Assembly: GCA_030828385.1 (NCBI GenBank)
Contig: JAURCS010000015.1
Location: forward strand, 1-64,000
Direction: 5' to 3'
DNA from: Gammaproteobacteria bacterium
Lineage (GTDB): Bacteria > Pseudomonadota > Gammaproteobacteria > Pseudomonadales > Pseudohongiellaceae
DNA: 64,000 nucleotides
Shown: positions 1 through 64,000 of the stretch, piece after piece
How the letters are laid out: every line of letters starts with the position of its first letter
Numbering within the stretch: the first letter of the stretch is position 1
Position numbers and translations under genes: made by a program
The notes under the pieces: generated by a model
Told to the model about the DNA's origin: nothing
What the model saw: the letters and a program-made list of their open reading frames with translations, nothing else
The model's database searches: none

Positions 1-1
1 T

Positions 2-1312
2 GCTGGCGAGGGCGTGCAGTTTGCGGCCGTTCCGGGCGAAGTGCCCACAGGCGGCAACCGCATTGGCCCGCGCGCCGTCAACACGCCACTATACCTGCTG
101 CTGGGCGGCGCGCTGCTCGGGGGGCTGCTGCTGAACCTGATGCCCTGTGTATTCCCGGTACTTTCACTCAAGGCAATGAGCCTGGCCAGTAATGCCAATG
201 CACCGGTGCGTGAACAACGACTCCACGGTGTGGCTTATGCGGCCGGTGTCATCCTGTCGTTTCTGACTCTGGCGATCATTCTGTTAAGCCTTCAAGCTGG
301 TGGCGCGCTTATCGGCTGGGGTTTCCAGTTGCAATCTCCCTGGTTTATAGCCGCCCTGGTGTATCTGTTTTTCCTGATGGGACTGTCCATGTCCGGTGTC
401 ATAGAAATAGGCACCGGCATCATGGGAGTGGGATCCGGGCTTTCCGATAGGGAAGGCTACACAGGGTCTTTCTTCACCGGTGTGCTGGCCAGTGTTGTGG
501 CCAGCCCGTGTACCGCTCCATTTATGGGCGCAGCGCTGGGCTTTGCCTTTACGCAGCCGATGATTGTTGCGCTTACTGTGTTTGTCGCGCTTGGTTTTGG
601 CATGGCCTTGCCGTTTTTACTGTTTTCCTTTATTCCCGCACTGGCAAAAATGCTGCCAAGACCGGGCAGCTGGATGCTGACCTTCAGGCAGTTTCTTGCC
701 TTTCCCCTGTATGGCACAGCAGTCTGGCTATTATGGGTGTTGGGTCGCCAGACCGGCGTTGATGCTATGGCGCTGGTAGCCCTGAGCTGTGTTTTTATTG
801 CGGTCGCGGCCTGGTTGTATCAACGCCAAACCACGTCCTACTGGCGCTATTTTGAAATGGGCGTTGCAGTCCTTTGCATGGCGGGTGTTTTCTCATTACT
901 GGGATCGCCCATGTTGCAGACCCAGCAGTCCACATTGGAGGGACAAGCGGGAAGCCAGACAGAAGGGGGGAATTTTGAAGTTTACAGCGATGCGCGTCTG
1001 GCGCAATTACGTGAAAGCGGTAAACCGGTTTTCGTTAACATGACGGCCTCCTGGTGCATTACCTGCCTGGTGAATGAAAGAGTGGCCTTAAGTAGCGATA
1101 CCGTTGTGCAGGCAATGGCCGACAACAATGTGAGCTATCTGAAGGGCGACTGGACCAATAACGACCCGGTTATCACCGAGGTCTTGAAGCGCTTTCAGAC
1201 CAGTGGGGTGCCGCTATATCTGATGTATCCGTCTGATCCGGCGAAACCAGCACAGGTGCTACCGCAGCTGCTCACAGAAGGAATCATTCTGGATGCCATT
1301 GCGCGTCTGTGA
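2..1312 (+). CDS. dsbD: Thiol:disulfide interchange protein, DsbD/ScsB type (5' truncated by window edge)
   Basis: The reading frame is open from the first bases, so the N-terminus lies outside the window. What remains is a polytopic membrane domain followed by a periplasmic thioredoxin-like domain. Each half of the membrane domain carries a Cys-Pro-type motif (MPCVFPVLSLK and ASPCTAPFMG), the pair that relays electrons across the inner membrane in DsbD. The C-terminal domain has the redox motif ASWCITCLVNE. By family knowledge it passes cytoplasmic thioredoxin electrons to periplasmic partners such as DsbC and CcmG, both encoded further along. The wording of the motifs is closer to the ScsB-like branch than to E. 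coli DsbD. The missing N-terminal alpha domain cannot be judged. Confidence 0.88.
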   Translation, partial: AGEGVQFAAVPGEVPTGGNRIGPRAVNTPLYLLLGGALLGGLLLNLMPCVFPVLSLKAMSLASNANAPVREQRLHGVAYAAGVILSFLTLAIILLSLQAGGALIGWGFQLQSPWFIAALVYLFFLMGLSMSGVIEIGTGIMGVGSGLSDREGYTGSFFTGVLASVVASPCTAPFMGAALGFAFTQPMIVALTVFVALGFGMALPFLLFSFIPALAKMLPRPGSWMLTFRQFLAFPLYGTAVWLLWVLGRQTGVDAMALVALSCVFIAVAAWLYQRQTTSYWRYFEMGVAVLCMAGVFSLLGSPMLQTQQSTLEGQAGSQTEGGNFEVYSDARLAQLRESGKPVFVNMTASWCITCLVNERVALSSDTVVQAMADNNVSYLKGDWTNNDPVITEVLKRFQTSGVPLYLMYPSDPAKPAQVLPQLLTEGIILDAIARL

Positions 1313-1412
1313 GATGTTTTTAATCTGTCGCTGAAAACTCTTTTACAGCTCCACTTCTCGCCCCTTATTCTGTAAAATGACCGCTTTTTTACTGAGCGAA
1401 AATGAGGTCACT

Positions 1413-2285
1413 ATGGAATTACTGGATGGCAAGGCTACTGCCGAAGCACTAAAACAGGATATCGCTGCAAAGGTTGATGAAATCAAGGCAGCAGGCGGCA
1501 AGGTTCCCCATCTCGCCGCAGTACTTGTCGGCAACGACGGTGGCAGCAAAACCTATGTTAACAACAAGGTGCTGGCCTGCGAACGTGTAGGTTTTGACTC
1601 TACCCTGATTGAACTGCCTGAAGAAACCAGCGAAGAAGAACTGCTGGCATTGGTTGAGAAACTGAACAACGACGACAAGATCGATGGCTTCATTGTGCAG
1701 GTTCCCCTCCCTGATCATATTGACGAAGACAAAGTGACCCAGACTATCCATCCGCGCAAGGATGTGGACGGCTTTCATCCGGAAAATCTGGGCCGTATGA
1801 TGCTCGGACTGCCCACCCATATTTCCGCCACACCCAATGGTATCGTTGAATTGCTCAAGCGCAATAATATCGAAACCAGTGGTAAACATTGTGTTGTGGT
1901 AGGTCGCAGCAATATTGTTGGCACACCGATGTCTATCCTGATGTCGCGCAATGCCAACCCTGGCAACTGTACTGTCACCATGGTGCATAGCCGTACCACT
2001 AACATGAAGGAAATCTGCGCCAGCGCTGACATCCTGATCGTAGCCATCGGCAAGCCGGAATTCGTTACTGCCGACATGGTCAAGCAAGGGGCTGTGGTTA
2101 TCGATGTGGGAACTACCCGCGTGCCAGATGACAGCCGCGAGCGTGGCTGGCGCCTGACCGGTGATGTGGACTTTGATGGCGTCAAGGACAAGTGCAGCTA
2201 CATTACCCCGGTACCGGGCGGTGTGGGTCCAATGACTATCGCGTCCCTGATGCAGAATACCCTTAATGCCATAAGCATGAAGTAA
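1413..2285 (+). CDS. folD: Bifunctional methylenetetrahydrofolate dehydrogenase / methenyltetrahydrofolate cyclohydrolase FolD
   Basis: FolD interconverts 5,10-methylene-, methenyl- and 10-formyl-tetrahydrofolate in the cytoplasm. The 290-aa length is normal. The substrate region (KTYVNNK near residue 40, [10 protein letters not shown] near 95) and the NADP-binding fold ([14 protein letters not shown], then [12 protein letters not shown] near the end) are all present. The frame is open to an ATG at 1377, but the ATG at 1413 starts at the usual MELLDGK and has a GAGGT ribosome site 4 bases upstream. A -10-like TAAAAT at 1373-1378 also overlaps the upstream ATG, so 1413 is preferred. It stands alone between dsbD and trpD. 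One-carbon metabolism gives a loose functional link with the formate dehydrogenase at 16-20 kb. Confidence 0.95.
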
Positions 2286-2362
2286 ATGGCTCCATTTTTG
2301 GCAAAACGGCTGGCCAAGTGGGGAGCAAGACAGATGACAAGACGAACGGCAGGACGGATGTA

Positions 2363-3388
2363 ATGAGCGAAGCACTGACAGAACTCAAACCCTATCTGGG
2401 AAAAGTAGCCGATGCTCAGGTATTGTCTTTTGAGGAGGCGCGGCAGGCGTTTGAGATCATTATGTCCGGCCGCGCCACGCCAGCACAGATAGCCGGCTTT
2501 CTGGTGGCATTGCGCATGCGCGGCGAAAATGTCGATGAAATCAGTGCCGCAGTAGACGTAATACGCTCCAAGGCGCTGGCAGTAAAGGCGCCCATGGATG
2601 CCATGGACATCGTAGGTACTGGCGGTGATGGCTCCGGCACGCTGAATATTTCCACGGCAACCGCGATTGTTACTGCAGCTTGTGGCGTTCCCGTGGCAAA
2701 GCATGGCAATCGTGCCCTGTCATCGAAATCCGGTGCCGCCGATGTATTAACCTCACTGGGGGTTAATCTGGAGGCGGACATCGCACGCATAGAGCAATCC
2801 ATTGCAGAAGCGGGTATTGGCTTTATGATGGCGCCGCGTCACCATGAATCCTTTAAATACGTCGGGCCGGTGCGGGTCGAAATGGGGATTCGTACCATAT
2901 TCAATATCCTTGGCCCCTTATGTAATCCGGCCGGTATTAAAAATTACTTGATCGGCGTCTTTGCCCAACAGTGGGTAAGGCCAATGGCAGAGGTGCTGGC
3001 CAGGCTTGGTTGTGAGAAAGCCTGGGTTGTCCATGGCGCTGACCATCTCGATGAATTGAGTACCACAGGCAGTAACTATATTTGTGAAGTAAGCGCCGGT
3101 GCGGTCACTGAATTTAAGCTGTCACCGGAAGATGCCGGGCTTGCTGTCGCCAGTCTGGAGGACTTGAAGGGCGGTGACGCCGCCTATAACGCGGAACGCC
3201 TGACGGCCCTGTTAAATGGGCAGCTTGATGCTTACCGCGATGTGGTGCTGTTCGGCACAGCCGCCGCACTGCTCATCGCTGGTAAAGCGGCTAATATACG
3301 TGATGGTGTTACTCTGGCAGAGGCAGCCATTGATTCCGGAAAAGCCAAATCAGTTCTGGATAAACTGGTCAAAATCACTAATAGCTAA
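2363..3388 (+). CDS. trpD: Anthranilate phosphoribosyltransferase TrpD
   Basis: TrpD transfers the phosphoribosyl group of PRPP to anthranilate, the second step of tryptophan synthesis. The protein has 341 aa, the family norm. The PRPP/Mg loop DIVGTGGDGSGTLNIST and the KHGNRALSSKSGAADVL motif are intact, as is the later GPLCNPAG segment. The frame is open from 2318, but MSEALTELKPYLGKV at 2363 matches the usual start and follows an AGGACGG ribosome site. No other trp genes are nearby: trpE, trpG and trpC must lie outside the window. A branch-pathway transferase with similar motifs is possible but unlikely. Confidence 0.93.
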   Translation: MSEALTELKPYLGKVADAQVLSFEEARQAFEIIMSGRATPAQIAGFLVALRMRGENVDEISAAVDVIRSKALAVKAPMDAMDIVGTGGDGSGTLNISTATAIVTAACGVPVAKHGNRALSSKSGAADVLTSLGVNLEADIARIEQSIAEAGIGFMMAPRHHESFKYVGPVRVEMGIRTIFNILGPLCNPAGIKNYLIGVFAQQWVRPMAEVLARLGCEKAWVVHGADHLDELSTTGSNYICEVSAGAVTEFKLSPEDAGLAVASLEDLKGGDAAYNAERLTALLNGQLDAYRDVVLFGTAAALLIAGKAANIRDGVTLAEAAIDSGKAKSVLDKLVKITNS

Positions 3389-3459
3389 ATTATATTGTAG
3401 ATTTTGCCACGCCCCGTGAGTGGTCAAGCTTTATTGATGTATCCGGCAGGATAGAAAAA

Positions 3460-3744
3460 ATGAGCAGCAACCAATGTCCAGTGTGTCAGCAAGAAGCCAT
3501 GGATGCCATGACCAAACTGATGAAACGGCCTCATGTCTGTCAGAATTGTGGCGTTGAACTGAGGATGAACCTCATTTATACCAGTGTGGTTTCCATCATC
3601 TTTTTTGCCCTGGCCGTGCGGTCACTCATTACTTCAGGATTTTCAGCTGGCGCCATGGTGACAGTTCTTGTGATGACCGCGGTATTCATGGGGGTATGCC
3701 TGTTTATTCCCCTGGAAACCAAGGGCTCGACCTCCGAGACCTGA
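3460..3744 (+). CDS. Small zinc-ribbon membrane protein of unknown function
   Basis: A 94-aa protein with two CxxC knuckles (Cys6/Cys9 and Cys27/Cys30) that could bind one zinc. Two hydrophobic segments follow (about residues 38-56 and 64-84), so it should sit in the inner membrane with the ribbon in the cytoplasm. It lies 71 bases after trpD on the same strand. I recognise no named family. The layout (ribbon then hairpin of membrane helices) resembles many short uncharacterised proteobacterial proteins. Codon use and the good ORF make it likely real. Confidence 0.72.
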   Translation: MSSNQCPVCQQEAMDAMTKLMKRPHVCQNCGVELRMNLIYTSVVSIIFFALAVRSLITSGFSAGAMVTVLVMTAVFMGVCLFIPLETKGSTSET

Positions 3745-3909
3745 GCCAGTTAGATTGCGGTTTGCCTGGGTAATTGAAATCTCTGGCTAATCTTGAATCT
3801 ACCTTTGGCCTCCTTCGTAAAGTGCCTCTAACTTGCTGAAATTACTCCGCTAAATCCTTTATTGATTCTTATTTCTCCCGCAAAAAAAAGATACACTGGT
3901 CGGTCGACG

Positions 3910-3932
3910 CATTGTTCTTTGTGAAAACAATG
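3910..3932. promoter_or_regulatory. Inverted repeat upstream of macA, possible operator
   Basis: CATTGTT (3910-3916) and AACAATG (3926-3932) form a perfect 7-bp dyad with a 9-base spacer in the 283-base gap before the efflux operon. The rest of the gap shows no gene. A TetR- or MarR-type repressor site is one reading, but no regulator gene is adjacent. Confidence 0.35.
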
Positions 3933-4027
3933 TGAATAGATCAAAATCAGGTAAACCCACAATACTGTGCAGCGTTTAGAATCTTTTAACAGTATGGATT
4001 GACTTCGGAAAGCGGCTGAATAATAGA

Positions 4028-5383
4028 ATGAACACAAGTGAAATTGAGTCAGAAACGCCAGTAATTACAAGACGTGGCCGTAAGCTCTGGATTGTTGCTA
4101 TCGTCCTGCTGCTGTGCGGTGCCGGCAGCTGGTATTACTGGCAGTCAAACTCCCAACAGGAAACCACGAATCAGCCGCTGATAGCGACAGTGCAAATAGG
4201 CAATATAGAGAACACCATCACTGCGGCTGGGAGTTTGCAACCCTTCGATTTTGTGGACGTCGGTGCCCAGGTGAACGGCATTCTGGAAACCCTGCATGTA
4301 GATATTGGCGACGTCGTGGAAGAAGGCCAGTTGCTGGCCGAAATTGATGCCAGAATTCAACTGGCCAGAGTGGAAGCCAGTCGTGCCAGTATTGAAGCCC
4401 TGGAAGCACAAATTGCCGCCCGTAATGCCTCCCTTGCACTGGCTCGAGCCAATGCCCGCCGTCAGGAGCGACTGCGGGATGCCGATGCGACCAGTGAGCT
4501 GGATTATGATAACGCCATTAATAATCTGGCCTCTGCAGAAGCCGGCTTGATCCAGCTGGAAAAACAGATTATTCAGAGCAAAGCCAGCCTGGAAAGTGAT
4601 GAGACCCAACTTGAATTTTCAAGGATCTATGCTCCCTCAGCCGGCACCGTGGTTTCGCTGGATATGAATGAGGGGCGCACCATCAACGCCAATCAGCAGG
4701 CGCCAACCATCCTGAGAATTGCAGATTTGAGCACCATGACCGTCGAAACTGAAATATCGGAAGCGGATATCAGCAGTATTAAGAAGGGCATGCCGGTCTA
4801 TTTCACGACCCTGGGCGGAGGAAACCGACGCTGGTATTCCACCGTGCGACAGATACTGCCCACCCCGATAGTCGAGAATAATGTGGTGCTGTACACCGGT
4901 CTGTTTGATATCGATAACAGTGATGGTTCCTTGCTTTCTGATATGACCGCCCAGGTATATTTCGTCACCTCTTCGGCGGAAAATGTACCTACAGTTCCGG
5001 TTGGCGCCTTAACCTTCATTGATCAGCCAGGTGCTGGGGGCTTTGCAGGCGCTGGTGGTGCAGGAGCCACAGGAAGACCCGCTGCCTTCCGGGGAGCGGG
5101 TAATGGGGCCGGCAGACCAGGAGCAGGCGCTGGACGCGCTAATACACAAGGTGCTCCGGCAAGACGACTGGCCAGAGTTCAGGTGGTCAATAGTAACGGT
5201 GGATTTGAAGAGCGGGAAATTATGGTAGGTGTTACCAGCAGAATATCCGCTGAGGTAATTTCCGGTCTTGAAGTCGGAGATGAAGTGGTTGCCGGTATTC
5301 TGCAGAACATTCCGGGAGCAGCTGGGCAGGGTGGCCAAACGGATCGTCGTGAAATGTTCCGGGCTATGGGGGGCTTCCGTTGA
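4028..5383 (+). CDS. macA: Periplasmic adaptor subunit of a MacAB-type efflux system
   Basis: This is the membrane fusion protein linking a MacB ABC transporter to a TolC-like channel. The 451-aa protein starts with a cytoplasmic stub and one membrane anchor (about residues 18-38). Next come a lipoyl half-motif (VDVGAQVNGILETLHVDIGD), a long coiled-coil hairpin rich in Ala, Arg and Glu (about 115-190), the second lipoyl half and a beta-barrel region. Residues about 334-380 form an unusual Gly/Ala/Arg-rich stretch inside the C-terminal domain that MacA of E. coli lacks. The stop codon overlaps the macB start, so the two are translationally coupled. Confidence 0.9.
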   Translation: MNTSEIESETPVITRRGRKLWIVAIVLLLCGAGSWYYWQSNSQQETTNQPLIATVQIGNIENTITAAGSLQPFDFVDVGAQVNGILETLHVDIGDVVEEGQLLAEIDARIQLARVEASRASIEALEAQIAARNASLALARANARRQERLRDADATSELDYDNAINNLASAEAGLIQLEKQIIQSKASLESDETQLEFSRIYAPSAGTVVSLDMNEGRTINANQQAPTILRIADLSTMTVETEISEADISSIKKGMPVYFTTLGGGNRRWYSTVRQILPTPIVENNVVLYTGLFDIDNSDGSLLSDMTAQVYFVTSSAENVPTVPVGALTFIDQPGAGGFAGAGGAGATGRPAAFRGAGNGAGRPGAGAGRANTQGAPARRLARVQVVNSNGGFEEREIMVGVTSRISAEVISGLEVGDEVVAGILQNIPGAAGQGGQTDRREMFRAMGGFR

Positions 5384-7443
5384 GCACAGGCGCTCTCCAT
5401 CCTGATACATCTTTTGCCGCTGGTGATTTGAGCAAGGAACCAGCGCGCTCCAGCAGCGAAAAAAACACCGCTGAAATAAGTGGTGAAGTTGCCATTCCAT
5501 TAATTGAGCTAAAGAAAATCCATCGTATTTTTGCCACTGATGGTGGGGTCGAAGTTCATGCGCTACGCGGCATTGATCTAAAAATATACCCGGGTGAGTT
5601 TCTTGCCATTGTAGGTCAGTCGGGTTCCGGTAAATCCACTCTGATGAACCTGCTGGGCTGTCTGGATCGTCCTACCAAGGGCACCTATTTATTTGCCGGT
5701 CGAGATATCAAAAGCTTTGATGCTGATGGTCTGGCCTGGTTACGTCGTGAGGCGTTTGGCTTTGTTTTTCAAAGTTATAACCTCCTCAATAGTTCCACCG
5801 CAGAGGAAAATGTTGAGGTCCCGGCCATTTATGCCGGCCTGAATCACAACGACAGACGTATGCGTGGGGAAGCCCTGTTAACGTCCCTTGGTCTCGGTGA
5901 TCGCCTTGATCACAGACCCACTCAACTCTCCGGCGGACAGCAGCAGCGAGTTTCCATTGCCCGTGCCATGATGAATGGTGGCAAGGTTATTTTAGCCGAT
6001 GAGCCTACCGGTGCCCTGGATACCCAGAGTGGTATCGAAGTGATGGCCTTGCTGGAAAGTCTGGCCCGTGATGGACATACCGTCATCCTTATTACCCATG
6101 ACAATGAAGTCGCCTCCCATGCGGATAGAGTCATTGAGTTTCGTGATGGGGAAATAATTAATGATAGCGGACATGCTGAAGGCGTCATTGACCCCAAACA
6201 GAATAAAACCCTGCGGGATTTATTTCTCAGCCGAAAAGTTGCCTCGCCAATGGCTGGTATTGGTGAATCCATTCGTATGGCGATGCGTTCCCTGAAAGCC
6301 AATATTTTCAGAACCATTCTGACCTTGTTGGGAATCGTGATCGGCGTGGCATCTGTCGTTGCCATGCTGGCCATCGGTGAAGGGGCGCGTCAGGACATTG
6401 TTGACCGCATTTCTTCAATTGGTACCAACAGACTGACATTACAGCCGGCGCGTGTGCCCGGCCAGCGCCGCAGCCTGCCGTCAACACTCACGCTTGAAGA
6501 TGCTGATGCGGTAGGTCAGGAATTGCCCAATATACTCGGCGCCATGCCGGAATTACAAAGTAACTATACCGTCAGATATCAGCGTCTGGATTATTCGACT
6601 CAGGTAACGGCAACCACCGAGAATATGCCTGACCTGAGTGCCTGGCCTTTAGCCAAGGGCATATTTTTTACCCGCGAAGACAGTGATCGCTATACCCCGG
6701 TAGCCGTCCTCGGTGCCACCGTAACTAACGAGCTTTTTCCCGCCGGGGCAGAACCGCTCGGCGAATATATTCTGATCAAGAATATCCCTTTTCTGGTGAT
6801 TGGCGTGATGACTACAAAGGGTGCCTCGTCCAATGGCAATGATCAGGATGATGTGGTTTTTGTGCCGTTTAAAACAGGGGCACTGCGTTTGATGGGTGAA
6901 AGCAATGCGCGCAGTATTTCCGTGTATGTCGATGATGTGGACGCAATTAAAGCCACAGAGCAAAACCTCATTCAGTATATGATTGCGCGTCATGGCAGTG
7001 AAGACTTTCGCATTTTCAATGCGGCTCAATTGCTGGAGACCATTACCGCTTCCCAGGATACCTTTACCATCTTGCTAGGTTCAGTAGCGGCCATTTCACT
7101 GCTCGTTGGTGGCATAGGTGTTATGAATATCATGCTGGTATCGGTGACTGAAAGGACCCGCGAAATTGGTATTCGTATGGCCACGGGTGCAAGACAAATG
7201 GATATTATGTCCCAGTTCCTTTCTGAAGCAATTGTAGTGTCTGGAGTGGGCGGTGTTATAGGTGTCATCACCGGTGTCACCGTTGGCTATATTCTTATTT
7301 TCTTTGAAGTGTCGATCAAGTTTACAGCGATGCCAATGATATTAGCCTTTAGTTGCGCTACTGCCACTGGGTTGATTTTTGGGTTTGCGCCGGCCCGAAA
7401 AGCAGCACAACTTGATCCGGTTGTGGCACTGGCGAACGAGTAA
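5380..7443 (+). CDS. macB: MacB-type ABC transporter, fused ATPase and permease
   Basis: A 687-aa protein with an N-terminal ABC ATPase: Walker A GQSGSGKST near residue 79, signature LSGGQQQRVSIARA near 182, Walker B VILADEPTGALD near 203. A first membrane helix follows near 305-330, then a large periplasmic MacB core domain and three FtsX-type helices at the C-terminus. This is the MacB layout for macrolide, peptide or lipid efflux. The chosen start is TTG at 5380, overlapping the macA stop as TTGA. The ATPase itself begins about 40 residues in, so the N-terminal leader is longer than usual and a later TTG at 5428 is an alternative. It sits in an operon with macA and an outer-membrane factor. 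Confidence 0.93.
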   Translation: MSTGALHPDTSFAAGDLSKEPARSSSEKNTAEISGEVAIPLIELKKIHRIFATDGGVEVHALRGIDLKIYPGEFLAIVGQSGSGKSTLMNLLGCLDRPTKGTYLFAGRDIKSFDADGLAWLRREAFGFVFQSYNLLNSSTAEENVEVPAIYAGLNHNDRRMRGEALLTSLGLGDRLDHRPTQLSGGQQQRVSIARAMMNGGKVILADEPTGALDTQSGIEVMALLESLARDGHTVILITHDNEVASHADRVIEFRDGEIINDSGHAEGVIDPKQNKTLRDLFLSRKVASPMAGIGESIRMAMRSLKANIFRTILTLLGIVIGVASVVAMLAIGEGARQDIVDRISSIGTNRLTLQPARVPGQRRSLPSTLTLEDADAVGQELPNILGAMPELQSNYTVRYQRLDYSTQVTATTENMPDLSAWPLAKGIFFTREDSDRYTPVAVLGATVTNELFPAGAEPLGEYILIKNIPFLVIGVMTTKGASSNGNDQDDVVFVPFKTGALRLMGESNARSISVYVDDVDAIKATEQNLIQYMIARHGSEDFRIFNAAQLLETITASQDTFTILLGSVAAISLLVGGIGVMNIMLVSVTERTREIGIRMATGARQMDIMSQFLSEAIVVSGVGGVIGVITGVTVGYILIFFEVSIKFTAMPMILAFSCATATGLIFGFAPARKAAQLDPVVALANE

Positions 7444-7446
7444 CTT

Positions 7447-8847
7447 ATGATGTACAGCCTGCGTTCTTTTCTATTTTCACTTGCCTGCATGGGATCTCTC
7501 GTCAGCTGTACGCTGACCGAGTTACCTCAGCTATCGGACGCTGATGTGCCGGAAAATTGGCAAGGACCAGTGGTTGAAGAGGCCGATATATGGCCGGAAA
7601 CCGATTGGTGGAATGCCTTCAACGATGAAGAGCTGAGCAATATCATCTCTCAGGTTCAGGAAAATAATCTGGACCTGGAAAATAACCGTCGTAATCTAGA
7701 GTCAGCCCAGATTGCACTGAGGGAAGCGGGCTTTAACCTGCTGCCAACCCCTTTGGTAAATCTGGGGACGGGGGCCAGTTATAACGAAACAAGAGTCGAT
7801 GGTTCCGAAACATCATCCAGCCCCAACGAACCATTTAGCCTGGGTGCCACGTTTACTTATAACGACATCCTCAGCAAGCCAGCTGCATATGACCGGGCTG
7901 TTGCAGATTATGATTTCCGCGTAGCCCAGGTTGCTGATGTAGCGCTTAATACCCTGGGAACTGCAGCCTCAACTTATTTCCAGCTACTGCTGACGCGGGA
8001 TAAGGTCGAGGCATCCATGCAGAATGTGGAAAATGCTGAAGCGATTTATCGAATAGCCCAGGCCAGAGTTGACGCCGGTGTTGCCGTGCCCATTGAAGCC
8101 CTGCAACAGCAGATTGCACTTGATCGCGAGCGCAATAACCTGCGCAGTTTTATTCAGAATGACCTGGCTACCCGATCATCTTTGGCCTTGTTGCTGGGAA
8201 GATCGCTGCAAAATTTTGAGGTGGCAGGGGAGACATTACAGGACATTGAGGTACCTCAGGTTAAACCTGGACTGCCATCGGAATTGCTGGTCAGACGACC
8301 AGACCTGGTTCAGGCTGAAGCCAATTTGCGCAGTGCCCGTGCCAGTGTCGATATCGTAAAGACCGATTTATTCCCGCAAATTTCCCTCACCGGAGGCATT
8401 AACGCATCCAGTACTTCACTTTCTGAACTGGTGAGTGATCCGGATACCATCCTCAATATAAATGCCAACCTGATACAAACCCTGCTTGATAATGGCCAGC
8501 GTTTTCGAAATATCGACCAGGCCAGAATCACCATGGAAAATAATCTGAACAACTATCGCCGTGCTGTTATTGGTGCCTTTAATGAAGTGGAAGTGTTATT
8601 AAGCAATATTGAATTACTGGAAGCACAGGGTGTGGTGGCATTGCAGAACCTGGAGGCTGCGGAAGAAGCGTTTCGTATTGCCGAGCTCAGATACCAGGAA
8701 GGTGTGGCCGATTTCCAGACTGTGCTGATCGCGCAAAACACATTGTTTTCAACCCGCAACAGTTATCTCGATAATAAATTACTGCGTCTTAATACCATCA
8801 CCGGTTTATTCCAGGCGCTTGGTGGGGGATGGCAGGCGGAGGAATAG
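7447..8847 (+). CDS. Outer-membrane efflux lipoprotein, TolC/NodT family
   Basis: The 466-aa protein has a lipoprotein signal with lipobox SLVSC (Cys21) and two repeated outer-membrane-efflux-protein domains with long coiled-coil helices. Family motifs such as PSELLVRRPDLVQAEANLRSA and the C-terminal RYQEGVADFQTVL are plain. It is the outer-membrane exit duct for MacAB and starts 3 bases after macB. ATG occurs at both 7447 and 7450; either could be used. The stop codon overlaps the beginning of a repeat element, and a strong terminator follows at 8944. Confidence 0.92.
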   Translation: MMYSLRSFLFSLACMGSLVSCTLTELPQLSDADVPENWQGPVVEEADIWPETDWWNAFNDEELSNIISQVQENNLDLENNRRNLESAQIALREAGFNLLPTPLVNLGTGASYNETRVDGSETSSSPNEPFSLGATFTYNDILSKPAAYDRAVADYDFRVAQVADVALNTLGTAASTYFQLLLTRDKVEASMQNVENAEAIYRIAQARVDAGVAVPIEALQQQIALDRERNNLRSFIQNDLATRSSLALLLGRSLQNFEVAGETLQDIEVPQVKPGLPSELLVRRPDLVQAEANLRSARASVDIVKTDLFPQISLTGGINASSTSLSELVSDPDTILNINANLIQTLLDNGQRFRNIDQARITMENNLNNYRRAVIGAFNEVEVLLSNIELLEAQGVVALQNLEAAEEAFRIAELRYQEGVADFQTVLIAQNTLFSTRNSYLDNKLLRLNTITGLFQALGGGWQAEE

Positions 8848-8906
8848 TTACAAGTTACAAGTCTCAAGAGGCAAGCAACCACTCTCTCAGGCTTCAATGG
8901 TTTTCT

Positions 8907-8942
8907 GTAGGTCGGATAAGGACCGCAGGGACGCATCCGACA
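8907..8942. repeat. REP-like palindrome
   Basis: Arms gtaggtcggataagg and cgcatccgaca pair imperfectly around a short centre. Read on the minus strand it ends with cttatccgacctac. This closely resembles the repetitive extragenic palindrome known from enterobacteria. It lies between tolC (+) and the NadR-like gene (-), a typical REP position between convergent genes. No RAYT transposase is in the window. Confidence 0.6.
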
Positions 8943-8943
8943 A

Positions 8944-8966
8944 GGCGATCATTGATCGCCTTTTTT
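8944..8966 (+). terminator. Rho-independent terminator of macAB-tolC
   Basis: A perfect 7-bp stem ggcgatc/gatcgcc with loop att is followed directly by six T residues, 97 bases after the tolC stop. Confidence 0.85.
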
Positions 8967-9004
8967 GCGACTTGCGACTTGCGCTTGCGCTCCGCGCTCG
9001 CGCG

Positions 9005-9580
9005 TCAATGGCGGGTAATTTTTTTCTCGATTACTGTCATTGCCTGATCCAGACGTGCTTCGATATTGCCGCAGATGATACTGTAGTCTAGCTGGTAAAA
9101 ATCAAGCTTGTCCTGATACAGGGCAAACAATTCTTCACGATCATCAGGATTTTCGCGCAATGGATCTGCTTCCCAGGGTACGTCATAGTGACAAAGCAAA
9201 TAGTGACGTTTGTGGGTCACAATATTGGCGGCAAAGCTATCGAGGATCCACTGGTGGCATGTTCCAAAACGCACTTCACTCCAGATGATCAGCACCAGCA
9301 GGTCTGTATCACAAAGTAGCAGCTCAGGGTTTTTGCCCAGAGCGAGTTGCTCCAGTCGATGCTGTTCTCCGGCTATTTCAAGCAGGTCTGGTTCGCTGTA
9401 ATGGAAGTGGCTGTCGCGACCCAGTCTTTGATTCAGGTATTCACGGGAGATTTCCGGCACAACATGTGCCCGCAACATTTCCCCGAGGCCTGAGGCCAAT
9501 GTGGTTTTGCCGCAAGATTCCGGTCCTGTCAGGACTATGATGTTACTTGATAATTCACTGATGCCTGTTTCCTCCGGCAA
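9005..9580 (-). CDS. NadR-like P-loop kinase (AAA_28 family)
   Basis: A 191-aa cytoplasmic ATPase with Walker A GPESCGKTT near residue 19. It has an ISREYL motif near 44 and a LLLCDTDLLV segment near 87 (Walker B-like). These match the ribosylnicotinamide kinase domain of NadR and relatives, which phosphorylate nicotinamide riboside for NAD salvage. The DNA-binding and adenylyltransferase domains of full NadR are absent, so the substrate is only inferred. The best start is TTG at 9580, with AAAGGA 7 bases upstream. It is monocistronic and convergent with tolC. Confidence 0.75.
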   Translation of the reverse strand: MPEETGISELSSNIIVLTGPESCGKTTLASGLGEMLRAHVVPEISREYLNQRLGRDSHFHYSEPDLLEIAGEQHRLEQLALGKNPELLLCDTDLLVLIIWSEVRFGTCHQWILDSFAANIVTHKRHYLLCHYDVPWEADPLRENPDDREELFALYQDKLDFYQLDYSIICGNIEARLDQAMTVIEKKITRH

Positions 9581-9818
9581 ACTCTAATCCTTTATTGTTT
9601 CATCAGTTTATAATTCTAGCAGGTGTTTGAGTTATCGCTTTAATTGTTCTACGGGTTCCCAGTTTCCATGTAGCAGTTGCTTCAGGCTAACATCAGGAGC
9701 AGAGAAACATTTTATTTCTGTTGGTATTGATGTTGATTCAAGTCTTGGCAGAATAAACGTGAGTGACACCGTTGTCCATGATCCGGAGTATCGGGTCTGG
9801 GGGAAAAAATCAGTTTAC

Positions 9819-9847
9819 AAAAAAAGGGCCGCATGGCGACCCTTTTT
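9819..9847 (-). terminator. Terminator of the M16 peptidase gene
   Basis: Stem aaaaaggg (9821-9828) pairs with cccttttt (9840-9847), with an inner gcc/ggc pairing. The T-run lies on both strands. It ends 19 bases downstream of the peptidase stop, so it serves that minus-strand gene and could also work on the other strand. Confidence 0.8.
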
Positions 9848-9865
9848 GAAATATTTACCTGCACC

Positions 9866-12775
9866 CTAGTTCAGGGGGTTACCTTCCTCGTCAAGCTCGA
9901 CAATAGGGTAGCCCAGTGCAAGCAGTGAATCCTCGATTACGGCCTTGTCACCAACTACAAGGATTTTCATTTTTTCTACTGGCAGATGTTCGCGTGCCAG
10001 CTCCTGTACCTGTTCTGCGGTTAATGCAGAGATAACAGTTTGCTGCTGTTTCACAAAATCAGCCTCCAGGTCATAGGTAATAATCTGGTCCAGCAGACGG
10101 GCTTTCTGCCCCGGGGTTTCGTAATCGCGCGCTTCACTCTGACCAATGGCATCCTTGGTGAATTGCAGCTCTGCAGCGGTAATACCATTGTCGCGGTAAT
10201 TGGTGATTTCATTTATAAATTGCACCACAGAGTCAGCCGTTGTATCCGTGCGTACACTGGCAGAAGCAGTAAATGGCCCCGGTATCTTACTGCCGCTGAA
10301 ACTGCTGCGCGCACCATAGGTGTAGCCCTTGTCTTCACGCAGGTTAAGATTAATACGGCTGTTAAATGCGCCACCAAGAATATAGTTCATCAATGAACGT
10401 TCCCAGTAGTCTCCAGCGGCGTCGTAAGTCAGGTCAGTTAGATAGCCGATACGAATTTCGGACTGGGCAGCACCAGGTTTGTCCACCAGGTACAGCGTAG
10501 TCTCATTTACGTTAGTGCCAGTGGGTTGTTGATTAAGACTCACATTTTCATTGGGTAATGCCTGGAGAAAATCCAGCTTGGCCAAGACGTCTTGCTGGGG
10601 CAGGTCGCCGACAATGGACACTTTAAGGGCCTGACTCACCAGGTTCTTGCGGGCAAAGGCTTCGATGTCTTCCAGGGTAATGCTTTGCAGGGTGGGTATG
10701 GTACCCGCTGCTGAAACGGCATAGGCATGCTCTTCGCCATAAATGAGTTTTGGATAGACCGTGCCGGCAATACCGGAAGGCTCTTCCTTGCTTGCCTCGA
10801 TATTTTCAATCTGCTGCTGACGCAGGCGATCGAGATCTGCCTGGGTAAATGAAGAGCGAAACAGTCGTTCTTCCAGCAGATCAAGCGTCGCATCGACATT
10901 TCGTAACAAAGACTGAACACTGATATTAAAGCTGTCACTTCCTGAGCCTACCGAAATACCGCTACCCAGTTTATCCAGTTCAATTTCAAATTCCTCGGCA
11001 CTGAAATTTTCAGTGCCTTCATTCATCATTTGTGCCGTCAGACTGGCAACACCGTATTTGTCCGCTGACTCCAGCAGGTGCCCGCCATCAAAATCCAGTC
11101 GCAGACTAACCAGAGGAACTTCTGCATTGGCTGTGCCAATCACTTCTATGCCGTTGCTCAAATTCTGGCGCCAGTAGTCCGGCATGGAAACCAGAGGATT
11201 GGGCGGTGGAGTGGGTCGTATATTGCGATCAAAGGATTCCGGTGCATCGCGTTCTTCCAGGTTTTCAAGAGTGCTCTCTATCTGGGAAAGCCGCGCAGGA
11301 ATAGTGAAATTATCTGGCTTGGCGACAATGTCTTCGCCACCTTCGGGTACTACGCTCAGGTATATGGCAGGTTTTTCCTTGATATAGCTGTTATATACCC
11401 GCAACACATCTTCCTTGGTCAGGGCGCGGATATCATCCAGTTCTTTCTGAATCTGGTCAGGGTCACCAAGAAAGGTTTCATTGGAGGCCAGTTGGCGGAC
11501 CTTGCCGCTGACACTGGCCAGGCTGTTAATTAATCCTGCTTCCTGGGTTGCCTTGTAGATCTGGATATCATCATCACTGATAGAGTCAGCGTCAAAGGAC
11601 TCAATAATGTTCCGCATTTCGGTTTCAAAATCTGCCAGAGGGGTCCCCGGAAATGGCAGAACGAGGAAGATAAGCATACCAGCCAGTTCCTGCATGTAAT
11701 TAAATCCACTGGCCTGAATGGCTTTCTGGGTCAGAATGAATTCCTTGTAGAAAAAGGATTTCCTGCCCACGGTAATGATTTCACTCATGGCTTCCAGAGC
11801 AACACGATCAGGATGGTCCATGGGGATTGTTGGATAAGCGATAAACAGTCCAGGGAAGCGGATGTTTCTGTCAACATAGGAAATATAACGATCAGCATCC
11901 AGCAAGGCGGCTTGTTTTACATCGTTTTCCACAGCAGGGCCCGGTGGAATTTCACCGAAATATTTCACCACCAGATCCATTGCTTCTTCGACATTCACAT
12001 AACCACCAATGGTAAGCGTGGCATTATTGGGGCCATACCAGCGCAGAAAGAATTTCTTCAGATCATCCAGCGTGGCGGCATCCAGGTCTTCAATAAAACC
12101 AATGGGCATCCAGGAGTAGGGGTGCTCGGGAGGGAACATGGCAGTAAACATTTTTTCCGACCACAAGCCATAAGGGGAATTCTCGTAATTCTGGCCGCGC
12201 TCATTTTTTACGGTATCACGCTGTACTTCAAATTTTTCCTGCGTGACAGCGTCAAGGAAATAACCCATGCGGTCAGACTCCAGCCAGAGCATGGTTTCCA
12301 GTTGATTGCTGGGGACGGTTTCGAAATAGTTGGTACGGTCAAAGCTGGTAGTGCCGTTCATGGTGCCACCAGACTCAGTAACGATGCCGATGTGCTGTTC
12401 ATCTGCCACATGTTCTGATCCCTGAAACATCATATGCTCAAAGAAATGGGCAAAGCCGGAACGTTGAGGCTCCTCTCTGGCTGACCCTACATGGTAGGTT
12501 ACATCCACATGCACCAGCGGGTCCGACATGTCTTCATGGATAATGACGGTGAGGCCGTTATCCAGTTCATACTTGCTGTAGGGAATGACTATTTCTCCAC
12601 TGTCAGCATCAACGCGTTCAATTAAGGTATAACCTGAACTTGCACTTGGGGCTGATTCAGAGACCACATCAGACTCGGGTGCTGAAGATTCAGAACACGC
12701 CGTAAGGATCAGAATAGCCAGTGAGGCTATGAGTGCTTGAAAGCTCTTGCTGAAAACGTTGAGAGGAAAATGCAT
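9866..12775 (-). CDS. M16 family zinc metallopeptidase, lipoprotein
   Basis: A 969-aa double-unit M16 (pitrilysin/insulinase family) peptidase. The start at 12775 gives a lipoprotein signal with lipobox LTAC (Cys27) and has a GGAG ribosome site 7 bases upstream; the longer frame to 12853 adds a less plausible leader. The N-terminal unit carries the inverted zinc motif HFFEH (residues 110-114). The C-terminal unit lacks it, as in typical two-unit M16 proteins, and keeps an R/Y-type segment (LREDKGYTYGARS). Such proteins are usually periplasmic, anchored to a membrane, and degrade peptides. It has its own terminator and no operon partner. Confidence 0.92.
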   Translation of the reverse strand: MHFPLNVFSKSFQALIASLAILILTACSESSAPESDVVSESAPSASSGYTLIERVDADSGEIVIPYSKYELDNGLTVIIHEDMSDPLVHVDVTYHVGSAREEPQRSGFAHFFEHMMFQGSEHVADEQHIGIVTESGGTMNGTTSFDRTNYFETVPSNQLETMLWLESDRMGYFLDAVTQEKFEVQRDTVKNERGQNYENSPYGLWSEKMFTAMFPPEHPYSWMPIGFIEDLDAATLDDLKKFFLRWYGPNNATLTIGGYVNVEEAMDLVVKYFGEIPPGPAVENDVKQAALLDADRYISYVDRNIRFPGLFIAYPTIPMDHPDRVALEAMSEIITVGRKSFFYKEFILTQKAIQASGFNYMQELAGMLIFLVLPFPGTPLADFETEMRNIIESFDADSISDDDIQIYKATQEAGLINSLASVSGKVRQLASNETFLGDPDQIQKELDDIRALTKEDVLRVYNSYIKEKPAIYLSVVPEGGEDIVAKPDNFTIPARLSQIESTLENLEERDAPESFDRNIRPTPPPNPLVSMPDYWRQNLSNGIEVIGTANAEVPLVSLRLDFDGGHLLESADKYGVASLTAQMMNEGTENFSAEEFEIELDKLGSGISVGSGSDSFNISVQSLLRNVDATLDLLEERLFRSSFTQADLDRLRQQQIENIEASKEEPSGIAGTVYPKLIYGEEHAYAVSAAGTIPTLQSITLEDIEAFARKNLVSQALKVSIVGDLPQQDVLAKLDFLQALPNENVSLNQQPTGTNVNETTLYLVDKPGAAQSEIRIGYLTDLTYDAAGDYWERSLMNYILGGAFNSRINLNLREDKGYTYGARSSFSGSKIPGPFTASASVRTDTTADSVVQFINEITNYRDNGITAAELQFTKDAIGQSEARDYETPGQKARLLDQIITYDLEADFVKQQQTVISALTAEQVQELAREHLPVEKMKILVVGDKAVIEDSLLALGYPIVELDEEGNPLN

Positions 12776-13052
12776 CCCTGGCTCCTTAACAAAATATGGA
12801 TAAATAAGATAAAGCAGACAGCAGATTAAAGCATATCGCCATAGTCTCTCCAAGAACCGGAGAATCCCTGGAAAATTTCATTGAGTTTATGTTAATCAGC
12901 CAAGAAGTATGGGGTGCAAAATACAGGAGCTGATTGATTTCAGCTTACAGAATTTATTAATCAGTGGAAGTCTGGGTTAATATAGCCGTTTCAGGAAAGA
13001 TCAATTCATCTTGCTGTAAAGCAAGTAACTTCTCAGAGAATAGTCAAATATC

Positions 13053-13421
13053 ATGGCCACCCAGTTAGTGAAACTCAGGCAGGTACCGGCGGATGAGCTG
13101 GAAGAGATTTATGCCCTGATGGAAGCTCATGAAATTGAGGTGTATGAAACCGGAGCAGGCAACTGGGGAATTTCCATGCCGGCCCTATGGCTGAGTAACG
13201 ATGATCAGCTGGAGCAGGCCAAAGCTTTGCTGAAACAGCATGAAGAAGAGCGTTTCCAGCGGATGCGTGATGAGTATGAAGCGCTGAAGGAAGAGGGCAA
13301 GGCCAGGACCTTTCTCGATATAGCCAGAGAAAATCCTGTCAGGTATGTGGCGTATATCGTGATGATAGCCGGTCTGGTGTATATTTCGGTTGTGCCTTTC
13401 TGGGCGCTTCTCGGCGAATAG
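13053..13421 (+). CDS. DUF6164-like protein with C-terminal membrane helix
   Basis: A 122-aa protein with a DUF2007-like N-terminal fold (MATQLVKLRQVPADELEEIY). A charged helical middle follows (about 50-90, rich in Glu, Arg and Lys), then one C-terminal membrane helix (about 96-117). This matches the small family annotated as DUF6164 in gammaproteobacteria; function unknown. It lies 21 bases before the pirin gene on the same strand, so the two probably share a transcript. Confidence 0.78.
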   Translation: MATQLVKLRQVPADELEEIYALMEAHEIEVYETGAGNWGISMPALWLSNDDQLEQAKALLKQHEEERFQRMRDEYEALKEEGKARTFLDIARENPVRYVAYIVMIAGLVYISVVPFWALLGE

Positions 13422-13442
13422 AATTCCAAAGGTAATATATTT

Positions 13443-14459
13443 ATGAGTCATCCCATTATTGCAGTGCAGCCACTGGACTTTCATTGGCAAACTCTTGACC
13501 CGTTTCTGTTCTGTGCCTTTCACCAGGACAATTTTCCCCCTGGCAATGGGGAACTCGGGCCAGCGGCTTCTCTTGCTGGCCGTAATATCGGACAGGATTT
13601 TGAGAAAAAGGATGGCTGGCGTATGTATCATGGCGACAAGGTGCCGGGATTTCCGGGGCATCCCCATCGTGGTTTTGAAACCATCACCGTAGTTCAGAAT
13701 GGACTGGTGGATCATGCTGACTCTCTGGGAGCCGCCGGACGTTATGGCAATGGTGATGTGCAGTGGATGACTGCAGGAAAGGGAGTGCAACACAGTGAAA
13801 TGTTTCCCTTGCTTAACGAATCAAGGAAGAACCCCTTGTTATTGTTTCAGATCTGGCTGAATCTTCCTGCCAGTAGCAAGATGGTTGAACCTCATTTCAC
13901 TATGTTCTGGAATAAGGATGTGCCGGTTGTTGAACGCAAGGATGAACAGGGGAAAAGTATCAGCATTGAAATAATTGCTGGCGAGCTGTCAGGCATTCAA
14001 GCACCCGCACCACCGCCTGATTCCTGGGCCGCAAATCCTGAGAACAATGTGGCGCTATGGCTTATTGAATTGGAGCAAGGCGCACACTGGACATTGCCCG
14101 CCTCGGCAGCTGGACTTAATCGTGTATTATATTTTTATGAAGGCGACAGTATTACTGCGGCGGGGCAAGAAGTTGCGGTCAGTCAGGGCTTACAATTACA
14201 GTCAGATCAGCCTCTGGACATTACTTGTAACGGGAGTACTGCAAAACTTCTGCTTTTGCAGGGACAGCCAATTTCAGAACCTGTCGCGCAGTATGGACCT
14301 TTTGTGATGAATTCCCGGGAAGAGTTACAGCAAACCTTTCAGGATTATCAGCGCGATCAGTTTGGTGGCTGGCCCTGGGAACGTAATGACCAGGTGCATG
14401 GTGATAGTGGCAGGTTTGCTCGCTACGCTGATGGCAGAGAAGAAAAACCCGAACAATAA
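13443..14459 (+). CDS. Pirin family protein
   Basis: A bicupin of 338 aa, longer than the usual ~290. The N-terminal cupin holds the pirin metal site: PGHPHRGFETIT supplies the His ligands near residue 77, and the GVQHSE segment follows near 115. The C-terminal pirin domain contains the loops around residues 225-285. Bacterial pirins include quercetinase-like dioxygenases and redox regulators, and the exact role cannot be read from sequence. An AAAGG ribosome site precedes the ATG. The gene follows the DUF6164 gene closely. Confidence 0.9.
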   Translation: MSHPIIAVQPLDFHWQTLDPFLFCAFHQDNFPPGNGELGPAASLAGRNIGQDFEKKDGWRMYHGDKVPGFPGHPHRGFETITVVQNGLVDHADSLGAAGRYGNGDVQWMTAGKGVQHSEMFPLLNESRKNPLLLFQIWLNLPASSKMVEPHFTMFWNKDVPVVERKDEQGKSISIEIIAGELSGIQAPAPPPDSWAANPENNVALWLIELEQGAHWTLPASAAGLNRVLYFYEGDSITAAGQEVAVSQGLQLQSDQPLDITCNGSTAKLLLLQGQPISEPVAQYGPFVMNSREELQQTFQDYQRDQFGGWPWERNDQVHGDSGRFARYADGREEKPEQ

Positions 14460-14541
14460 ATGACTATACATAGCATGCATATAGATACAAAAAGACAAGA
14501 AAAATAAAAAATAAAAAAACAAAAAACAAGAAGGATCAAAG

Positions 14542-15045
14542 ATGGAACAGGAATTACAGCAAGCCCAGGAAATTTATAACCTTATGGTTGAGTTCATGGT
14601 GAATTACAGCTTCCAGATTGTGGGCGCTATCATCATTGTTTTGCTGGGTATGTTTGTCGGCAAAAAAGTGTCCGGTTTAATTGAAAACCTGATGGTAAGA
14701 AAAAACAGAGATGTCACGCTGAGTCATTTCGCCGCAGGATTTGTGAAGATTCTTATTGTAGCGATGACAGCAATTATCGCTCTGGGAAAAATCGGTATCA
14801 GCGTTACGCCCTTTGTAGCCGCCATCGGCGCTGTGTCTCTGGGTGCTGGTTTAGCTTTGCAGGGGCTGCTGTCAAATTATGGGGACAGTAGTATTGATAT
14901 CGGCATGCGTTACTGGGTACCAACAGCGTCGTTGTTTGATACTAATTACCGGGCAAACCTCGCCGTGTTCAAGGCTTTGGCTGAAAATAATATTGAAATA
15001 CCCTTTCCCCAGCGTCATGTGCACCTTATTAATCAAGGAGAGTAA
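14542..15045 (+). pseudogene. MscS-like mechanosensitive channel with internal in-frame deletion
   Basis: This 167-aa ORF keeps the N-terminal membrane segments, the pore helix (GISVTPFVAAIGAVSLGAGL, then ALQGLLSN) and the last ~55 residues of an MscS channel (GDSSIDIGMRYWVPT to IPFPQRHVHL). The entire beta domain and most of the alpha/beta domain that normally lie between these two parts are missing. The join is at about residue 112-114 (near 14875-14890). In family members the pore helix continues as LSNYGAG and the tail begins FGDSSI, so the join looks like recombination between two short NYG/FG-type sites. The frame is intact and an AAGAAGGA ribosome site precedes it. It may be expressed, but it should not form a normal cytoplasmic cage. 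Confidence 0.8.
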
Positions 15046-15066
15046 AGTCATACTCAAAGCAAGCTT

Positions 15067-15657
15067 ATGACGCTTTATTCCCTGTTACTGGCCGGCGGCA
15101 AGTCATCGCGCATGGGTCAGGATAAACGCTTTCTGGTTTTCCAGGGCCAGACTCTGGTAGAGCGGTCTCTGGCATTATTGCAAAACACCGGATCAGATCA
15201 GTTATTGATTAGTGGTGAGCTGGCGGGTTATAAAAGTATTCCCGATTTGCTTCCTGACTGTGGCCCCCTGGGTGGTCTGCATGCCGCCCTGCATCATATT
15301 GAGCTGGAGTCAGGGCTAAATGACAAGGGGCAAGACTTGTTGCTGGTGATCCCCGTCGACATGCCATTTCTAAGTGAACAGTGTCTGAAAACACTTCTTG
15401 CTGGTGTTGCTGAGGCAGATGTCTGTTATTACTCCGGTGAAGTCTTTCCCTGTGTATTCAGACTATCTTCAAGACTCAGGTCATACCTGGATTCCCTTTT
15501 TTCACAAAGCCGGGAGCTGGGCGGCGATCGCTCAATGAAAGCTTTGTTACGACATTTTTCCAGCGAATCACTTGAGCCAGACGGTTTTTCCGGCAAGGTG
15601 TTTGCTAATCTCAATAATCCTGAAGATCTTGACTCTTTCTTGTCTGAGTCTGACTAA
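15067..15657 (+). CDS. mobA: Molybdenum cofactor guanylyltransferase MobA
   Basis: MobA adds GMP to molybdopterin to make the bis-MGD cofactor used by formate dehydrogenases. The 196-aa protein has the nucleotide-binding motif LAGGKSSRMGQDK at residues 8-20 and an acidic metal site (VIPVDMPF near 100). It is convergent with the formate dehydrogenase operon and separated from it by a bidirectional terminator, a context that supports the call. It starts 21 bases after the deleted MscS gene and may be cotranscribed with it. Confidence 0.92.
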   Translation: MTLYSLLLAGGKSSRMGQDKRFLVFQGQTLVERSLALLQNTGSDQLLISGELAGYKSIPDLLPDCGPLGGLHAALHHIELESGLNDKGQDLLLVIPVDMPFLSEQCLKTLLAGVAEADVCYYSGEVFPCVFRLSSRLRSYLDSLFSQSRELGGDRSMKALLRHFSSESLEPDGFSGKVFANLNNPEDLDSFLSESD

Positions 15658-15689
15658 AAACAACATTCAATGAATAAATAAACACCAAT

Positions 15690-15722
15690 AAAAAAGCCGA
15701 CCTGTTCAGGTCGGCTTTTTTT
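15690..15722. terminator. Bidirectional terminator between mobA and fdhA
   Basis: A 9-bp stem agccgacct/aggtcggct with loop gttc, flanked by A-run and T-run on the two sides, between convergent genes. Confidence 0.9.
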
Positions 15723-15768
15723 GTATGTCGTTTCTAGTAGTCAAAGACTACATCAAAACATATTGAGT

Positions 15769-18618
15769 CTAGTGTGAAACTTCCTCGCCGGTTTCAGAGA
15801 GTTTGCGTCTCTCTTTATTGTAGGCAAGATACTGCTTCTGCCACTCAGACATTGAGTCGGTAACACCAACCTGCACCGCGGTGACTTTGTATTCAGGACA
15901 GTCGGTCGCCCAGTCGCTGAACTCTGTTGTCACTACATTGGCACCGGAAATTGGATTATGGAAGGTGGTGTAGACTACCCCTGGCTGCATGCGGTCTGAT
16001 ACTTTCGCATGCATGGTAGTTTCACCCTTACGGCTGGCAATCTTGATCAGGTCGCCATCTTTTATGCCGCGTTCCAGGGCATCCTCTTCATGAATTTCCA
16101 GAATATCTTCCGGGAACCACTGGTTGTTTTCGGTACGGCGGGTTTGTGCGCCCACGTTGTACTGACTGAGAATACGACCGGTAGTCAAAATGAGAGGGAA
16201 TTTCTTCGTGACTCTTTCTTCGGTAGGAACAAATTCCGTCACCTTGAAATTACCTTTACCGCGTACGAAGCTGCCGACATGCATAATGGGAGTACCCATT
16301 GGCGCTTCATCATTAACTGGCCACTGCATACTGCCTTCGTTATCCAGTCGATCAAAACTCACACCGGCGAAGGTGGGCGTCAGCGCTGCAATTTCATCCA
16401 TGATTTCAGAAGAGTTGTTATAGTGCATTGGATAGCCCATGGCCTGGGAAATTTCCATGACTATCTCCCACTCATGCTTGCCTGTTTTCGGCTTCATCAC
16501 TGGTCGCACTCGGCCTAGACGGCGTTCTGCATTAGTGAAAGTGCCATCTTTTTCCAGGAAGGAAGTGCCGGGTAAAAAGACATGGGCAAATTTGGCGGTT
16601 TCATTTAAAAACAGATCCTGTACTACCAGGCAATCGAGGTTTTCCAGGGCTGCTTCCACGTGATGGGTATCGGGGTCAGACTGGGCGATGTCTTCGCCCT
16701 GAACAAACATTCCCTTGTACTCACCCTTGATAGCGGCATCAAACATATTGGGAATACGGAAACCAGGCTCGGCATCCTGTTCTACGCCCCAGGCGTCGGA
16801 AAACTGTTTTCTGACATCATCCCGGCTGACATGACGGTAGCCCGGGAATTCATGGGGGAAAGAACCCATGTCACAGGAACCCTGTACATTGTTCTGACCA
16901 CGCAGCGGGTTAACCCCGGCGCCATTCATGCCGATATTGCCGGTTAGCATGGCAAGATTCGCCATACCCATGACCATGGTTGAACCCTGGGAGTGTTCAG
17001 TAACCCCCAGACCATAGTAAATAGAACCACGTTCGGCCCTGGCATAACGTCTGGCTGCTTCACGTACCTGCTCGGCATCTCCGCCGAGCAAATCAGCAAC
17101 AGCTTCCGGCGAATTTTTCGGGTCTTTGATAAAGCTTAGCCATTCATCGAAACTTTCCGGATCGCAACGTTCTTTAACGTAATCCCAGTCAGCAAGATCT
17201 TCTTCTACGATGGTGGAGGCAAAGGCATTTATCAGTGCAACATTTGAGCCTGGCATCAGGGGCAAGTGAATAGCGGCTTTAACATGCGGTGATTCAACAA
17301 GATCGATGCGGCGTGGATCACAGACAATGATTTCTGCTCCTTCGCGCAGGCGTTTCTTCATGCGTGATGCAAATACCGGGTGCGCATCAGTAGGGTTGGC
17401 ACCGATCAGCAATACCAGATCTGTTTCTTCAACACTGGCAAAATCCTGGGTGCCGGCCGAGGTGCCGAATGTCTGATTGAGACCATAACCGGTAGGGGAG
17501 TGACAGACCCTGGCGCAGGTATCGGTATTGTTGTTTCTAAAGGCTGCGCGAATCATTTTTTGTACGACATAAACTTCTTCGTTGGTGGTTCGAGAGGATG
17601 TAATGCCGCCTATGGATTTACGGCCATACTGTTCCTGGATTTCCATAAAACGCTTGGCGGTATAGGAAATAGCTTCTTCCCATTCCACTTCACGCCAGGG
17701 GTCAGAGGTGTTTTCACGAATCATCGGCTTCATGATGCGGTCTTTATGAGTGGTGTAACCAAAGGCAAAGCGTCCTTTAACACAGGAGTGGCCATCATTG
17801 GCCTTGCCGGATTTGGCCGGAACCATGCGTACTACCTGATCACCTTTCATTTCTGCACGGAAGGTACATCCCACGCCACAATAAGCACAGGTAGTTTCAA
17901 CACTGTGTTCGGGGGTACCAATTTCGACAACGGATTTTTCCATCAAGGTGGCAGTTGGACATGCCTGAACACAGGCACCACAAGAGACACATTCGGAATT
18001 CATGAAGTCTTCTTCAACACCTGCGCTGACTTTGGATCCGAAGCCATTACCACTGATGGTCAATGCGAATGTGCCCTGAACTTCTTCACAGGCCCTTACA
18101 CAACGAGAGCAGACAATGCACTTGCTGGACTCAAACTGAAAGTAGGGATTGCTGGTATCGGTAGGGGCATCAAGATGATTGGCACCGTCATAGCCGTAAC
18201 GCACTTCGCGTAAGCCAACCGCGCCGGCCATGTCCTGCAACTCACAGTCACCGTTGGCAGAGCAGGTCAGACAATCCAGTGGATGATCTGAAATATAGAG
18301 TTCCATCACGCCTTTGCGTAATTTATTGAGTTTGTCGTTTTCGGTATGCACCACCATTCCGGCTTCTACCGGAGTAGTGCAGGATGCCGGCGTGCCACGA
18401 CGGCCTTCAATTTCTACCAGACATAGACGACAGGAACCAAAAGGTTCCAGGGAGTCTGTTGCGCAAAGTTTGGGGATGGTGGTACCAAGCATTTGCGATG
18501 CACGCATGATGCTGGTGCCTTTGGGAACTGTAATGGACGCACCATCAATTTCCAGAGTAACTTCTTCTGTATCAGTAACAGCCGGTGTTCCGTAATCGAT
18601 TTCTTTCTCTAAGCTCAT
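15769..18618 (-). CDS. fdhA: NAD-dependent formate dehydrogenase, catalytic (alpha) subunit
   Basis: A 949-aa molybdo- or tungsto-enzyme subunit that oxidises formate to CO2. The N-terminal NuoG-like part binds a 2Fe-2S cluster (Cys52, 63, 66, 80) and has the HxxxCxxC...C motif near 112-125. Two 4Fe-4S clusters follow (Cys167-177 and Cys210-220). The bis-MGD domain begins with its own 4Fe-4S site (Cys244, 247, 251, 279). The active-site loop reads CARVCHSPTGYG, with Cys372 where selenoproteins have Sec. The C-terminal dinucleotide-binding domain is complete. Its ATG overlaps the stop of the beta gene by one base. It resembles soluble FdsA enzymes that feed electrons to NAD. Confidence 0.95.
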   Translation of the reverse strand: MSLEKEIDYGTPAVTDTEEVTLEIDGASITVPKGTSIMRASQMLGTTIPKLCATDSLEPFGSCRLCLVEIEGRRGTPASCTTPVEAGMVVHTENDKLNKLRKGVMELYISDHPLDCLTCSANGDCELQDMAGAVGLREVRYGYDGANHLDAPTDTSNPYFQFESSKCIVCSRCVRACEEVQGTFALTISGNGFGSKVSAGVEEDFMNSECVSCGACVQACPTATLMEKSVVEIGTPEHSVETTCAYCGVGCTFRAEMKGDQVVRMVPAKSGKANDGHSCVKGRFAFGYTTHKDRIMKPMIRENTSDPWREVEWEEAISYTAKRFMEIQEQYGRKSIGGITSSRTTNEEVYVVQKMIRAAFRNNNTDTCARVCHSPTGYGLNQTFGTSAGTQDFASVEETDLVLLIGANPTDAHPVFASRMKKRLREGAEIIVCDPRRIDLVESPHVKAAIHLPLMPGSNVALINAFASTIVEEDLADWDYVKERCDPESFDEWLSFIKDPKNSPEAVADLLGGDAEQVREAARRYARAERGSIYYGLGVTEHSQGSTMVMGMANLAMLTGNIGMNGAGVNPLRGQNNVQGSCDMGSFPHEFPGYRHVSRDDVRKQFSDAWGVEQDAEPGFRIPNMFDAAIKGEYKGMFVQGEDIAQSDPDTHHVEAALENLDCLVVQDLFLNETAKFAHVFLPGTSFLEKDGTFTNAERRLGRVRPVMKPKTGKHEWEIVMEISQAMGYPMHYNNSSEIMDEIAALTPTFAGVSFDRLDNEGSMQWPVNDEAPMGTPIMHVGSFVRGKGNFKVTEFVPTEERVTKKFPLILTTGRILSQYNVGAQTRRTENNQWFPEDILEIHEEDALERGIKDGDLIKIASRKGETTMHAKVSDRMQPGVVYTTFHNPISGANVVTTEFSDWATDCPEYKVTAVQVGVTDSMSEWQKQYLAYNKERRKLSETGEEVSH

Positions 18619-20168
18619 CAGTGCTCACCTTTATTAAAATCAGCAGAAAAATGTTTAACGGCACTCATCACAGGTACAGGTGTGAGACCACCCATGGCAC
18701 AAAGTGAAGCAGACTCCATGGTATCGCATAAATCCTTGAGGATAATATGCTGTGTTTCACGCTCTGTTTCGTCAGCGGCTTCAACGATTTTGTCAATAAC
18801 TTCCATACCCCTGACAGAGCCAATACGACAGGGGGTGCACTTGCCACAGGATTCAACGGCACAGAACTCCATGGAAAAACGGGCTTGTTTGGCCATATCC
18901 ACACTATCATCAAATACTACTACACCACCATGTCCAAGCATGCCGCCAGCTTTGGCAAATTCTTCATAGTCCAGTTGGGTATCCAGCAGGGAGTCAGGGA
19001 AATACGCTCCCAGAGGGCCGCCGACCTGAACTGCCCGCAAGGGGCGTCCGCTGTGGGTGCCTGCGCCAAAATCCTCAATTAAATTACGTAAGGTGAGGCC
19101 AAAGGCTTTTTCTATGAGACCGCCTTGTTTTATATTTCCTCCCAACTGAAATGGCATGGTGCCCAGAGAGCGTCCCTGACCGTAGTTGGCATAATGCTTG
19201 CCACCTTTTTCGAGTATCACCGGCACTGAAGCCAGGGATATCACATTGTTAACTACGGTAGGTTTACCAAACAGGCCTTCAATGGCAGGCAGTGGTGGCT
19301 TGAAGCGAATCTGTCCGCGTTTTCCTTCCAGGCTTTCCAGCAGGGAAGTCTCTTCACCACAAATATAGGCACCTGCACCCATGAAAACTTCAAGGTGGAA
19401 GTTTTTGCCGGAATCTTGAATATTGTCACCGAGAAATCCCGCTGTCTTTGCATTTTCAATCGCTTCATTCAGAATTCGCTGAGTCAGCGGGTATTCAGAA
19501 CGCAGGTAGATATAACCGGTGTCAGCGCCAACGGCGAGTCCGGCAATGGTCATGCCTTCGATCAGGCTTAAAGGGTCACCTTCCATAATCATGCGATCTG
19601 AAAAAGTGCCGCTATCGCCTTCGTCGGCATTGCAGACAATGTATTTCTGATCAGCGACGCAATCGGCGACGGTGCGCCACTTGATAGCCGTGGGGAAGGC
19701 TGCACCTCCGCGACCACGCAAACCTGAATCAGTCATCTCGGCAATGATGCCGTCGGCATCTTTGGCCAGGGCATTCTTTAGCCCGACAAACCCGCCCAGG
19801 CTTTCATAGGCAGGCACCGATGTGGCTTCAATAATGCCACAGCGAGCAAAGGTCAGGCGTTCCTGGTTTTTAAACCAGGGCAGTTCATTCACATTGCCCA
19901 GGGCTTTGCTATGTTGGCCGCCATTTAAAAAGTCCGCATCAAATAAATCAGGAACATCTTCCACAGTGATTGGACCATAGCCTACGCGGCCATTATCAGT
20001 TTCAACTTCTATCAGGGGTTCCAGAAAGCAGGCCCCGCGGGATCCGTTGCGCACTAGTTCTATTTCAAGGTTACGATAACGGGCTTCGGTATCAATGGCT
20101 TTGGCAAGGAGTTCTGCGCCCAGTGAGGCAGAAGTGGTTTCGCGGGGAATATAAATTTTGATGCTCAT
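18618..20168 (-). CDS. fdhB: NAD-dependent formate dehydrogenase, beta subunit (NuoF-like)
   Basis: A 516-aa flavoprotein that binds FMN, NAD and one 4Fe-4S cluster. A thioredoxin-like N-terminal stretch (about 1-120) precedes the NuoF core. Core motifs include GRGGAAFPTAIKW (NADH site), CNADEGDSGTFSDR (FMN), GAYICGEETSLLESLEG, and the cluster motif ESCGKCTPCRIG near 420. The fused N-terminal domain is as in FdsB. It takes electrons from the alpha subunit through the gamma subunit and reduces NAD. One-base overlaps with the genes on both sides point to strict translational coupling. Confidence 0.95.
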   Translation of the reverse strand: MSIKIYIPRETTSASLGAELLAKAIDTEARYRNLEIELVRNGSRGACFLEPLIEVETDNGRVGYGPITVEDVPDLFDADFLNGGQHSKALGNVNELPWFKNQERLTFARCGIIEATSVPAYESLGGFVGLKNALAKDADGIIAEMTDSGLRGRGGAAFPTAIKWRTVADCVADQKYIVCNADEGDSGTFSDRMIMEGDPLSLIEGMTIAGLAVGADTGYIYLRSEYPLTQRILNEAIENAKTAGFLGDNIQDSGKNFHLEVFMGAGAYICGEETSLLESLEGKRGQIRFKPPLPAIEGLFGKPTVVNNVISLASVPVILEKGGKHYANYGQGRSLGTMPFQLGGNIKQGGLIEKAFGLTLRNLIEDFGAGTHSGRPLRAVQVGGPLGAYFPDSLLDTQLDYEEFAKAGGMLGHGGVVVFDDSVDMAKQARFSMEFCAVESCGKCTPCRIGSVRGMEVIDKIVEAADETERETQHIILKDLCDTMESASLCAMGGLTPVPVMSAVKHFSADFNKGEH

Positions 20169-20680
20169 TATGCTAACTCCTCGCTTGTCGCTGCACTTAG
20201 CGATTCAGTAAGCGCCTTGAAGCCATCAATGCTGACGCGCCCATAAGTCTCCTGGTCTATCATGATATTGGGAGAACATGCGCAGTTGCCCAGGCAATAA
20301 ACCGGCTCCAGGGTAAAGTCGCCGGAAGGGGTGGTTTCATGGAAATCCACGCCGAGAAAAGACTTTATATCTTCCGTTAATTTGACAGAACCCATGGCCT
20401 GACAGGCCTCGGCCTGACAAACTTTCACCGTGTATTTGCCCGGCTTGCTGGTTTTGTAATCGTGGTAGAAACTTGCAACCCCATGTATTTCGGCTCGACT
20501 GAGATTGAATACTTTGCCCAGCATTGCCATGGCGCTGGGATCAATATAGCCGAATAATTGCTGGATTCGATGAAGTGCGAGCATGACGCCACCGGTGCGT
20601 CCTCTGAATTCCTGAACGGCCATTTTGGCCGCATCCAGGTTCCATTCCTGATATTTGATAGGTCCTGATAACTGCTGCAT
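20168..20680 (-). CDS. fdhG: NAD-dependent formate dehydrogenase, gamma subunit (NuoE-like)
   Basis: First gene of the formate dehydrogenase operon, 170 aa. It is a thioredoxin-fold 2Fe-2S protein with the four ligands in VCQAEACQAMG and CLGNCACSPN. The N-terminal helical part (EFRGRTGGVMLALHRIQQLFGY) is typical of NuoE/FdsG. Its stop overlaps the beta gene start as TAATG. No delta subunit gene (fdsD) is found beside the operon, and the FdsC/FdhD homologue is at 27989-28819. Confidence 0.93.
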   Translation of the reverse strand: MQQLSGPIKYQEWNLDAAKMAVQEFRGRTGGVMLALHRIQQLFGYIDPSAMAMLGKVFNLSRAEIHGVASFYHDYKTSKPGKYTVKVCQAEACQAMGSVKLTEDIKSFLGVDFHETTPSGDFTLEPVYCLGNCACSPNIMIDQETYGRVSIDGFKALTESLSAATSEELA

Positions 20681-20838
20681 GCTTAAAAAATCCTGCTATT
20701 GAGACTCGAATTGAAAACCTGGCTTACAAATAAAGGGCTGAATAACGCTAAATATGATATACAGAATTTTCAGGCGGATAAATCGGGTTAGTGGTCTTCT
20801 CTGGAGCGCGGATTCTACCATGAGAGCGTGAGACCAGC

Positions 20839-20859
20839 AATTTTCGATTATCGAAAATT
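20839..20859. promoter_or_regulatory. Perfect 21-bp palindrome, candidate operator for the fdh operon
   Basis: Arms aattttcgat and atcgaaaatt meet at a single central T. It lies about 160 bases upstream of the first fdh gene. There is no T-run, so it is not a terminator. A dimeric regulator (LysR type, for example) is the simplest reading, but no regulator gene is adjacent. Confidence 0.5.
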
Positions 20860-20923
20860 TTCATCAACAAGGACTTAATCCCTTGAAAAACATAGGGCTT
20901 TTACATCAGCTTTGTAATAACAA

Positions 20924-21007
20924 AGTCACAAGTCACAAGTCTCAAGAAAGACCAAAGCTGGCTGTGTTGGTTGCCTGCTTGCAACTAGTGACTTGTGACT
21001 TGTAACT
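20924..21007. repeat. Long inverted repeat with heptad arms
   Basis: Left arm 20924-20941 (agtcacaagtcacaagtc) and right arm 20990-21007 match at 17 of 18 positions around a 48-base loop. Each arm is itself a tandem of cacaagt-type heptads. The element sits 7 bases past the stop of the minus-strand cytochrome gene. Related arms occur at 8846-8990 after tolC. Confidence 0.75.
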
Positions 21008-21014
21008 ATCGTTA

Positions 21015-21353
21015 TCAGGGAGCCTGATCAAGAATCCACTGCATCATAAGCAGGGCCTGCTCTTCGCTCACGCGTTGATTGGGCACCATGGGCACGACTC
21101 CCCAATTACCGCCACCACCACGAATTATTTTTCCGGCCAGCACCTGTGTTACCTGCTCCCTGCGCTCGGCATGTCGAGCGGCAATTGCCTGCCAGGATGG
21201 CCCTATGGAGGCGCTGTCCAGCTGATGACAGGCATAGCACATTTTGTCGCTGATGAGGGTCTCTGTCTGATCCTGGCCATAGGCAGAAAAAGGGACAATA
21301 AAAATATATAAAACAATAATATATAATATATATCTAGAAAATACATTAATCAT
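21015..21353 (-). CDS. Small class I cytochrome c, exported
   Basis: A 112-aa protein with a signal peptide (cleavage after about residue 26, ...SAYGQ). It has one heme c site CYACH and a downstream Met (VPMVPNQ) that could be the sixth ligand. It is a probable single-heme periplasmic electron carrier of the cytochrome c5/c551 type. It begins 5 bases after the stop of the Vgb-like gene, so the two form an operon and may exchange electrons. The signal region is notably AT-rich compared with neighbours. Confidence 0.87.
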   Translation of the reverse strand: MINVFSRYILYIIVLYIFIVPFSAYGQDQTETLISDKMCYACHQLDSASIGPSWQAIAARHAERREQVTQVLAGKIIRGGGGNWGVVPMVPNQRVSEEQALLMMQWILDQAP

Positions 21354-21358
21354 AAAAT

Positions 21359-23236
21359 CTACTTCCTGCTTATTTTGGCTGGCGTGGGGGCACTGGCATT
21401 TTCGCTTGAAAAACTGACTGGATAGGCGCCATCGCCGGGCTCAATGATCAGCGCCATTCGCGGACCATTAACGTTTTCCACAATATTGGCATAAGAGCTC
21501 ACCAGCACACCGCTTGTCGGGTCAATATCAATCATGCGCAGAAAACTTTGTTCGCGGGGCAGGGGAAGTACCCCATAGGACCGCGTTGCCGGATCAAAGC
21601 GATAAATTACATCCGCGTTGGCCGTAGCGACCCAGACTACCCGGCGCACGCTATCCCAGGTTACCGAATAGGGGGCAGCACCCGTGTCGGGTAAGTCATG
21701 AATAGCGATCATTTCACGCTTTTTGATATCAAATTCTGCGATCTGACCGGTGCCATAGAGTGCCAGGTACATAATATCGTCATCACTGATAGTAATACGG
21801 CGCGGTCCTGTGTTGGGATCTGGCAGCACAAAGGGGCCAATAAATTCTTCTGTTTCGATATTAAAACCACCGAAAACACCGTTTCCCAGCTGTGAGTACC
21901 AGACTTCCTTGCGGTCACTGGTCATTACCAGGCCGTATACTGAGGCAGTGCCATAGAGGGCGCTATCATTGGCCCGGCTTTCGGCAACCGGGGTATTCCA
22001 GATTCGGGTTTCACCGCTTTCAGGATCAAAAAAGCCTACAGCCCTGTTGCCGATATCCGAAAACCAGACTCTTCCTGCTGCATCGCTGAGTAACTCGTGT
22101 TCCGAGCTGAAACTGAGGTCGTGAATGCCAACCCCGCCGCCAGTGGTGGTTTTAAGACGCCAGGTTTGCCACGTTCCGGACTGTGGATTCAGTTTGGCGA
22201 CCGTATCATTGAAAAGCGGGGTTACCCATAACTCGCCATTGGAGCTGCGATGTAATGAATGGGGGGCGATCAGGTAATCAGTGGGGACCTCAAAGTTTTG
22301 CTGCCTTCCGGTCCTGACATCGATGCCGACAATCCGGTTGGCGTTGACATCGGCGGCAAGGAGCATGGCAGGATCCCCCAGCATGACCGCTTCGCGAATG
22401 GCGTTGGGTTCCGGGACTTCATATTCCCATATTGCCGTGTCGCTTGTGGCGATTATGGGTGCTCCCCGATCATATCCTTCTATATGGTCCATGCGGTCAT
22501 TAAAATATGTGGTGAGTACATCGATGACCTCAGCGTAATTCTCAACGGCATAGACCGCCTGGGCATCAATTTCCGCCCCTTCAGCGCGGCCTCCACGACT
22601 GAATTCCCAGGCTGAGAGAAAATTCATGTACTTGACGATGGAGTCCCAGCTTTGCCGGCGCGCCAGCTCGGGCTGGACAGCATGAATATCATCAATTGCG
22701 CGGGCATAAGCCCTGACTTCTGAGGCCGGGACCTGATGGCAGTCGATGCAGTTCATAACAAAGTCAGCTTTCTCCTGTCTGTCTTCTATGCGTCCGAGCC
22801 ATGCCGAGGCTGGCGCCACGTCCACCTGGTTGGTGACAGACTGCATAACGAAAGTAAGTTGAGCGGAACGACGATCAGTATCGACAAGCCTGTCAATCTG
22901 CCGATAACCCAGTCCGCGGGCAACAATATTGGAATCGCTGTTTATGCGCTCGGCAAAGGTTTCAGGAAAACTGTAGCCACCATCAGCAGCACTGAATACG
23001 GTAACGACGCTTGCGCCTTTTGCGCCAGGCTCGCGGGTGTAAATGACCTGTATGCCAGACAAGGCATTACCATTCGTATCCAGCACCTGGCCAGCGACGG
23101 TGCCAGCATTGGTAATCTGGCTGAAGGAAATTCCTGCCAGCAGGGCAAGACCGGCGAAAGCAGGGCTAACACGAGGAGTTAACAGCATTTTCCAGCGTGC
23201 TCCTGTACAGGATAGTGATTGCTTGAAGCCTTGCAT
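21359..23236 (-). CDS. Exported Vgb-like beta-propeller protein with a heme c motif and a carboxypeptidase-regulatory-like domain
   Basis: The start at 23236 has a GGGAG ribosome site 8 bases upstream (a TTG at 23287 is the longer alternative) and gives 625 aa. Order: export signal (about 20-45), carboxypeptidase-regulatory-like beta-sandwich (GTVAGQVLDTNGNALSGIQV), a single heme c motif CIDCH (about 163-167), then a six- to seven-bladed propeller like virginiamycin B lyase/SMP-30 (repeats such as LWVTPLFNDTVAKL and VWFSDIGNRAVGFF). The heme motif makes a redox role likelier than an antibiotic lyase role. It heads an operon with the small cytochrome c. The true substrate is unknown. Confidence 0.78.
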   Translation of the reverse strand: MQGFKQSLSCTGARWKMLLTPRVSPAFAGLALLAGISFSQITNAGTVAGQVLDTNGNALSGIQVIYTREPGAKGASVVTVFSAADGGYSFPETFAERINSDSNIVARGLGYRQIDRLVDTDRRSAQLTFVMQSVTNQVDVAPASAWLGRIEDRQEKADFVMNCIDCHQVPASEVRAYARAIDDIHAVQPELARRQSWDSIVKYMNFLSAWEFSRGGRAEGAEIDAQAVYAVENYAEVIDVLTTYFNDRMDHIEGYDRGAPIIATSDTAIWEYEVPEPNAIREAVMLGDPAMLLAADVNANRIVGIDVRTGRQQNFEVPTDYLIAPHSLHRSSNGELWVTPLFNDTVAKLNPQSGTWQTWRLKTTTGGGVGIHDLSFSSEHELLSDAAGRVWFSDIGNRAVGFFDPESGETRIWNTPVAESRANDSALYGTASVYGLVMTSDRKEVWYSQLGNGVFGGFNIETEEFIGPFVLPDPNTGPRRITISDDDIMYLALYGTGQIAEFDIKKREMIAIHDLPDTGAAPYSVTWDSVRRVVWVATANADVIYRFDPATRSYGVLPLPREQSFLRMIDIDPTSGVLVSSYANIVENVNGPRMALIIEPGDGAYPVSFSSENASAPTPAKISRK

Positions 23237-23313
23237 GAAAGTTGCTCCCGAAAGTGGCTGGGTGTTAGTCAACGCTGTCCTGATCAAGAGCTATAGTAGT
23301 GAAAACAGGGCAA

Positions 23314-23346
23314 CAAAAAAAGCCGGCGCTAGGCCGGCTTTTTTCA
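23314..23346 (-). terminator. Terminator after the SnoaL-like gene
   Basis: Stem agccggc/gccggct, loop gctag, with A-run and T-run flanks. It ends the minus-strand gene at 23367 and separates it from the Vgb-like operon. Confidence 0.87.
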
Positions 23347-23366
23347 TGCTGTTAAATCAGTAGCAA

Positions 23367-23861
23367 TCAGGGATTAACCAGAGCAGGGTCCCAGTGTTCA
23401 TCGGCCTTGCCATCAACAAAACGCCAGGTATCAAACCAGGTGGTGTAATACATTTCGCCTTCCTTGTGAGGATGCGGATAAGTGCGTGGCATCATCACCG
23501 TTACATAATCATCTTCCGCTGTCACTGAAACCACCTCGGTGGTTAGAGGACCGCAGTCTTCAATAGCCGGTCGATTCATTACCTCGGTAAAGTAATATAT
23601 CACGCCAGCCAGACCGGAAGCGGCATTGGGGTTATGCTGAATATAGGCGTCAGTCAGCCATTCGCCGGCACGGTCCCACTGGTTGCATTGCAGCAGCTCA
23701 CGCATGATATGCAGTGCGGCCTGTTTGTTGCGATGAAGCACAGGGTCATCATCAACAAACAGAGATTCCGGGTCGTCAACCCCAATAACAGGATCTTGCG
23801 CAGAAACGCAAAAACTCGTCAAAAGCAAAAGTAAACTGGTTATAGTTGTCAGGGTCTTCAT
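23367..23861 (-). CDS. Exported SnoaL/NTF2-like protein
   Basis: A 164-aa protein with a clear signal peptide (MKTLTTITSLLLLLTSFCVSA). The mature part has the SnoaL-like cone-fold pattern: NKQAALHIMRELLQCNQWDR, AYIQHNPNAASG, and a final YYTTWFDTWRFVDGKADEHWD. Such proteins are predicted cyclases, hydrolases or binding proteins. The start has a GAGGA ribosome site. It lies between the propeller-enzyme remnant and the Vgb-like operon, with its own terminator. Confidence 0.8.
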   Translation of the reverse strand: MKTLTTITSLLLLLTSFCVSAQDPVIGVDDPESLFVDDDPVLHRNKQAALHIMRELLQCNQWDRAGEWLTDAYIQHNPNAASGLAGVIYYFTEVMNRPAIEDCGPLTTEVVSVTAEDDYVTVMMPRTYPHPHKEGEMYYTTWFDTWRFVDGKADEHWDPALVNP

Positions 23862-23994
23862 ATTATTTTCCTCTTTTATAAACCCGTTGAAAAAACTGAA
23901 AGGTCACGATCTGCCAGTATCATATATCAACATTTGAAAGTAAATCGTACCTCCCATTTGAAGAGAATGTATGGCAATACTTTTTATTACTATT

Positions 23995-24522
23995 TCATTC
24001 GCTGGTAAAAACCAGCAAGACATTACCGATAGCGCCATTTTCACGCCAATATAGCCTGATGTAACGAGTAATATGCCGTCTTCGACCACTTGACCCACAG
24101 CGCCCATGGAGCCGCCATTGGCGCTTATTTCATTCACGGTTTCAAAATCCCTGGTGGTATTAAACGCCCAAAGGGTTTTACCGTCAGCAGTGGCTGCTGT
24201 CACGATCCAGTAAATAAACTTTGCCATTTTCATCGCCGATAAAAAACCGGTTGCCAGACAATGCCGGATTACCTATTACCGAGCGCACATCTTTAAAACC
24301 ATAGGCCCATTTCAGCGTCAGCCGGGGCAGGGTCGCACTATTTATTGGGTTGGACAGATAAGAATTGGATCGCGTGTTGCCATGATTGCCGCCCCAGACT
24401 TGCCAGACATCATTGCCGGGCTCAAAACCAGAGCCTGGCGGGCAAGTAATAGCCAGAACCTCCGATGAAACGGAGAAAAACAGACAAAGCAATAAACAGG
24501 TTTTATGCATTTGATATCGCAA
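23995..24522 (-). pseudogene. Remnant of an exported PQQ-type propeller dehydrogenase (polyvinyl-alcohol-dehydrogenase-like)
   Basis: The 5' part (24522 down to about 24200) encodes a signal peptide and the start of a propeller enzyme: CPPGSGFEPGNDVWQVWGG, GNHGNTRS, then NGKVYLLD. The frame then shifts. A second frame carries what is normally the far C-terminus: DGKTLWAFNTTRDFETVN, GGSMGAVG, LLVTSGYIG. A further shift near 24045 is needed to reach NGAIGNVLLVFTSE and a stop at 23995. Blades 2 to about 7 of a ~500-600-aa protein are therefore missing and the frame is broken twice. The family oxidises alcohol groups in the periplasm with PQQ. Confidence 0.8.
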
Positions 24523-24597
24523 GTGATAATTTTTAGGTGACTATATTTCAGCAGGATAAGAATAATAAGGGGTTCGGTATTCCCCATCAACGAAAAT

Positions 24598-24631
24598 AAA
24601 AAACCCGGCTACGTTGCCGCAGCCGGGTTTG
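24598..24631 (-). terminator. Terminator of the TonB receptor gene
   Basis: A 10-bp stem aaacccggct/agccgggttt with a 10-base loop and a T-run on the minus strand, 25 bases past the receptor stop. Confidence 0.88.
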
Positions 24632-24655
24632 AATGGTTAGTTTTAAACATGGACT

Positions 24656-27643
24656 TTAAAAGTTCATGTTCAGGCCAATCACGTAGCGCCGACCGATAGC
24701 ATCGTACAGACCGTTGATGCCAGAGGTGCCGCCGAGGAAGCCAACACCATCGCCAGGCGTCTGAGGTGGCTCCTCATCGAACAGGTTATTCACCGTCAGG
24801 AAGACGTTGTAGGTACTGCCCCCTTCGCCGGTAAAGTCATACCCGAGGGTGAGGTCGGTAATGAACACAGAATCAATCGTGTTGTTATCCTTTTCGCCCG
24901 GTGGGCTGAACCTGTCCTGGGTCCAACTGTCGATGTACTGGCCGTTCAGGAAGGCCCTGAAATCGTTGCGCCTGTAGGTCAGGTTGGTCAGGAAACGGTT
25001 GGTGGGATCGGAGCGGTTCAAAAAGTCTCTTGGTGCACCCGGGACCAGCTGCGACCTCTCATCGATGTTGTTGCCAAGCAAACGCCAGCTCAGGCTTTCA
25101 TCACCGCCAAAAAAGCTGACATCCGTGGTGTAACGCATTTCCAAGTCGAAGCCTTTCAGTCGCAGCTCATCGAGGTTGAAGTAGATCGTGGTGATCCTTG
25201 TGATCTGGCCAGTTTCCGGGCTTCGTTCGATCAGATCACACAGTTCCTGTGCACCCGCGAAGCAGTTGTCGACGATATCCTGGAATGGTGGCTGTGCCAT
25301 TGCACCGTCAATCTTGATGTCATACCAGTCACCGGAGATGGAGAAACCGGGCAGCCAGCTGGGCTGGTATACAGCGCCAAAAGTTAGGGTATCGGCCTCT
25401 TCAGGATCGACGTTGGGGTTGCCGGAATTTCGGCTGGCGGTAAAGATGAAGGAATTACCCAGGAATGGGTCAATTACTGCTGCACCACCGGCTGTTTCGT
25501 CGAAACGTTCCCTCAGGGTCGCGGCCCTGACGTCACGTGAGCTGGTGGCCCTGAGCCTGAGGTCATCGTTGAGCTGCCAGCTCAGGCCCATTTTCCAGGA
25601 TTCGACGCCGCCGGACCCGGAGTAATCCGCGTAACGGTAGGCTAGGCTAGCGTCCAGCTGCTGGATCAGTGGAGCATCGGCAATAAGCGGGACGTTGACC
25701 TCGCCAAATACCTCATCAACTGTGAAGCTGCCATCAAGCACCGTGGTCGGGGTCTGGATGGAGCCAGTAAAGAGGATGCGGGACAGGTTGCCTGCACCTT
25801 GGAAGCCGGGAGGTACGCTGCCTGCACGAATACCTGCCATGCCGCCGGGTTGCCCCTCTGGTACCAGGCCACGGAAGCCAGTGTTCTGGCCGCCGAGGAA
25901 AACAAACTCGTCTTCAAGTTCCTTCACCTGCTGTAGCACTTCATCCTTGCGATGGGAAGCGCCGAAGAAAGCCAGGATAGGGCCTGCGCCCCAACCTTCA
26001 TGCAGCTGGCCGTCGATGGTGATTTCGGCAAAGCTCTGCTCGTAGAGGCTGGCAATGAACTTTTCGTCATCCATCACATAGTCGATGCCATCAGGTGTGC
26101 TGGCTGCGCTCTGGACGCCGCCCAGCAGGTTTATGGGGCGGCAGTCACCAAAGTCGGTGGGATTGGCAAGAGCAGCATAACAGGCAGGCTGGCCATCCGG
26201 ACCGATGACTGCGTCCATCGCGGGAAATAGGTAGGCCAGGTCAGGGCCGTTTCGAAACTGCTGGCGTTGGTCAACCCGACCGTACTGTGCGTAGCCCTTG
26301 ATGTTCCAGTCGGTAAAGAAACCGGCGTCATCAAGGCGCAGGTTAAAGCCCACGGTGCCTGCCTTTGAACGGTCGTTCTGGGTAATCGTATATTGTCCCA
26401 AGGGGTTGTCCGCCTGGTTGTCACCGATAAGTGCCATATTGAATGAGGCCAGTCCCTCGTCATCCATTATCTGCTGCACGTTGGCAGGCAGGAAGGGATT
26501 TCCGGAGAATATGTTGACGGTCCAGGGGCCCTGCAGGAATGGGGTGGAGAACCAGGGGCTTTCCACTTCAGTGAAACCATACATGCCTTGAAAATAGACG
26601 TTCAGGTTGTCAGAGACATCATGGTCGTAATAGACAAAGACATTGTCCCTGTCATTGCGTGCCGAAATCTGGTTGTCGGCATCATTCTGCCAGTCTTGTG
26701 TTGCTGCAGTCAGGGCCTGGCAGTTACAGCCACCCTGGAATGAGCCCACGCCTGAGAAAGATTGGGGGCCGGCAACGACATTACCGTCATCACGGCTGAA
26801 TGCCCAGCGATGCAAGGCCGAGTTGGGTGCGTTGATAACACCGCCAGTGGAAACTGCTGTTGAGACCACGTAGTCGCGGGTAATCAGGCTTGGTCCGTTG
26901 GGATCAGGGTTGGTGATACGGGCTTGCTGCTTATACCAGGAGCGGTCTTCCAAAGCCTGCTGGGAACGAATTGCCTGCTGGCGGAATGAGTCAATGGAAA
27001 ACAGCAGATGGCCATTGTCGCCTACATCCCTGCCGTGAGTGAGCCCCAGCTCGTGGTTATCGCCATCTGCCCTGGAGGATGTTCCTGCCTGGGCTTTCAG
27101 CTTGGTCCCATTATAGTCGGTGTCCAGGATGAAGTTGATGACACCCGCTACGGCATCCGTGCCGTAGGCGGCGGAGGCACCGCCGGTAACCGCCTGCACG
27201 CTGCGAATAGCCGCTTCTGGTAAGGCACTCACGTTGGGAATACCCCAGCGGTTACCGGCCGGTACCCGGCGGCCATCCAGTAGGACTAGAGACCTCTGGG
27301 AGCCAGCACCGCGAAGGTTGAGGTTGGCACCGGCGGAGTTCCAGCCCACCTGGCTGGGGCGCTGGTTGTTGAAAAATTGGGGTAGTTTGCTTAATGATTC
27401 GCCAAGTTGCCCTGGATCGATATTACCAAGTTCTTCCAGGCCCAGATCGGTGACAGGCGTCGGTGATTCCATGCCGGCACGCTGGATGCGGGAACCAGTA
27501 ATTTGGATTTCCTCGACTTCCTGCGCCAGGGTTTGAGTTGCCAGAGTAGTTGCTAATGCTAGAACAGATAATTTAAAGCAGGCTTTTGTGGTTTGGCTTT
27601 TGCTGGCATGCAGTTGTGCACGATGATTGTTAAGCTTTTTCAT
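24656..27643 (-). CDS. TonB-dependent outer-membrane receptor
   Basis: A 995-aa receptor. A long signal region (about 1-41, ...TLATQTLAQ) is followed by a TonB-box-like EEIQITGSRIQ. The plug domain shows LNLRGAGSQRSLVLLDGRR and GGASAAYGTDAVAGVINF, and a 22-strand barrel runs to the C-terminal aromatic GLNMNF. This matches the marine proteobacterial receptors that import sugars, siderophores or lipid-like molecules; the ligand cannot be read. AGGGGA precedes the ATG. It lies upstream on the same strand of the broken propeller enzyme, which may once have processed its substrate. Confidence 0.92.
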   Translation of the reverse strand: MKKLNNHRAQLHASKSQTTKACFKLSVLALATTLATQTLAQEVEEIQITGSRIQRAGMESPTPVTDLGLEELGNIDPGQLGESLSKLPQFFNNQRPSQVGWNSAGANLNLRGAGSQRSLVLLDGRRVPAGNRWGIPNVSALPEAAIRSVQAVTGGASAAYGTDAVAGVINFILDTDYNGTKLKAQAGTSSRADGDNHELGLTHGRDVGDNGHLLFSIDSFRQQAIRSQQALEDRSWYKQQARITNPDPNGPSLITRDYVVSTAVSTGGVINAPNSALHRWAFSRDDGNVVAGPQSFSGVGSFQGGCNCQALTAATQDWQNDADNQISARNDRDNVFVYYDHDVSDNLNVYFQGMYGFTEVESPWFSTPFLQGPWTVNIFSGNPFLPANVQQIMDDEGLASFNMALIGDNQADNPLGQYTITQNDRSKAGTVGFNLRLDDAGFFTDWNIKGYAQYGRVDQRQQFRNGPDLAYLFPAMDAVIGPDGQPACYAALANPTDFGDCRPINLLGGVQSAASTPDGIDYVMDDEKFIASLYEQSFAEITIDGQLHEGWGAGPILAFFGASHRKDEVLQQVKELEDEFVFLGGQNTGFRGLVPEGQPGGMAGIRAGSVPPGFQGAGNLSRILFTGSIQTPTTVLDGSFTVDEVFGEVNVPLIADAPLIQQLDASLAYRYADYSGSGGVESWKMGLSWQLNDDLRLRATSSRDVRAATLRERFDETAGGAAVIDPFLGNSFIFTASRNSGNPNVDPEEADTLTFGAVYQPSWLPGFSISGDWYDIKIDGAMAQPPFQDIVDNCFAGAQELCDLIERSPETGQITRITTIYFNLDELRLKGFDLEMRYTTDVSFFGGDESLSWRLLGNNIDERSQLVPGAPRDFLNRSDPTNRFLTNLTYRRNDFRAFLNGQYIDSWTQDRFSPPGEKDNNTIDSVFITDLTLGYDFTGEGGSTYNVFLTVNNLFDEEPPQTPGDGVGFLGGTSGINGLYDAIGRRYVIGLNMNF

Positions 27644-27988
27644 AAATTCCCCTATTTATTTGGCTAGTTTTCTATATTTATACTCGGTATTAACTTTTTG
27701 TATCAGGTGAAGTTAGACAAGACGGCCCATAATCCTCAATCGGGTTAACAGCTATTACATCAAAAACTGGTTACGCAAGATTCTAAATTATCAGGGAGCA
27801 GTTTCATTGCCGCGAGTATTCTTCTTTCAATGAAATAGGAGAAAGAACAATCCCTTAAAACGCCAACTAATCCCTAAGCACTGATCCTTGGCTAATAATA
27901 CTTTTTAGAGAGGAGATTACAAGGAGATATGCTGACTTTATTAGAAAAATTACCCCTGTAAAAAGCAGGGTTTTAGGGGTGGAAAAAT
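27644..27988. other. Gap upstream of the TonB receptor, no gene
   Basis: These 345 bases lie between fdhD and the receptor, both on the minus strand. They must hold the receptor promoter and the end of the fdhD transcript. A 10-codon ORF at 27929 with a strong AAGGAG site was seen but not accepted. Confidence 0.6.
27944..27970 (-). terminator. Weak terminator of fdhD
   Basis: On the minus strand CCCTG pairs with CAGGG across a 7-base loop, followed by gtaattttt. The stem is short, so this is tentative. Confidence 0.45.
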
Positions 27989-28819
27989 TCAGTCAATGGC
28001 AGTCGGGTTATGATAAATGTTGTACCCGCTATTTCTTAAAAATCCAATCAAGGTGATATTGAATTCCTGGGCGAGCTCTATGGCCAGAGAAGATGGCGCG
28101 CCAACAGCGACCAGCATCGGACAACCTGCTACCAGGGCTTTCTGCATCAGTTCAAAACTTGCCCGCCCGCTAACAATAATACCCATCTCCTGCATGGGGA
28201 GCAGCCTTGCTCGCAGCATGCTTCCGATTAATTTGTCCATGGCATTATGACGTCCCACATCTTCAGTGATGGCAATAATATTGCCATGTACGTCAAAGGT
28301 AGCAGTGGCGTGGCAGCCGCCGGTTTTTCTAAACAGGCTTTGTTTTTCATTCAGTCTGGCACCTATGCTGCAGAGGTTTTTATGGCTGATGGAAAAGGTA
28401 TTATCCAGAATGGCGTCATAACCGGTTGTGCTCAGGGCTTCCAGCGATGCCTTGCCACAAACTCCGCAACTGGACGTGGTATAGAAATGACGTTCAATAC
28501 GGCTCAGATCAAAAACCCGGTCTTCTTCCAGCTCGATACGGATAACATTGTTTGCTCTGTCATCGATTGTTGAGATCTCTTCTATACTGCTAATGATGCT
28601 CTCACTGTAAAGAAATCCGCAGGCCAGATTGATGTCATCACCAGGGGTGCGCATGGTAATGGAAATACTTTTATGGACACGACCTTTTAGGGGGTCGGTA
28701 TAGCCAAGTCGAATTTCGAGAGGCTCTTCCATAGCGACAATATCCCGTGTTTCCTGCCGCCCGGTTTCCCTGACTTGTGTAATTGATATCGTTGTATTGG
28801 ATTTTTCAAGTTCAGTCAT
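27989..28819 (-). CDS. fdhD: Formate dehydrogenase accessory sulfurtransferase FdhD
   Basis: FdhD passes sulfur from IscS to the molybdenum cofactor of formate dehydrogenase, which is essential for activity. The 276-aa protein has the catalytic CxxC (SSCGVCG, Cys118 and Cys121), the LACGFL motif near 66, and C-terminal RHNAMDKLIG and SGRASFEL motifs. AGGA precedes the ATG by 8 bases. It serves the enzyme at 15.8-20.7 kb, from which it is separated by the 21-27.6 kb block. Confidence 0.95.
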   Translation of the reverse strand: MTELEKSNTTISITQVRETGRQETRDIVAMEEPLEIRLGYTDPLKGRVHKSISITMRTPGDDINLACGFLYSESIISSIEEISTIDDRANNVIRIELEEDRVFDLSRIERHFYTTSSCGVCGKASLEALSTTGYDAILDNTFSISHKNLCSIGARLNEKQSLFRKTGGCHATATFDVHGNIIAITEDVGRHNAMDKLIGSMLRARLLPMQEMGIIVSGRASFELMQKALVAGCPMLVAVGAPSSLAIELAQEFNITLIGFLRNSGYNIYHNPTAID

Positions 28820-28867
28820 TGGATAAATCCTGTCAGGAATATGTATAAGAGCTTGTTATCAGTGTGT

Positions 28868-29443
28868 TTATACAGCGCTGTCGTGGGGAACTATAAGGCG
28901 CTGCTTGTCTTTCCCAAGAATTATATCTGCAGAATGCACAGGAAAAATATTTCGAGGCAGGTCATTGTAATAATGTTTCAGTGTATTGCTCACTGCGGGA
29001 AACGCAATTTCATCCCAGGGAATGTCTTTTTCCCTAAACAGTTCAACTTCCAGGCTTTCTGCGCCTGCTGAATAATTCAGATCGAGCAGGGTTGCTCGAA
29101 AGAACATATGTACCTGATTGATATAGGGCAGGGAGTAGTAGGTATACAGGCCATGAATCCTGATGCGGGCGCAGGCCTCTTCAAGTGTTTCCCGAGAGGC
29201 CCCCTCATGGGTAGTTTCATTGTTTTCCATAAAGCCGCCAGGCAAAGTCCAGCGTCCGTAGCGTGGCTCTATTGAACGTTTGCACAATAATACCTGGTCT
29301 TCATAGCAGGGCAGCGAGCAAACAATGATATTCGGATTTTGATAATGTATCTCGCCACAGGACTCGCAAACGAATCGTTCGCGGTCATCATTGGCTGGTG
29401 TTTTAATGCTTAGTTCATTGCTGCAGGCATGACAATATTTCAT
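28868..29443 (-). CDS. NUDIX hydrolase with N-terminal zinc ribbon
   Basis: A 191-aa protein. A four-Cys ribbon (Cys4, 7, 26, 29) precedes a NUDIX domain with box GGFMENNETTHEGASRETLE followed by EACA, which has the required Gly, Glu and REXXEE residues. This ribbon-NUDIX layout is found in NADH pyrophosphatase NudC-like and ADP-ribose-type hydrolases. The substrate is not fixed by sequence. It lies between fdhD and a CorC-type gene on the same strand, about 25-50 bases from each, which suggests one transcript. Confidence 0.88.
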   Translation of the reverse strand: MKYCHACSNELSIKTPANDDRERFVCESCGEIHYQNPNIIVCSLPCYEDQVLLCKRSIEPRYGRWTLPGGFMENNETTHEGASRETLEEACARIRIHGLYTYYSLPYINQVHMFFRATLLDLNYSAGAESLEVELFREKDIPWDEIAFPAVSNTLKHYYNDLPRNIFPVHSADIILGKDKQRLIVPHDSAV

Positions 29444-29467
29444 TATTAAATGATCGGTTTATCAGTG

Positions 29468-30763
29468 TTAGCTAAAAAGGGATTTTTGAATCTGCGTTGC
29501 TTCTATTTTTTCCAATGACCACATCTTGACGGTTTTGATAGCATTATCCTGCACATTAAGAATTTCAACAAAATGAAATGGCAAGCGCACACAGACGTTT
29601 TTTTCCGGAATAATTTCCAGTAATTCTGTTAATAGTCCGTTCAGGGTCTTGGGTCCGTCTATGGGTAAATCCCAGTCCAGGGCCTTATTGATTTCCCTGA
29701 TGGTTGCCGTGCCATTAATCAGGTAGGTGCCATCATTTTGCGGATGAATGTCGTCCGTTTCTTCCGAAAGGTTGGTTGTAAAATTACCAACGATTTCCTC
29801 GAGGATATCCTGCAGGGTTACGATTCCCTGCACATCGCCATACTCATCAACGACCATTGCCATACGTCGTTTGTTGTTCTGGAATTTAAACAGCTGGGTA
29901 TGCAGAGGCGTTGTTTCCGGCACGAAATAGGCTTCCTCCGTTAACTGCATTAATTCTGCCTTGTTAATCTCTTCAACCCCTATCATGCGGGAAATATTTC
30001 TCAGGTGCATGAAGCCAATAACCTCATTCAGATCTTTGCGAAAAACCGGAAGCAGGGTGTGGGAACTCTGGCCAATGATTTCGAGAATTTCTTCGATGTC
30101 ATCTTCAAGGTCTATTCCCACCACTTCGTTTCTTGGCACCATAATGTCAGTGACAGTGGCTTTTTCAAGATCAAGTATGTTCATTAACATGCCATGACGT
30201 TTCACTGGAATCAGTGCGCCGCTTTCATCAAGTACAGTGCGTAATTCTTCCTTTGTAAGATGATGTGATGTGTCTTCTTCGACGCTGAGACCACAAAGTT
30301 TGACCAGACCATTGGAGACGCTATTAATCATCCATACGGCGGGATAACTGACCCTCAGTAATATCAGCAAGAGTATTGAGGAGGGGTAGGCGATTTTTTC
30401 CGGATACAGTGCCGCAATGGTTTTTGGCGTTACTTCGGCAAAAATCAGCACAATAATTGTCAGTAAAACCGGCGCGAGAATAAACCCGAGGTTGCCCCAG
30501 AGTCTGACAGCGATAGCTGTGCCCACAGAAGCTGCGATGAAGTTAACCAGATTATTGCCAATCAGAATGATGCCAATCAGGCGGTCGGGTTTTTCCAATA
30601 ATTTTCCAGCTCTTATGGCTCCACGATGATTGTGTTTGATCAGGTGGCGCAGGCGATAGCGGTTCAACGCCATCATTGCGGTTTCAGAACTGGAGAAATA
30701 GGCAGACATGAGAATGAGAAAAATCAGTATGCCCAGCAATACAGTAAGTGAGGTTTCTTCCAA
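29468..30763 (-). CDS. CNNM/CorC-HlyC family membrane protein
   Basis: A 431-aa protein with an N-terminal DUF21/CNNM membrane domain (about 1-190; motif FSSSETAMMALNRYRLRHL). A CBS domain pair follows (about 205-330, containing IMVPRNEV and MVVDEYGDVQGIVTLQDILEE without its last residues), then a C-terminal CorC/HlyC transporter-associated domain. Relatives take part in magnesium and cobalt export and are often mislabelled hemolysins. It is next to the YpjD-like gene on the same strand, as in many gammaproteobacteria where the pair sits opposite ffh. Confidence 0.92.
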   Translation of the reverse strand: MEETSLTVLLGILIFLILMSAYFSSSETAMMALNRYRLRHLIKHNHRGAIRAGKLLEKPDRLIGIILIGNNLVNFIAASVGTAIAVRLWGNLGFILAPVLLTIIVLIFAEVTPKTIAALYPEKIAYPSSILLLILLRVSYPAVWMINSVSNGLVKLCGLSVEEDTSHHLTKEELRTVLDESGALIPVKRHGMLMNILDLEKATVTDIMVPRNEVVGIDLEDDIEEILEIIGQSSHTLLPVFRKDLNEVIGFMHLRNISRMIGVEEINKAELMQLTEEAYFVPETTPLHTQLFKFQNNKRRMAMVVDEYGDVQGIVTLQDILEEIVGNFTTNLSEETDDIHPQNDGTYLINGTATIREINKALDWDLPIDGPKTLNGLLTELLEIIPEKNVCVRLPFHFVEILNVQDNAIKTVKMWSLEKIEATQIQKSLFS

Positions 30764-30830
30764 AAGGGGTCTCTGTTATGTCTCGATTAAGCTAATAGTT
30801 GTAATCTGTATTTTTCAGGAATAGGAAAAG

Positions 30831-31631
30831 CTACACACGGTCCAGAATGATTTCCAGCACAAACTTGCTGCCGAAATAGGCCAGTATGAGAAAGGCAAAG
30901 CCGGCGAGAATCCAGCGATTAGCTGTTTTGCCACGCCAGCCCAGTTGATGTCGTCCCCACAATAATATTGAGAAAACGACCCAGGAAATTGTTGAAAGTA
31001 TCGCCTTGTGACTCAGATGCTGGCCGAAAAAATCATCCATAAAGAGCACGCCGGTCACTAAAACACCGGTCAATAATAAAAGTCCGAACCAGAGCATTTC
31101 AAACAGCAAAACTTCCATGGTTTCCAGCGGTGGTAAATGGCTGACCAGGGCAAAGGATTGCTTTTGTTTTAGCAGTTTGTTGAGGAATGACAGCAGTAAT
31201 GCCTGGAATGCTGCAATAGTGATAATACTGACCGATAAAATACCCAGCAGAATATGCAAGGCTACCCCCGGGCTGTACCCGGACTGTGGGACATAGCTAC
31301 TGGGTATGAAGGTCGAGGCCAGCAGGCACAATATGGCCAGCGGAAAGAGGTAAAGGAAAAGGTTATCCAGTGGTTTTTGCCAGCTACTCAGTAGAACCGC
31401 AACTACAATAACCCAACTGATAAGCGAGGCCACCTTGAAGAATCCAAGGTCCAGACCATCTGGTTGCAGTGTAATAAGTACAATCACTACCAGATGGGCA
31501 GTGACGGCAATAATGCTGCTGGCAAATAATTTTTTTCGCTCAGGGAGACCGCTGTTTAGGTTTTGACGCTGTAAGAGGAAACCCAGAGCATAACTAATGA
31601 CAGCTATGATACTGATACTGGTGCTTAACAT
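30831..31631 (-). CDS. Inner-membrane protein of the CcsA/YpjD cytochrome-assembly-like family
   Basis: A 266-aa protein with about eight membrane helices and a C-terminal CcmC/CcsA-type assembly domain (segments HILLGILSVSIITIAAFQAL and FFGQHLSHKAILSTISWVVF). It is divergent from ffh, the usual place for YpjD (also called CorE). Despite the family name, a direct role in heme handling is unproven for this branch; a link to CorC-type metal transport has been proposed for the neighbour pair. Confidence 0.88.
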   Translation of the reverse strand: MLSTSISIIAVISYALGFLLQRQNLNSGLPERKKLFASSIIAVTAHLVVIVLITLQPDGLDLGFFKVASLISWVIVVAVLLSSWQKPLDNLFLYLFPLAILCLLASTFIPSSYVPQSGYSPGVALHILLGILSVSIITIAAFQALLLSFLNKLLKQKQSFALVSHLPPLETMEVLLFEMLWFGLLLLTGVLVTGVLFMDDFFGQHLSHKAILSTISWVVFSILLWGRHQLGWRGKTANRWILAGFAFLILAYFGSKFVLEIILDRV

Positions 31632-31804
31632 GGCGGAAAGTCTCTCACATGTGTGCCATCCATTGAAGTCCTTTTTCCGGATCTGGATTTCTTATGACAA
31701 CTTCAAGGATATTGCCAATTAGCCCTGTGTTCCTGGTTCCCGATTTTGTAGAATGGGCAGCTCACCTTAAATAGACAATGACACATTACCTGGTTGGACC
31801 CCCG

Positions 31805-33184
31805 ATGTTTGAGAATTTAACCGATCGCCTTTCACAAACCCTGCGCACAATCACTGGCAAAGCCAGGCTCACTGAAGAAAATATTCAGGAGAGTTTGCGT
31901 GAAGTCAGGCGTGCTTTGCTGGAGGCGGATGTAGCGTTACCTGTAGTTCAGGAATTTGTCGACAAGGTCAAGTTCCGGGCAGTTGGCCAGGAGGTCAGCA
32001 AGAGTCTGACTCCCGGGCAGGCCTTTCTGAAGATAGTTCAGGCTGAGCTTCAGACCCTGATGGGTGATTCCAACGAGGCACTTAACCTGAGTGCCACACC
32101 GCCCGCGGTGATTTTGATGGCAGGCCTGCAGGGTGCTGGTAAAACCACTACAGTGGCAAAACTGGCCCTGTGGCTAAAGAATACCCAGAAAAAAACTGTC
32201 ATGGTGGTCAGTGCCGACGTTTACCGGCCTGCAGCTATCAAGCAACTGGAAACCCTGGCTGGAGAAGCTGGAGTCACGTTCTTTCCCAGTGACCCCTCGC
32301 AGAAACCTGAAGACATCGCAAGGCAGGCAATCGCCGAGGCCAGAAAACAGTTTGTTGACGTGTTATTCATCGATACCGCCGGGCGTCTTGCGATCGATGA
32401 AGAGATGATGTCGGAAATCAGTTCCCTGCATAGCGTATCCAATCCGGTAGAAACCCTTTTTGTGGTGGATGCCATGACCGGCCAGGATGCGGCCAATACC
32501 GCCAAGGCCTTTAACGACGCATTGCCACTGACCGGTGTAATCCTGACCAAGGCAGACGGTGACGCCAGGGGTGGTGCAGCGCTTTCAGTAAGACATATAA
32601 CCGGCAAGCCCATTAAATTCATGGGTATTGGTGAAAAAATAGATGGCCTCGAAGCCTTTCATCCTGACCGTGTAGCTTCACGAATCCTTGGCATGGGCGA
32701 TGTCCTCTCCCTGATTGAGGATGTGGAAAAGAAAGTTGATAAGGAAAAAGCCGAACGTCTGGCAAAGAAAATCAAGCGTGGTCAGCGCTTTGACCTGCAG
32801 GATTTCAAGGAACAGCTGCAGCAAATGCAGAATATGGGCGGGATGGCCAATATGCTGGATAAAATGCCGGGCCTGAGTAGTGCCCAGAAATCTGCAGCGG
32901 GTATGGTCGATGATAAGTCTTTCGCGCGTATGGAAGCTATTATCAATTCGATGACTCTGAAGGAAAGGCGCCGGCCGGAATTGCTCAATGGTTCCAGGAA
33001 ACGCCGAATCACGATGGGCTCGGGTTCCTCTATTCAGGATCTGAACCGTTTGCTAAAGCAGCACAAGCAGATGCAAAAGGTGATGAAGAAAATGAAAGGG
33101 GGCGGTATGGCCAATATGATGCGTGGTTTGGGTGGTCTCGGTGGCGGCATGAAGCCACCTGGTGGTGGCTTTCCCGGCAGGTAA
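31805..33184 (+). CDS. ffh: Signal recognition particle GTPase Ffh
   Basis: Ffh with 4.5S RNA targets nascent membrane proteins to FtsY. The 459-aa protein has the helical N domain and the G domain (GLQGAGKTTTVAKLA near 105, VDAMTGQDAANTAK near 220, LTKADGDARGG near 245). The Met-rich M domain has an RNA-binding NGSRKRRIT segment near 400 and a Gly/Met-rich tail. MFENLTDRLS at 31805 is the standard start; an ATG 27 bases upstream is in frame but adds an atypical leader. Confidence 0.96.
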   Translation: MFENLTDRLSQTLRTITGKARLTEENIQESLREVRRALLEADVALPVVQEFVDKVKFRAVGQEVSKSLTPGQAFLKIVQAELQTLMGDSNEALNLSATPPAVILMAGLQGAGKTTTVAKLALWLKNTQKKTVMVVSADVYRPAAIKQLETLAGEAGVTFFPSDPSQKPEDIARQAIAEARKQFVDVLFIDTAGRLAIDEEMMSEISSLHSVSNPVETLFVVDAMTGQDAANTAKAFNDALPLTGVILTKADGDARGGAALSVRHITGKPIKFMGIGEKIDGLEAFHPDRVASRILGMGDVLSLIEDVEKKVDKEKAERLAKKIKRGQRFDLQDFKEQLQQMQNMGGMANMLDKMPGLSSAQKSAAGMVDDKSFARMEAIINSMTLKERRRPELLNGSRKRRITMGSGSSIQDLNRLLKQHKQMQKVMKKMKGGGMANMMRGLGGLGGGMKPPGGGFPGR

Positions 33185-33344
33185 ACCCAGCCCATAGTGA
33201 AAATAATATTTACTTGTTATATCAGGCGTTTCACTGCATCACCCGAGATAAATTTGCGTGTACTAATAACCCCAAGATTTAGTTAAGTTTTTATACGATA
33301 TAAGGTTCCAAACCCGCCTCTTTTCTCGTAGAATACCCGCCTTT

Positions 33345-33373
33345 TTCGCCAGCCCTCGATTGAGCTTGGCGAA
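33345..33373 (+). promoter_or_regulatory. Hairpin in the rpsP leader
   Basis: ttcgcca (33345-33351) pairs with tggcgaa (33367-33373) and encloses a smaller ctc/gag stem. It lies 44 bases before rpsP and just downstream of a -10-like TAGAAT (33329-33334). It could be a leader structure of the ribosomal operon. There is no T-run, so a terminator is unlikely. Confidence 0.4.
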
Positions 33374-33416
33374 TAGACTGTTTTGAATTAAATTTTATTA
33401 TTGGAAACAACAAGTT

Positions 33417-33677
33417 ATGGTAACTATTAGACTTTCAAGAAGCGGCGCAAAGAAGCGTCCCTTTTACCATCTGACTGTAGCAGACAAGCGTTTTAGCCGT
33501 GATGGACGGTTTATCGAGCGCGTTGGCTTCTTTAATCCGGGTGCTCGCGGCCAGGAAGAAAGACTGCGTGTTGACCTCGAAAGGGTCAAGCACTGGACCG
33601 ATCAGGGCGCAATTGCCAGTGATCGTGTCGCTAAATTGTTGAAAGATGCCCAGGCTGCAGCAGCGACTGCTGCCTGA
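33417..33677 (+). CDS. rpsP: 30S ribosomal protein S16
   Basis: An 86-aa basic protein with the invariant start [19 protein letters not shown] and the [13 protein letters not shown] segment. It is the first gene of the conserved rpsP-rimM-trmD-rplS operon. Length and start are as in other gammaproteobacteria. Confidence 0.97.
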
Positions 33678-33697
33678 TTGGCCAGTGTGCGGCCGTC

Positions 33698-34267
33698 ATG
33701 ATGGACGAGCCATCTGCTCCAGCAAATGAGTTGACTACCCTGGCCCGAATTGGTGCCGTTCATGGCATAAAAGGCTGGGTGAGACTGATTTCTTTTACTG
33801 ATCCGGCAGACAACATTCTCGATTTCAGGCATTTTTATCTTTCTCAAAAAAGTATTCCCGGGGGCAATGCGCCAGCGGGCAAGTTGGAAAAGATTGAAAT
33901 CGATGAGAGCAGGGCACAGGGCAAACAATTCATCGGCCATATTAAAGGGTGCGATGACAGGGAGCAGGCCAGGTTATATACCGGCTGTGAGCTGAAGGTA
34001 GAGAAGAGTGCTCTGCCAGAACTTGAAAAACAGGAATATTACTGGTTTCAGCTGGAAGGCCTGGCAGTAATAAACCTCCAGGAAGAGAACCTGGGATCAG
34101 TACACCACTTGATGGAAACCGGGGCTAACGATGTCCTTGTGGTCAGAGCAACGACCAACAGTATTGATGATCAGGAAAGATTGATACCTTTTTTACAGGA
34201 TCAGGTTATCAGGCAGGTGGATCTGGAGCAGAAAGTGATCCAGGTAGACTGGGAGAAAGATTATTGA
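33698..34267 (+). CDS. rimM: 16S rRNA processing protein RimM
   Basis: RimM binds S19 and assists maturation of the 30S head. The 189-aa protein has the N-terminal barrel (ARIGAVHGIKGWVRLISFTD) and the C-terminal PRC-barrel with the YYWFQLEGLAV motif near 118 and IPFLQDQVI near 165. It starts 20 bases after rpsP, at the second operon position. Confidence 0.95.
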   Translation: MMDEPSAPANELTTLARIGAVHGIKGWVRLISFTDPADNILDFRHFYLSQKSIPGGNAPAGKLEKIEIDESRAQGKQFIGHIKGCDDREQARLYTGCELKVEKSALPELEKQEYYWFQLEGLAVINLQEENLGSVHHLMETGANDVLVVRATTNSIDDQERLIPFLQDQVIRQVDLEQKVIQVDWEKDY

Positions 34268-34369
34268 TTTTCTATTGATTGCCAGGGGCAATGCCAGGGC
34301 GGTGTAAAGGGAAATCAGCAGAGTAGTCAGGCATTGCGCTAAATGATTCGGAATCAGAGTCCGGGATAA

Positions 34370-35128
34370 ATGATGCGGGCAGGCATAGTCACACTATTTC
34401 CGGATATGTTTGCCGCGCTGAGTGAATTTGGTGTTAGCAGTCGCGCTATCAGGGACGGGCTTGCTGAACTGAGTTTCTGGAACCCGCGAGACTATTCAAT
34501 AGATAAACACAAGACCGTGGATGACAGGCCTTATGGTGGTGGTCCCGGCATGTTAATGAAAACGGGGCCTCTTGAAGGGGCCATCAATGCAGCAAAACAG
34601 GAACTGCCTGGCGCCAGTGTTATTTATCTGACGCCACAGGGGACGCCACTGAAGCAGTCGGCTATTAACCAGCTGGCCCAACGCGATTCGTTAATCCTGT
34701 TATGCGGGCGTTATGAAGGCATTGATGAACGGGTTATTGAAACCCGGGTAGATGAAGAATATTCCCTTGGAGATTATGTTCTCAGTGGGGGAGAGCTGGC
34801 AGCAATGGTCTGTCTTGACGCAATAATCCGGCTACAGCCCGGTGCCCTGGGTCATGAAGAATCGGCAGGACAGGACTCGTTTATGAATGGACTACTGGAT
34901 TGTCCGCATTATACGAGACCGGAAGAATTTGCAGGAAAGGTGGTGCCACCGGTGTTACTCAGTGGTGACCATAAAGCCATCCGTAAATGGCGCTTGAAAC
35001 AAAGCCTGGGAAGAACCTGGCAGCGTAGACCTGAGCTGATAGAGCGGATGATTAAGGCGAATGAATTGACTGATGAACATAGGCAATTGCTGGAAATGTT
35101 TATCAGTGAACATGAATCAGATAAATGA
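34370..35128 (+). CDS. trmD: tRNA (guanine-N1-)-methyltransferase TrmD
   Basis: TrmD methylates G37 of tRNAs and prevents frameshifting. This is a SPOUT-class enzyme of 252 aa. Motifs include [14 protein letters not shown] near 53, [13 protein letters not shown] near 110 and [13 protein letters not shown] near 132, which form the AdoMet-binding knot. Two ATG codons in tandem (34370 and 34373) are possible starts. The 102-base gap after rimM is slightly long for this operon but has no separate signal. Confidence 0.97.
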
Positions 35129-35151
35129 TTGTTTAACAATGGTGAAAAGTA

Positions 35152-35673
35152 ATGAGCAAGAACAGCATTATCCAGAAAATTGAACAGGACCAGATGAAAA
35201 CCAATGTCCCGGAGTTTTCTCCCGGTGACACCGTGGTTGTTCAGGTACGTATCAAGGAAGGCGATCGTGAGCGTCTTCAGGCTTTTGAGGGCGTTGTCAT
35301 TGGCAAGCGCAACCGTGGTCTGAATTCTGCCTTTACTGTGCGCAAAATGTCCCATGGTGTAGGTGTGGAGCGTACGTTCCAGACACACAGCCACCAGATA
35401 GAAAGCATTACTGTGAAGCGTCGCGGTGATGTTCGCCAGGCGAAACTTTACTATCTGCGTGACCTTACCGGACGTGCTGCCCGTATTTCTGAAAAACTGG
35501 GTAAGAAAGGTGAAAAAGCACCAACTCCTCTTGAAGATACCACTACTATAGCCGAGCAGGTAGAGGCGGCGGTTGAAGAGGAAGTCATTAGCACTGCTGA
35601 AGCAGCCGAAGCAGCTCCTGAAGTTGCAGAAGCGCCTGCAGCTCAAGAGACAGAAGAGAAAAAAGAAGACTAA
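35152..35673 (+). CDS. rplS: 50S ribosomal protein L19 with acidic C-terminal extension
   Basis: Residues 1 to about 118 are a standard L19 ([50 protein letters not shown]). The protein then continues for about 55 residues rich in Glu, Ala and Thr (for example [20 protein letters not shown]), ending in EEKKED. L19 usually stops near 115-120 aa. The tail has the base composition of its neighbours and is in frame, so it is real coding sequence and not a missed stop. It should hang off the ribosome surface; its role is unknown. Confidence 0.95.
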
Positions 35674-35683
35674 ATCATATCCC

Positions 35684-35710
35684 CTGGCCGGTACCCATGG
35701 TTCCGGCCAG
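35684..35710 (+). terminator. Hairpin after rplS, possible terminator
   Basis: An 8-bp GC-rich stem CTGGCCGG/CCGGCCAG with an 11-base loop, 10 bases past the stop. The following bases are only moderately T-rich, so termination may be partial or factor-assisted. Confidence 0.5.
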
Positions 35711-35806
35711 CTTGATATTCTCTTTGAAATAAAGTTTTATTAGCGTGGGTCTTTAACAGGGACCAACTGACCATCTTCTGGCAATAAATTTTTGCAGGTG
35801 ACATTC

Positions 35807-36598
35807 ATGGCCAAGACAGCAATCAAATTCGCACTCGCACGCAACCCCATTGTCACCTTCCTCACAGTTTTCCTTTTCTTTCAGTCCTCTGTCTATGCGC
35901 AGTCAGACTCGGGGCAGTCCCGGGCGCAGGAAATACAGGCTATTCGTAGCGTAATCGCCGCAACGCAGCCCAATATGCTGGTGGAGTCAATCGCAGCCAG
36001 CCCGGTTGCCGGTCTTTATGAAATTACCTTGCAGAATGCCCAGGTCATTTATGCTTCAGCGGATGCCCGATTTTTTATTCCTGGTGATCTCTATGAAGTA
36101 ATGCCCCAGGGGCTGGTGAACCGGGGTGAGGAAAAGCGCAATGCTGCTCGTGCAGGAAAGATTGCTGCAGTACCTGAAAGCGAAATGATTATTTTCGAGC
36201 CTGAAGCTGAACGCAAAGCCACCATTACTGTTTTCACCGATGTAGACTGCCCCTATTGCAGACAGCTCCATGGGGAAATTGACAGACTCAATGAGCTGGG
36301 TATTGCTGTCAGATATCTGGGCTACCCACGAACCGGTCTGGACACTGAAACCCATTACAAGATGATTTCTACCTGGTGTGCAGAAGACCCGAAAGCCATG
36401 ATGACCAGTGCAACGCGCGGCGGCAGTGTGCCGGAAGCGGATTGTGATAATCCCATCGCCCGACATTATCAGTTGGGTCGCGAAGTAGGTGTCACAGGCA
36501 CCCCGGCATTGGTGCTTGAAGATGGCACTATCCTGCCAGGCTATATTCCCGCAGATACGCTTGCAGGATATCTGCTGAATCCAGCCACACCCCAGTAA
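35807..36598 (+). CDS. dsbC: Periplasmic disulfide isomerase DsbC
   Basis: A 263-aa exported protein with signal peptide (...FFQSSVYAQ). It has a small DsbC-type dimerisation domain (about 35-110) and a thioredoxin domain with CPYC near residue 147 and the cis-Pro loop VTGTPALVLEDG near 228. It reshuffles wrong disulfides and is kept reduced by DsbD, encoded at the window start. The ATG at 35807 has AGGTG 6 bases upstream and is preferred over a TTG at 35792. Confidence 0.92.
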   Translation: MAKTAIKFALARNPIVTFLTVFLFFQSSVYAQSDSGQSRAQEIQAIRSVIAATQPNMLVESIAASPVAGLYEITLQNAQVIYASADARFFIPGDLYEVMPQGLVNRGEEKRNAARAGKIAAVPESEMIIFEPEAERKATITVFTDVDCPYCRQLHGEIDRLNELGIAVRYLGYPRTGLDTETHYKMISTWCAEDPKAMMTSATRGGSVPEADCDNPIARHYQLGREVGVTGTPALVLEDGTILPGYIPADTLAGYLLNPATPQ

Positions 36599-36739
36599 GC
36601 CAGCTAATTTTTATTTGTTACCCCCAGGTTACTTTCCAGGGCGATCCCAATAGATTATAGGTCGCCTTGAAGCGTATACTTAGCGCTTTTTTGCAGCCGG
36701 CGCCGAACAGGCGTAATAGACTATTTTGGAGTATTGGAT

Positions 36740-38050
36740 TTGAAACCCATCAGCATCGGTATTTGCGGGCTTGGAACTGTTGGTTACGGCAGTTTTACTG
36801 TACTTGCAAAAAATAGCGCAGAAATAAGCAGGCGTTCAGGGCTTGAAATTGTTGTCTCGCACATTGCTACACGCCGAATAAAAGAGGGTCAGGATGTTGG
36901 TGATGTCAAAGTCAGCGCTGATGTCTTCGCCGTGGCTGAAGATCCGGATGTTAATATCGTGCTCGAATTAATTGGTGGATACGATACAGCGCGGGAACTG
37001 GTGCTAAGAGCCATCGCCAATGGCAAGCATGTGGTCACTGCCAACAAGGCGCTGATTGCGGTTCATGGCAATGAAATTTTTTCAGCGGCAAAACAGAACA
37101 ATGTCGTGGTTGCTTATGAGGCTGCCGTGGCTGGTGGCATCCCCATCATTAAGGCTATTCGTGAAGGCTTGTCTGCAAATCATATTCAGTGGCTCGCTGG
37201 CATCATTAATGGCACCGGTAATTTTATTCTTACCGAAATGAAAGAAAACAGTAGTGAGTTTTCCGCTGTTCTCAAACAGGCACAGGACCTGGGTTATGCA
37301 GAAGCTGACCCAACTTTTGATGTAGAGGGTATTGATGCCGCACACAAGCTCACTATTCTGGCTTCCATTGCGTTCGGCATTCCACTGCAGTTTGATAAGG
37401 CCTATACCGAAGGCATAAGTAAAGTCACTATTGAGGATATTCGTTATGCCGGCGAACTTGGTTACCGTATCAAGCATCTGGGAATCGCCAGAAAGTCAGA
37501 AAAGGGTATTGAGTTGAGGGTACATCCCACCCTGATTTCACAAGATAATCTTATAGCGAATGTAAACGGCGTCATGAATGCGGTGATGGTTCAGGGCGAC
37601 GCCGTAGGTCCCACTTTATTTTATGGTGCAGGCGCCGGTGCCCAGCCAACCGCCTCAGCCGTTGTCGCTGATGTTATTGATGTGGCAAGAACGCTCTCTC
37701 ATCCTGAAAACACTATTCCAGCCCTGGCCTTTCAGGAAGGCAGCCTTTCTGATATTCCTGTGCTGCCTATCAGTGAAATTATCAGTGAGTATTACCTCAG
37801 GATAATGGCCCGGGACAAGGCCGGTGTGCTTGCCGATATCACCGAAATACTGGGTGATTTTTCCATTAATATTGAGGCGGTAATACAGAAGGAACCCAGG
37901 GATCATGATGCGCATCAGCTGTTGTCAGTAATCATCCTTACTGATGAAATCCAGGAGTCAATCATGGACGAAGCCATAGAAAAAATAGAGGCACTGGAGG
38001 CGGTAGGCGGCAAGGTTGCGCGTATTCGTATGGATAAACTGGAAGATTAG
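36740..38050 (+). CDS. hom: Homoserine dehydrogenase
   Basis: Monofunctional enzyme of 436 aa that reduces aspartate semialdehyde to homoserine in threonine and methionine synthesis. The NAD(P)-binding motif GICGLGTVGYG is at the N-terminus, the catalytic region has TANKALIA and GTGNFIL, and a C-terminal ACT domain (about 350-430) suggests feedback control by threonine. The start is TTG at 36740, 8 bases after GGAG, giving the usual MKPISIGICG; an upstream TTG at 36734 is too close to the ribosome site. It is followed by thrC. Confidence 0.95.
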   Translation: MKPISIGICGLGTVGYGSFTVLAKNSAEISRRSGLEIVVSHIATRRIKEGQDVGDVKVSADVFAVAEDPDVNIVLELIGGYDTARELVLRAIANGKHVVTANKALIAVHGNEIFSAAKQNNVVVAYEAAVAGGIPIIKAIREGLSANHIQWLAGIINGTGNFILTEMKENSSEFSAVLKQAQDLGYAEADPTFDVEGIDAAHKLTILASIAFGIPLQFDKAYTEGISKVTIEDIRYAGELGYRIKHLGIARKSEKGIELRVHPTLISQDNLIANVNGVMNAVMVQGDAVGPTLFYGAGAGAQPTASAVVADVIDVARTLSHPENTIPALAFQEGSLSDIPVLPISEIISEYYLRIMARDKAGVLADITEILGDFSINIEAVIQKEPRDHDAHQLLSVIILTDEIQESIMDEAIEKIEALEAVGGKVARIRMDKLED

Positions 38051-38126
38051 AAAAGTACGCGTAGTCATATTTTATACTGTCAGATTTAATGCCTTGATAG
38101 TTTTATTATTAGTTCAGGTTTAGCAG

Positions 38127-39527
38127 ATGAAATACATCAGTACCCGGGGCAGAACCCCTGCACAATCATTCGAGGAAGTATTGCTTACCGGCCTGGCACC
38201 GGATGGCGGTTTGTTCGTACCGGAATCAGTCCCCAAAGTAGACCGCGAAACCATGTTGTCCTGGAAAAACCTGGGCTATGCGGAGCTGGCCTTTGAAATT
38301 ATCCGTCTTTATACCGGGGACTCTATAGCTGATGAAGATCTCAGAACAATTGTTGATGAGACTTATGCCGTATTCTCTGACCCCGAGGTGGCTCCTCTGC
38401 ATCAACTGGGCGGGCAGGAATACGTGCTTGAGTTGTTCCATGGCCCGACCCTTGCCTTCAAGGATTTTGCGTTGCAACTGCTGGGCAGATTGCTGGATTA
38501 TTTTCTTGCGCGCCGCCAGAAACACGTGGCGATCCTGGGCGCGACATCCGGTGACACAGGTTCGGCGGCGATGGAAGGCTGCCGACATTGTGAATTCGTG
38601 GATATGTATATTCTATATCCGCACAATCGGGTGTCTGAAGTTCAGCGCAGACAGATGACCACAATTAAGGGCAGCAATGTAAACAGTCTGGCGGTAGAAG
38701 GTAACTTTGATGATTGCCAGACCATTGTTAAAAAAGCGTTCTCTGATCAGGGCTTTCTGCCTGAGGGTTACCAACTGGTTGCAGTGAACTCGATAAATTT
38801 TTCGCGCATCATGGCGCAAATTGTCTATTACTATTTTGCTGCGCTGAAGTTTGTTGATAATAATGAGGCAGTTTCCTTTTCAGTCCCCACGGGTAATTTT
38901 GGCGATATTTATGCCGGCTATCTGGCTAAACAAATGGGGCTGCCAATCGATCGCCTCATTATTGCGACAAACAAAAATGATATTTTGCACCGCTTTATGA
39001 GCAGGAATCAGTACAACCTCGAGCAGCTGGAAGCGAGCCTGTCGCCTAGTATGGACATCATGGTGTCGAGTAATTTTGAACGCTATCTTTTTGATCTGTT
39101 TGATCAGGATGCGCAAAGAGTTGAAGCCTTTGTTACGGGATTGAATCAGGACGTACAGCAGGTTTCAGAACAGGAGTGGGAACGTGCAAAAGCGGTCTTT
39201 GATAGTTGTCGCGTAGATGATGAGACCACCTGTGAAACTATCAGGTCTGTCTATGATCAGTACAATTATTTACTCGACCCGCATACTGCCACTGGCGTGA
39301 AAGCGGCCAGAGAGTGCCGGGGCGGGAGTAATAATCCGATCATTTGTCTGGCCACAGCCCATCCGGCAAAATTTTCCGAGGCTATCGAAAAAGCCGGGCT
39401 GGCAACACCCGCATTACCTGATCATCTTGCGGATTTGATGCAAAGAGAAGAACACTTCACGGTATTGCCATCAAGTCTTGATGCGGTGAAGAGCTTTATT
39501 CAGGATTCTCTCAAGGCTGCCGACTAA
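38127..39527 (+). CDS. thrC: Threonine synthase
   Basis: A PLP enzyme of 466 aa converting O-phosphohomoserine to threonine. The PLP-lysine motif is in GPTLAFKDFALQ near 110, the phosphate-binding loop is GATSGDTGSAA near 140, and VPTGNFGDIYAGYLA lies near 252. The length fits the long proteobacterial form. It follows hom after 76 bases, likely in one operon. The kinase ThrB is not in the window. Confidence 0.96.
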   Translation: MKYISTRGRTPAQSFEEVLLTGLAPDGGLFVPESVPKVDRETMLSWKNLGYAELAFEIIRLYTGDSIADEDLRTIVDETYAVFSDPEVAPLHQLGGQEYVLELFHGPTLAFKDFALQLLGRLLDYFLARRQKHVAILGATSGDTGSAAMEGCRHCEFVDMYILYPHNRVSEVQRRQMTTIKGSNVNSLAVEGNFDDCQTIVKKAFSDQGFLPEGYQLVAVNSINFSRIMAQIVYYYFAALKFVDNNEAVSFSVPTGNFGDIYAGYLAKQMGLPIDRLIIATNKNDILHRFMSRNQYNLEQLEASLSPSMDIMVSSNFERYLFDLFDQDAQRVEAFVTGLNQDVQQVSEQEWERAKAVFDSCRVDDETTCETIRSVYDQYNYLLDPHTATGVKAARECRGGSNNPIICLATAHPAKFSEAIEKAGLATPALPDHLADLMQREEHFTVLPSSLDAVKSFIQDSLKAAD

Positions 39528-39562
39528 AGCAATAAAATGCTGACACCTGCAGTTTCGGTGTT

Positions 39563-40642
39563 CTAGCCGGGCGGTGCCAACTGGACTTCAAACTCGAGGT
39601 TTTCCTTGTTGCGACGGGTTAGTACCTTCACCGTATCACCCGGTTGGTACTGCTCAATTTCATTGAACAGGTCATCCTGGCTGGAAATCTTCTTGCCATT
39701 AACACCGATGATCACATCGCCAAGAAAAACATCGCCGCGGCTGTTACGCTGCAGTCCAATCATGCCGGCTTTAAATGCAGGCATCCCTTCATAAACGCGA
39801 ACCAGTGGCACGCCCTCGATACCACGCTGTCTTGCCCAGCGATCGGATAAAGACAGATCAACTCCAATGACAGGGCGTACTTCACGACCATATTCTTCCA
39901 ATTGGGGAATAATTTTCTTGACGGTGTTTACCGGTATTGCAAAACCGATTCCGGCATAGGCGCCACTGGGGCTGTAAATCTGGGTATTGACGCCCACCAG
40001 CTGCCCCATTGAGTTGAGTAAAGGACCGCCTGAATTTCCCGGGTTGATGGCGGCATCAGTCTGAATCACATCCTTGATGGTTCTGCTGGTGAGGGAGTTG
40101 ATTTCTCTGCCCAGCGCGCTGACTACACCGACGGTGAGGGTGGTATCCAGACCAAAGGGATTGCCAATGGCGATGACTTTTCTGCCAACTTCCAGTTGCC
40201 CTGAATCTCCCAGAGGTAGTGGATGCAGCTTTTCCTTGGGGGCTTCAATGCGCAACAGCGCCAGATCCTTGTCCGGAGAACCACCAATTAATTGTGCATC
40301 CCAGGTGGTCTGGTCCTGCAGTGTTATGGTGACGCGATCAGCGCCCTTTATAACGTGGTAATTGGTGACAATAAGGCCATTATCATTCCAGACAAAACCG
40401 GTGCCGGTGCCTTGCGGGATTTCCTGAACATTAAGAGAGAAAACGCCAGTGCGTCGATAGGCATTATTGGTGACGTATACCACAGACGGGCTGGCACTTT
40501 TAAATATGTCTATGGTATTGGCCTCATCTTCGGTTTCGAAGGTGAGATAGTCAGCCGCAGAGGCATTCAGGGCAGGGATTAAAAATGTTACTGAAGCACA
40601 CAGGAAAAAGAATACAATAGTGATGATGTTTTTAATTTTCAT
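39563..40642 (-). CDS. HtrA/DegS-type trypsin-like serine protease with one PDZ domain
   Basis: A 359-aa exported protease: signal peptide (1-30), trypsin domain with His96 (VTNYHVIKGA), Asp126 (DKDLALLRI) and Ser204 (NPGNSGGPLL), then one PDZ domain (about 250-355). The single PDZ domain resembles DegS, but the N-terminus looks like a cleavable signal (LNASAA) instead of a permanent anchor. Plausible roles are periplasmic quality control or stress sensing. It converges on thrC with a 35-base gap. Confidence 0.9.
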   Translation of the reverse strand: MKIKNIITIVFFFLCASVTFLIPALNASAADYLTFETEDEANTIDIFKSASPSVVYVTNNAYRRTGVFSLNVQEIPQGTGTGFVWNDNGLIVTNYHVIKGADRVTITLQDQTTWDAQLIGGSPDKDLALLRIEAPKEKLHPLPLGDSGQLEVGRKVIAIGNPFGLDTTLTVGVVSALGREINSLTSRTIKDVIQTDAAINPGNSGGPLLNSMGQLVGVNTQIYSPSGAYAGIGFAIPVNTVKKIIPQLEEYGREVRPVIGVDLSLSDRWARQRGIEGVPLVRVYEGMPAFKAGMIGLQRNSRGDVFLGDVIIGVNGKKISSQDDLFNEIEQYQPGDTVKVLTRRNKENLEFEVQLAPPG

Positions 40643-40995
40643 GGTCTGACCTGTCTGTATTAAAGCCGGTATAAAGTCTTAATAATCTGGTTTGATGGTT
40701 CCGCGATTGACGAACAATCCTGAAAGCTTTGTGGAAGCAGTCGTCTTAATATAGTTATTGTATTAGGCCGAATTTCCGGTAATTAGTTCCTTTTGCATAT
40801 CGGCATTGCTTACTCAGCATGCAAGCATTGGTCAAAATTAAAGTGGCATCATCCTTGTTTCGCCAAACCATGCATTAATATGTCTAATAAGCCTTAATCA
40901 ATTACGAAAGTTTCGCTGCTTTTTCTATAGGTTGGGTCGACATCGGGCGTATTCAAGGCAAGTCCCACTTGCAATAGTGAAATTAGCGGGTAAAT
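40643..40995. other. Divergent promoter region between the HtrA-like gene and recJ
   Basis: These 353 bases hold the promoters of two divergent genes. I see no ORF, RNA gene or strong palindrome in them. Confidence 0.6.
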
Positions 40996-42735
40996 ATGAA
41001 AATTCTGGAAAGACATTTCAATGGCATATCAGGACTTGATGATTCCATACATCCGGTATTAAAAAAGGTGTATGCCGCCAGAGGCGTGGTCAGTGAAAGT
41101 GAGCTAAGTCTTGAACTTGCCGGCCTGTATCCGCCCTCCTTGCTAAAAAACATAGATAGCGCTGTTGAGCTACTGGTAGAGGCTATACATGCCAGTAACA
41201 ATATTCTTGTGGTGGGTGACTTTGATGCCGACGGCGCAACCAGTAGCACATTATTTCTGATTTGCCTGCGTGCCATGGGACATCTAAAAATCGACTTCCT
41301 TGTACCCAACCGTTTTGAATATGGTTACGGACTCACCCCGGAAATTGTCAGCGTTGCCCAACAAAGAAAGCCTGACCTGATTGTCACGGTGGACAATGGC
41401 ATCGCCAGTCATGATGGCGTTAGCCAGGCCAACGCCGCTGGCATTAAGGTGCTTGTCACAGATCATCATTTGCCAGGCAGCTCATTGCCCGCTGCCAGTT
41501 GCATCATAAATCCCAATTTACCCGGCTGTGAATTTCCCAGTAAGTCATTGGCTGGTGTGGGCGTGGTGTTCTATCTGATGAGCGCTTTACGCGCAGAGTT
41601 ACGCAAGCAGAACTACTTTGAAAAAGCCGGCAAAACTGAACCCAATCTGGCCAGTTTCCTTGACCTGGTAGCCCTGGGCACAGTGGCTGATGTGGTGCCA
41701 CTGGATCAGAATAACCGGCGTCTGGTAAAGCATGGGTTGGGAATTATCAGGAGTGGCAGGGGGAGACCGGGAATCAGAGCCCTGCTGGAAGTGGCAGGCC
41801 GCAATCCTCAAAACGTTGTTGCCAGTGATCTGGGCTTTGCGGCGGGACCACGATTGAATGCCGCAGGAAGACTTGATGATATGTCTTTGGGAATCGACTG
41901 CTTGCTTGAAGATAATCCTTCAAAAGCGAGAGAAATGGCGCATGAGCTGGATGCGCTGAACAAGGATCGCAGGCAGATTGAGCAGGACATGCAGAGTCAG
42001 GCGATGACTGCTCTTGAGCATCTGGATATTGATACCAATGACTCTTTAAGTGTCTGTCTTTATGACCCCGCATGGCACCAGGGCGTAATTGGTATTCTGG
42101 CCTCTCGCATCAAGGAAAAATATCACCGTCCCTGCATTATTTTTGCGGAAGGCGGAGAAATCGAAGACGGCAAAAAAATGATCAAGGGCTCTGCCCGTTC
42201 CATCGAAGGGTTGCATATTCGTGATGCTCTGGATGCCGTCGCGACTCAGCATCCAGACATCCTGCAACGCTTTGGTGGACATGCCATGGCTGCCGGCCTT
42301 GCCATCAGGGAGGAGGATTTCCAGGCCTTTGTTGCCGCTTTTGACAAGGTGCTCTCGGCTGAACTGGGAGAGGACGTGTTACAGCACAAAAAATATATTG
42401 ATGGAGCGCTCGAAAAAGATTGCTTCTCGCTGGCTTTTGCCAGTGTGTTGCGTGAAGCCGGGCCATGGGGACAGCATTTTCCGGAACCTGAGTTCCAGGG
42501 ACAATTTGAGGTAATTAATAGTCGGGTAGTGGGCGAGAAACACTTGAAACTGACATTGCAGGTGCCGGATTCCGATCAGTTAATCGATGCTATTGCCTTT
42601 AATACCGAGCAGGTTTTGCTGGAGAACAGACTGGCGACTATTACTGTTGTGTATCGGTTGGATGTAAATGAGTTTCGTGGGGTCAGCAATGTACAACTGA
42701 TGGTGGATGCCATTGTGGATTACGCCCTGGCCTGA
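40996..42735 (+). CDS. recJ: Single-stranded-DNA-specific exonuclease RecJ
   Basis: A 5'-3' exonuclease of 579 aa acting in recombination and mismatch repair. DHH-family motifs are present: VVGDFDADGATSS near 72, VTVDNGIASHDG near 132, VTDHHLPGSSLP near 154. The DHHA1 domain has the GGHAMAAGL motif near 430, followed by the C-terminal OB-like domain. The length is normal. A bidirectional terminator follows. Confidence 0.96.
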   Translation: MKILERHFNGISGLDDSIHPVLKKVYAARGVVSESELSLELAGLYPPSLLKNIDSAVELLVEAIHASNNILVVGDFDADGATSSTLFLICLRAMGHLKIDFLVPNRFEYGYGLTPEIVSVAQQRKPDLIVTVDNGIASHDGVSQANAAGIKVLVTDHHLPGSSLPAASCIINPNLPGCEFPSKSLAGVGVVFYLMSALRAELRKQNYFEKAGKTEPNLASFLDLVALGTVADVVPLDQNNRRLVKHGLGIIRSGRGRPGIRALLEVAGRNPQNVVASDLGFAAGPRLNAAGRLDDMSLGIDCLLEDNPSKAREMAHELDALNKDRRQIEQDMQSQAMTALEHLDIDTNDSLSVCLYDPAWHQGVIGILASRIKEKYHRPCIIFAEGGEIEDGKKMIKGSARSIEGLHIRDALDAVATQHPDILQRFGGHAMAAGLAIREEDFQAFVAAFDKVLSAELGEDVLQHKKYIDGALEKDCFSLAFASVLREAGPWGQHFPEPEFQGQFEVINSRVVGEKHLKLTLQVPDSDQLIDAIAFNTEQVLLENRLATITVVYRLDVNEFRGVSNVQLMVDAIVDYALA

Positions 42736-42775
42736 TTGCCGTTGTTTAAGGCATTGGAAATGAATATCCAGATAT

Positions 42776-42806
42776 AAAAAAACCCGGTAAAAACCGGGTT
42801 TTTTAT
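42776..42806. terminator. Bidirectional terminator between recJ and a cytochrome c gene
   Basis: Stem aaaaaacccggt/accgggtttttt with an AAA loop, between convergent genes. One of the clearest terminators in the window. Confidence 0.92.
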
Positions 42807-42817
42807 ACATCCAATAC

Positions 42818-43156
42818 TTACTTTTCCAGAGAATTAATGTAGGCAGCTACATCTTCAATGGCTTGGTCAGTTGGCAATGTCATGGCCATAGGTGCCATCT
42901 GCATACCGAATGTATCCCTGGAATCAGATCCACGGATACCAGCCTTGAAATTTTTCAACTGGCGAATCACGTACCATTCTTCCTGCCCGGCTAAAGAAGG
43001 GGCATTCAGTGCCTGCATGCCTTCACCGTTAGCACCATGACAGGCGCCACAAGTAGCATAAAGGGGTTTACCGCGTTCTGCATCACCGGCAGCAAAGGCG
43101 CTGGAGGCAAACAGGGAGACGAGGGCAGCAATTGCGATTGTTGCTTTCAACTTCAT
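42818..43156 (-). CDS. Class I cytochrome c (c4/c5-like), exported
   Basis: A 112-aa protein with signal peptide (...FASSAFA) and mature N-terminus AGDAERGKPLYATCGACHG with one heme c site. A distal Met ligand lies in GMQMAPMAMTL. The sequence resembles one half of a cytochrome c4 or the cytochromes that donate electrons to terminal oxidases. It is transcribed alone toward recJ and is a likely client of the ccm operon encoded just beyond dcd. Confidence 0.92.
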   Translation of the reverse strand: MKLKATIAIAALVSLFASSAFAAGDAERGKPLYATCGACHGANGEGMQALNAPSLAGQEEWYVIRQLKNFKAGIRGSDSRDTFGMQMAPMAMTLPTDQAIEDVAAYINSLEK

Positions 43157-43530
43157 TGGGTTACTCCTGGTTAAGGTTTAACTATTTAATAACGGGTTAA
43201 CTGAACATCAGCTGAATTATTTTTGAAACGCACACCGTTTTGGGGGTGTTCCTTTCACGTTAACTATTTAGGCTAACTGGCCATAAGTCTTAATAGTTTT
43301 ACGCGTTCTTGCTGCAATTTGATCACATGTTTGATCTGCTCATGTGGCCAGTGTGAGAAGAACCGGAAGTTTGCTTTGTAATTTATATCAGGCTGTTTGG
43401 ACGGGGCGCGATTATAGCAACATTGGGCCAAAATAAAAGTGGATGATTTAGCCCTTTAGGCACCATTACTCATGGAGTATTGGCGCTTTACACAGTAGTA
43501 TTTGCTGTTTTTTATTAGAAGGAAATAAGC
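43157..43530. other. Divergent promoter region between the cytochrome c gene and dcd
   Basis: These 374 bases have no ORF of note. A gttaact motif occurs twice (near 43196 and 43259), and tgatcacatgtttgatc (near 43319) is an imperfect dyad that departs from the FNR consensus. No firm site is claimed. Confidence 0.55.
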
Positions 43531-44100
43531 ATGACAATAAAGTCTGACAAATGGATTCGGCGCATGGCACAGGAACATGGAATGCTCGACCCTTTTGAGC
43601 CTGGTCAAGTCAGGGAAGTGAATGGCAAACGTGTCATTTCCTACGGGACTTCCAGCTATGGCTATGATGTCCGTTGTGCCAATGAATTCAAGATTTTTAC
43701 CAATGTACTGACCTCCAGCGTGGTCGACCCGAAAAACTTTGATGAAAACAGCTTTGTGGGTATTGAAGCTGATTCCTGCATTATTCCCCCTAATTCCTTT
43801 GCTTTGGCCCGCACGGTTGAATATTTTCGTATTCCTTCCAATGTCTTGACGATTTGTCTCGGCAAATCCACCTATGCGCGCTGCGGCATCATTGTCAATG
43901 TCACCCCGCTGGAACCGGAGTGGGAAGGGCATGTGACGCTGGAATTTTCCAACACCACCCCCTTGCCAGCAAAAATATACGCCAACGAAGGGGTCGCCCA
44001 GATGTTGTTTTATGAATCAGACGAACAATGTGAAGTCACCTACAAGGATCGTAACGGCAAGTACATGGGGCAGACCGGTGTTACACCGCCAAAATCCTGA
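43531..44100 (+). CDS. dcd: dCTP deaminase
   Basis: Converts dCTP to dUTP in pyrimidine deoxynucleotide synthesis. The 189-aa protein has [15 protein letters not shown] near 45, the catalytic [19 protein letters not shown] near 111, and the C-terminal [20 protein letters not shown] precedes the ATG. It is followed by the ccm operon, which has its own promoter-like sequence. Confidence 0.97.
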
Positions 44101-44170
44101 GTAAAAATTTGTTCACAGCCGGTTTGCTTTATTTGCACGGTTATTCAGCACTATCTCCTTGATATTTCGG

Positions 44171-44176
44171 TATAAT
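44171..44176 (+). promoter_or_regulatory. -10-like box upstream of ccmA
   Basis: TATAAT followed by a GC-rich cgccggc lies 61 bases before ccmA. No good -35 is found at 16-18 bases upstream, so this is a partial match that may need an activator. Confidence 0.3.
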
Positions 44177-44236
44177 CGCCGGCTTTAAATAGCCGTACCC
44201 GGGTTCAGGAAGGTCGGGTAAACCTGAGGAAGAAAA

Positions 44237-44872
44237 ATGCTTGAAGGCCAAGGCCTGTTTTGTGAAAGGGATGATAGGGTGCTGTTCCAGCATCTCGATT
44301 TTTCACTCTCTGCGGGACAGGTAATGCAGATTCAGGGTTCCAATGGCAGTGGCAAAACCACCTTGCTGCGAATCCTCTGTGGACTCAATACAGAATATGA
44401 AGGAGAAATTCTCTGGAATAAGCAGCCAATCCGCAAAGTCCGCACCGAATTCCGCGACACTGTTTTCTTCCTTGGACATGCACCAGCTATCAACAAGAGC
44501 CTGAGCCCGACGGAAAACCTGCGCTGGTTTTGTGCATCAAGAGGTGTCAGCGATAACGGTAATATTCCAGCGGCGCTGGCGGCGTTTGGTCTTGCCGGTT
44601 ACGAGGATGTGCCCTGTTACGTGATGTCAGCAGGCCAACAAAGACGTGTCAGCCTGGCCAGAATGAAACTGATTGCGGCAAAGATGTGGATTCTGGATGA
44701 GCCGTTTACTGCGCTGGATAAACGAGGCGTTGCTGAACTTGAAACCATGCTGGCTACTTTTGTCAAAGAAGGGGGGGCACTGATGTTGACCACCCATCAT
44801 CCTCTGCAATTGCAATGCCCTGTAGAAGTACTTGACCTTGATCGCAGTAATGCTGAGGCCGATAGCTCATGA
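44237..44872 (+). CDS. ccmA: Heme exporter ATPase CcmA
   Basis: ATP-binding subunit of the CcmABCD complex that releases holo-CcmE for cytochrome c maturation. The 211-aa protein has Walker A GSNGSGKTTLLR near 35, signature SAGQQRRVSLARM near 135 and Walker B WILDEPFTALD near 155. First gene of the ccm operon; its stop overlaps the ccmB start by four bases (ATGA). Confidence 0.95.
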   Translation: MLEGQGLFCERDDRVLFQHLDFSLSAGQVMQIQGSNGSGKTTLLRILCGLNTEYEGEILWNKQPIRKVRTEFRDTVFFLGHAPAINKSLSPTENLRWFCASRGVSDNGNIPAALAAFGLAGYEDVPCYVMSAGQQRRVSLARMKLIAAKMWILDEPFTALDKRGVAELETMLATFVKEGGALMLTTHHPLQLQCPVEVLDLDRSNAEADSS

Positions 44873-45561
44873 TGAATAATTCGCGCATGGGCCTGGGATC
44901 TGTCATCGTTGCGACAGTGAGGCGGGAATTGCTACTGGCATTCCGCTCTCCCGGTGACGTCATCAATCCACTGATGTTTTTTATTATTGCCGTAACACTG
45001 TTTCCTCTTGGTGGTGGCGCAGATTCTGCATTTTTAAGTGGTATTGCTTCAGGCGTGATCTGGGTTACGACCTTGCTGGCCATCATGTTTTCCATGGAAA
45101 GCCTGTTTCGTGCGGATTATGAAGATGGCTCTCTTGAACAGTTGTTAATGAGTCCACAGCCCCTATATTTTTTATTGCTGGCGAAGGTATTGAGCCACTG
45201 GCTGATCGCCTGTTTGCCGATTCTGATCCTGGCACCCGTTTTTGCCGTAATGCTGGCTATGCCCGCGGCAGGAATTTTGCCACTGATATTGGGCTTGCTG
45301 GCAGGAACGCCCATTTTGTGCCTGCTAGGCGCTATTGGCATGGCATTGACAGTAGGGCTTTCAAGAAGTGGTTTATTACTGGCTGTGTTAATATTGCCCC
45401 TTTATATTCCAGTGCTGGTTTTCGGCACCGGAATGGTTTCTGCGGCTCTTGATAGCCTGCCGTATACCGGATTACTGGCGCTGATGGGCGCAATGCTGGT
45501 ACTGGCAATTTGTCTATCGCCACTGGCCATAGCAGCGGCTTTGCGAATCAGTGTGAATTAA
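44869..45561 (+). CDS. ccmB: Heme exporter membrane protein CcmB
   Basis: A 230-aa inner-membrane protein with six helices and the CcmB motif FRADYEDGSLEQLLMSPQPL after the second helix. It is the permease partner of CcmA. It overlaps ccmA by four bases, and ccmC follows after 46 bases. Confidence 0.94.
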   Translation: MMNNSRMGLGSVIVATVRRELLLAFRSPGDVINPLMFFIIAVTLFPLGGGADSAFLSGIASGVIWVTTLLAIMFSMESLFRADYEDGSLEQLLMSPQPLYFLLLAKVLSHWLIACLPILILAPVFAVMLAMPAAGILPLILGLLAGTPILCLLGAIGMALTVGLSRSGLLLAVLILPLYIPVLVFGTGMVSAALDSLPYTGLLALMGAMLVLAICLSPLAIAAALRISVN

Positions 45562-45607
45562 CAAACCCAGAAAACTATTTAATCTTCCCGGGAATTTAGA
45601 CAAACAT

Positions 45608-46369
45608 ATGTGGCAGTGGTTTTTACAATTGGGTTCACCCAGACTGTTTTACAGCAAGACAGACAGGTATTTGCCCTGGCTTAGCTGGATTACCGTGATT
45701 TTGCTTGGCACTGGTCTGGCCTGGGGGCTTGCTTTTACTCCCCCAGATTACCAGATGGGTGAAAATTACCGTATTGCCTATATCCACGTGCCAATGGCCA
45801 CTCTGGCGATGGGCTGTTATGCCATGATGGCCTGTTTCAGCGCCGGTTACCTGATATGGAAGATCAAGGTGGCTGATATGATTGCCAAGGCCTGTGCCCC
45901 GATCGGTGCAAGTATTACGGCTGTGGCCCTGGCAACCGGTTCGCTCTGGGGCATTCCTACCTGGGGAACCTGGTGGATCTGGGATGCGCGTCTGACGTCG
46001 ACGTTGATAATGCTTTTTCTTTATGTCGGCATCATCGCCCTGCGTTCGGCTTTTGATTCAATAGATTCAGGTGCCAGGGCATGTGCAGTTTTGAGTCTTG
46101 TCGGGGTGGTTAACCTGCCAATCATCAAGTACTCGGTGGACTGGTGGAATACCTTGCATCAGGGGGCGAGTAACCTTTCCCTTAGTGATACTGCTGCCAA
46201 TCCACCGGAAGTCTGGATCCCTGCCTTTTTTGTGGGCTTTGGCATTCTCGGATTTTTCCTGATTGCCCTGATTCTCAGAACGCGCAATGAAATTTTGCTG
46301 CGGGAACGTCGCGCCCAATGGGTAAGCGATCTTGTCGAAGGCAATCAGAAGGAGTCCGGCCATGCCTGA
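45608..46369 (+). CDS. ccmC: Heme-handling protein CcmC
   Basis: A 253-aa protein with six helices and the tryptophan-rich WWD motif (WGIPTWGTWWIWDARLTST) that presents heme to CcmE. Conserved histidines flank it (YIHVPMA near 56 and WWNTLHQGAS near 180). The gene overlaps ccmD by eight bases. Confidence 0.95.
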   Translation: MWQWFLQLGSPRLFYSKTDRYLPWLSWITVILLGTGLAWGLAFTPPDYQMGENYRIAYIHVPMATLAMGCYAMMACFSAGYLIWKIKVADMIAKACAPIGASITAVALATGSLWGIPTWGTWWIWDARLTSTLIMLFLYVGIIALRSAFDSIDSGARACAVLSLVGVVNLPIIKYSVDWWNTLHQGASNLSLSDTAANPPEVWIPAFFVGFGILGFFLIALILRTRNEILLRERRAQWVSDLVEGNQKESGHA

Positions 46370-46544
46370 ATTCCAGTTTCAAAGTCTTGCGGAGTTTTTC
46401 GCCATGGGTGGTCACGCTAAATATGTGTGGTCTTCCTATGGCGTGTTTGCACTAATGATTGCGTATAACCTTATACAGCCGGTATTGGCAAAGCGAAGAA
46501 TTATCAAGGCCCAAAAAGCCAGAATGCAACGCAATAGTGCCTAG
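46362..46544 (+). CDS. ccmD: Heme exporter protein CcmD
   Basis: A 60-aa protein with one membrane helix (HAKYVWSSYGVFALMIAYNL) and a basic C-terminus, the CcmD pattern. The start at 46362 has GGAG 8 bases upstream and lies inside the end of ccmC. It is needed to release holo-CcmE from CcmABC. Confidence 0.92.
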   Translation: MPEFQFQSLAEFFAMGGHAKYVWSSYGVFALMIAYNLIQPVLAKRRIIKAQKARMQRNSA

Positions 46545-46648
46545 AGTGCGTTAGTTAACGGGATAACTGATTTAAAATTTTTTAGCCTTAATTGTCACCA
46601 GCAACGTAAAACTTAGTAGAGTCATCAAAATAGTGAGAGAAAATTAAC

Positions 46649-47104
46649 ATGCTTGCTCATCGTCAACAAAAACTGGCCATTGTGTTGTTCATTGTCGTCG
46701 GAGCAGCGCTGGCTGTCGGTTTACTATTAGTTGCCCTAAATGAAGGAATTAATGTGTTCTATACGCCGACGGAAGTCTCTGCCGGAGATGTTTCCCAAGG
46801 GCAGAATTTTCGTGTGGGCGGCATGGTAAAGACCGGTAGCCTGGTAAAAGATGGCCTTGATGGCACTGAAGTCAACTTCCTTGCTACAGACTTTTGTAAT
46901 GATATTCTGGTCAGTTTCAGCGGGCCATTGCCTGATCTTTTTCGTGAAGGGCAGGGTGTCGTAGCAGACGGTGCTCTCGATGAAGATGGGGTATTCAGGG
47001 CGACGCAGATTCTCGCCAAACATGATGAGAACTATATGTCAGCGGAAGTGAAAGCCTCACTTGATGCCGCTGAAACCGAAACAGCCGAGGTATGTCATCA
47101 ATGA
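46649..47104 (+). CDS. ccmE: Cytochrome c maturation chaperone CcmE
   Basis: A 151-aa heme chaperone with one N-terminal membrane anchor and a periplasmic OB-fold. The covalent heme-binding His lies in LAKHDENYM near residue 125, with the conserved Tyr three residues after the Asp. The C-terminal tail ends in EVCHQ. The 104-base gap after ccmD is the longest in the operon. Its stop overlaps the ccmF start. Confidence 0.95.
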   Translation: MLAHRQQKLAIVLFIVVGAALAVGLLLVALNEGINVFYTPTEVSAGDVSQGQNFRVGGMVKTGSLVKDGLDGTEVNFLATDFCNDILVSFSGPLPDLFREGQGVVADGALDEDGVFRATQILAKHDENYMSAEVKASLDAAETETAEVCHQ

Positions 47105-49116
47105 TTCCTGAACTGGGTAATTTTTCCCTGGTATTGGCCCTTAGTCTGGCAGTGCTATTAAGTGTGCTGCCGATGGTCGGGGTATACCGCAATAACCAGT
47201 TGCTGATGACACTATCACGTCCAATATGCTCCGGTATCTGGGTGTTCATGGTGGTGAGTTTCAGCTGTCTGGCATGGGCATTTCTGCATGATGATTTTTC
47301 CGTAGCTTATGTAGCGAGAAATTCAAACACACTGCTGCCCTGGTACTACAAGTTCACGGCTGTGTGGGGTGGTCATGAAGGCTCACTATTATTGTGGGTG
47401 CTGATGGTTGCCAGCTGGACCTATGCTGTCAGTCTGTTCAGCCGCAATCTGCCGCTGGATATCCTGGCTCGTGTCTTGGCAGTGATGGGTATTATCAGCG
47501 TCTGTTTTCTTCTGTTCATGTTGCTGACCTCGAACCCATTCGATCGCCTGATGCTAAACACGCCTGCTGAAGGCACCGATTTGAATCCATTGCTGCAGGA
47601 TTTTGGTTTGATCGTACACCCGCCATTTCTTTATATGGGCTATGTCGGGTTCTCTGTAGCCTATGCCTTTGCAATTACTGCACTGCTAACCGGAAAACTT
47701 GATGCAGCGTGGGCGCGCTGGACCCGTCCCTGGACCAATACGGCCTGGGCTTTTCTGACTATTGGTATCGCATTGGGTAGTTGGTGGGCCTATTACGAAC
47801 TTGGCTGGGGCGGCTGGTGGTTTTGGGATCCGGTTGAAAATGTTGCCTTCATGCCATGGCTGGTAGGCACCGCCTTGATTCACTCACTGGCAGTGACAGA
47901 AAAACGCGGAGTCTTTAAAAGCTGGACGGTATTACTGGCCATTGCAGCGTTCTCTTTGAGCCTGCTTGGCACTTTTATCGTCAGGTCCGGATTGATCACC
48001 TCGGTACATGCTTTTGCGGTAGACCCTGAACGTGGACTGGTGTTGCTTGCGATACTGTTGCTGGTTATTGGTGCATCGCTGTTTTTATATGCCTTGCGTG
48101 CTCCCGTAGTTAAAGGATCGGCCAGTTATACGGCAACCTCAAGAGAAGTGTTTTTATTAATAAACAATATCCTGCTGGTAGTCTCTACCGCAGGCATATT
48201 GCTTGGAACCCTCTATCCGTTGATACATGAAGCCATAAATGGTGAAGCCAATATGGTGTCGGTGGGGCCGCCTTATTTCAACACTATTTTTCTTCCACTA
48301 ATGGCGATCCTGGCAGCATTTCTAACCATTGGTTCCATTTCGCGCTGGAAGAAAACATCGTTAGCCTATCTCAAGCAGCAGTTGATGAAAGTGCTTGTCT
48401 GCAGTGTTGTGCTTGGCGTTCTCGTCCCACTTGTTGTAACGCGTGAGGTCAATGTTGCGATATTTATCGCAGTGACGCTGGCATTCTGGATTGTGTTTGG
48501 AATAGTGCGGGATATACAGATCAAAACAGCGAATAAAAGTTCTCTTGTGGCAGGCCTGAAAAGTCTTAGTCTTAGTTACTATGGTATGCAGATTGCCCAT
48601 CTTGGTATGGCGGTGATTATTCTCGGAATCTGTCTCACCAGTCATTACAGTGTAGAACGGGATGTGCGTCTGGCACCGGGCGAGCAGCTGGAGATTGGCC
48701 GTTATACCTTTATTTTTGAAGGGGTGTCACCAGTACAGGGACCAAATTACGTTGCCGATGCTGGCGAAATTACGGTTCTTAAAAACGGCGAGTCGTACCT
48801 TTCCCTGTTTCCTGAAAAACGCACCTATCGTGCCACTGGCAGTGTACAAACAGAGGCTGATATTAATGTCGGATTTTTCCGTGACTTGTTTGCCGCTCTC
48901 GGTGATCCCCGTGGTGAGGATGCCTGGGTGGTCAGGGTTCATGTAAAACCTTTTGTCTTCTGGATCTGGCTTGGCGCTTTTTTGATGGCGGGAGGTGGTA
49001 TTACTGCCATTCTTGACAGGCGCTACCGCGTAAAAGAAACAAAAAACCTTAAGGCAGAAACTTCCGTGCAGGGTGAATCCAAAGGATCCACAGATCTGCT
49101 GGGTGAAGCAAGCTGA
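47101..49116 (+). CDS. ccmF: Heme lyase subunit CcmF
   Basis: A 671-aa inner-membrane protein with about fifteen helices. The WWD domain (GWGGWWFWDPVENVAFMPW) near 235 handles heme during ligation to apocytochromes. The start MIPELGNFSL at 47101 overlaps the ccmE stop as ATGA and has GAGG 10 bases upstream; an ATG at 47092 is too close to that site. A large periplasmic domain precedes the last helix. Confidence 0.95.
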   Translation: MIPELGNFSLVLALSLAVLLSVLPMVGVYRNNQLLMTLSRPICSGIWVFMVVSFSCLAWAFLHDDFSVAYVARNSNTLLPWYYKFTAVWGGHEGSLLLWVLMVASWTYAVSLFSRNLPLDILARVLAVMGIISVCFLLFMLLTSNPFDRLMLNTPAEGTDLNPLLQDFGLIVHPPFLYMGYVGFSVAYAFAITALLTGKLDAAWARWTRPWTNTAWAFLTIGIALGSWWAYYELGWGGWWFWDPVENVAFMPWLVGTALIHSLAVTEKRGVFKSWTVLLAIAAFSLSLLGTFIVRSGLITSVHAFAVDPERGLVLLAILLLVIGASLFLYALRAPVVKGSASYTATSREVFLLINNILLVVSTAGILLGTLYPLIHEAINGEANMVSVGPPYFNTIFLPLMAILAAFLTIGSISRWKKTSLAYLKQQLMKVLVCSVVLGVLVPLVVTREVNVAIFIAVTLAFWIVFGIVRDIQIKTANKSSLVAGLKSLSLSYYGMQIAHLGMAVIILGICLTSHYSVERDVRLAPGEQLEIGRYTFIFEGVSPVQGPNYVADAGEITVLKNGESYLSLFPEKRTYRATGSVQTEADINVGFFRDLFAALGDPRGEDAWVVRVHVKPFVFWIWLGAFLMAGGGITAILDRRYRVKETKNLKAETSVQGESKGSTDLLGEAS

Positions 49117-49135
49117 TCATTTTGTTGAACAAGCT

Positions 49136-49693
49136 ATGGCAAACGAAACAAAACAGCCTATGAATAAACGTCTGAAATTATTTATTCCCGTCGCGGTTTT
49201 TATAACCATGGCGGGTTTTCTGTTATTTGGGCTGACACGTGACCCCAATATTGTGCCTTCTGCAATGGTCGACAAACCCCTGCCTGAATTTTCTCTGCCG
49301 GGCCTGTACCCAGAGTCAGGAGAGTTTTCCCGTGCTGATATTGTGGGCGATATTCTTATCGTTAATATATGGGGCTCATGGTGTTTGCCATGTCACATTG
49401 AGCATCCCTTTTTGCTTGAAATGAGTGAGAAGGATCCATCACTTACTTTTGTCGGCATAAGTTATGACGACTCCATGGCGGAAGATCGTCTTTTCCTTGA
49501 AGAAAGGGGTAATCCTTTTGACTACAATGTTGTTGATCTGGGCGGATCCCTGCGAATTGATCTCGGGGTAACCGGGGCTCCGGAAACCTTCCTGGTTGAT
49601 GCCAATGGCATGATTCTTTACCGCCATATCGGTGCTATCGACAGCATTACATGGAAGAACACCTTTGAACCATTACTGGCACAAATCAGGTAA
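49136..49693 (+). CDS. ccmG: Thiol:disulfide oxidoreductase CcmG (DsbE)
   Basis: A membrane-anchored thioredoxin of 185 aa with anchor near 12-32 and redox motif WGSWCLPCHIEHP. The cis-Pro loop is GVTGAPETFLVD. It reduces apocytochrome cysteines or CcmH, using electrons from DsbD. No clear ribosome site is seen; 49136 is chosen because it leaves a short cytoplasmic leader, and 49160 is an alternative. Confidence 0.93.
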   Translation: MANETKQPMNKRLKLFIPVAVFITMAGFLLFGLTRDPNIVPSAMVDKPLPEFSLPGLYPESGEFSRADIVGDILIVNIWGSWCLPCHIEHPFLLEMSEKDPSLTFVGISYDDSMAEDRLFLEERGNPFDYNVVDLGGSLRIDLGVTGAPETFLVDANGMILYRHIGAIDSITWKNTFEPLLAQIR

Positions 49694-49697
49694 AGCC

Positions 49698-50168
49698 ATG
49701 TTGCTATCATCCCGCTTAATAACACTTGTCCTGCTTTTGCTTTCCTTTCAGGCACTGGGAGCTATTCAGGAGTACGCGTTTGATTCCGAGCAGGAAGAAG
49801 ACCGCTTTAAAAAACTGACTTATGAAATGCGCTGCCCCAAATGCCTCAATTCAAATCTTGCTGGTTCTGATGCACCTATTGCTGCGGATTTACGCCGCGA
49901 AATTTACGATCAAATTACAGAAGGTCGCAGCAATGATGAAATCATTGAGTTTATGAGTAGTCGTTACGGCGATTTTATTCTCTATCGTCCGCGCCTGACC
50001 ATCGCTACATTCTTTCTCTGGTTTAGTCCGGCCTTTTTATTGCTCGCCGGATTTTTTATTGTCAGGCGCATGATGCTGGCGAGCCAGTTGTCCGGTCAAA
50101 ACGATGGTGCTCTTTCATCAGAAGAGCAGGACAAACTTCACCGCCTACTCGATAATCAATCGGACTGA
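49698..50168 (+). CDS. ccmH: Cytochrome c maturation protein CcmH
   Basis: A 156-aa protein with signal peptide (...SFQALGA), redox motif MRCPKCLNSNLAGSDAP and a C-terminal membrane helix near 105-125. The usual motif is LRCxxCQNQ; here Lys and Leu-Asn replace typical residues but both cysteines remain. The ATG at 49698 lies 5 bases past the ccmG stop. Confidence 0.94.
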   Translation: MLLSSRLITLVLLLLSFQALGAIQEYAFDSEQEEDRFKKLTYEMRCPKCLNSNLAGSDAPIAADLRREIYDQITEGRSNDEIIEFMSSRYGDFILYRPRLTIATFFLWFSPAFLLLAGFFIVRRMMLASQLSGQNDGALSSEEQDKLHRLLDNQSD

Positions 50169-50174
50169 TTTTTT

Positions 50175-51434
50175 ATGAATTCCTTCTGGCTTTACAGCAC
50201 AATTCTGCTGATCGTTTCTTTGCTTTTCATCCTGGTGCCGGTATTGCGCTATCGCCCGGTAATCAAAACTGCGGATGATGAAATTCGTAAACAAAAAAAT
50301 ATTGAAGTATTTCAACAAAGCCTTGCAGAACTTGAACAGGATAAAACCGAGGAAGTTATTTCTGAAGAAGAGTTCGAAAAACTGAAGGCCGAGTTGCAAC
50401 GCAGTTTCCTGAGAGATATGGAAGATGAAAAAAGCAGAACAAAAGCAGCCGGGCAAAGCAGCAATAAACTCATTCCCTTGTTATGCCTGCTATTTATTCC
50501 TGCGTTCAGTTATTCATTGTATGAGGTAGTGGGCTCGGCGCGAGACCTGGCGCTGCCGGCAATCATGCAGCAATTGTCTGCAGCAGAAACAGCGGAGCAG
50601 CAACTGGATGGCCTGAACCGATTGGCAGACCTGTTACAGCAACGTTACGATCGTAATAATGATGACATCCAGAATGGCTATATGCTGGGCACGCTCTATC
50701 TGGAGCTGGAAAACTTTGAACAAGCCATTGCTGTATTCACATCGATGGTAGGTGTTATGGAGCCGAGCCCGGATAAGGCGACGGTACTGGGTCAGTTGGC
50801 TCAGTCCATGTATATGGCCGCCGGTTCCAAGATGACGCCCGCAGTAGAACAGGTTATTGGCGAAGCGCAGTCCCTGAATCCCAATGAATTCACAATTCTG
50901 AGCCTGCTGGCTATAGATTCATTTTTAAATGAAAATTTTGCCCAGGCATTGACCTATTGGCGCCGGCAACTGGCGCAACTGGATCGAAACTCCCAACAGG
51001 CTGCGGTGTTGAGCAGTCGAATTGCCCAGGTGGAATCGTTGTTGCCAGCATCAGCACTGGCAGCTACTGAGACAACAGACACCCAGGGGCCCTCAGTGTC
51101 GCTTGTTATTGAGCTTGATGAGTCGATAAAAGATTTGGTCGACGATTCCATGCGGCTGTTTGTTTATGCCAGAAACCCCGCCATGCCGATGCCTCTGGCC
51201 GCTCAAACACTATCAGTTCCGGATTTTCCGTTTGAGATTACACTGGATGATTCCATGGCCATGATTGCCAATATGACCTTGTCTACGGCACAGGAAGTTA
51301 TTGTCGGAGCAAGGCTCTCCAAATCAGGTAATGCCATTGCTCAATCCGGTGACATTCAGGTAGTTTCTGAGCCCTTTACCCTGGCAGAGCAGGATGAGGC
51401 CATCATCTTGACCATTAAAGATATTGTGCCCTGA
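50175..51434 (+). CDS. ccmI: Cytochrome c maturation protein CcmI (TPR apocytochrome chaperone)
   Basis: A 419-aa protein: two membrane helices (about 3-23 and 98-117) bracket a charged coiled-coil loop. A periplasmic TPR region follows (about 125-300; NGYMLGTLYLELENFEQAI and similar), then a beta-rich C-terminal domain (about 310-415). It delivers apocytochrome c to CcmF/CcmH. Last gene of the ccm operon, 6 bases after ccmH. No terminator is evident after it. Confidence 0.9.
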   Translation: MNSFWLYSTILLIVSLLFILVPVLRYRPVIKTADDEIRKQKNIEVFQQSLAELEQDKTEEVISEEEFEKLKAELQRSFLRDMEDEKSRTKAAGQSSNKLIPLLCLLFIPAFSYSLYEVVGSARDLALPAIMQQLSAAETAEQQLDGLNRLADLLQQRYDRNNDDIQNGYMLGTLYLELENFEQAIAVFTSMVGVMEPSPDKATVLGQLAQSMYMAAGSKMTPAVEQVIGEAQSLNPNEFTILSLLAIDSFLNENFAQALTYWRRQLAQLDRNSQQAAVLSSRIAQVESLLPASALAATETTDTQGPSVSLVIELDESIKDLVDDSMRLFVYARNPAMPMPLAAQTLSVPDFPFEITLDDSMAMIANMTLSTAQEVIVGARLSKSGNAIAQSGDIQVVSEPFTLAEQDEAIILTIKDIVP

Positions 51435-51478
51435 TTCGTTCACCAATACTGTTATAACCAAGGACAACTATCTGCTCT

Positions 51479-52717
51479 ATGTCGGCCAGGTCTGCAGGTA
51501 AATTTTCTTCGCTGCGTTCTGCTTTTTCCAATCGCAACTATGCGATTTACATGAGTGGTAACAGCATCTCATTGATTGGTTTCTGGATGCAGCGTCTGGC
51601 TGTATCCTGGCTGGCCTGGGTGTTGTCGGAGTCAGAGTTCTGGGTTGCGGCGGTAGCCTTTGTCGAAATTTTTCCACTGATTCTCGTCACACCTTTATTT
51701 GGTGTATGGGCTGATCGCTTTGATCGCAAATCAATGGCAGTCATTGCCCAGGTACTGATGATGTTGCAGGCATTTATCCTGTTCTTTCTCGCCTGGTTCA
51801 ATTTACTAAACATTGGTTTGTTATTTGTGTTGGCAATGACAGAAGGAATTATTCAGGCAGCGTATCAGCCCATTCGACTTTCCATTATTCCCAATCTGGT
51901 CAAAAAAGAAGATCTGGTCAGTGCTGCTGCTTTTACCGCCGTGGCCTTTAATGTTGCCAGGTTTGCTGGTCCTGCTCTGGCTGGTGTCGTCATAGCTGTA
52001 TCCAGTCCTGCAATGGCTATTCTATTTAATGCAGTAAGTTATTTGCTCATTGTAATTGCCTGGATTTTTATAAAAGTTCCTGCTCGTGCCAGAACAACAG
52101 AGCCAAAATCATTTATGCAGGATATCCGTGCTGGTTTTAATTACGTGCTTGATAAGAAAGCCCTGTTTTATATGTTCGCTTTACTGACCATAGTGTCTCT
52201 ATTTATTCGCCCGGTTGCCTTTATGCTGTCGGCTTTTGTGGGTGCAGTTTACGAATCAGGTCCTCTGACTCTGGCTATGTTTACCTCGGCGATGGGCATT
52301 GGCGCGGTTCTGGCCGGTCTGAGGTTATCCATGGATGGCCACACCACGGGACTGATTCGAGAGATTCTTCTGATGACCCTTATCGGAATACTTTCAATGA
52401 TAGGCTTTGCTTCAATTACAACCCCCTGGCTGGCTACGGCGCTGATGTTCATCTTTGGCTACGCCGTAACCATTGGCAGTGTGGCCGGGCAGACCCTGGT
52501 GCAAAATAGTATTGATGATGACATGCGGGGCAGGGTCTTGAGCTTATGGGCAGCCTTTACACGCGGAGCGCCTGCTGTCGGGGTGTTACTGATTGGCTGG
52601 TTTGCAAACCGGTTTGGTCTGATGTGGCCCAATATCATAGCCGCTTTGTTTTGTTTTACCGGCCTGCTTCTGATGATGGGGAAAAGGCGTGAGATGCGCG
52701 CTTTTTTTGAAAGTTAA
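51479..52717 (+). CDS. MFS transporter (EntS-like)
   Basis: A 412-aa protein with twelve predicted helices and the MFS motif GVWADRFDRKSM between helices 2 and 3. The YQPIRLSIIPNLVKKEDLVSA segment without its last residue is typical of the EntS/MFS_3 export group. Substrate unknown. It starts 44 bases after ccmI with no terminator between, so it may share readthrough from the ccm operon. Confidence 0.9.
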   Translation: MSARSAGKFSSLRSAFSNRNYAIYMSGNSISLIGFWMQRLAVSWLAWVLSESEFWVAAVAFVEIFPLILVTPLFGVWADRFDRKSMAVIAQVLMMLQAFILFFLAWFNLLNIGLLFVLAMTEGIIQAAYQPIRLSIIPNLVKKEDLVSAAAFTAVAFNVARFAGPALAGVVIAVSSPAMAILFNAVSYLLIVIAWIFIKVPARARTTEPKSFMQDIRAGFNYVLDKKALFYMFALLTIVSLFIRPVAFMLSAFVGAVYESGPLTLAMFTSAMGIGAVLAGLRLSMDGHTTGLIREILLMTLIGILSMIGFASITTPWLATALMFIFGYAVTIGSVAGQTLVQNSIDDDMRGRVLSLWAAFTRGAPAVGVLLIGWFANRFGLMWPNIIAALFCFTGLLLMMGKRREMRAFFES

Positions 52718-52777
52718 ACAGGCAGGTATGGGAAACGGAATTTGTGTATTATTTCGTGAAATCTTACGGGTAGTGAA

Positions 52778-54328
52778 ATGATGCAGTTAACTAATATAAA
52801 GTGGCTTCTTTCCCATCATCATTGCTGGAAAAACTCTTTTCTGGTTATGGTGTGTTCATTGTTTAGTACACTTGGCTATGCCCAGCAATGGCAAGTAGGC
52901 ATGTCCTCCGACGGTACCCTGATTAGTGCCAGCGGATATCAGGTTGATAGCCAGGCGAGGCCCACAGTAGTGTTGATTGGAGGGCTGGATGGCAGGCCTG
53001 AGTCCAGTGAAAAAGTGCTGGCAGAATTTGCCCGCTACCAGACTCGTCCCAAAAGTGAACAGTCTTTTAACCTGATCGTCATCCCGGAAGCCAACCCTCA
53101 GGCAGAGTCCTTACAGTTTCCTCCCACTGGCAGAGCCTATTCGGATAACCCAGTGTCCTTTTCCCTTTGGCGCTGGCTGGGCACACACGGGCCTGACCTG
53201 GTGCTGATAGAAAGCGAGAGTGACTTTGAATTAGCGGATGCGCTGAGTAATTCAGTGGTCGCTGGCGTAGGCTATGTGCCGGCACTGCACTTGTATGATG
53301 AGCCGGAAGAACTGGGAAAAATAATGGATGAGCTGAATAATCTTCCGATTTCCCCAGCCCATGAAATTCTTGATCAACGCCTGATGCGTTCGCCAAGACA
53401 GTTTGCCGAGCAGCTCGCCAGCCATTATGGCCACGACTTCTCCTGGCCGGTTTATATTCCTGGTATGGCACTGATTGGGCGTATGCGTTTGGGATATCTG
53501 GCAGACGTCAGCGAGGTTATTGCACCTTATCTTGATGGTACAGATATTGAAATCAATTCTTCTCTGGTGACTGCTGGCCATCTGGTATTTGCAGAAATGG
53601 CTGAGCGCACCGGCAGGCGTGACTATCTTGATCTTGCCATAGAGGCTGCAGACATGGGATTTGATCGCAATGGCGAAATGCTGGAGGCAATGCCAATGCA
53701 CGGTGAAATGAGTGATGCGTATTTTATGGCGACGCCTTTGCTGGCAAAGGTTGGCAAGCTGACTGGGGAGCAAAAGTATTTTGATCTGGCCTTACGGCAT
53801 ATCCATTTTCTGGAGAATCTTGTTCTGCGAGACGACGGGTTATACCGCCACTCACCATTGACTGATGCAGCTTGGGGACGAGGTAATGCTTTCCCGGCGC
53901 TCGGGATGGCCCTGACACTAAGCGACTTTCCGGAAGATCAGCCAGGATTTGCTGAACTACTGTCGATTTATCAATCCCATATTAAGGCTCTGGTGCCATA
54001 CCAAGATCTCGATGGGATGTGGCATGAGGTGATTGATTATCCCGGATCTTTCGCCGAAATCAGTGCAACCGCCATGATTGCAACTGCTATTCGACGGGGT
54101 ATAGCCAGTGGTTGGCTCGATGCAAGTTACCAGTCGGTGGTAGACAGAGCATGGCGAGCAGTACAGATGCGCAGCAGCGCAGAAGGTTTTTTTGTTAATG
54201 TATGCGAATCAACCAACAAGCAGGATTCGCTGGACGCTTATCTAAACCGGGAAGCACTTATCGGCCCCGATGACAGGGCCGGAGGAATGCTGATGATGTT
54301 TGCTACCGAAATGGCAGAACTGCCTTAG
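52778..54328 (+). CDS. Exported two-domain protein: degenerate M14-like region plus GH88/GH105-like barrel
   Basis: A 516-aa protein with a signal-like N-terminus (1-36, ...STLGYAQQ). Residues about 45-195 resemble a zinc carboxypeptidase (M14) core, with VVLIGGLDGRPES where the HxxE ligand motif would be and IVIPEANPQ where such enzymes have the VVPxANPDG strand. The first His is not there, so this part is probably inactive. Residues about 245-510 resemble the GH88/GH105 unsaturated-uronyl hydrolase barrel (WGRGNAFPALGMAL, GMWHEVIDYPGSF, EISATAMIATAIRRG). Its role may be in breaking down polysaccharide fragments. The fusion is unusual. Confidence 0.72.
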   Translation: MMQLTNIKWLLSHHHCWKNSFLVMVCSLFSTLGYAQQWQVGMSSDGTLISASGYQVDSQARPTVVLIGGLDGRPESSEKVLAEFARYQTRPKSEQSFNLIVIPEANPQAESLQFPPTGRAYSDNPVSFSLWRWLGTHGPDLVLIESESDFELADALSNSVVAGVGYVPALHLYDEPEELGKIMDELNNLPISPAHEILDQRLMRSPRQFAEQLASHYGHDFSWPVYIPGMALIGRMRLGYLADVSEVIAPYLDGTDIEINSSLVTAGHLVFAEMAERTGRRDYLDLAIEAADMGFDRNGEMLEAMPMHGEMSDAYFMATPLLAKVGKLTGEQKYFDLALRHIHFLENLVLRDDGLYRHSPLTDAAWGRGNAFPALGMALTLSDFPEDQPGFAELLSIYQSHIKALVPYQDLDGMWHEVIDYPGSFAEISATAMIATAIRRGIASGWLDASYQSVVDRAWRAVQMRSSAEGFFVNVCESTNKQDSLDAYLNREALIGPDDRAGGMLMMFATEMAELP

Positions 54329-54364
54329 TCTTTTTATTCAGGCTTTGCGCCTGAGTGACATGTC

Positions 54365-54619
54365 TTAACCGCTGATTTTGCCCTTGGCCTTGTTGATCAC
54401 TTTCATGAACGACTCAATCAGGGTTTCATTCTTGTAATCAGCGAACTCGCCTGCATCCATGAACATGCCATGCTCCTTGCAGGCTTCGTAAGTGATGTGT
54501 TGCTGATCAGGATCCTTAACAGTATCCATTTGCTTTTCGCAGCGCGGGCAATCGATCTCTGTATTGAGGTTTTGTGTTTTACCGACTGCGCGATCTCCGC
54601 TGTTCAGAAAATCGGACAT
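54365..54619 (-). CDS. Small zf-TFIIB-like zinc-ribbon protein
   Basis: An 84-aa protein with CPRC (Cys24, Cys27) and a second ligand pair CKEH (Cys47, His50), followed by GMFMDAGEFADY, the typical zf-TFIIB ending. The C-terminal helix is basic. The family is widespread and of unknown function. It lies 4 bases after a newly noted 56-aa ORF on the same strand, so the two are probably cotranscribed. Confidence 0.75.
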   Translation of the reverse strand: MSDFLNSGDRAVGKTQNLNTEIDCPRCEKQMDTVKDPDQQHITYEACKEHGMFMDAGEFADYKNETLIESFMKVINKAKGKISG

Positions 54620-54623
54620 CCAG

Positions 54624-54794
54624 TCACCTTTTAATTTTTCGGCCCAAAAACCCCTGGTACATTTTCATCAATTTCCTCCACTGCCCATTATCGGCTCCAG
54701 TAGCGAAGGGAGAGGCAAGTAATGCAAGGCTTATGACCAGGCAGACCAGAAGACCCAGGCATAGTGAATTTAGAAAGCGTTTAATGCTTTTCAT
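54624..54794 (-). CDS. 56-aa exported or membrane peptide upstream of the zinc-ribbon gene
   Basis: A complete short ORF: basic start MKSIKRFLNS, a hydrophobic core LCLGLLVCLVISLALLASPF, then a signal-peptidase-like ATGA and a basic tail ending GRKIKR. An AGG site lies a few bases upstream and the stop is 4 bases before the ATG of the zf-TFIIB gene, so translational coupling is plausible. I recognise no family. It could be a secreted short basic peptide or a single-span membrane protein. Confidence 0.6.
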   Translation of the reverse strand: MKSIKRFLNSLCLGLLVCLVISLALLASPFATGADNGQWRKLMKMYQGFLGRKIKR

Positions 54795-55304
54795 AAACCT
54801 ACTCTAAAGTAAGCCGTCAGGAACACACAACAGGCCATTGGCAAAGACATCTAACAATGTAATAAGTCATTGAATTTTAGATACTATCTCTGGCTAATGC
54901 TAGCGGGAACATTTATCATCTAGACGAAAGCAAAGAGAGATTTTGGGGGCCTGGATTGCACTTTATTTATATATTTCCTTGATAAAGAGGCATTACAGTA
55001 AGCTCCCGTTCAGATATTTGATTGATTCCTGAATAATAATAAGATGTTGAAATTGTTATCTAAAAAATAACTCTCAGGCAATTTTTTTATTGTCTCTTTG
55101 GTCTAATCAACGAGGCAGGGAATTTCGTATTTTTAAAGTAATGGTAGATTAGGTATGCCAGCCTATTTTTCATCACAGGGCTCTCAAGGATCAGGTTCTG
55201 CTAAGTTTGCAGGGCCGGGATACTAAATGGCCAGTGACTGGGGAAAAGCATATTTACACAGTTGGATTAGTCTAAAATAAAACAACAGAAAACAGGTGAA
55301 CAGA
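54795..55304. other. AT-rich divergent intergenic region, no gene seen
   Basis: About 510 bases between the small minus-strand operon and the start of the exported cluster. The sequence is AT-rich with several short A/T runs. I find no ORF with a ribosome site, no tRNA and no strong hairpin. It must carry promoters in both directions and is the longest empty stretch in the window. Confidence 0.6.
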
Positions 55305-56213
55305 ATGCTCAGAATGATGACAACGCTTTTGCTGATATTGTCTGCCAGCACGTCATTAGCGGCAGAGAATTTTAAAATTCGACCTGTCGCCGACCATATT
55401 TATCTGGTGCAGGGGCCGGCCGGAAATACTGTGGTAGCAGCTGATACTGATGGACTCATCCTTTTTGATGGCGTTCCTGCACAGTATGCTCGTGAATACC
55501 TCGGATTTATAAAAGAGGAAACCGGTGTTGAGGACATCAAGACCTTGATCCTGAGTCACTGGCATGCACAGGTGACCGGCCTGAATGCCATTTTGGGGCA
55601 GCAGGGTGTTGAAATTATTGCCCATGAAAATACCAGACAATGGTTGGGATCCACCATCAGGGAACGTGGAGAGACCATTATCCATACCCCGCTGGTAGAA
55701 GAGCAGCTACCCACGCTGACCTTTTATTGGGGCCAGATTGAAAAACCGTTTCGAGATGACACCATAGAAATCGGCTATTTATTACAGGCTCATACCGATG
55801 GTGATCTTTATGCACTGGTCAGGAATGCCAATGTGCTCTATACCGGGCCAGCAATAGTTACCGATGGGTGGGCTACTGTAGATGAAACTACTAATGGTTT
55901 CATCGGAGGCATGACGGATGCCTATGCGACGCTTGGGCAGATTATTGATGACAACACTGTCATTGTTCCGATATCTGGTCCGTTGCTGAGTAAATCTGAA
56001 TTCGATGCACAACATAGTCTTTATAATGGTCTGAAAGCGGAGATGGTATCCCTGTTAAGGCAAAGCCGTAGTGCCGAGGAAGTGGTTATTGCTAATCCCG
56101 CTCAGGGACTAATGCCTGAATGGGGTGATGCCAGCGAATTTCTTGATGAAGGGTTTCGCAGTTTTTATGGCCATTTGAGGAATGGACGCCAGATCGGCGG
56201 CGGGTTTCCATGA
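55305..56213 (+). CDS. Exported metallo-beta-lactamase-fold protein with degenerate metal motif
   Basis: A 302-aa protein with signal peptide (...SASTSLAA). The fold is recognisable from VRP-type start strands, GNTVVAADTDGLILFDG, and AHTDGDLYALV. The key metal motif HxHxDH reads H85-W-H-A-Q89-V90, losing the Asp and last His, and the later TGD motif reads TGP. A two-zinc hydrolase site is therefore unlikely; a one-metal or binding role is possible. The ATG at 55305 has AGGTG 6 bases upstream; a GTG at 55296 is the longer option. It is the first gene of the exported cluster. Confidence 0.8.
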   Translation: MLRMMTTLLLILSASTSLAAENFKIRPVADHIYLVQGPAGNTVVAADTDGLILFDGVPAQYAREYLGFIKEETGVEDIKTLILSHWHAQVTGLNAILGQQGVEIIAHENTRQWLGSTIRERGETIIHTPLVEEQLPTLTFYWGQIEKPFRDDTIEIGYLLQAHTDGDLYALVRNANVLYTGPAIVTDGWATVDETTNGFIGGMTDAYATLGQIIDDNTVIVPISGPLLSKSEFDAQHSLYNGLKAEMVSLLRQSRSAEEVVIANPAQGLMPEWGDASEFLDEGFRSFYGHLRNGRQIGGGFP

Positions 56214-56360
56214 GCGGAAATTACGCCTCTGGCAGACTTTAAAGGCATGTTTCAGATGTTGTTATCCAGCCTGATTATTCAGCGAGATATTGTTTAAACA
56301 AACTGCAATTGAAATAGACAGAAAATAGTAAATATATAAAGTTAGAGAAACGGCCACGTT

Positions 56361-58802
56361 ATGAATTTAGCAATCAACAAATTGAGTATCCTCAATACCG
56401 TGTTAGTTGGTGTCCTAGGCTTGCCAGCATTTGGCATATTTGCTGCCGCCAGTGAGGAAGCTGTAGAAATCGCAAGTAGCTTTGATCGCTTTAACGAGTC
56501 TGATGAATATTTCGGCTTCCTGCAGGAAAACTGTATGGATTGTCATAACTTTGAAGATTGGGCCGGCAGCCTGGCTTTTGACCTGATGACACCGGAAGAA
56601 ATCGCCGATAATGTCGGCATTTGGGAGAAAGTAGTTCTTAAGCTGCGCGGTCGTCTGATGCCGCCAGCTGGAGCTGATCGACCGGATAATGCTGATACCG
56701 ATGAATTCATCAGCTGGCTGGAAAACTACCTTGATCATGCTGGCGCCTATGAGAGACATGTCGGCCATGTGGGAATGCATCGTCTTAACCGTAAAGAATA
56801 TGCCAATGCCATTCGCGACCTTCTCGGCATTGAGGTTGATGCAAACGCCTTGTTGCCACTGGATGATTCCATTGATGGCTTCGATAATGTTGCCCAGGCA
56901 TTGAGAGTATCACCCGCATTCCTGGAGCAGTCTATTAACTCCGCCAGAGTGGTTACTTCCCAGGCCATAGGTAACCCCAATGCGAGACCGGGGGGTACTA
57001 CTTACAGTGCCGGTGGTAATCAGTATGCACACCGTGCCGGCTTGCCGCTGGGCACGAGAGGAGGGCTGGCAGTAGAACATTATTTCCCTGCTGACGGTGA
57101 ATACGTGCTGAATATAGGCAATCTGGCTAGCAGGCTTTGGGTCTTTAATCAGGAATTTACTCACACCGTCATTGCCACCTACGACGGTGAGCGCTTTTTT
57201 GAAATGGATATTGGTGGCGCCGAAGACCTCAAGGCAATTGATCAGATCGGCGATACTGCCGTTGATGCCATTAATGCCAAGCTGAAAAATATCCCCTTCG
57301 TGGCAGAAGCTGGCCCCCATACTATCGCCGTTACTTTTATTCATCGCTCCTTTGCCGAATATGAAGGCCGCTTGCATCGCATGCAGCCTTCTGCGGTAGG
57401 TGAAAATGTCATCGGCCTAAATTCATTTGAGATCCAGGGACCATTTAACGCCGCTGGTCTGAGTGATACGCCGGCACGCAACAGGATTTTCAGTTGTTAT
57501 CCTGAAGACTTTTCCAATGTTGAGGCCTGTGCCGAGCAAATTATTAGCAGCATGTCACGCAAGGCCTTCAGAGGTCAGGTTAGTGCCACTGATATAGACA
57601 GATTAATGCGGGTTTTTGAGCAGGCCAATCTGAATGAAGGTTTTGACATGGGCATTCGACGTGCTCTTACCGCCGTCATCGCCAGTCCAAAATTTCTCTA
57701 TCGTGTTGAAGAGATTCCTGAAACCGCCAGTCCCGGTTCGGTGTTTGCGCTGACGGACTATGAACTGGCATCAAGACTGTCATTTTTCCTATGGAGCAGT
57801 ATCCCGGACGACACGCTGCTGGACCTGGCGGATGCAGGGAAATTATCAACACCGGAGGTGTTAACTGAGCAGGTTGCCAGGATGCTGCAGGATCCCAGAG
57901 CGGAAACCCTGGCTTCGAATTTCGCCTACCAGTGGTTGAACATGGGCGGGTTGGATGAAATTGATCCTGATCCAGCTATCTTCAGGGATATCGATTTTGG
58001 TATACGCGATCTGTTTAAGAAAGAAATAGAGCTTTTTGTAAAGGAGATATTTCTGAACAACAGGGATGTCACCGAGATGCTTAGTGCAGATTACACTTAC
58101 TTGAATGAACGTCTGGCTTTGCATTACGGCGATCAGACAGTGAAGGGAGATGAGTTCCGGAAAGTACCGGTGCTGGATCCTGATCGCTATGGTCTGCTTG
58201 GGAAAGGTGGTGTGTTGATGGTGTCTGCTTACCCGGATCGAACCTCACCGGTTTTACGTGGTGCCTACGTGCTTGAGCATATTACGGGTACGCCACCTCC
58301 TTTACCGCCGCCGAATGTTGAAGCCTTGCCTGAAAACCGGGCAGGCGAACAGCCAAAAACCGTAAGAGGACGTCTTGAAGCACACCGTGACAACCCGAGT
58401 TGTGCCGGCTGTCATGGCATTATAGATCCGCTGGGCTTCGCTCTTGATGGATTCGATGCTGTAGGTCGCAGTCGAACTGTAGACAGAATGGCCGGGGTGC
58501 CTATTGATACCTATGGTGTTTTGCCTGATGGCACTGATATCACCGGGGTTGAAGACCTGCGTAATGCGCTGCTGGAAAGGCCTACATTATTCGTACAAAA
58601 CCTGGTGGAAAAACTATTGATGTATGCGCTGGGTAGACCGGTCGAAGCCGAAGACATGCCGGCGGTACGACAAATTGTCAGCTCAGCGGCAGCCAACAAT
58701 TTTGAATTTTATGATATTGTTCAGAGCATAGTCAGTACTGATCAGTTTCTCTACAAGGAAGCGCCAACAAGGGTTGAAGAACTTGGCATAGCATTGAAAT
58801 AA
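56361..58802 (+). CDS. DUF1592-family exported cytochrome-like protein
   Basis: An 813-aa exported protein. Domains in order: signal peptide; heme c motif CMDCH (58-62); DUF1587 (GMHRLNRKEYANAIRDLLGI); a beta-rich insert (about 215-370); DUF1595 (MSRKAFRGQVSATDIDRLM); DUF1592 (YELASRLSFFLWSSIPDDTL); DUF1588 with a second heme c motif CAGCH near 680; and DUF1585 at the C-terminus. This architecture is abundant in Planctomycetes and found in some marine proteobacteria and Acidobacteria, with no proven function. It is followed by a DUF1552 gene, its standard partner. Confidence 0.92.
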   Translation: MNLAINKLSILNTVLVGVLGLPAFGIFAAASEEAVEIASSFDRFNESDEYFGFLQENCMDCHNFEDWAGSLAFDLMTPEEIADNVGIWEKVVLKLRGRLMPPAGADRPDNADTDEFISWLENYLDHAGAYERHVGHVGMHRLNRKEYANAIRDLLGIEVDANALLPLDDSIDGFDNVAQALRVSPAFLEQSINSARVVTSQAIGNPNARPGGTTYSAGGNQYAHRAGLPLGTRGGLAVEHYFPADGEYVLNIGNLASRLWVFNQEFTHTVIATYDGERFFEMDIGGAEDLKAIDQIGDTAVDAINAKLKNIPFVAEAGPHTIAVTFIHRSFAEYEGRLHRMQPSAVGENVIGLNSFEIQGPFNAAGLSDTPARNRIFSCYPEDFSNVEACAEQIISSMSRKAFRGQVSATDIDRLMRVFEQANLNEGFDMGIRRALTAVIASPKFLYRVEEIPETASPGSVFALTDYELASRLSFFLWSSIPDDTLLDLADAGKLSTPEVLTEQVARMLQDPRAETLASNFAYQWLNMGGLDEIDPDPAIFRDIDFGIRDLFKKEIELFVKEIFLNNRDVTEMLSADYTYLNERLALHYGDQTVKGDEFRKVPVLDPDRYGLLGKGGVLMVSAYPDRTSPVLRGAYVLEHITGTPPPLPPPNVEALPENRAGEQPKTVRGRLEAHRDNPSCAGCHGIIDPLGFALDGFDAVGRSRTVDRMAGVPIDTYGVLPDGTDITGVEDLRNALLERPTLFVQNLVEKLLMYALGRPVEAEDMPAVRQIVSSAAANNFEFYDIVQSIVSTDQFLYKEAPTRVEELGIALK

Positions 58803-58940
58803 ATGACAGGCACACGTGGTTTTGCCTGAATAATGCGGAACCAAAACAAGCTTGTTGAGCAGGTTTTAAACTGAACATTTTTAAACCAAAGACCAGGCTA
58901 AACGTAAAATCAAGTTAGAGAGTAAACAGGGAGAAACCTG

Positions 58941-60221
58941 ATGTTTATAAGCAAGAAGCATTTATCACGACGCAAGGTACTGAAGGGTGCGGGGGCCAGT
59001 ATTGCCTTACCATTTCTGGATGCAATGATTCCGGCGGTATCTGCCCAGCCAGCTGCCAAGTTGCGCCTGGGTTTTGTTTATATCCCTCATGGTGCCGTAT
59101 ACCAGAACTGGACGCCTGCCCAGACCGGGACTGCTTTTGAGATGAGCCCGATTCTGGCATCGCTGGCGGATTACAAAAGTCATATGACTGTGATCAGTGA
59201 TCTGCGAAACAAGCCTGCAGAAAGTCCGGACCCTCATGCTATTACAGCGGGAACCTGGCTGCGTTGTGTTGCTCCTGAAGGCACAAACAATCCTGAAGAT
59301 GGCATCAGTGTTGACCAGTTAGCAGCACGCACTCTTGGTGGTGAAACCCCTTTCCCGTCACTGGAGCTATCTACCAGTGGTGCCAACGGCGGAAGTTATT
59401 CCTCTACTATAGCTTTTCGCACGCCGACGCAGCCTCTGCCGATGGAGTCTAATCCCCGCAAACTTTATTTTCGAATGTTTGGTCAGGGAGATACTGCCGA
59501 GGAAAGAAATGCCATTGCCGGAGAAACCACCTCTTTACTGGACCTGGTTATGGAAGATGCCTCGTCTCTCAACAAGGAGTTGGGTGCCAGTGACCGCATT
59601 CTGATGGGGGAGTATCTCGAGTCTGTGCGCGAAATTGAAAAACAAATGGATAAACTGGCGGAACAGGATCTTTCCCATATCGATATTCCGGATGCCCCCT
59701 TGGGTGTGCCGGGCGACTTTCCAGCCCACCTGGATCTGATGTACGACCTGATGGCGTTGGCTTACCAGGCAGACCTGACCCGGGTCGCTACGTTTATGTC
59801 TGATCGTGAGGTCAGCATGCGCACCTATAATCATATCGGTGTGTCCGATGCCTTCCACCCGCTTTCCCATCATCAGGATGACCCTTCAAAACTCGATCGT
59901 CTGACTCGCGTGCAGGCATGGTATGCCTCATCATTTGCGCGCTTTGTTGGGAAGCTTGCTTCAATGCCTGATACAGAAGGGACGGTGCTTGATAATTCAA
60001 TCATTCTTTATGGAAGTTGTATGGCAAACAGCAACCTCCACAATAATGACAAGGTGCCTTCGGTAATTCTTGGTAAAGCTAATGGCCGTATCAAGGGTGG
60101 GCAACATCTGAAATATGCCCAGGATACGCCGCTGGCGAATATGATGCATACCATTCTGGATCGTGCCAACGTAGCGGTAGATTCTTTTGGTGACAGTAGT
60201 GGGCTGCTCTCTGAAGTCTAG
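58941..60221 (+). CDS. DUF1552-family protein, Tat-exported
   Basis: A 426-aa protein with a twin-arginine signal (LSRRKVLKGAGASIALPFLD) and a GGGAG-type ribosome site 7 bases before ATG. The body has DUF1552 hallmarks: GFVYIPHGAVYQNWTP, KSHMTVISDLRNKPAESPDP, YLESVREIEKQM, and VLDNSIILYGSCMANSNLH near the C-terminus. DUF1552 is distantly related to DUF1501 and the alkaline-phosphatase/sulfatase superfamily. It is exported folded, which suggests a bound metal or cofactor. It is expected to act with the DUF1592 heme protein encoded just upstream. Confidence 0.92.
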   Translation: MFISKKHLSRRKVLKGAGASIALPFLDAMIPAVSAQPAAKLRLGFVYIPHGAVYQNWTPAQTGTAFEMSPILASLADYKSHMTVISDLRNKPAESPDPHAITAGTWLRCVAPEGTNNPEDGISVDQLAARTLGGETPFPSLELSTSGANGGSYSSTIAFRTPTQPLPMESNPRKLYFRMFGQGDTAEERNAIAGETTSLLDLVMEDASSLNKELGASDRILMGEYLESVREIEKQMDKLAEQDLSHIDIPDAPLGVPGDFPAHLDLMYDLMALAYQADLTRVATFMSDREVSMRTYNHIGVSDAFHPLSHHQDDPSKLDRLTRVQAWYASSFARFVGKLASMPDTEGTVLDNSIILYGSCMANSNLHNNDKVPSVILGKANGRIKGGQHLKYAQDTPLANMMHTILDRANVAVDSFGDSSGLLSEV

Positions 60222-60259
60222 AGGCGGTGTACGGAAGGAACAGCTTTTACTGGAGTGTT

Positions 60260-61765
60260 ATGAAAACAATTATTCGCAATATACTGCTTACCGCTGCCTT
60301 TTCTGTATGCAGCCTCATGGTCTGTGCTGCTGAGGAGTCACTGGTCTCGCTTGCTGAAAAACAGCAGGTTCCCCAGGCCATTGCCATGATTGATGCCGGT
60401 GTGGATGTTAACCGCGCTTCTGCCGATGGGACGACAGCACTACACTGGGCAGCCTATTATGGCGAACTTGAACTGGCACAACGTTTGATTCGTGCGGAAG
60501 CTGATCCTGATACCCGCAATGACTATGGTTCTTCTCCTTTAGGGGAAGCGGCCACCAAGGGTGATCTGGAAATGATCAGCCTCTTGCTTGAAGCTGGCGC
60601 GGATGCCGATTCAGCAAACCCGGAAGGTCAAACCGCCTTGATGGCTGTTGCCCGGACTGGCAATATCGCTGCGGCTAAACTGCTACTTGATAAGGGGGCT
60701 GACATCAATGCCGTTGAAGGTTGGGGTGGTCAGTCAGCACTGCACTGGGCGGCCGCCAGAAAACATCCTGAGATGGTAGAGTTTCTGATCGCAAATGGCG
60801 CAGAAGTTGATGCTCGCGGTATAGATCGCAACTGGGAGCGCCGCGTGACTTCAGAACCACGTATGAAAGATATGAAGACCGGCGGTTTTACCCCTCTTTT
60901 GTATGCTGTAAGGGAGAACTGCATAGCTTGTGTTAATGCGCTGCTGAATGCCGGGGCTGATATCAATAAACCGGACCCTGATAATGTTTCGCCATTGATT
61001 TTGGCGCTGGTTAATATGCGTTATGACCTGGCGATGAATTTGATTGAACGTGGCGCTGACATAAATCAGTGGGACTACTTTGGTCGCACGCCACTTTATG
61101 CCGCCGTCGATACTCACCTAGTACCTGGGCGGAGTAATCGCGGAGACCTTCCCGCTGTGGAAAAATATACTGCCTACGATGTGGCAAAACAGTTACTTGA
61201 AAAAGGCGCAAACCCTAACTTGAGCCTGAAGCTGTATCCACCAGCTCGCGAAATAGTTTATGACAGGGGAAATGATTTTAATGTTATGAATACCGGTGCC
61301 ACCCCGATTCAGCATGCTGCTTATATGGGCGATACCGAAATGATGAAGCTGTTACTGGAACATGGAGCAGACTGGTCACAGCCAAATGCTTACGGGGTTA
61401 CCCCGATGATTGCACTGACCAGCAAGTCCACCAATGAGAATACCCGCAGTTCAGGAAAAACCGAGCTCGAAGTCATGCAAGGGCTTGATGTCCTGTTAAA
61501 GGCCGGAGCTGACCTTAATCAGAAGGGTGGACGCTTTGGCGAGACACCGTTACATACAAGCGCAAGAATGAACTGGTCGGTAGTGGTTTCTTTTCTGGTG
61601 GAAAATGGAGCGGACCTTTATGCCAAGGATGATCGAGACTTGATCCCGCTGGATTATGCTACTGGAAAGGCAGACACTCAGTCCCTGGGGGCTTTTGATG
61701 TTATTGGAGAGCTTCCCCAGATGGCCATGCAGTTAAAAAAACTTATGGAAGCTTATCCTCAATGA
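60260..61765 (+). CDS. Exported ankyrin-repeat protein
   Basis: A 501-aa protein with a signal peptide (...LMVCAAEE) followed by about ten ankyrin repeats (GTTALHWAAYYGELELAQRL, GQTALMAVARTGNIAAAKLL, GETPLHTSARMNWSVVVSFL and others), interrupted by inserts near 190 and 300-360. The ATG at 60260 has GGAG 4 bases upstream and gives the signal peptide; a GTG at 60227 is less likely. It starts 38 bases after the DUF1552 stop, so it probably belongs to the same transcript and may scaffold the exported complex. Confidence 0.9.
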   Translation: MKTIIRNILLTAAFSVCSLMVCAAEESLVSLAEKQQVPQAIAMIDAGVDVNRASADGTTALHWAAYYGELELAQRLIRAEADPDTRNDYGSSPLGEAATKGDLEMISLLLEAGADADSANPEGQTALMAVARTGNIAAAKLLLDKGADINAVEGWGGQSALHWAAARKHPEMVEFLIANGAEVDARGIDRNWERRVTSEPRMKDMKTGGFTPLLYAVRENCIACVNALLNAGADINKPDPDNVSPLILALVNMRYDLAMNLIERGADINQWDYFGRTPLYAAVDTHLVPGRSNRGDLPAVEKYTAYDVAKQLLEKGANPNLSLKLYPPAREIVYDRGNDFNVMNTGATPIQHAAYMGDTEMMKLLLEHGADWSQPNAYGVTPMIALTSKSTNENTRSSGKTELEVMQGLDVLLKAGADLNQKGGRFGETPLHTSARMNWSVVVSFLVENGADLYAKDDRDLIPLDYATGKADTQSLGAFDVIGELPQMAMQLKKLMEAYPQ

Positions 61766-61785
61766 GAATCTTCCAGCCATGTTTG

Positions 61786-61818
61786 AAAAAAGGGGAAGCT
61801 TTGGCGTCCCCTTTTTTA
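61786..61818 (+). terminator. Terminator after the ankyrin gene
   Basis: Stem aaaaagggga/tccccttttt around a 10-base loop, followed by tatt. It ends the DUF1592-DUF1552-ankyrin transcript. Confidence 0.85.
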
Positions 61819-61861
61819 TTGAATCTTTGTATAGTCTCATCTATTGGTGTTGTTAATTAAC

Positions 61862-62518
61862 ATGGCCGCTCCTGCTCTGTGGGAAACTGCGTTTTCTCAA
61901 GTGGTTGAGAAAACGACCAAACAACTTGAAAAACAGGGCTATGTCATTTTGCAGGATATTCTTCCTGAGAACTTGCTTAATGATCTGTTGCAGCATCTGC
62001 AGTCACTGGATGATGAAAAGTTTAACCGGGCCGGCGTAGGGCGAGAAAAGGATTATCATTTAAACCGCTTTATTCGACGCGATGAAATTCATTGGCTTGA
62101 AGGCTCTCATCCTGTTACCAGGGACTATTTCCGGTGGATAGAAAAACTAAGAAATGCATTAAACCGGCAATTGTTTCTTGGTTTGTTTGAGTATGAATGC
62201 CATTACGCTTTTTATCCACCTGGCGCTTTTTATAAAAAACATCTTGATGCCTTTAAGGGAACCAATTCCAGGATACTCTCTACAGTGTTATACCTGAATC
62301 CTGGATGGCTTGCTGGCGACGGCGGGGAACTGGTGATTTACCATCCTGTGAAAGACGAAGTTCTGGAAGTCATAACGCCTGATTTTGGCAAGATGGTAAT
62401 ATTCCTGAGTGAAGAATTTCCTCATGAAGTACTGCCGGCAAAAACCAGACGCTATTCTCTTACTGGTTGGTTTCGAAAAAACAACTCACTTTCGCAGTCT
62501 ATTGATCCCCTGTTATAA
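61862..62518 (+). CDS. 2-oxoglutarate/Fe(II)-dependent oxygenase, SM-20-like
   Basis: A 218-aa cytoplasmic protein with a double-stranded beta-helix. The iron site is HLDAF (His and Asp) plus FPHEVLP (second His), and the 2OG-binding Arg is in KTRRYSLTGWFR. This is the prolyl-hydroxylase-like (PiuC/SM-20) group that hydroxylates proteins or small molecules. The frame is open to a TTG at 61844, but the ATG at 61862 is the usual kind of start. No ribosome site is clear. It has its own transcript between two terminated units and may be unrelated to the exported cluster. Confidence 0.87.
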   Translation: MAAPALWETAFSQVVEKTTKQLEKQGYVILQDILPENLLNDLLQHLQSLDDEKFNRAGVGREKDYHLNRFIRRDEIHWLEGSHPVTRDYFRWIEKLRNALNRQLFLGLFEYECHYAFYPPGAFYKKHLDAFKGTNSRILSTVLYLNPGWLAGDGGELVIYHPVKDEVLEVITPDFGKMVIFLSEEFPHEVLPAKTRRYSLTGWFRKNNSLSQSIDPLL

Positions 62519-62820
62519 AGCGATATGCCCTGAAGGTAATCGTAGTTTTGGCTGGTAAGATTTTTTTCAGCTCTGGAAACCAAATCGTTGGACCGCCATC
62601 ACTTGGGTTATTTTATTGGCTAAAGATATCAAATGTAAGCTGGGTTTATGGCACTATTCCGGTAGGCATGGTTTTATATGTGATTAATAAAACAGTAGTA
62701 TTTATGAACAGGACGAATGTATATTCGTGACTTATCTAAAGCTTGGGAAATCTGCAAAAAAACCTAACAGGATCAATAAGATGCAGGGGCGGTTTCAGTG
62801 ATTGCTGAAGGGAGAGTAGA
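62519..62820. other. Gap before the DUF3500 gene, no gene accepted
   Basis: About 300 bases. A 60-codon frame at 62548-62730 lacks a ribosome site and is not accepted. No hairpin or RNA gene was recognised. Confidence 0.55.
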
Positions 62821-64000
62821 GTGAAAATAGTCAGATTAACCAGTGTAGTCATTATGATGAGTTTGCTCATAAACAACTATGCTATGGCTCAGCCTCGTGG
62901 AGCTGAAGAGTGGCTACAGATATCGCAGCAGTGGAGCGATCGTATGAATAGCGAAATGCTGTCTACGCCATTTAAAGGAATTACCACGGATGGTCAGGTG
63001 CAACAGGGCTTGTTTGAAATTCGTTCAACCGGTATCACTACCAGTCCAATCGCTGCCGCAGCCCTCGAGTTTTTGAGCACTCTGAACCCGGAGCAGCGTG
63101 AGCGTATGAGTTTTTCCGTGGAGGATAATGAGTGGCGTATGTGGGCAAACCAGCACATTTATTATCGTCAGGGAATTTCCTTTGAAGAAATGACGCCAGA
63201 TCAGCGTGCCACGGCGCTGGCAATGCTGGGACAGTCTTTAAGCGCCAGAGGCCTGGCTCTTTCCCAGGACATCATGCACCTGAATACTACTTTGGCAGAG
63301 CTCAATAATAATAATTTTCTAGAGTATGGAGAGGGCAAATACTTTTTAACAATCATGGGGGAGCCATCAGCTACTGAACCCTGGGGTTGGCAGTTGGATG
63401 GTCACCATTTGAATCTGAATTATTTTATCCTCGGGGAACAGGTTGTAATGACACCCTCTTTCTGGGGTTCAGAACCGGCAGTAGCAACCACGGGTGAGTA
63501 TGCCGGCACGGCTATTATGGAAGATGAGCAGCGCTATGGTCTGGCTATGATTAATACCCTGACTGACGCCCAGAAAGACAAGGCGGTCTTGGAGACAATG
63601 AAAACCGGAAACAACATTATGACACAGGCATTTAGTGACAATGTTGTGCTGGATTATGCCGGCATCAGCGTGTCAGAGTTTTCTTCAGCACAGAAACATC
63701 AATTGATGCGATTGGCAGGCATTTATATTGGCAATATGCGAGAGTCTTTTCAGGGGGTTCGTATGGATGAAATAGAAAAACATCTTGATGAGACCTGGTT
63801 CGCCTGGATTGGGGGAAGCGACGAAGATTCAACTTTCTATTACAGAATTCAGAGCCCCGTTGTCCTTATTGAATTTGATCATGAAACACCGGTTGGCTTA
63901 ACCCACATGTATCCCAGAGGCATTCCGTATAAAGAGCATATCCATGCCATTGTACGTACACCTAATGGCAATGATTACGGAAAGGATTTATTGAGACAAC
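62821..64000 (+). CDS. DUF3500-family exported protein (3' end outside window)
   Basis: An open frame from a GTG at 62821, with a GGGAGAG site upstream, to the last base: 393 residues so far. A signal peptide (MKIVRLTSVVIMMSLLINNY, then AMA) precedes the DUF3500 pattern. Recognisable parts are the PFKGITTDGQVQQGLF start, WGWQLDGHHLNLNYFI near 198, GSEPAVATTGEYAGTAIM near 225, LAGIYIGNMRE near 300 and a TFYYRIQSPVVLIEFDHE segment near 345. DUF3500 proteins are exported and uncharacterised. Its presence right after the DUF1592/DUF1552 set supports a multi-gene exported system that continues beyond the window. Confidence 0.88.
   Translation, partial: MKIVRLTSVVIMMSLLINNYAMAQPRGAEEWLQISQQWSDRMNSEMLSTPFKGITTDGQVQQGLFEIRSTGITTSPIAAAALEFLSTLNPEQRERMSFSVEDNEWRMWANQHIYYRQGISFEEMTPDQRATALAMLGQSLSARGLALSQDIMHLNTTLAELNNNNFLEYGEGKYFLTIMGEPSATEPWGWQLDGHHLNLNYFILGEQVVMTPSFWGSEPAVATTGEYAGTAIMEDEQRYGLAMINTLTDAQKDKAVLETMKTGNNIMTQAFSDNVVLDYAGISVSEFSSAQKHQLMRLAGIYIGNMRESFQGVRMDEIEKHLDETWFAWIGGSDEDSTFYYRIQSPVVLIEFDHETPVGLTHMYPRGIPYKEHIHAIVRTPNGNDYGKDLLRQ

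Follow-up and report, generated by a model that had tools for sequence, protein, structure and literature searches.

A conserved exported DUF1592-DUF1552-ankyrin gene module and its possible role as a periplasmic oxidoreductase

The distal part of the window, by which we mean the whole 64,000-nucleotide stretch of DNA analysed here, raises the question of whether a run of adjacent genes for mostly exported proteins constitutes a functional unit and, if so, what that unit does. A first-pass annotation had grouped a metallo-beta-lactamase-fold (MBL) protein, a DUF1592 protein, a DUF1552 protein, an ankyrin protein and a DUF3500 protein, and had proposed a periplasmic redox or hydrolytic complex of the heme protein with its Tat-exported partner and an ankyrin scaffold. 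All six genes from 55.3 kb to the window end are present, each on the + strand, and the family name of each was backed by Pfam in a profile scan of the window proteins (Table 1). The frame of the MBL gene runs from 55296 with an ATG at 55305, as annotated earlier, the start codon of the ankyrin gene is likely the ATG at 60260, and the DUF3500 gene ends at contig base 64023. Reading of the N-termini agreed with the proposal that five of the six proteins are exported, since we found a Tat-type signal in the DUF1552 protein, Sec-type N-termini in the MBL, DUF1592, ankyrin and DUF3500 proteins, and none in the 2OG oxygenase; a crude hydropathy count for signal peptides was not discriminating, as 68 of 128 arbitrary neighbours also pass it. 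A scan of the cluster revealed no signal of co-transcription, the counts of promoter- and terminator-like sequences being those of shuffled sequence.

Table 1. Coordinates of genes and motifs in and next to the cluster (window positions).
Feature	Position	Strand	Support
CcmH, CcmH/CycH-type protein, MFS transporter: end of ccm region	49632-52717	+	Pfam
GH88 gene, upstream of MBL	52778-54328		Pfam
MBL: exported degenerate metallo-beta-lactamase-fold protein	55296-56213	+	PF00753 25.6 bits, cut-off 22.7
DUF1592 protein: DUF1587, DUF1595, DUF1592, DUF1588, DUF1585 domains	56361-58802	+	Pfam, all five above cut-off
Heme c motif 1 of DUF1592 protein, residues 58-62	56532-56546	+	CXXCH
Heme c motif 2 of DUF1592 protein, residues 681-685	58401-58415	+	CXXCH
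DUF1552 (HXXSHH) protein	58941-60221	+	Pfam 296.6 bits
Twin arginine of DUF1552 Tat signal, residues 10-11	58968-58973	+	Invariant 99/99
His99 of DUF1552	59235-59237	+	Invariant 99/99
HXXSHH motif of DUF1552, residues 306-311	59856-59873	+	Motif match + alignment
Exported ankyrin-repeat protein	60227-61765	+	PF00023/PF12796
CxxC of ankyrin protein, residues 232-235 counted from 60227	60920-60931	+	Alignment
2OG-Fe(II) oxygenase	61844-62518	+	PF13640 83 bits
DUF3500 protein	62821-64000, beyond window end	+	PF12006 334 bits

The genome to which the window belongs (2.62 Mb in 149 contigs) has 15 DUF1592 matches, 17 DUF1552 matches in 16 genes, and 17 ankyrin genes, within which all 80 of its Ank_2 matches fall by a recount of coordinates. 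Sixteen of these 17 ankyrin genes adjoin a DUF1592 and/or a DUF1552 gene, an adjacency whose probability under random placement is about 4e-18 (3 kb rule, 18 sites). All three core genes occur together at 12 places, and elsewhere one is absent, sometimes through a contig end. MBL relatives lie at eight sites, DUF3500 at two places (one a partial match near a contig end), and the order of genes in the cassettes varies, with the ankyrin gene first, last or after the MBL gene. Six of 19 sites are on a single 125 kb contig (p 0.0002). Identity between paralogues over the 12 cassettes is 37-49% for DUF1592, 35-58% for DUF1552 and 26-48% for the ankyrin protein, and the cassettes are old copies that have travelled as units. 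The distances between copies of the three proteins correlate pairwise, both over the 12 cassettes of this genome (Mantel r 0.79, 0.75 and 0.78; p 1e-4, 9,999 permutations) and over 52 loci (r 0.87, 0.82 and 0.86; p 5e-4, 1,999 permutations). Such joint divergence is explicable by shared inheritance alone and is no proof of contact.

The same arrangement was found in bacteria beyond this genome. Scanning named genomes with 14 aligned paralogues yielded 583 confirmed loci, the best 80 of which, from 53 assemblies by record prefix, were searched for neighbours with profiles built from the genome's own copies; these loci are the closest relatives and not a random sample, and their titles are mostly those of Gammaproteobacteria, Proteobacteria, Acidobacteria and their subgroups, with a few Alphaproteobacteria. 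Among these best 80 of 583 loci, DUF1592 was present at 76 (within 3 kb of DUF1552 at 75), an ankyrin gene at 75 (never more than 3 kb from DUF1552, and sharing its strand at 73) and an MBL gene at 49 (likewise never more than 3 kb away, and sharing the strand at 45), whereas the 2OG oxygenase was found at one and DUF3500 at none. At three of the five loci without ankyrin (L047, L089 and L093) the sequence stops no more than 0.9 kb from DUF1552, L039 truly lacks the gene, and L068 probably does as well. In relatives of the same family, DUF1592 and ankyrin accompany DUF1552 at 16 of 20 loci picked by hand among the matches listed, five of them from one genome. Together these counts strongly back the grouping of MBL, DUF1592, DUF1552 and ankyrin genes that had been proposed, and DUF1592-DUF1552-ankyrin, often with MBL, is a recurrent, conserved exported module.

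The distribution of the module is uneven. Among the matches listed, DUF1552 is matched 12-17 times per genome in the seven genomes of the window's own genus, 14-19 times in three from a second genus and 0-4 times elsewhere in the family, and in a sample of the class DUF1552 was detected in six of 140 genomes, this one included. Four orphan DUF1552 genes with neither DUF1592 nor ankyrin occur one per genome in four genomes of genus g2, and a Pfam look at their neighbours gave no clear clue. DUF1552 is also found in 15 plasmid records, of which we opened five. The plasmid of Novosphingobium KACC 22771 has DUF1592-DUF1552-ankyrin, and no ankyrin match was found at the loci of Planctomyces SH-PL62, Sphingobium herbicidovorans, Novosphingobium RL4 and Sphingobium TomTYG46. 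With four of the five plasmid loci opened thus giving no ankyrin match, ankyrin is the mark of a single branch within a broader DUF1592-DUF1552 type. Next after the S. herbicidovorans pair come genes annotated as cytochrome c (with one CXXCH) and cytochrome b/b6; in TomTYG46 the gene after the pair has no CXXCH.

Ten near-orthologous regions, six from the own genus and four from the second genus (two of these from one genome), allowed the surroundings of the window copy to be compared. MBL-DUF1592-DUF1552 is present in all ten and ankyrin in nine, the contig of the tenth ending. The upstream MFS gene is present in seven, CycH with MFS in five (L149, L150, L151, L155 and L156) and CcmH with both in three (L149, L151 and L156), and all three genes lie upstream in the named metagenome-assembled genome L028. 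L147 ends before the ccm/MFS genes, and L153 and L154, which are without them, may be other copies. The link to the ccm operon suggested by the first-pass annotation therefore holds as synteny of the window copy, conserved in the own genus, the second genus and L028, but not for the module at large, as the flanking stretches of the genome's other copies contained no CcmH or CycH match. A GH88 gene is upstream in all six own-genus regions and was not seen in the four of the second genus, although only 1.4 kb upstream is covered in L153. The 2OG oxygenase comes after ankyrin in L147, L151, L153, L155, L156 and L028; L149, L152 and L154 lack it, and the regions of L148 and L150 do not extend to its place. 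We have demoted it to an accessory of the window copy's orthologues. DUF3500 had been counted as a member of the group. It was found only in L149 (as a fragment) and L152 of the eight near regions reaching far enough, and given this and its absence from the best 80 of 583 loci we rejected it as a core part and regard it as a bystander.

The DUF1592 protein belongs to the PSCyt3/DUF1592 family, with PSD3, PSD5, PSD4, PSCyt3 and PSD2 above the Pfam cut-off, and has exactly the two heme c motifs that had been reported. Two CXXCH motifs are likewise present in each of the 15 DUF1592 paralogues of the genome. Among 84 aligned sequences the second motif is conserved in all, and the two cysteines and the histidine of the first are kept in 81, the remaining three being gapped. 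Met100-Pro-Pro (MPP) is conserved in 84 of 84, and its methionine is likely the second ligand of heme 1. Residues 206-366 form a CBM-like jelly roll, outside of which there was no useful fold match, which does not imply a new fold; no solved chain matched the DUF1592 profile at E <= 1. Searching with the structure gave no match of any kind at E <= 0.001, an outcome that speaks neither for nor against a peroxidase.

The N-terminus of the DUF1552 protein, MFISKKHLSRRKVL, is a Tat-type signal. That one protein of the cluster uses this route had been noted before and is supported by the invariance of R10 and R11 in 99 aligned proteins, 88 of which fit the fuller Tat pattern. Family membership is supported by both the Pfam profile and the HXXSHH motif. 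Conservation of its histidines is very high, with H99, H306, H310 and H367 kept in 99 of 99 sequences, H311 in 98 and H389 in 94, and the HXXSHH motif with His367 and His389 is a probable metal site. The model of the protein has the alkaline phosphatase/sulfatase fold, its best structural matches being LtaS, sulfatases and nucleotide pyrophosphatases. When mapped by the order of secondary structure, His99 would sit at the place expected for the nucleophile, so that DUF1552 would have H-x-x-x-H where D-x-x-x-H is expected. Profile comparison found no match between DUF1552 and sulfatases (with a sulfatase alignment from nine of 14 loci), and the search by sequence for solved relatives gave one chance-level match only (E 0.77). 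The alignments excluded proteins under length limits, and no fusions of module proteins were present among the open frames scanned.

We tentatively prefer, as a possible explanation, that the module encodes a periplasmic oxidoreductase which combines metal and heme, is assembled on a scaffold of ankyrin and has been multiplied to serve different substrates. This explanation builds on conservation as a unit, the export motifs, the two heme motifs, the fold of the DUF1552 model and the joint divergence, from which we infer metal chemistry, electron path, scaffold role and substrate. Catalysis would fall to DUF1552, a metalloenzyme that would fold around its metal before leaving by the Tat route and that may no longer be a phosphatase or sulfatase because of the invariant His at the expected nucleophile position and the His-rich site. 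The molecule that it oxidises would be small, perhaps a sugar, an alcohol or a phenolic, and may be held close to the DUF1592 jelly roll. Electrons would pass from DUF1552 to the two hemes of DUF1592 and onward, by way of a soluble cytochrome c, into the respiratory chain. DUF1592 and DUF1552 would be joined by the ankyrin protein as their dedicated scaffold, and the MBL-like protein would be an accessory. Cassette copies would differ in substrate, and for that reason the genome would keep 12 complete, anciently diverged sets and several partial ones.

The redox part of the earlier proposal is plausible, and it is supported by the ccm synteny of the window copy and by redox company, namely the cytochromes of S. 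herbicidovorans, the PQQ neighbours and a heme-domain match at cassette C138. PQQ quinoproteins are five of 126 neighbours of the own cassettes compared with 23 such genes in the genome by our count (p 0.006, assuming ~2,400 genes in the genome), and four of these five, scanned singly, each have a cytochrome domain; at other loci they are six of 113, a figure that stands without a background count. The C138 protein matches an amine-dehydrogenase heme domain at 24.9 bits, against a cut-off of 25.2. DUF6152 accounts for six of the 126 own neighbours and two of the 113 elsewhere. These tallies comprise 126 of 128 own-genome proteins and 113 of 118 from other loci (chosen from 395 as the closest ones, with no more than two per locus), seven proteins having been omitted by hand, several of which were frames overlapping a core gene or reaching the end of a stretch, and Pfam tallies are of the commonest 25 of 139 (own) and of 109 (other) families.

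The main rival, which we consider unlikely, retains the hydrolytic half of the earlier proposal: DUF1552 would be a true sulfatase- or phosphatase-like hydrolase that trims a substrate, with DUF1592 performing a separate redox step on the product. The best structural matches of the model would fit it, as would the GH88 gene of the own-genus regions and, in some Verrucomicrobia, the frequent location of sulfatase genes near PSCyt genes reported in the accessible text of one study (PMC5615132). However, hydrolysis is made less likely by the invariant His99 at the expected nucleophile place, with H-x-x-x-H for D-x-x-x-H, if our mapping is right, and GH88 was not seen in the second genus (within the limits given for L153). 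An improbable alternative is a periplasmic unit for defence against peroxide or radicals, in which an ankyrin protein would aid a heme enzyme, on the pattern of KatB-AnkB in Pseudomonas aeruginosa. The two heme motifs of DUF1592 are in keeping with this, but many diverged copies suit a variety of substrates better than one defence reaction, and no catalase or peroxidase is among the ten proteins scanned between 49.6 and 64 kb.

The position behind the ccm region could mean that the module has a part in maturing cytochrome c or supplying heme, and CycH-MFS-MBL-DUF1592-DUF1552-ankyrin synteny does extend to the second genus and L028. This role is very improbable given that other own-genome copies have no CcmH/CycH match around them and that 134 of the 140 class genomes, whatever their ccm content, have no DUF1552 match. 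It is scarcely credible that DUF1592 supplies electrons to lytic polysaccharide monooxygenases, a role suggested for Cbp2D of Cellvibrio, with which it has DUF1587 and c-type hemes in common (PMC8981238); a search for the LPMO_10 family had no match in the genome, by which the idea is largely refuted. Chance grouping suits DUF3500 with its count of zero, but for the four core genes it is refuted by the fact that 16 of the 17 ankyrin genes adjoin the module (about 4e-18) and by the 75 of the best 80 of 583 loci elsewhere.

A bolder form of the oxidoreductase reading, which is speculative and rather unlikely to hold in full, is that DUF1552 represents a new class of redox metalloenzyme on the alkaline phosphatase fold, in which a metal-binding His replaces the nucleophile, wired to a dedicated two-heme DUF1592 protein on an ankyrin scaffold in the periplasm. 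It would be an oxidative counterpart of the sulfatase/SusCD toolkits with more than a dozen substrate-specific copies in 2.6 Mb. If true, a redox enzyme on this fold would, to our knowledge, be a broader chemistry than is known for the superfamily. The DUF1552 model shares the fold of the alkaline phosphatase/sulfatase/NPP superfamily but has no sequence similarity that we could find, and appears to carry His at the nucleophile place. SusCD or polysaccharide utilisation loci are similar in that an exported gene set recurs in numerous diverged copies, which suggests that each substrate has its own; unlike in those loci, SusC/SusD and glycoside hydrolases are absent among the 25 commonest of 139 own neighbour families.

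Other known systems resemble the module in part. PSCyt3/PSD proteins of Planctomycetes and Verrucomicrobia have like domains, and a DUF1552 gene lies next to theirs; the locus of Planctomyces sp. SH-PL62 is an example but, unlike the window, has no ankyrin or MBL gene. According to PMC5615132, PSCyt genes are numerous in many Verrucomicrobia and usually lie beside unknown families, with no reaction known for them; ankyrin is nowhere mentioned in that text, nor DUF1552 in its main part. AnkB of P. aeruginosa is a periplasmic ankyrin protein supporting a heme enzyme, katB-ankB being called one unit in a cited title (PMC3091734, accessible part), but KatB is a catalase, whereas the partners in the window are two-heme DUF1592 and DUF1552, with no catalase in the ten proteins of 49.6-64 kb. 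Cbp2D of Cellvibrio japonicus has a DUF1587 domain, as does the window protein, and two C-terminal CXXCH domains (PMC8981238), but also a CBM2, a YceI-like domain and FN3, which the window DUF1592 protein lacks by Pfam. Cbp2D is important when cells grow on insoluble cellulose (PMC12542752), the proteome of a lignocellulose community includes a DUF1592 protein of Cellvibrio that carries CBM2 (PMC6004670), and the Cbp2D-type TERTU_3803 and TERTU_2913 of Teredinibacter are printed as having DUF1687, perhaps a misprint (PMC10916295). We would guess that X132 of the Teredinibacter proteins is the DUF1592-1588-1585 region. A secreted DUF1552 protein of Rhodopirellula is listed in one paper (PMC2754498), a second does no more than list the domains (PMC7789669), and a third names PSCyt1 in its methods alone (PMC11495043). 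Our literature search, whose coverage excluded most subscription papers, found no paper naming both DUF1592 and DUF1552; the pair is already known, and the module with ankyrin and MBL is without a description in the literature searched. The module, fixed in make-up and with an ankyrin partner of its own, provides a unit for expression and assay, and the dozen natural variants in one genome make substrates findable by comparison.

The MBL fold had been called degenerate, and the window copy indeed reads HWHAQV in place of HxHxDH, with the D and the last H lost; the protein matches PF00753 just above the cut-off (Table 1) and lacks the ligand set of metallo-beta-lactamase hydrolases. In 58 relatives the D of the motif is D in 28 and E in 22, the last H is H in 16, and the place of the final zinc-ligand His holds His in six, a count that depends on the alignment. 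Assignment of the protein to the quinoprotein-relay hydrolases of NCBIfam was set aside, the match being far below the cut-off (23.3 versus 280 bits). The CxxC of the ankyrin protein showed no association with the position of the MBL gene. Its association with the presence of MBL (p 0.0006 at the named loci, 0.05 in the own genome) is a lead only, because the sequences are related. Counted one by one, the two cysteines are present in 69 and 70 of 90 ankyrin sequences, and both together in 68.

The 2.62 Mb genome that contains the window carries 19 sites of the module of exported DUF1592, DUF1552 (HXXSHH) and ankyrin genes, often joined by a degenerate metallo-beta-lactamase fold (MBL) gene. 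Six of these sites lie on a single 125 kb contig, C72, which makes up ~5% of the genome (p 0.0002), and this concentration possibly represents a catabolic island. The genome as a whole is rich in periplasmic oxidation, and ~23 PQQ quinoprotein genes were found in its 2.6 Mb, as well as seven sulfatase matches that were counted in a wider search. The most frequent named neighbors of its module loci L009–L026 are DUF6152 proteins, which represent 6 of the 126 neighbors tallied there, compared to 2 of 113 at loci elsewhere.

On a Sphingobium herbicidovorans plasmid (L144), genes for cytochrome c, cytochrome b/b6 and an SDR come after the DUF1592-DUF1552 pair. Rieske and flavin monooxygenase genes are located in the vicinity, as is a TonB receptor. 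A 191-residue protein encoded within locus L012 of the window's genome scored 24.9 bits, narrowly missing the cut-off of 25.2, against the heme-binding domain of quinohemoprotein amine dehydrogenase.

Alignment of the ankyrin family revealed that the cysteines of its CxxC motif are kept or lost together, both being present in 68 of 90 sequences and individually in 69 and 70. The motif is more frequent at loci with an MBL gene than at those without one, among compared sequences that are mutually related. The two cysteines might form a disulfide, bind metal or take part in redox chemistry.

Features located in the window and in its source genome
Feature	Location	Strand	Basis or context
CxxC of exported ankyrin protein	60920-60931	+	ankyrin family alignment
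191 aa protein	L012:2628-3200		between DUF1552 and ankyrin
DUF1552 copy across two frames (L025)	G000:C61:63888-64809		
Module loci L010, L017, L021, L022, L026	contig C72 of G000		

The split DUF1552 copy at L025 reflects either a disrupted gene or a misassembly. In a different genus of the same family, four DUF1552 genes (L127, L131, L135 and L136) have neither DUF1592 nor ankyrin partners, and a glutathione S-transferase gene lies immediately upstream in both of those inspected (L127 and L136). The module was also present in L075, titled as a Klebsiella pneumoniae metagenome-assembled genome (MoH-23oct19-118), a label that is probably wrong since the remaining loci kept (the best 80 of 583 confirmed DUF1552 loci from named genomes) have environmental or unspecific titles.
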